In this document: positions 1 through 16,201 of the stretch, in pieces
How the letters are laid out: each line of letters opens with the position of its first letter
Numbering within the stretch: the stretch's first letter is position 1
Source of the DNA: Alphaproteobacteria bacterium
GTDB lineage: Bacteria; Pseudomonadota; Alphaproteobacteria; Sphingomonadales; Sphingomonadaceae
Length of the DNA stretch: 16,201 nucleotides
Direction: 5' to 3'
Assembly: GCA_028293055.1 (NCBI GenBank)
Contig: JAQGLD010000286.1
Location: forward strand, 1 to 16,201
Made by a program: the position numbers and the translations under genes
The notes under the pieces: generated by a model
The model's input: only the letters and a program-made list of their open reading frames with translations
What the model was told of the DNA's origin: nothing
The model's database searches: none

Positions 1-439
1 CGTTCAGCCCGATGCCTGAGGCGAACCAGCGCTTCTCATAATATTCCCGGTAATTGGGCAGGAAGCTCTTCGGCACGACTCCGAGGATTCGACCACGCGA
101 GAGAGCGAGCGCGCAATTGTACAGCCGGCCGTTGCGCCGGAGCGGGGCTCCGACGACGAGGACCGGGGCGAGCTTGGCGCTCTCGTCGCGCAAACGCGCG
201 ATCCCGCTCTCGACCGAGTCGAGAAACGCCTCCTGCAGGAGCAGGTCGTCGACCGCATAAGAAGAGATGTTGAGCTCGGGAAAGACGAGCAGGTCGCAGC
301 CGTCCTCATCCGCCTGGCGGGCGAGCGCGATGGCCTGATCGACATTGAAGGCGACGTCGCCGACCGAGCCGGTCGGACTCGCGGCGCCGACCCGGACGAA
401 ACCGTGGCGATGGATCGATTGGAAGGCGGCCTTCGCCAT
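1..439 (-). CDS. nadE: Glutamine-dependent NAD+ synthetase, N-terminal part (truncated by window edge)
   Basis: Only the first 146 codons lie in the window; the 3' end runs off base 1. The reading frame is an N-terminal nitrilase/glutaminase domain like that of long bacterial NadE (for example the mycobacterial enzyme). In that family this domain releases ammonia from glutamine to amidate nicotinic acid adenine dinucleotide to NAD+ in the C-terminal synthetase domain. Visible marks are HRHGFVRVGAAS near residues 10-21, the catalytic Glu in FPELN (E55) and the catalytic Lys in VVPKSFLPNYREYYE (K124). The nucleophilic Cys and the synthetase domain lie outside. The ATG at 439-437 abuts the TGA of the upstream cinA-like gene (TGAATG), so translational coupling is likely. 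The family call is firm from motif order and spacing. Confidence 0.93.
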   Translation of the reverse strand, partial: MAKAAFQSIHRHGFVRVGAASPTGSVGDVAFNVDQAIALARQADEDGCDLLVFPELNISSYAVDDLLLQEAFLDSVESGIARLRDESAKLAPVLVVGAPLRRNGRLYNCALALSRGRILGVVPKSFLPNYREYYEKRWFASGIGLN

Positions 440-940
440 TCAGAGCATATCCGTCATCATCTCGACCGCGACCCTCATGCATTGGATCCTCGTAGCACCG
501 CGACCGACCGGACCGAAATGGGCTTCGCGATGAGCGGTCCGGCGGCCCGCACGGGCGCAGCCGAAATGGACGAGGCCCGGCTCGTCGCCAGCGTCGGCGA
601 AGCCGGTAATTGCGATCGCGATGTTGGCGCGCGAGCGCTCGAGCGCACCTTCCGCCATGGCGATCGCAACTTCCGCCGAGACTGCGCCTTTCTCCTCGAT
701 CAGGTCCAGGGGAACTCCGAGCATCTCGTTCTTGGCCTCGTTCGTATAGGTCACGAAACCGCGTTCGAAAGCATGGGCCACGCCCTGCACGTCGGTCAGC
801 AAGGAGGCGAGCAGGCCGCCGGTGCAGCTTTCCGCGGTGGCGAGGCTGAGCTCGCGTTCGCTTGCTTTCTCCAGCAGCCGCCGTGCCGCCTCCTCGGTCT
901 CGTCGGGGAGAATCGAAGAGAGGGTTTCGGTGTCTTGCAA
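440..940 (-). CDS. CinA C-terminal family protein, probable nicotinamide-nucleotide amidohydrolase
   Basis: 166 residues, the size of stand-alone CinA C-terminal/PncC proteins, which deamidate nicotinamide mononucleotide to nicotinate mononucleotide in pyridine nucleotide recycling. The hallmark TAESCTGG is at residues 35-42, followed by YTNEAKNEMLGV (65-76), KGAVSAEVA (84-92) and the ITG strand at 111-113. The usual glycine/proline-rich GIAGPGGG-type loop is replaced by GFADAGDEPG (113-122), so substrate or activity may differ from characterised PncC. The start is TTG at 940, chosen because an AGAGGA ribosome site lies about 8 bases upstream and the helix before the active-site motif needs this length. 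The gene is directly joined to nadE, which fits a shared role in NAD metabolism. The family is confident; the exact reaction is inferred. Confidence 0.85.
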   Translation of the reverse strand: MQDTETLSSILPDETEEAARRLLEKASERELSLATAESCTGGLLASLLTDVQGVAHAFERGFVTYTNEAKNEMLGVPLDLIEEKGAVSAEVAIAMAEGALERSRANIAIAITGFADAGDEPGLVHFGCARAGRRTAHREAHFGPVGRGATRIQCMRVAVEMMTDML

Positions 941-968
941 CTGTTTGTCCTCTGGGGGATGCCGGCAA

Positions 969-996
969 GGAACCGGTCCGTAGCGCCGAATGTTCC
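969..996. promoter_or_regulatory. Symmetric EcfG-type (general stress sigma) promoter, potentially bidirectional
   Basis: GGAAC at 969-973 and GTTCC at 992-996 form an inverted repeat with an 18-base spacer. On the plus strand it reads GGAAC-N17-TGTT, and on the minus strand GGAAC-N17-GGTT. Both fit the alphaproteobacterial EcfG pattern (GGAAC, 16-17 bases, CGTT). The plus reading would start transcription near 1003, with a GGAG ribosome site before the hemerythrin ATG at 1021. The minus reading would start near 960, ahead of the TTG at 940. Promoter activity is inferred from the motif alone. Confidence 0.5.
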
Positions 997-1020
997 AGAG
1001 ACCAAACCGAGGAGATTCGA

Positions 1021-1527
1021 ATGGCCGAGACCAGGATAGACGCGACCCACCTGCTGACCGCAGATCATCGCGAGGTCGAGGCGCTGTTCGAGAAATTCGA
1101 AAATGCGATGCGCGACGGCACCAAGGAGAAACTGGCGCGCCAGATCTGCACCGAGCTCAAGATCCACGCGATGATCGAGGAAGAGCTTTTCTATCCGGCG
1201 CTGCGCGGCAAGATCCCCGACGATGTCCTCGACGAGGCGGTGGTCGAGCATGACGGCGCCAAGGTGCTGATCAACGATATCGAGGCTGGCTCGCCGGACG
1301 ATGATTATTACGACGCGAAGGTGAAGGTCCTCAAGGAAGAGATCGAGCACCACGTGAAGGAAGAAGAGAAGGAGCGGGACAATATGTTCCAGCAGGCGCG
1401 TGCGACCGACGTCGACCTGTTCGCGCTTGGCGAGAAGATGGCGGCCCGCAAGCAGGAATTGAAGGACCAGGCCGAGCGCGAGGGGCTTCCGCCCGCGAAG
1501 CCGGCCACGCTCAAGGTGGAGGGATAA
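1021..1527 (+). CDS. Hemerythrin HHE cation-binding domain protein
   Basis: 168 residues. The helical HHE hemerythrin pattern is present: H16 in TADHREVEALF, H49 and E53 in IHAMIEEELFYP, H77 in VVEHDGAK, and H110/H111 with E115 in IEHHVKEEEKE. Together these could bind a di-iron site used in related proteins for oxygen, nitric oxide or redox/iron sensing. The C-terminal 40 residues are charged and probably helical, without a further domain. The ATG at 1021 follows GAGGAG at a good distance; the frame is open upstream, but that stretch overlaps the promoter and the divergent cinA start. It is followed after two bases by the small membrane protein gene, so the two are probably co-transcribed. 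A stress role is inferred from the promoter and is not proven. Confidence 0.88.
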   Translation: MAETRIDATHLLTADHREVEALFEKFENAMRDGTKEKLARQICTELKIHAMIEEELFYPALRGKIPDDVLDEAVVEHDGAKVLINDIEAGSPDDDYYDAKVKVLKEEIEHHVKEEEKERDNMFQQARATDVDLFALGEKMAARKQELKDQAEREGLPPAKPATLKVEG

Positions 1528-1529
1528 GG

Positions 1530-1820
1530 ATGAACAAGAAGGGGGCCATATTGACCGGCCTAGGCGCTGCCTGCGCGGCCGGTCTCGGCTATATCGCAAC
1601 CCGCTTCTGGTGGCAGGGCAAGGACGCTGGGCGCACCAGCCCGGCGGCGATGTCCGACGGCAGCGGCGGCCATGGCCATGTCCGCCATTCCGGCGGCGCG
1701 AGGCAGGCCGGCCCCGAGGCGATGCGCGACCCCCCCGAGGAATGGGGCAAGGTCGACCAGGCCGCCGACGAAAGCTTCCCGGCGAGCGATCCGCCGCCAA
1801 TCACCCCGCACGTCGATTAA
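1530..1820 (+). CDS. Small one-TM protein with C-terminal DESFPASDPP motif
   Basis: 96 residues. An N-terminal hydrophobic stretch (about residues 6-24, after MNKK) looks like a membrane anchor or uncleaved signal. A flexible Gly/His/Ser-rich linker follows, containing HGHVRHSGG. The C-terminal motif WGKVDQAADESFPASDPP recurs in many small alphaproteobacterial, especially sphingomonad, proteins of unknown function; this is recalled, not searched. The ribosome site GGAGG lies inside the end of the hemerythrin gene, and the ATG starts two bases after that gene's TAA, so coupled expression is likely. No enzymatic motif is seen. The gene ends eight bases before a double-hairpin repeat. Confidence 0.75.
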   Translation: MNKKGAILTGLGAACAAGLGYIATRFWWQGKDAGRTSPAAMSDGSGGHGHVRHSGGARQAGPEAMRDPPEEWGKVDQAADESFPASDPPPITPHVD

Positions 1821-1827
1821 CCTTCAT

Positions 1828-1884
1828 CCTCCCTACGGCGAAGCCGTGGGGAGGGGAACCACACGCCAGTGTGGTGGAGGGGTA
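1828..1884 (+). repeat. Double-hairpin interspersed repeat, copy A
   Basis: A 57-base unit made of two hairpins. Hairpin 1 pairs 1828-1839 with 1843-1854 (12 pairs including one T-G wobble, loop GAA). Hairpin 2 pairs ACCACAC with GTGTGGT at 1858-1875 (loop GCCA). The tail is GGAGGGGTA. The same architecture recurs in inverted orientation at 1935-1990 with compensatory base changes. It lies just after the stop of the 1530-1820 gene and could also act as a transcript-end structure, although no T tract follows. Confidence 0.8.
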
Positions 1885-1934
1885 GCTGGCGCGGCCCTGA
1901 CGTTCGCGCCCAAACTTGCTGAGTGTGCGGCTTG

Positions 1935-1990
1935 TACCCCTCCACCATGCTACGCATGGTCCCCCTCCCCGCCGCCACGCGGCAGGGAGG
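1935..1990 (-). repeat. Double-hairpin interspersed repeat, copy B (inverted)
   Basis: Read on the minus strand, this 56-base unit has the order of copy A: a CCTCCC/GGGAGG stem extended by GCCGC/GCGGC (loop GTG), then ACCATGC/GCATGGT (loop GTA), then GGAGGGGTA. The outer bases match copy A, while inner stem pairs differ but still pair, including the same T-G wobble position. The last 14 codons and TAG stop of the 1950-2501 gene lie in or next to this repeat. The 50 bases between copies A and B hold no recognisable gene. Confidence 0.8.
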
Positions 1991-2501
1991 TCACAGGCGC
2001 ATCCTTGTCGGGCCCATCCTTGAGAATATCGCGGCGCGCGCGGACCAGCTCGTTCATCGAGGCGGCGGTTGCGGCGCCCCAGACCAGATGGACTCCGATC
2101 ATCAGCAGATTGCGGCGCGGCGGATGCCGGGTCGCCGGCTCGAGCGTCCCGACCGCTGGAATCCAGCCCATATAGCTTGCCAGCCAGACCGCGACTCCGG
2201 CGAGCGCCCCGGTGCGCTTGGTGGGGTTGGGATTGGCGACCGAGATGATCGCCCCCATCGCCGCGCCATAGAGAAAATGGGTTGCGGTGGTGAGGTCCTT
2301 GGCAGCCTCGCTCGACAGCGGCACATCGAGCTGGCTCGCTCCCGAATCGACAATCTCGCGCGGGGTGAGCGGATAGCGCTCCGCTTCGGGCAGCCGGCGA
2401 TGGAGGCGCCGCATTGCCGCGGTCATCGCCATCGTGCCGACGAAGCCTGCTATCCCGCCGATCAGCAACCGGCTGCCGAGTTTCAACCTGTCTTCGCCCA
2501 C
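1950..2501 (-). CDS. Small multi-pass membrane protein, possibly DUF1440/YagU-like
   Basis: 183 residues with about four hydrophobic segments (near 11-29, 74-90, 98-115 and 131-149). A cytosolic-looking loop between the first two contains RRLHRRLPEAERYPLTPREI, a pattern I associate with uncharacterised alphaproteobacterial membrane proteins; the DUF1440/YagU suggestion is tentative. The start is GTG at 2501, preceded by GGAG at about 8 bases. The C-terminus TSLPRGGGEGDHA (171-183) and the TAG stop are encoded by the interspersed repeat at 1935-1990, so the native end was probably replaced or extended. It lies 91 bases downstream of the permease gene in the same direction, separated by a strong hairpin, so it may not belong to that operon. 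Function unknown. Confidence 0.72.
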   Translation of the reverse strand: MGEDRLKLGSRLLIGGIAGFVGTMAMTAAMRRLHRRLPEAERYPLTPREIVDSGASQLDVPLSSEAAKDLTTATHFLYGAAMGAIISVANPNPTKRTGALAGVAVWLASYMGWIPAVGTLEPATRHPPRRNLLMIGVHLVWGAATAASMNELVRARRDILKDGPDKDAPVTSLPRGGGEGDHA

Positions 2502-2525
2502 CCGATTCTCCGCTCGTCTTCAGGC

Positions 2526-2559
2526 CGCCCCGCGCCTCCCTTTACGGGCGGGCGGGGCG
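2526..2559 (-). terminator. Strong GC hairpin after the permease gene, candidate transcript end
   Basis: Bases 2526-2533 (CGCCCCGC) pair perfectly with 2552-2559. An inner stem of 35-40 with 46-51 has one mismatch and the loop is TTTAC; one base at 2534 bulges. It follows the stop of the 2593-5100 gene on the minus strand by 33 bases. There is no T tract after it in that direction, so a classical intrinsic terminator is not shown. It may instead stabilise the 3' end, or be a decayed repeat. Confidence 0.4.
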
Positions 2560-2592
2560 AATGCGAAGCCGAACGAACGATCGCGCCGTTGG

Positions 2593-5100
2593 TTACTCGT
2601 AACGAAGCGCGTGGATCGGATTGGCCCGCGCCACCCGAAGCGCATGGCTTGCGATGGTCCCGATCGCGATCACCAGCGCGAGTAGGCCGGCGAGCAGGAA
2701 CGGAGTCGGCCCGAGCGGGATCCGGGCATCGAAATGGTTGAGCCAGTCGCGCATCAGCCACCAGGCTATTGGCCAGGCGATCAGATTGGCGATCAGCACC
2801 GGTTTGGAGAATTGCCAGGCGAGCAGGCGGACGATGTCGCGCGAGCGGGCGCCGAGCACCTTGCGGATCCCGATCTCCTTGGTGCGCCGCTCCGCAGTGA
2901 ACGAAGCGAGGCCGAACAGGCCGAGGCAGCCGATCACCACCGCGAGCAGGGCGAACGCCGCGAACAGCTCGCCGCGCGCTGCCTCGCGATCGTAGAGCAC
3001 CCGGACCCGATCGTCGGCAAGCTCCGCCCGGAACGGAGAATCCGGGATCAGGCGCCGCCACGCCGCTTCGAGCCCCTGCATCACCGCCTTGGGCTCGCGC
3101 CCCTCGTAACGCACCATCAGCGCGTTGTGGAAATCGCGGGTGTAGAAGAACAGGATCGGCTGGAGCGGATCGCGGATCGAGCGGAAGCGGGCGTCGCGAA
3201 CGACTCCGACGATCGTCGCGCTCGCCTGGGTGTCGTCCGAGTTGAAGAAGCCGAGCTTGAGCGGCTTGCCGATCGCCTCGGCGGGCTGGCGGTAACCGAG
3301 CCGCTGGGCGGCCGCCTCGCTGATCACGACATTCAGCCCGCGCCGTGCCAGCGCCTGCTCGTCGGCCGGCTTGGTCGGGAAGGGCAGGGTCGCGTCGTCC
3401 AGCGCCGCCTGTTCAGAGAAGTTGCGGCCGGCGAGCATCTTCATCCCCATCGTCGGGAAGAAGTCCGGATCCACGCCGTAGAAGCCGAGGTCGACGCCCT
3501 TGGGATTGCCGGGCAGATAGACGGTCGAGACCGAATTGTTGCCGGGATTGACGCCGATTCCGGTCTTTGCGACCGAACGCACGCCATCGACCCGCCTGAA
3601 TTGCTGCTTGAGCGTCTCGATCGCCTCGGGGCCGCGGCCCGAGCTGGCATATTGGACTTCGATCAGCCCCTGGCGCTGATAGCCGGCGTCGGCGGTGCGA
3701 GCATAGACGGTCTGGCCGTAGATGATCGCAGTGCAGATGATCAGGCCGATCGACACCGCGAACTGGCCGACGACCAGGATGTTGCGAAGCCGGCCCGATC
3801 CCTGCGCCTCGGCCGACGACTTGTTGGCCTTGAGCACACGGGCGGGCTGGAACCGGGAGAGGTAGAAAGCGGGATAGACTCCGCCCGCAGCTCCGACGAT
3901 CAGCACCAGGGCGACGACCGGAAGCAGGACTCCTTCGCGGCCGAGATAGGACAGGACGATATCCGCGTCGAGGAAGCGGTTGAACGCGGCTAGCAGCAGC
4001 TCGACCGTGGCGAGCGCGACCAGCATCGCGATCGCGGTCACCAGCACCGATTCGCCGATGAACTGGACGATCAGCTGCTTCCGGCTCGCGCCGAGCACCT
4101 TCCTCAGCGCCACCTCGCGAGCCCGCTGGGAGGCGCGGGCGGTGGCGAGATTGGTGAAATTGACCACCGCCATGCCGAGGATCAGCAGTGCGATCACCGA
4201 AAAGGTGACGATCGTCCGGGCGTCGTTGCCGGGAGTCATCGACGCCTTTTGCGCGTGGCCGAGATGGATGTCGCGGACATTGACCAGCTTCCAGTCCTGT
4301 GAATCGCCAGGGTTGGAGCGCTCGGTGCCGCTATTCTCGTCGGGTATGTTGCGCTTCTCCCATGCGGGGAGCTGGCGGTTGATCTCTTCCGGATCGGCGC
4401 CGGGGCGGAGCTTGAGATAGACCCACCCGCCCTGATTGCCCCAGCCGGTGAGGAATCCCGGATTCTGGGCGTAATAAGTCTCGGGATCGTAGCGGGCGAC
4501 CATGCCGAGATCGAGTTCGCTGTTCTTGGGAAGATCGCGCATCACCCCGGTGACGGTGTAATCCGCGCTCTTGCCGTTGCTGACCAGGGTGATCGTCCTC
4601 CCCATCGCATTCTGGTTCGGGAAAAGCTTCGACGCCTCGGTCTCGGTCATCACCACCGAATACGGCCGGCTGAGCGCGGTCGGGCCGTCGCCATGGACGA
4701 ACGGCACGCGCAATATGTCGAACAGGTTGCCGTCGGCGAGAACGAACTTGTCGACCTGGCTCGGCTGGCCGTTCTGCAGCGCGACCGCCCCGCCCGAGCC
4801 GACATAGACCGAGCTCTCGATCTGCGGGAAATCCTTCACCAGAGCCTTGCGCGAGACATAGGAGGTCATCTGCAGCGGCATTTCCTCGCCGCCGGTCTTG
4901 CTCGGCATGTAATAATCCTGGAACTCGTAGGCGCGTTCGACGCCCGGCATCCAGCTGTCGTAGCTCTGCTCGTAGCGGACATAGAGCAGGATCATCAGAC
5001 AGGCGGCGAGGCCGAGCGCAAGCCCGAAGATGTTGATGAACGCATAGGTCTTGTTCTTGGTCAGCGCGCGCAGGCCGACAATTGCGTAGTTGCGCCACAT
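2593..5100 (-). CDS. ABC transporter permease, MacB/FtsX type (second paralogue)
   Basis: 835 residues, an internally duplicated FtsX-type permease. TM1 lies at about 18-42. A large MacB-like periplasmic domain follows (about 45-290), then TM2-4 (about 296-316, 348-370 and 391-412) and TM5 (440-462). A second periplasmic domain comes next (about 475-710), then three last TM segments (about 713-733, 766-783 and 800-818). The cytosolic coupling helices AREVALRKVLGAS (near 327-339) and TKEIGIRKVLGAR (near 738-750) are the family signature that contacts the ATPase. Such permeases move little substrate through the membrane; they transmit ATPase motion to periplasmic partners (MacB, Lol and Bce families). 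The ATG at 5100 follows AGGAAGG. It lies 13 bases after the stop of a close paralogue, so the two are probably a heterodimer. Confidence 0.92.
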   Translation of the reverse strand: MWRNYAIVGLRALTKNKTYAFINIFGLALGLAACLMILLYVRYEQSYDSWMPGVERAYEFQDYYMPSKTGGEEMPLQMTSYVSRKALVKDFPQIESSVYVGSGGAVALQNGQPSQVDKFVLADGNLFDILRVPFVHGDGPTALSRPYSVVMTETEASKLFPNQNAMGRTITLVSNGKSADYTVTGVMRDLPKNSELDLGMVARYDPETYYAQNPGFLTGWGNQGGWVYLKLRPGADPEEINRQLPAWEKRNIPDENSGTERSNPGDSQDWKLVNVRDIHLGHAQKASMTPGNDARTIVTFSVIALLILGMAVVNFTNLATARASQRAREVALRKVLGASRKQLIVQFIGESVLVTAIAMLVALATVELLLAAFNRFLDADIVLSYLGREGVLLPVVALVLIVGAAGGVYPAFYLSRFQPARVLKANKSSAEAQGSGRLRNILVVGQFAVSIGLIICTAIIYGQTVYARTADAGYQRQGLIEVQYASSGRGPEAIETLKQQFRRVDGVRSVAKTGIGVNPGNNSVSTVYLPGNPKGVDLGFYGVDPDFFPTMGMKMLAGRNFSEQAALDDATLPFPTKPADEQALARRGLNVVISEAAAQRLGYRQPAEAIGKPLKLGFFNSDDTQASATIVGVVRDARFRSIRDPLQPILFFYTRDFHNALMVRYEGREPKAVMQGLEAAWRRLIPDSPFRAELADDRVRVLYDREAARGELFAAFALLAVVIGCLGLFGLASFTAERRTKEIGIRKVLGARSRDIVRLLAWQFSKPVLIANLIAWPIAWWLMRDWLNHFDARIPLGPTPFLLAGLLALVIAIGTIASHALRVARANPIHALRYE

Positions 5101-5113
5101 GGGACGGACCTTC

Positions 5114-7612
5114 CTATTCGTAACGCAAAGCGTGGATTGGGTTGGAGCGGGCGATCCGGACCGCGTGACCGGCCACGGTCGCGACCGCGATCAACAGAGC
5201 GAGCGCGCCGGCGAGCAGGAACGGTGCCGGGCTCAGCGAGATCCTTGTATCGAATCCGTTGAGCCAGCCGCGCATCACCCACCAGGCGACCGGCCAGGCG
5301 ATCAGGTTCGCGACGATCACCGGCTTCGAGAATTGCCAGACGAGCAGCTGGACGATGTCGCGCACCCGGGCACCCAGCACCTTGCGTATGCCGATCTCCT
5401 TGGTCCGCCGTTCGGCGGTGAAGGCGGCGAGACCGAACAGGCCGAGGCAGCCGACGACCACCGAGAGGATCGCGAAGGCGGCGAAGGTCTTCGCCCGCGC
5501 ATCCTCGGCCGTGTACAGCTCGGAGATGATGTCCTCGCTGAACTTGGCGTTGAACGGAACTTCGTCGGTGAAGCCGCGCCAGACCTGCTCGACTCCGGCG
5601 CGGATCGCGGCCGGATCGCCATGGAAACGGATCATGAGCTGACCGAAGCCGTTGCGGCCGCCGACATACATGATCGGCTCGACCGGCACCTTGACCGAGC
5701 GGAAGCGCGAATCGCCGACGATTCCGACGATTGTCACCGGCACCAGCCCGTATTTCGATTCGACCAGCCCGACCCGAAGCGACTTGCCGAGCGCGTCGGC
5801 CGGATGGGCGAAGCCGAGCCGCCTGGCGGCAAGCGCATTGATCACGACATTGCCGCCGCGCAGGACCAGCGCCTTCTGCGCTTCCGGGGAAGCCGGAAAG
5901 GCCACAGTGAGGTCGTCGAGCGGGCGTTTCTCGTCGAACCAGCGGCCTGCGATCGACTTCAGCCCCATCGTTTCCATGAAGCCGTGATCGACATTGTAAT
6001 TGCCGATGATGACCGGAGTCGTGCTGCCCGGCGTCAGGATCCCGGTGTTGTTCTGATTCTCGGTGGCAATCCCGATGCTGGTCAGCCCGACCGAATCCAC
6101 GCCCGGAACGCGCCGCACCCGGTCGGCAATGGCCGGTCCCTTGTCGAGCAGCTGGTAGCGGTCGAGTTCGCGGACCTGGAGGAGATGGTCGCGCTTGAAC
6201 CCCGGATCGACGGTACGGGCATAGACGGTCTGGCCGTAGATGATTGCGGTGCAGATGATCAAAGCGATCGACACTGCGAACTGGCCGACGACGAGGACCG
6301 AGCGCAGCCGCCCGGAGCCCGGGGTCTCCGACGAGGACTTGTTCGCCTTGAGCACCTGGGCCGGCTGGAATCGCGACAGGAAGAAGGCAGGATAGAGGCC
6401 GCCGAGGACTCCGACGACCAGGACGAGCAAGACGACCGGGCCCGCAATCCCGCCGGCTCCGAAATAGCTCAGCTTCAGGTCGGCCTCGAGAAAGCGCGCG
6501 AAGGACGGCAGCAGCAGTTCGACCAGCGCCAGTGCGATCAGCATCGCCACCACTGCGACGATCACCGATTCGCCGATGAACTGGGCGATGAGCTGGCGGC
6601 GATTGGCGCCGAGCACCTTGCGCAACGCGACCTCGCGCGCCCGCTGGCTGGCGCGGGCGGTGGCGAGGTTGGTGAAATTGACCACCGCCATGCCGAGGAT
6701 CAGCACCGCGATCACGGCGAAGGTGACGATCGTGGTGCGATCGTTGCCCGGCGTCATCGCCGCCTGCTGGGCCCGGCCGAGATGGACGTCGGCGATGTTG
6801 ACGAGGTGCCAGTCCTGGTCGTCGCCGGCATTGAAATGGGCCTCGTCGCTATTCTCGTCGGGAATGTTGCGCTTCTCCCAGGCGGGGAGGCCGGCCTCGA
6901 TCGCCTTCGGATCGGCACCCGGCCGCAGCTTCGCATAGACCCAGCCGCCCTGGCAGCCCCAGCAGGTGAGGAACTGCGATTCCTTGGCCATGAAGCTCGG
7001 GAAATCGATGCGGATCAGGGTCGCGATCCGGAGGTGCGAGTTCTTCGGCAGGTCCTTGAGGATTCCGCCGATCTTGAAGTCGAACTTCTGGCCCTTGCTG
7101 ATCAGGGTGAAGGTGCGGCCGACGGCATTGGCCGTGCCGAACCGCCTGATCGCCTCGCTCTCGCTCATCAAAGCGGTGCCGACATGATCGAGCGCGGAGC
7201 GGCTGCCGGCGACCAGCGGCAGATCGACCACGTCGAGGAAATTGCCGTTCACATATTTATAGTCCTTGGTCGCGCTGGCCTCGCCGTCGTGGAAGAAGAC
7301 CGGATCGGTCGACAAGGCGTAGACGGTGCGCTCGACCTGGGGGAAGTCCTTGGCGAGCGTCGGGCCGCTGACGTAATTGCTCATCTGCCCCTGGGCTTCC
7401 TCGCCGGTCTGGCGGGAATGGAACCAGGTCTGCAGCTGATAGGCATTCTGCCAGCCGGGTACCCATTTGTCGTAGCTCATCTCGTAGCGCACGAAGAGCA
7501 GGATCATCAGGCAGGCGGCCATGCCGATCGCGAGGCCGAATATGTTGATGAACGCGTAAGTGCGGTTCTTGAGCAGGGCTCGAATGCCGACGGTCAGATA
7601 GTTGCGCAGCAT
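5114..7612 (-). CDS. ABC transporter permease, MacB/FtsX type (first paralogue)
   Basis: 832 residues, with the same architecture as the gene at 2593-5100: one N-terminal TM (about 18-42), a MacB-like periplasmic domain, FtsX core TMs with AREVALRKVLGAN, TM5 after LKANKSSSETPGSGRLRSVLV, a second periplasmic domain, and the final FtsX core with TKEIGIRKVLGAR, ending in NPIHALRYE. I chose ATG 7612 over the in-frame ATG at 7630 because AGGAG lies seven bases upstream and MLRNYLTVGIRALLKNR aligns with MWRNYAIVGLRALTKNK of the paralogue. The periplasmic parts differ more than the membrane parts, suggesting a tandem duplication followed by specialisation. It presumably pairs with the downstream permease on the ATPase encoded at 7751-8431. 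Confidence 0.92.
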   Translation of the reverse strand: MLRNYLTVGIRALLKNRTYAFINIFGLAIGMAACLMILLFVRYEMSYDKWVPGWQNAYQLQTWFHSRQTGEEAQGQMSNYVSGPTLAKDFPQVERTVYALSTDPVFFHDGEASATKDYKYVNGNFLDVVDLPLVAGSRSALDHVGTALMSESEAIRRFGTANAVGRTFTLISKGQKFDFKIGGILKDLPKNSHLRIATLIRIDFPSFMAKESQFLTCWGCQGGWVYAKLRPGADPKAIEAGLPAWEKRNIPDENSDEAHFNAGDDQDWHLVNIADVHLGRAQQAAMTPGNDRTTIVTFAVIAVLILGMAVVNFTNLATARASQRAREVALRKVLGANRRQLIAQFIGESVIVAVVAMLIALALVELLLPSFARFLEADLKLSYFGAGGIAGPVVLLVLVVGVLGGLYPAFFLSRFQPAQVLKANKSSSETPGSGRLRSVLVVGQFAVSIALIICTAIIYGQTVYARTVDPGFKRDHLLQVRELDRYQLLDKGPAIADRVRRVPGVDSVGLTSIGIATENQNNTGILTPGSTTPVIIGNYNVDHGFMETMGLKSIAGRWFDEKRPLDDLTVAFPASPEAQKALVLRGGNVVINALAARRLGFAHPADALGKSLRVGLVESKYGLVPVTIVGIVGDSRFRSVKVPVEPIMYVGGRNGFGQLMIRFHGDPAAIRAGVEQVWRGFTDEVPFNAKFSEDIISELYTAEDARAKTFAAFAILSVVVGCLGLFGLAAFTAERRTKEIGIRKVLGARVRDIVQLLVWQFSKPVIVANLIAWPVAWWVMRGWLNGFDTRISLSPAPFLLAGALALLIAVATVAGHAVRIARSNPIHALRYE

Positions 7613-7655
7613 GGCTTGGCTCCTATTCATCAGGCACGCGGGAACGCACTCTCAC

Positions 7656-7690
7656 TCGCGGGTCCGGACTTCGCTCCGGTCGTCCCGCGA
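7656..7690 (-). other. Intercistronic hairpin between ATPase and permease genes
   Basis: TCGCGGG and TCCCGCGA arms (7656-7662 and 7683-7690) enclose a second stem, TCCGGA/TCCGG. Together with the hairpin at 7706-7746 it occupies the unusually long 138-base gap within the export operon. No T tract follows on the minus strand. A role in RNA stability or in lowering permease expression relative to the ATPase is an inference. Confidence 0.4.
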
Positions 7691-7705
7691 TCGTCTCCTT
7701 GCAGT

Positions 7706-7746
7706 CCTCAGCCGAGCCGCGGGGACCAGCCTCGGCCCGGCTGAGG
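7706..7746 (-). other. Hairpin just after the ATPase stop codon
   Basis: CCTCAGCC (7706-7713) pairs with GGCTGAGG (7739-7746). A further imperfect stem involves GCC near 7716-7718 and the CGGC at 7733-7736. It begins four bases after the ATPase TAA on the minus strand. It could partially terminate or protect the upstream message; without a T run, full termination is unlikely. Confidence 0.4.
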
Positions 7747-7750
7747 GGGG

Positions 7751-8431
7751 TTACGCCGCTCGGCGGCGCTCGATCAGGATCCGGCCGTCGAGCATGTTGA
7801 CGACCCTGCCGGCATAATCGGCATGGGCGGGCGAATGGGTGACCATGATGATCGTCGACCCCTCATGGTTGAGCGCCTGCAGCATCTTCATCACTTCCTC
7901 GCCATGGGCGGTGTCGAGATTGCCGGTCGGCTCGTCGGCGAGGATCAGCTTGGGATTGCCGACCAGCGCGCGGGCGACCGCGACTCGCTGCTGCTGGCCG
8001 CCCGAAAGCTGGCTCGGCCGGTGCTTTGCGCGGTGAGCGATCCCGACCTTGTCCATCACCGCCTCGACACGGGTGCGCCGGGTGGCCGCGGGCACGTCGT
8101 GATAGAGCAGAGCGAGCTCGATATTCTCGCGCACCGAAAGCTCGTCGACGAGATTGAAGCTCTGGAAGATGAAGCCGATATTCTGCTTGCGGACATTGGC
8201 GAGCTGCGCCTCGCCAAGGCCGGCGACCTCGCGCCCGTCGAACACGTACGAACCGCTGGTCGGGCTGTCGAGCATCCCGAGCACGTTGAGCAGGGTCGAC
8301 TTGCCGCAGCCCGAAGGCCCCATGATGGCGACGAATTCTCCGTCGGCAATCTCGAGATCGATGCTGTCGAGCGCGGTCGTCTCGACCGTATCGGTGCGAT
8401 AGACCCGGGACAGCTCACGCATGCTCAGCAT
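7751..8431 (-). CDS. ABC transporter ATP-binding protein, MacB/LolD-like
   Basis: 226 residues, the normal length for LolD/MacB-type ATPases. Walker [10 protein letters not shown] (about 39-47), Q-loop in [12 protein letters not shown] (about 90-101), signature LSGGQQQR (about 142-149), Walker B LILADEP (about 161-167) with the TGNLD D-loop, and the H-loop in MVTHS are all intact, so it should hydrolyse ATP. It would energise the two FtsX-type permeases encoded downstream. The ATG at 8431 has AGGGAG six bases upstream; a second in-frame ATG at 8422 is less well placed. It follows the adaptor gene by 27 bases, consistent with one operon. Confidence 0.95.
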
Positions 8432-8458
8432 AGTCGACTCCCTTGTGTTCCTGATGTT

Positions 8459-9763
8459 TCATCGGTCGAGGTCGAGCCGATCCTTGTCGGCGAAACCCGT
8501 ATAAGGCGAAGTGATCACCCGCTCGCCCGGCTGGAGGCCGTCGAGCACTTCGATCTGGTCGGCATTGCGGCGGCCGAGTCGGACCTGGCGCTTGATCGCG
8601 CTCTTGCCGTTGTCGGCGACGACGAAGACGAAGGCGCCGCCAGTGTCGTTGTAGAAGGCGCCGTTCGGGATCAGCAGGGCCGGAGTCGGATCGCCGAGGG
8701 TGAGCCGCGCCTGCAGCGTCTGGCCGCGCTGGACATCGGCGGGCTCGCCGCCGAGGAACCAGAGGTCGACCTGGAAGGTGCCGTTGCGGACCTGCGGATA
8801 GATTTTGGCGACCTTCATCCGGAAGCTCTTGCCGGCATAATCGATCATTGCGATCTGGCCCGGCTGGACCCGGCCGAGATAGAATTCATCGACATCGGCG
8901 GTCAGCTTGTTGCGGCCGTTGCTGTCGATCTGGCCGAGCCGCTCGCCGCGACTGAGCGACTGGCCGATCTGGATCGAGAAAGCGGTGAGCTGGCCGTCGA
9001 CCGGAGCGCGCAGGTTGAGCGCGTCGAGGCTGCCATGAGCGATCGACAGGCTCTGGCCGAGTGCGGCGGTCGAGGCGCGGAGCTGGCCGAGCTGGCTCGA
9101 CTGGAGCTTCTCGTCGGTCGCCTGCGCCTGGCGCATGACCTCGCTCCGCCGGCGGTTGGCGAGATATTCGTCCTGGCTGTCGCGGAAGGTGCGGCCGGCG
9201 ATGAAGCCTTTCGCTGCAAGCGGCTTCTGGACCTCGAACTGACGGCGGGCCTTGTCTGCAGCGAGATCGGCCTCGATCACCGCCTTATGGTCCTGGGCTC
9301 TGGTCTGGGCGAGCGCGAGCTCGAGGCTGCGCATCGAATTGACCTCGCGCGAAACCTCGGTCTGGCGGGCGAGCACGTTGAGCTGAAGCTCGGCATTGGA
9401 GAGGATTGCGAGCAATTGCCCGCGCTTCACGATCGTGCCGTCCTCGACCATGACCTTCTCGACCCGGCCGCCCTCGATCGCGTCGAGATAGACGGTGAGC
9501 AGCGGGGTCACCCGGGCGCGCAACGGCAGGAAGTCGTCGAAACGCCCCTTCACCACCGTCGATATGGTCAGCCGGTCGGCGGCGATGCTCTGGCTGCTGC
9601 CGCGCGGGGCGAACCAGTAGAACAGGCCGGCGAGAATCAACAATGCAGCGACCGCAAGGGCGATCATGATTCGGGTCGAAATGCCGCGGCGTTCGACGAC
9701 TCGATCCATCGTTCCGCCACTATGGGCATTGGTGTCTGACGACTGCATCCTGACCACGCTCAT
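8459..9763 (-). CDS. Periplasmic adaptor (HlyD/MacA-like membrane fusion protein)
   Basis: 434 residues. One TM anchor lies near 32-52, after a polar N-terminus. A beta/lipoyl half-motif follows at about 93-121 (GGRVEKVMVEDGTIVKRGQLL), then a long coiled-coil hairpin (about 125-240), the returning lipoyl half (LNLRAPVDGQLTAFSIQIGQ), and beta-barrel and membrane-proximal parts ending in VLDGLQPGERVITSPYTGF. In MacA-like systems such proteins bridge the inner-membrane ABC transporter to an outer-membrane channel; no TolC-like gene is in this window. ATG 9763 is used, but its GGGGAG lies about 13 bases away. ATG 9709, just after GGCGGAACG, would start nearer the TM and is a real alternative. Confidence 0.9.
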   Translation of the reverse strand: MSVVRMQSSDTNAHSGGTMDRVVERRGISTRIMIALAVAALLILAGLFYWFAPRGSSQSIAADRLTISTVVKGRFDDFLPLRARVTPLLTVYLDAIEGGRVEKVMVEDGTIVKRGQLLAILSNAELQLNVLARQTEVSREVNSMRSLELALAQTRAQDHKAVIEADLAADKARRQFEVQKPLAAKGFIAGRTFRDSQDEYLANRRRSEVMRQAQATDEKLQSSQLGQLRASTAALGQSLSIAHGSLDALNLRAPVDGQLTAFSIQIGQSLSRGERLGQIDSNGRNKLTADVDEFYLGRVQPGQIAMIDYAGKSFRMKVAKIYPQVRNGTFQVDLWFLGGEPADVQRGQTLQARLTLGDPTPALLIPNGAFYNDTGGAFVFVVADNGKSAIKRQVRLGRRNADQIEVLDGLQPGERVITSPYTGFADKDRLDLDR

Positions 9764-9790
9764 GAAATCGACCCGCTCCCCTCGATATCA

Positions 9791-9806
9791 GCCCGGCAGG
9801 CCGGGC
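9791..9806. promoter_or_regulatory. Perfect 7-2-7 palindrome in the adaptor gene leader
   Basis: GCCCGGC-AG-GCCGGGC, 27 bases before the adaptor ATG at 9763. As DNA it could be an operator. In RNA a two-base loop is too tight, so a shorter stem would form. Its sequence is unrelated to the five dyads of the regulator region. Function unknown. Confidence 0.35.
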
Positions 9807-9833
9807 ACGGCAAGCTTCGTCGCGAAACCGCCA

Positions 9834-9870
9834 TGTCCGATTCCGGACAGATTCTGTTCGACTACGGACA
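9834..9870. promoter_or_regulatory. Pair of TGTYCG-N4-CGGACA dyads (sites 1 and 2)
   Basis: Site 1 is TGTCCG-ATTC-CGGACA at 9834-9849. Site 2 is TGTTCG-ACTA-CGGACA at 9855-9870. Their centres are 21 bases apart, two helical turns, as in NtrC-type enhancer pairs. They lie between the small peptide gene and the adaptor gene, roughly 390-410 bases upstream of the regulator's predicted start and downstream of the operon's predicted sigma-54 promoter. They share the half-site with three more copies at 10190-10259. Binding by the adjacent response regulator is inferred. Confidence 0.6.
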
Positions 9871-9873
9871 GCA

Positions 9874-10065
9874 TCACAACGGAATGATCGAGCAGGCGCG
9901 AAGCGTGGTCGCCACGCTCCCCATGCACGCCGAGGCGATGACGGTGCCCGCCTCGGCGCGGCCGCCGTCGACCGGGGCCAGCGCCGCCATCGGAAGGAGG
10001 ATCGCAGCTGCGATCCACAAGGCGGCGGTGAAGCCGGATTCAAACTTGCTGGTCCATTTCGTCAT
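9874..10065 (-). CDS. Small hydrophobic peptide, first gene of the export operon
   Basis: 63 residues. MTKWTSKFESG is followed by a hydrophobic segment (about 12-31) and a short tail with small residues and two cysteines (C47 and C58), ending in RACSIIPL. It could be a one-TM membrane peptide or a secreted peptide with an AEA-type signal cleavage site near residue 39. I do not recognise the family. Support for a real gene: ATG 10065 has GGGAGGG at ideal spacing, a near-consensus sigma-54 promoter lies about 55-70 bases upstream on the same strand, and the frame closes just before the regulatory dyads. The adaptor gene follows 110 bases later. It may be a cargo, regulator or accessory subunit of the exporter; this is speculation. 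Confidence 0.6.
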   Translation of the reverse strand: MTKWTSKFESGFTAALWIAAAILLPMAALAPVDGGRAEAGTVIASACMGSVATTLRACSIIPL

Positions 10066-10118
10066 GTTCGTCCCTCCCGGACTGGCAACCCAGTGGCAAT
10101 CGTCTGTGCCCATTGTTC

Positions 10119-10135
10119 AGCAGGAGCCGTGCCAA
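10119..10135 (-). promoter_or_regulatory. Sigma-54 promoter (-24/-12) for the export operon
   Basis: On the minus strand the sequence is TTGGCACG-GCTC-CTGCT. The invariant GG and GC are exactly ten bases apart, and it matches YTGGCACG-N4-TTGCW at all but one position. Transcription would begin near 10108, giving a leader of about 43 bases before the small peptide ATG at 10065. Three dyads lie at about -90, -110 and -143, a normal enhancer distance for sigma-54 activators. Confidence 0.75.
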
Positions 10136-10189
10136 GTCGGAAAAAGTCCGGAATTCCGCCGAATCCGTGCTTCGTCGGCTCAAACAGGC

Positions 10190-10225
10190 TGTTCGCAGTC
10201 GGACTCTTGTGTCCGCAGGCGGACG
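10190..10225. promoter_or_regulatory. Pair of TGTYCG-N4-CGGAC dyads (sites 3 and 4)
   Basis: Site 3 is TGTTCG-CAGT-CGGACT at 10190-10205. Site 4 is TGTCCG-CAGG-CGGACG at 10210-10225. Their centres are 20 bases apart. They lie between the two divergent sigma-54 promoters, at enhancer distance from the operon promoter but only a few bases from the -24 element of the regulator promoter. They are likely binding sites of the regulator encoded at 10278-11678. Confidence 0.65.
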
Positions 10226-10227
10226 GC

Positions 10228-10243
10228 TGGCACGGAATTTGAT
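10228..10243 (+). promoter_or_regulatory. Sigma-54 promoter (-24/-12) for the response regulator genes
   Basis: CTGGCACG-GAAT-TTGAT: the -24 box is perfect from 10228, and the spacing to the -12 box is exact. The -12 dinucleotide is GA instead of GC, which may weaken it. The start would fall near 10253, about 25 bases before the GTG at 10278, with AGGAG in between. Dyads sit immediately upstream and over the start, suggesting autoregulation. Confidence 0.6.
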
Positions 10244-10259
10244 TGTCCGATTTCGAACA
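10244..10259. promoter_or_regulatory. TGTCCG-N4-CGAACA dyad over the regulator start site (site 5)
   Basis: TGTCCG-ATTT-CGAACA is a full six-base dyad except for one wobble-type change. It directly abuts the -12 element of the plus-strand sigma-54 promoter and covers the predicted start point. A protein bound here would be expected to block that promoter, giving negative feedback. It is also the most distant of the three sites upstream of the operon promoter. Confidence 0.55.
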
Positions 10260-10277
10260 GGGACTAGGAGACAAGAG

Positions 10278-11667
<1,390 letters not shown>

Positions 11668-11678
<11 letters not shown>

Positions 11679-13005
11679 GGCACGCTTCGTCGCCGGGCTT
11701 GCGCTCCGCGTCCTGCTGCTGCTCGCGGCGTCCTTCGTCCTGTTCGAGACGTTGCGGCGGCCCGGCTTCGGCGCGGCGCGAATTCTTGCGGCATGCCTTG
11801 CGGCCTGGGCGCTCGCCGAGCTGTGGCGCTATATCCAGCGCACCAACCGCGAGCTCGCCCGCTTCCTCGAAGCGCTTCGGCTCGGCGACCTTTCGCAAAG
11901 CTTCTCGCACCGCGCCGCCGGCAGCGGGTTCGCGGAGGTCGGCGAAGCGCTCGATCTCGGCATCCGCCGGCTGCGCGAGGAGAGGCAGAAGCTCAACGAT
12001 GCCAGCCGATTCTTCGAGGCGGTGCTCGACGACGCTCCGACGCCTTTGCTCACTGTCGACGATCAGGGCCGGGTCGAGCTCGCCAACAAGGCGGCCCGAC
12101 GGCTGTTCGTCCGCCACCAGGGCGTCCGGGTCGAGGATTTCCGGGATTATGGCGACGCCTTCGCCAAAGCTCTTGCCGATCAGGCGATCGGCCAGCCCAA
12201 GCTGGTTCCGCTCATGCTCGACGGAGTGCCGCAGACCGCGATGCTCACTGCCGCCGCGGTGCAACGGCTCGGCGGCTTCGTCCGGGTGGTTGCTGTCCAG
12301 CCGATCCAGGGCGAGCTCAATGCGGTCGAGATCGCAGCGCAGAGCGACCTCGTGCGGGTGCTGACCCACGAGATCATGAACTCGATGACTCCGGTCACCT
12401 CGCTTGCCCACAGCGCTGCCAGCCTGATGGCAGAGGCCGATCGCGGTGACGATGCGGCGGTGAGCGACGCGCGCGCGGCGGTCGAAACTCTCGCCCGGCG
12501 CGCCGACGGAGTGATGGGTTTCGTCGAATCCTATCGCCAGATCAGCCGCACCCCGGAAGTCCGCCGCCGGCTGTTCGAAGCCTCGCCCTGGGCGCGCGAG
12601 CTCGAATCCCTGTTCCGGGCGAGCGGCGCTTCTCAAGGGGTCGATTTCACTCTGGCGATCGCGCCGGTCACGCTTGCGCTCGACATCGATCCGGACCTGA
12701 TGTGCCAGGTGCTGCTCAACCTGCTCAAGAACGGGGCCGAGGCGGCACGCGAACAGCCTTCGCCGGCCGTCTGGCTGAGCTTCAAGGGACTGGCTCGCGG
12801 CCGCGTCCAGATCGATGTCGCCGACAATGGCGCCGGAGTGCCCGAGGGGCTGCGGCAGGACGTGTTCCTGCCTTTCTTCACCACCAAGGCGAAGGGTTCG
12901 GGAGTCGGGCTAAGCCTTGCCCGCCAGGTCGTGCTTTCCCACGGCGGATCGATCGCGATCAGCGACCGCGACGGCGGGGGCGCCTTGTTCCGGATCGTCC
13001 TCTGA
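11668..13005 (+). CDS. Membrane sensor histidine kinase
   Basis: 445 residues from ATG 11668, which overlaps the regulator's last codons; upstream in-frame starts lie deep inside that gene. Two adjacent TM helices (about 10-28 and 36-54) have almost no periplasmic loop, so a signal in the membrane or cytosol is likely. Next come a helical linker, a PAS-like domain (about 112-215), the H-box with H234 in VLTHEIMNSMTPV, and the ATPase domain with N-box NLLKNGAEA (351-359), DNGAGVP (386-392) and PFFTTKAKGSGVGLSLA (402-418). All catalytic motifs are intact, resembling NtrY-type kinases. It presumably phosphorylates D58 of the regulator encoded upstream. Its last 96 bases are antisense to the end of the rrf2-type gene. 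Confidence 0.93.
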
Positions 13006-13446
13006 CTGGAGGTGCTGGACCGGCTCGACCGATTCGATCGGTATCGGATCGGCGAGGCTGATCGCGTCGAGGATCCGAGCGGTCTCGTCGCGGACCATCA
13101 GCATCGCCCGGTGGAGCCGGCACTGGTCGAGCGTCACGCAATTCTTGCACTGCTCGTAGGCGAGCCGGCTGGCGCAGGGCAGCAGCGCCAGCGAGCCTCG
13201 GGTGAGGCGGACGATCTCGCCATAGCTGATCTCCTCCGGAGCGCGGGCGAGCCAGTAGCCGCCCTCGCGTCCGCGTCGCGACGCGATCAGCCCGTCGCGG
13301 ATCATCTGCGAAAGCATCACGGTGAGGAATTTGGGCGGGATGTTCTGAGCGTCGGCAATCTCGCTCATCTGCACCGCCCCTTCGCCGTACCGGTCCGCCA
13401 GATGGAGCAGCGCACGGATTGTGTAGCGAGTACGTTGAGAAAGCAT
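12910..13446 (-). CDS. Rrf2-family transcriptional regulator with cysteine cluster motif
   Basis: 178 residues from ATG 13446; an in-frame TTG at 13467 would add seven residues, but the family usually begins MLSQRTRY-like. The winged helix lies at about 1-80, with recognition region IPPKFLTVMLSQMIRDGLI and wing RRGREGGYWLA. Cysteines C91, C100, C103 and C109 occupy the region where IscR, NsrR and RirA hold an Fe-S cluster, so it may sense Fe-S, redox or nitric oxide status. Residues from about 147 to the end are antisense to the kinase gene and look like a non-conserved tail. It lies downstream of the exporter gene on the same strand; the 182-base gap shows no clear terminator or operator. 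Probable target: the dyad at 14678-14694. Confidence 0.87.
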   Translation of the reverse strand: MLSQRTRYTIRALLHLADRYGEGAVQMSEIADAQNIPPKFLTVMLSQMIRDGLIASRRGREGGYWLARAPEEISYGEIVRLTRGSLALLPCASRLAYEQCKNCVTLDQCRLHRAMLMVRDETARILDAISLADPIPIESVEPVQHLQSEDDPEQGAPAVAVADRDRSAVGKHDLAGKA

Positions 13447-13628
13447 TGGGCGCTCATGGACCTTCAAATCGGCGTTTTCAACAATAGGACGGAGTCGCGC
13501 GCCCGCTCCCGCATGGCACCAGCGACCGTCTCCGGCGATAGGTGGGAGAGGATGGTAGCGGCCGGAACTTTCGCAGGGTCAGCAAGCAGGCGCTCGGCTT
13601 ACCGCGTCGGCCGCCGCCTCCCAGGGGA

Positions 13629-14396
13629 TCAAGTGGCGAGGCTCCGATAGATACCGAACAGGCTGGTGAGAGTGAGCAGGATTCCGACTGCGACCAGCAG
13701 GGTCCTGGCGCGCGCATTCTTGGCGACCACCGCGGCGAGCGGCGCGGCGAGCACGCCGCCGATCAGCAGGCCGGCCGTGGCGGTGGTGAAGGCCTGCCAG
13801 CCCATCGCGAAGATGAAGGTCGCCGACACGGTCACGGTGAGGAAGAATTCGGCGGTGTTGACGGTGCCGATCGTGATCCTCGGATTGGTCCCCTGGGCGA
13901 GCAGATTGCCGGTCACCACCGGGCCCCAGCCGCCGCCCCCGGCAGCGTCGAGGAAGCCGCCGATCAGGCCGAGCGGAGCGACCACGCGCGGCGGCTTGTG
14001 CTCATGGGCGAGGTTGAGCCCGCGCCAGACGAGGTAGAGGCCGATGCAGGTGAGATAGGCCAGGACGATCGGCCGGGCGCTCTCGGCATGGATATGGGTC
14101 AGGACATAGGCGCCGAGCACGCCGCCGATCACGCCCGGGATTGCGAGCCTCGCGAACAAAGTCCAATCGACATTGCGATGCAGGATGTGGCTTATCCCCG
14201 AAGCCGCGGTGGTGAAGGTCTCGGCCGCATGGACTCCGGCCGAGGCCGCGGCCGGAGGCACGCCGAGGCTCAGCAGCAGGGTGTTCGAAATGACTCCATA
14301 GGCCATGCCGAGCGCGCCATCGACCATCTGGGCGACGAAGCCGACCGCGATGAACGGCAATATGGCAAGGATCAGTTCGGTCGAAAGCTGGGGCAC
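13629..14396 (-). CDS. TauE/SafE-type (TSUP) membrane permease
   Basis: 255 residues with about eight hydrophobic helices in two related halves, typical of the sulfite exporter TauE/SafE family. The first-half motif is AQMVDGALGMAYG (22-34) and the second-half motif is GGFLDAAGGGGWGPV (146-160). Known members export or import sulfite, sulfoacetate and other organosulfur anions in the inner membrane; the substrate here is not shown. GTG 14396 follows AGGAGG by four bases. Its neighbours, a DUF2292 protein upstream and an Rrf2 regulator downstream on the same strand, favour a sulfur-linked role. A single-helix or truncated form is excluded by the full length. Confidence 0.88.
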   Translation of the reverse strand: MPQLSTELILAILPFIAVGFVAQMVDGALGMAYGVISNTLLLSLGVPPAAASAGVHAAETFTTAASGISHILHRNVDWTLFARLAIPGVIGGVLGAYVLTHIHAESARPIVLAYLTCIGLYLVWRGLNLAHEHKPPRVVAPLGLIGGFLDAAGGGGWGPVVTGNLLAQGTNPRITIGTVNTAEFFLTVTVSATFIFAMGWQAFTTATAGLLIGGVLAAPLAAVVAKNARARTLLVAVGILLTLTSLFGIYRSLAT

Positions 14397-14465
14397 GATT
14401 CCTCCTTTGGCGAGGTCGGAAAATCCTGGGAGGACCGGGGGAAGTGTGGGGGGCGAGTCTAACGC

Positions 14466-14633
14466 TCAGAGGCGCCGTTTCTCGGTGATGTCGAGCTGGA
14501 CGACCTTGCCCTCGTGAAGCGTGATCGCGATCGAACCGAAGCGGATCCGATTGATGCTGTCGACGATCGCGCGGACGGCCTCGTCGACCGGGGCGGCAGG
14601 GCGAAACGGGGTATCGGTGCGGGCGTTCGGCAT
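14466..14633 (-). CDS. DUF2292 (YezD-like) small protein
   Basis: 55 residues: MPNARTDTPFRPAAPVDEAV, then the conserved core RAIVDSINRIRFGSIAITLH and a C-terminal part ending VVQLDITEKRRL. This is the pattern of the DUF2292/YezD family: a helix, then a strand pair with GSI.ITLHEGKVVQLD. The family is uncharacterised but is often seen beside sulfur assimilation genes (recalled, not searched). ATG 14633 is preceded by AAAGG at about 11 bases. The TauE-type gene follows after 69 bases on the same strand, so the two are likely co-transcribed from the promoter region holding the dyad at 14678-14694. Confidence 0.8.
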   Translation of the reverse strand: MPNARTDTPFRPAAPVDEAVRAIVDSINRIRFGSIAITLHEGKVVQLDITEKRRL

Positions 14634-14677
14634 CGGGGACGGCCTTTCTCGCGATTCGATTTGACCCGGCTAAATAC

Positions 14678-14694
14678 TCAACTCGATTAGTTGA
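14678..14694. promoter_or_regulatory. Rrf2/IscR-like operator dyad
   Basis: TCAACT-CGATT-AGTTGA is a perfect six-base inverted repeat. Its surroundings (ATACTCAACT on one side, AGTTGACAAT on the other) resemble the IscR type 1 layout ATASYYGACT...AGTC. It lies 45 bases before the DUF2292 start on the minus strand and overlaps a TTGTCA (-35-like) and TATTTA (-10-like) pair in that direction, though with a short 15-base spacer. The Rrf2 protein of the same strand cluster is the obvious candidate to bind it. Confidence 0.6.
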
Positions 14695-14733
14695 CAATGG
14701 TCTGGCGCCAGAATGGGGCGAAATTGCGGCAGA

Positions 14734-14763
14734 TTGAAGGGGCGATTTTCAGCGAGTTATATT
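14734..14763 (+). promoter_or_regulatory. Candidate sigma-70-type promoter for the dioxygenase gene
   Basis: TTGAAG at 14734-14739 and TATATT at 14758-14763 are separated by 18 bases. The -10 box matches TATAAT at five of six positions and stands out in GC-rich DNA. It would start transcription near 14770, about 90 bases before the ATG at 14862. It is based on the motif alone. Confidence 0.35.
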
Positions 14764-14861
14764 CCGCTTGCGACGGCCAGCCTTGCAACGGGATAGAAGG
14801 AAGCGGCGTCCGGCTCGCAACCTCGCGACAGGCGCGGTATCCGGAGCGCGGGAGACTGCTT

Positions 14862-15695
14862 ATGGCGATTGCGCACGAGTCCGGAAGCTATGACCAAAGC
14901 GAGATCATGGGCGGCCTCTACGGTGCCGGGATCATCGCGATCCAGGGCGCCTTCCCGCGCCCATGGGTCGAGCGGATGCGTGCGGAGATCATGGCCCTGT
15001 TCGACGAGGCGCGCGCAATTCCCCGCGGAGCGCTGCCGCGCGGGCCGGAGCGTTTCTATGTCGAGGTCCACCCTGAGCGGATCGGTGGATTCGTCGACAT
15101 TGCCGTCCACCCATGGTTCGTCGCGGTGTGCGAGGCGGTGCTGGGGCCGGACTATCGGATTGTCGAGATCGGCTTCGACATTCCATTCCCCGGCGCGGCC
15201 GACCAGCCCTGGCATCGGGACTTCCCTTCCCCGGAAGCGACCCTGAAGGGGCGCCGGCTCAACTCCCTCGCCTTCAACCTGAGTGCGGTCGACACCATCC
15301 CGGAAATGGGCGCGTTCGAAATCGCGCCCGGAACCCAGTGGGACGATCTTTCGGATTGTCCGAACGCGATGTTTCCGCCCGAAAGCCTGTGGCCGCGCTA
15401 CGCCGCGCGGAGCACGCCCAAGCTGGCGCAGATGGGCGACATTTCGGCGCGATCCGCTCTCACCATCCATCGCGGTACCGCCAATCGCTCCGCTTCGCCG
15501 CGCCCGGTCCTGGTCGTCGGAGTCGACGCGCCCGACGCGACCAATTCCGCGCATCACGACATGCAGGCGACCCGCGCCTATTTCCAGTCATTGCCGCCAC
15601 GGGCCCGCGACCATCTCGCCTGCCGGCTGGTCGACCGGCTCGAACCCGTGATCCAGAATCACGTCATCGAAGGCCTGCTCAAGCCGGCTTATTGA
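14862..15695 (+). CDS. Phytanoyl-CoA dioxygenase (PhyH)-like Fe(II)/2-oxoglutarate oxygenase
   Basis: 277 residues, the usual PhyH length. The iron ligands are visible as H118 and D120 in PWHRDFPSP and H203 in TIHRGTANRS. R214, eleven residues after H203, fits the 2-oxoglutarate carboxylate-binding position. Such enzymes hydroxylate or otherwise oxidise varied small molecules with O2 and 2-oxoglutarate; the substrate is not predictable here. ATG 14862 has GGGAG seven bases upstream. The frame is open back to an ATG at 14697, but that start lacks a ribosome site and lies next to the operator. It is divergent from the DUF2292 gene, and its last seven bases overlap the end of the convergent epimerase gene. 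Confidence 0.85.
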   Translation: MAIAHESGSYDQSEIMGGLYGAGIIAIQGAFPRPWVERMRAEIMALFDEARAIPRGALPRGPERFYVEVHPERIGGFVDIAVHPWFVAVCEAVLGPDYRIVEIGFDIPFPGAADQPWHRDFPSPEATLKGRRLNSLAFNLSAVDTIPEMGAFEIAPGTQWDDLSDCPNAMFPPESLWPRYAARSTPKLAQMGDISARSALTIHRGTANRSASPRPVLVVGVDAPDATNSAHHDMQATRAYFQSLPPRARDHLACRLVDRLEPVIQNHVIEGLLKPAY

Positions 15696-16201
15696 CGCGC
15701 CGCCAAGTCGATCCGCATCCCGATTGCCATGCTCTCCCCCGGACCGAGGATATTCAGCCCGAGAGCGTCCCATTCGCTTTCCGGTGTGCCGAGCGCCCCG
15801 TTTGCGTGGCTGACCGGCTCTGCGGCGAAGAAGCCGCCCTCCGGCGGGGAATAAATGTGCAGGAAGCGCGTGCCCTCGGCCGAGAGTGCGAGCGCAAAAG
15901 GCAAAGCTGGATCGTCGATCCGCGCGCGTCCGCTCCAGCCGCCGAAGCCGTGATCCAGATCCTGACCGCAGATCCGCCGTGAGCGAAGATCGTAACGGCC
16001 GGTGGCGGAGACCTTCTCGACCGGCAGGGCATGCTCGTCGATCGTCCAGGCGCTTTCGACAATGGCGTCCAGCAAGGTCTCGGGCCCGCAGTTGAAATAG
16101 GGGTGAAGGCCGAGGCCGCAGGGCATCAGCGCATCGGAGCGATTGGTGCAGGACAGGCGGACGATCAAAGCGGCCGCTTCGAGCGTGAAGACTTGGCGCG
16201 C
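15689..16201 (-). CDS. Aldose 1-epimerase (galactose mutarotase)-like, 5' end outside the window
   Basis: The last 170 residues are present; the frame is open to the window edge, and the TTG at 16168 is internal. The motif LTNRSD-type strand followed by PCGLGLHPYFN (catalytic His region) is typical of the family. So is the later EPVSHANGA segment, which carries the Glu expected as general base. These enzymes interconvert alpha and beta anomers of free sugars in the cytosol or periplasm. The TAA at 15691-15689 lies inside the end of the convergent dioxygenase gene (seven-base overlap). Family confident; sugar specificity unknown. Confidence 0.88.
   Translation of the reverse strand, partial: ARQVFTLEAAALIVRLSCTNRSDALMPCGLGLHPYFNCGPETLLDAIVESAWTIDEHALPVEKVSATGRYDLRSRRICGQDLDHGFGGWSGRARIDDPALPFALALSAEGTRFLHIYSPPEGGFFAAEPVSHANGALGTPESEWDALGLNILGPGESMAIGMRIDLAARQ

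Follow-up and report, generated by a model that had tools for sequence, protein, structure and literature searches.

Five copies of a 16-bp dyad, TGTYCG-N4-CGRACA, lie between a regulator gene and the divergently oriented exporter genes in the 16,201-nucleotide stretch of DNA analysed here (the window), and they raise the question of which protein uses these sites and what they control. The sequence check found all five 16-mers at the predicted coordinates. Dyads 1 (9834-9849) and 2 (9855-9870) form a distal pair and are exact, whereas dyads 3 (10190-10205) and 4 (10210-10225), the proximal pair, each carry one mismatch; dyad 5 (10244-10259), again exact, adjoins a promoter-like element of the regulator gene and spans its expected start point. 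No strand is assigned to any of them. The centre-to-centre spacings of 21 bp between dyads 1 and 2 and of 20 bp between dyads 3 and 4 are correct as first given. The original prediction slightly overstated the likeness of the half-sites, which are identical in dyads 1, 2, and 5; the sites at 10190 and 10210 end in T and G, respectively, instead of A. Similarly, its statement that the window holds no further copy stands for exact copies, but one-mismatch copies are found at 10942 and 11089, within the regulator coding sequence, where they probably arose by chance. At up to two mismatches, the window contained nine dyad matches, whereas 200 shuffles gave 2.69 on average and never more than 8. 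The assembly of the window's own genome (3.6 Mb, 82% complete) holds exact dyads at eight places, three of them in this control region, and the reversed control gave none. Single dyads sought with one mismatch and a looser pattern occurred at 107 places versus 76 for the control; such a scan is uninformative, and pairs are needed.

To the right of the dyads, a gene with a GTG start encodes an NtrC-type response regulator (10278-11678, forward strand), the proposed dyad binder, whose receiver, sigma-54 activator AAA+, and Fis-type HTH domains (PF00072, PF00158, PF02954) all score over the Pfam cut-offs. It is followed on the same strand by a histidine kinase gene (11668-13005; PAS and HATPase domains, PF13188 and PF02518), the product of which has two close membrane segments joined by a short loop. 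The same arrangement was seen in 73 of 78 related kinases, where 14 residues or fewer separate the N-terminal membrane segments from each other, the segment windows overlapping in 17 of the 73; in the other five, two membrane segments were not called. Because the segments are so close, the kinase seems to have no outside sensor domain. The end of the kinase gene is also covered, on the reverse strand, by part of an ORF (12910-13467) for an Rrf2-type regulator (PF02082).

The leftward genes, all on the reverse strand, encode an HlyD/MacA-type periplasmic adaptor (8459-9763; PF16576 and PF13437, with TIGR01730 over its cut-off), an ABC transporter ATPase (7751-8431; PF00005), and two MacB_PCD/FtsX permeases (5114-7630 and 2593-5100; PF02687 and PF12704 in both). 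They are preceded by a predicted hydrophobic small ORF of 63 amino acids (9874-10065, reverse strand), located between the distal pair and a leftward promoter-like sequence, PL1. Visual inspection of all 22 same-genus loci (the congener loci being L108-L132) showed a small hydrophobic ORF after PL1 in each; many of these ORFs have an ALEPV-like core, and others are 27-30 amino acids long. The small ORF matched no Pfam or NCBIfam family, and a homologue search returned only the ORF itself, the query being too short to say much. Differences by codon position (0.487, 0.366, and 0.55 at positions 1, 2, and 3) give a weak signal, from a set that contains one wrong sequence, L128. That the ORF encodes an accessory of the pump or the kinase is a guess.

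The dyads are conserved at related loci. A scan of named genomes provided relatives of the regulator, of which the best 80 of at least 575 confirmed were analysed; many of the records are metagenome bins, so the phylum labels may err. A kinase gene lies directly downstream of the regulator gene in 78 of these 80, and 59 have a divergent exporter-type gene within 1.5 kb upstream; the remaining 21 show no such gene in 1.5 kb, some for want of sequence. In the approximately 700 bases upstream of the relatives, the strict dyad with at most one mismatch was counted 56 times, compared to 0-2 times for six control patterns. A count that is free of the motif gave the same gap: TGT-N10-ACA occurred 78 times in 450 bases upstream, and the other 20 gaps 6-33 times, the 33 matches at gap N11 including Bacteroidales variants such as TGTTCGATTACGAAACA. 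With a leave-one-out matrix, applied to 79 relatives and the window (L051 was left out because it has no upstream DNA, and L020 has just about 260 bases), 62 of 80 loci scored above the 99th percentile of shuffles versus two with the mirrored matrix. The passing loci come, by record title, from Pseudomonadota, Bacteroidota, Acidobacteriota, Ignavibacteria, Balneola, Neomarinimicrobiota, and Aminicenantes, that is, from six or more phyla as labelled. Loci with a divergent exporter passed more often (50/59) than the other relatives (11/20). The 80-locus matrix generalises the half-site to TGT-[CTA]-C-[GA]. Spacings of 20, 21, and 22 bp between sites were found in 12, 21, and 15 cases, the next commonest being 10 bp with six cases; the two-turn spacing is thus conserved along with the motif, other phyla included. 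Operators generally drift, which makes one that is recognisable across phyla unusual, and the conservation of this putative operator is, on the sequences compared, unusually broad.

The region had been predicted to be a divergent sigma-54 control region, and sigma-54-like promoters are indeed found on both sides. All promoter calls are consensus matches, made with a matrix of the usual consensus with our own weights and cut-offs. The leftward promoter PL1 (TGGCACGGCTCCTGCT, 10119-10134, reverse strand) is predicted as a near-consensus match, and rpoN is encoded in the own genome. The rightward sigma-54-like element (TGGCACGGAATTTGAT, 10228-10243, forward strand) has A in place of C at -12. An element of the form TGGCA[CT]G-N4-[TC]TG is present in 26 of 34 loci (22 same-genus loci and 12 from outside the genus), and the base that follows it, at -12, is T in 13, A in 13, and C in none of the 26; a related element outside this definition, CGGCACGAACTTTGCA in L021, does carry C. 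Alterations of the -12 make sigma-54 promoters weaker or looser. The absence of the canonical C from all 26 loci therefore suggests an autoregulated weak promoter.

Dyad 5 had been proposed to cover the start site of the regulator gene, and it overlaps the start point expected for the rightward element. In 14 of the 26 loci, counting from the first base of the element, a dyad with at most two mismatches starts at offset 16 exactly; over the range -5 to 60, just five dyads start elsewhere, and 12 of the 26 loci have no dyad at offset 16. This offset was first noticed in the window, L009, L010, L013, and L014, four of which are among the 14 counted, and L123 is a twin of L009 in this count. The recurrence of the 16-base offset means that site 5 lies at a constant distance from the element, over the point where transcription would be expected to start, and autorepression of the regulator's own weak promoter is the most likely role for it as judged from this arrangement.

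Among close relatives, we compared 22 loci of the same genus, the window included; L127, which has no anchor, was left out of the count. The genus includes Sphingosinicella sp. LHD-64 (L009), the printed control sequence of which is identical to that of the congener L123. The distal pair, PL1, and the rightward element are kept in all 22 loci and the proximal pair in 17, being absent from L123, L124, L126, L128, and L132. Nine of the 22, not including the window, have a second leftward promoter beside the distal pair. Each pair thus looks like an enhancer-plus-promoter module of its own.

A search for the dyad in the rest of the genome revealed paired dyads, most clearly upstream of pcm-tolC, and these targets in trans add to the picture originally drawn. 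Eight own-genome regions around further dyads, among the places listed, were considered and three were kept. Upstream of pcm-tolC (L103; PF01135, PF02321) there is a dyad pair with spacing 20 and a strong sigma-54-like promoter. A gene for a TonB-receptor-like protein, with PF00593 and PF07715 barely over cut-off (L101), is likewise preceded by a pair, with spacing 22, and a strong sigma-54-like promoter. The third, weaker case is a 37-aa ORF followed by pspC (PF04024; L097), with a single one-mismatch dyad. C18, C47, C272, C446, and C599 were dropped as targets, having no sigma-54-like site at a score of at least 18.5.

A regulator match at E <= 1e-100 was obtained in 86 of 197 relatives; within the genus, 23 of the 26 genomes, the own genome included, have one. 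For pcm, matches were obtained in 56 of 60 genomes, and the best 30 of these were analysed. Two dyads 18-23 bp apart are present at pcm in 20 of the 23 regulator-positive congeners (L139, with 18 bp, is the odd one), and 19 of these 20 loci also have a sigma-54-like site scoring at least 19. Three genomes (G002, G017, and G021) have the regulator, yet neither a dyad pair nor a sigma-54-like site at pcm. The pcm loci of the regulator-negative G008 and G020 have neither pair nor promoter (0 of 2 readable loci, G023 being truncated there), and no dyad pair was seen at four pcm loci of other genera, one of them regulator-positive. Since the pcm-tolC pairs follow the presence of the regulator, the exporter appears to share a regulon with TolC, whose gene is unlinked.

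We also scanned the 26 congeneric genomes for pairs at spacings 20 and 21 with at most two mismatches of 24. Pairs occurred at 26 places with spacing 21 and at 27 with spacing 20, and at none in the reversed controls. At least one pair was found in 22 of the 23 regulator-positive congeners, G011 having none at these spacings, and in none of the three regulator-negative ones (G008, G020, and G023, the last 81% complete); same-genus genomes are related, so these are not independent events. Many of the pairs belong to pcm or to the control region of the regulator itself. Eleven others were examined, among which L207 has no promoter at a score of at least 18.5, L201 has the weakest (18.7), and L209 scores 19.2. 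In G022, the regulator-adaptor module is present a second time (L203, C29), likewise with a dyad pair of its own and with sigma-54-like promoters.

Among 30 pspC-like loci, a sigma-54-like promoter was detected in 19 (from 19 genomes); 14 of these also have a dyad with at most one mismatch, including that of the regulator-negative G023, and five have none. The pspC operon of G022 (L210) carries a true dyad pair. The small-ORF-pspC operon is therefore, on this pattern, likely a regulon member, with a weaker case than pcm-tolC. In many congeners the ORF that precedes pspC under the sigma-54-like promoter has 35-37 amino acids and an SAA[VI]GP-like end (L097:2205-2551, L211-L238).

Taken with the location of the sites, these comparisons indicate that the dyads are very probably the sites of the adjacent NtrC-type regulator and would drive the sigma-54 promoters of the exporter and pcm-tolC. 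The regulator might instead bind the dyads mainly as a repressor or architectural protein and not activate sigma-54 polymerase. Site 5 over a start point would fit such a role, as would site 4, which adjoins the -24 element of the rightward promoter. The sigma-54 contact loop of the regulator also fits, since it reads GAFTDA, not GAFTGA; among 81 related proteins scanned, GAFTDA was found in 60, GSFTDA in 16, and GAFTGA in three, with two unassigned. However, a sigma-54-like site within 170 bp and pointing away from the pair accompanies 36 of 49 distinct pairs but just 79 of 880 positions picked at random in these loci (13 pairs have no such site nearby), and GAFTDA is among the variants considered still active in Desulfovibrio, as described in PMC4641369. 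A mainly repressive or architectural role is thus improbable.

Alternatively, another DNA-binding protein could use the dyads and the adjacent regulator could bind elsewhere. The regulator is assigned by association, and the own genome encodes six proteins with a match to the sigma-54 activator family, of which the adjacent one and three others are strong matches. Moreover, G023, in which no regulator was found (81% complete), has a one-mismatch dyad at its pspC operon. Against this, over the 80 loci the dyad tracks the type of recognition helix that this particular regulator has: it is present at 60 of 69 loci with a helix of the form [TS]R[ASTG][SAT][LV]YRR[MLI][ED]K and at two of 11 with other helices (Fisher p = 9e-6, a value that ignores relatedness, for a helix class set after seeing the data). 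This association ties the dyad to the adjacent regulator and not to another binder, although nine of the 18 loci that fail the matrix test have the usual helix. Paired dyads are also absent from G008, G020, and G023, which have no regulator match at E <= 1e-100. We consider a different binder very improbable, and the helix association and the co-occurrence with the regulator favour the adjacent NtrC-type protein, originally named as the natural binder, as the putative one. Relatives with an altered helix and without the dyad (L042, L057, L059, L072, L077, L079, and L081-L083) possibly represent a protein-DNA specificity series, and several altered-helix relatives show other TGT-N11-ACA repeats.

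Very improbable, too, is a role of sites 1 and 2 at the RNA level, in which they would fold into hairpins in the stretch that separates the small ORF from the adaptor gene and serve, for example, as an attenuator or processing site: each dyad could make a stem of 6 bp closed by a 4-base loop, and the distal pair comes directly after the stop codon of the small ORF, but its motif and 20-22-bp spacing are the same as in pairs upstream of promoters, a sigma-54 promoter lies just beyond it in the nine congeners mentioned above, and no T-run follows it on the leftward strand.

With the dyads read as activating sites of the adjacent regulator, the kinase would phosphorylate the regulator, which would then bind at the pairs and assemble into oligomers that act on sigma-54 RNA polymerase, remodelling it at promoters lying mostly 40-75 bp beyond the pair. 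Sites 3 and 4 would activate PL1, ahead of the small membrane ORF and the genes for the adaptor, ATPase, and two FtsX permeases of the ABC exporter. Sites 1 and 2 would be the enhancer of the second leftward promoter, kept in some congeners and lost in the window, where they may either act at a distance or be relics. In trans, the regulator would act on pcm-tolC, and probably also on the small-ORF-pspC operon, so that production of the pump in the inner membrane would be coupled to that of the channel in the outer membrane. By covering the start of the regulator's weak promoter, site 5 would most likely limit regulator synthesis. The motif, its spacing, the promoter-like sequences, and the co-occurrence come directly from the comparison of loci; binding, phosphorylation, activation, and autorepression by the regulator are steps that we infer.

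The regulator falls below the NCBIfam equivalog cut-offs for NtrC, NtrX, AtoC, ZraR, GlrR, and PrsR, and on these cut-offs we rejected it as a PrsR, GlrR, NtrC, or ZraR equivalog; by sequence, ZraR is its nearest solved structure. Its best NCBIfam match is PrsR (TIGR02915; 336 bits, cut-off 502.6). In the PrsK-PrsR system (TIGR02916/TIGR02915), a motif, sometimes repeated, is described about 63 bp before the sigma-54 promoter (PMC1569441). The two systems share an NtrC-type regulator with a membrane kinase and the same site-promoter geometry. They are set apart by the description of motif 1 as 17 nucleotides ending in TTTACA, unlike TGTYCG-N4-CGRACA, and by that of the PrsR targets as PEP-CTERM genes (PMC1569441). 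GlrR (QseF) of enterobacteria, also a response-regulator enhancer-binding protein, is described as using TGTC(N)10GACA sites at the sRNA genes glmY and glmZ (PMC4987338). Its half-sites resemble ours, whereas TGTC and GACA are separated by N10 there and by N8 in the window's dyads, and the regulator scores 261 bits against the GlrR family (cut-off 763).

The exporter resembles the DarBCD and MacAB-TolC exporters in having MacB_PCD/FtsX permeases and a TolC-family partner. The adaptor (8459-9763) and the ATPase (7751-8431) have the darobactin-exporter proteins DarC and DarD as their best NCBIfam matches; every subunit lies below its equivalog cut-off (adaptor 188.8 of 450, ATPase 276.3 of 375, permeases 69.8 and 87.3 of 700), and identity with DarBCD was rejected. 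Unlike DarBCD, the window's exporter has two long permeases. A survey of 2025 predicted sigma-54 control of FtsX-type ABC permeases, a linkage also seen here; an operator, a palindrome, or a UAS is not mentioned in its main text (PMC12316311). Our literature search, largely without subscription journals, found no description of this dyad operator.

Bce-type peptide-sensing modules combine an OmpR-type regulator with an FtsX-type transporter beside a kinase that has hardly any outside loop. The window's locus likewise places an FtsX-type transporter beside a kinase without a periplasmic sensor domain. It differs in its NtrC-type regulator with sigma-54, its separate periplasmic adaptor, and TolC, and it is not a Bce-type member because the regulator is NtrC-type and not OmpR-type. 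If the kinase senses its exporter, the locus would correspond, with an NtrC-type regulator, to the peptide-sensing modules of Gram-positive bacteria. A wider reading, possible if somewhat doubtful, is that the dyad marks an ancient or widely transferred sigma-54 envelope-export regulon of Pseudomonadota, Bacteroidota, Acidobacteriota, and others. In such a regulon, the kinase would read the state of its own FtsX-type exporter, perhaps via the small membrane protein, and the GAFTDA regulator would turn on pump, TolC, and PspC together and limit itself through the promoter with the non-canonical -12.

The comparisons propose a putative operator for widespread regulator-kinase-exporter loci and link the pump to an unlinked TolC gene; a simple scan for the pair pattern should therefore predict partners and targets. 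In addition, the dyad that sits at a fixed position over an element whose -12 is consistently non-canonical offers a specific, testable model of sigma-54 autoregulation. A pair search at spacing 21 in 13 named genomes gave 16 places in 10 genomes versus one for the control. The extra pairs of Ekhidna (L241), Marivirga (L242, L251, and L255), and Adhaeribacter (L243) have no sigma-54-like site under the usual-consensus matrix; those at L255 and L243 lie near paralogues of the regulator. In Kordiimonas aquimaris, two further pairs with sigma-54-like promoters precede FtsX-type permeases (L252 and L256), and in Aliiglaciecola (L254) a pair with a sigma-54-like promoter precedes an HlyD-type adaptor.
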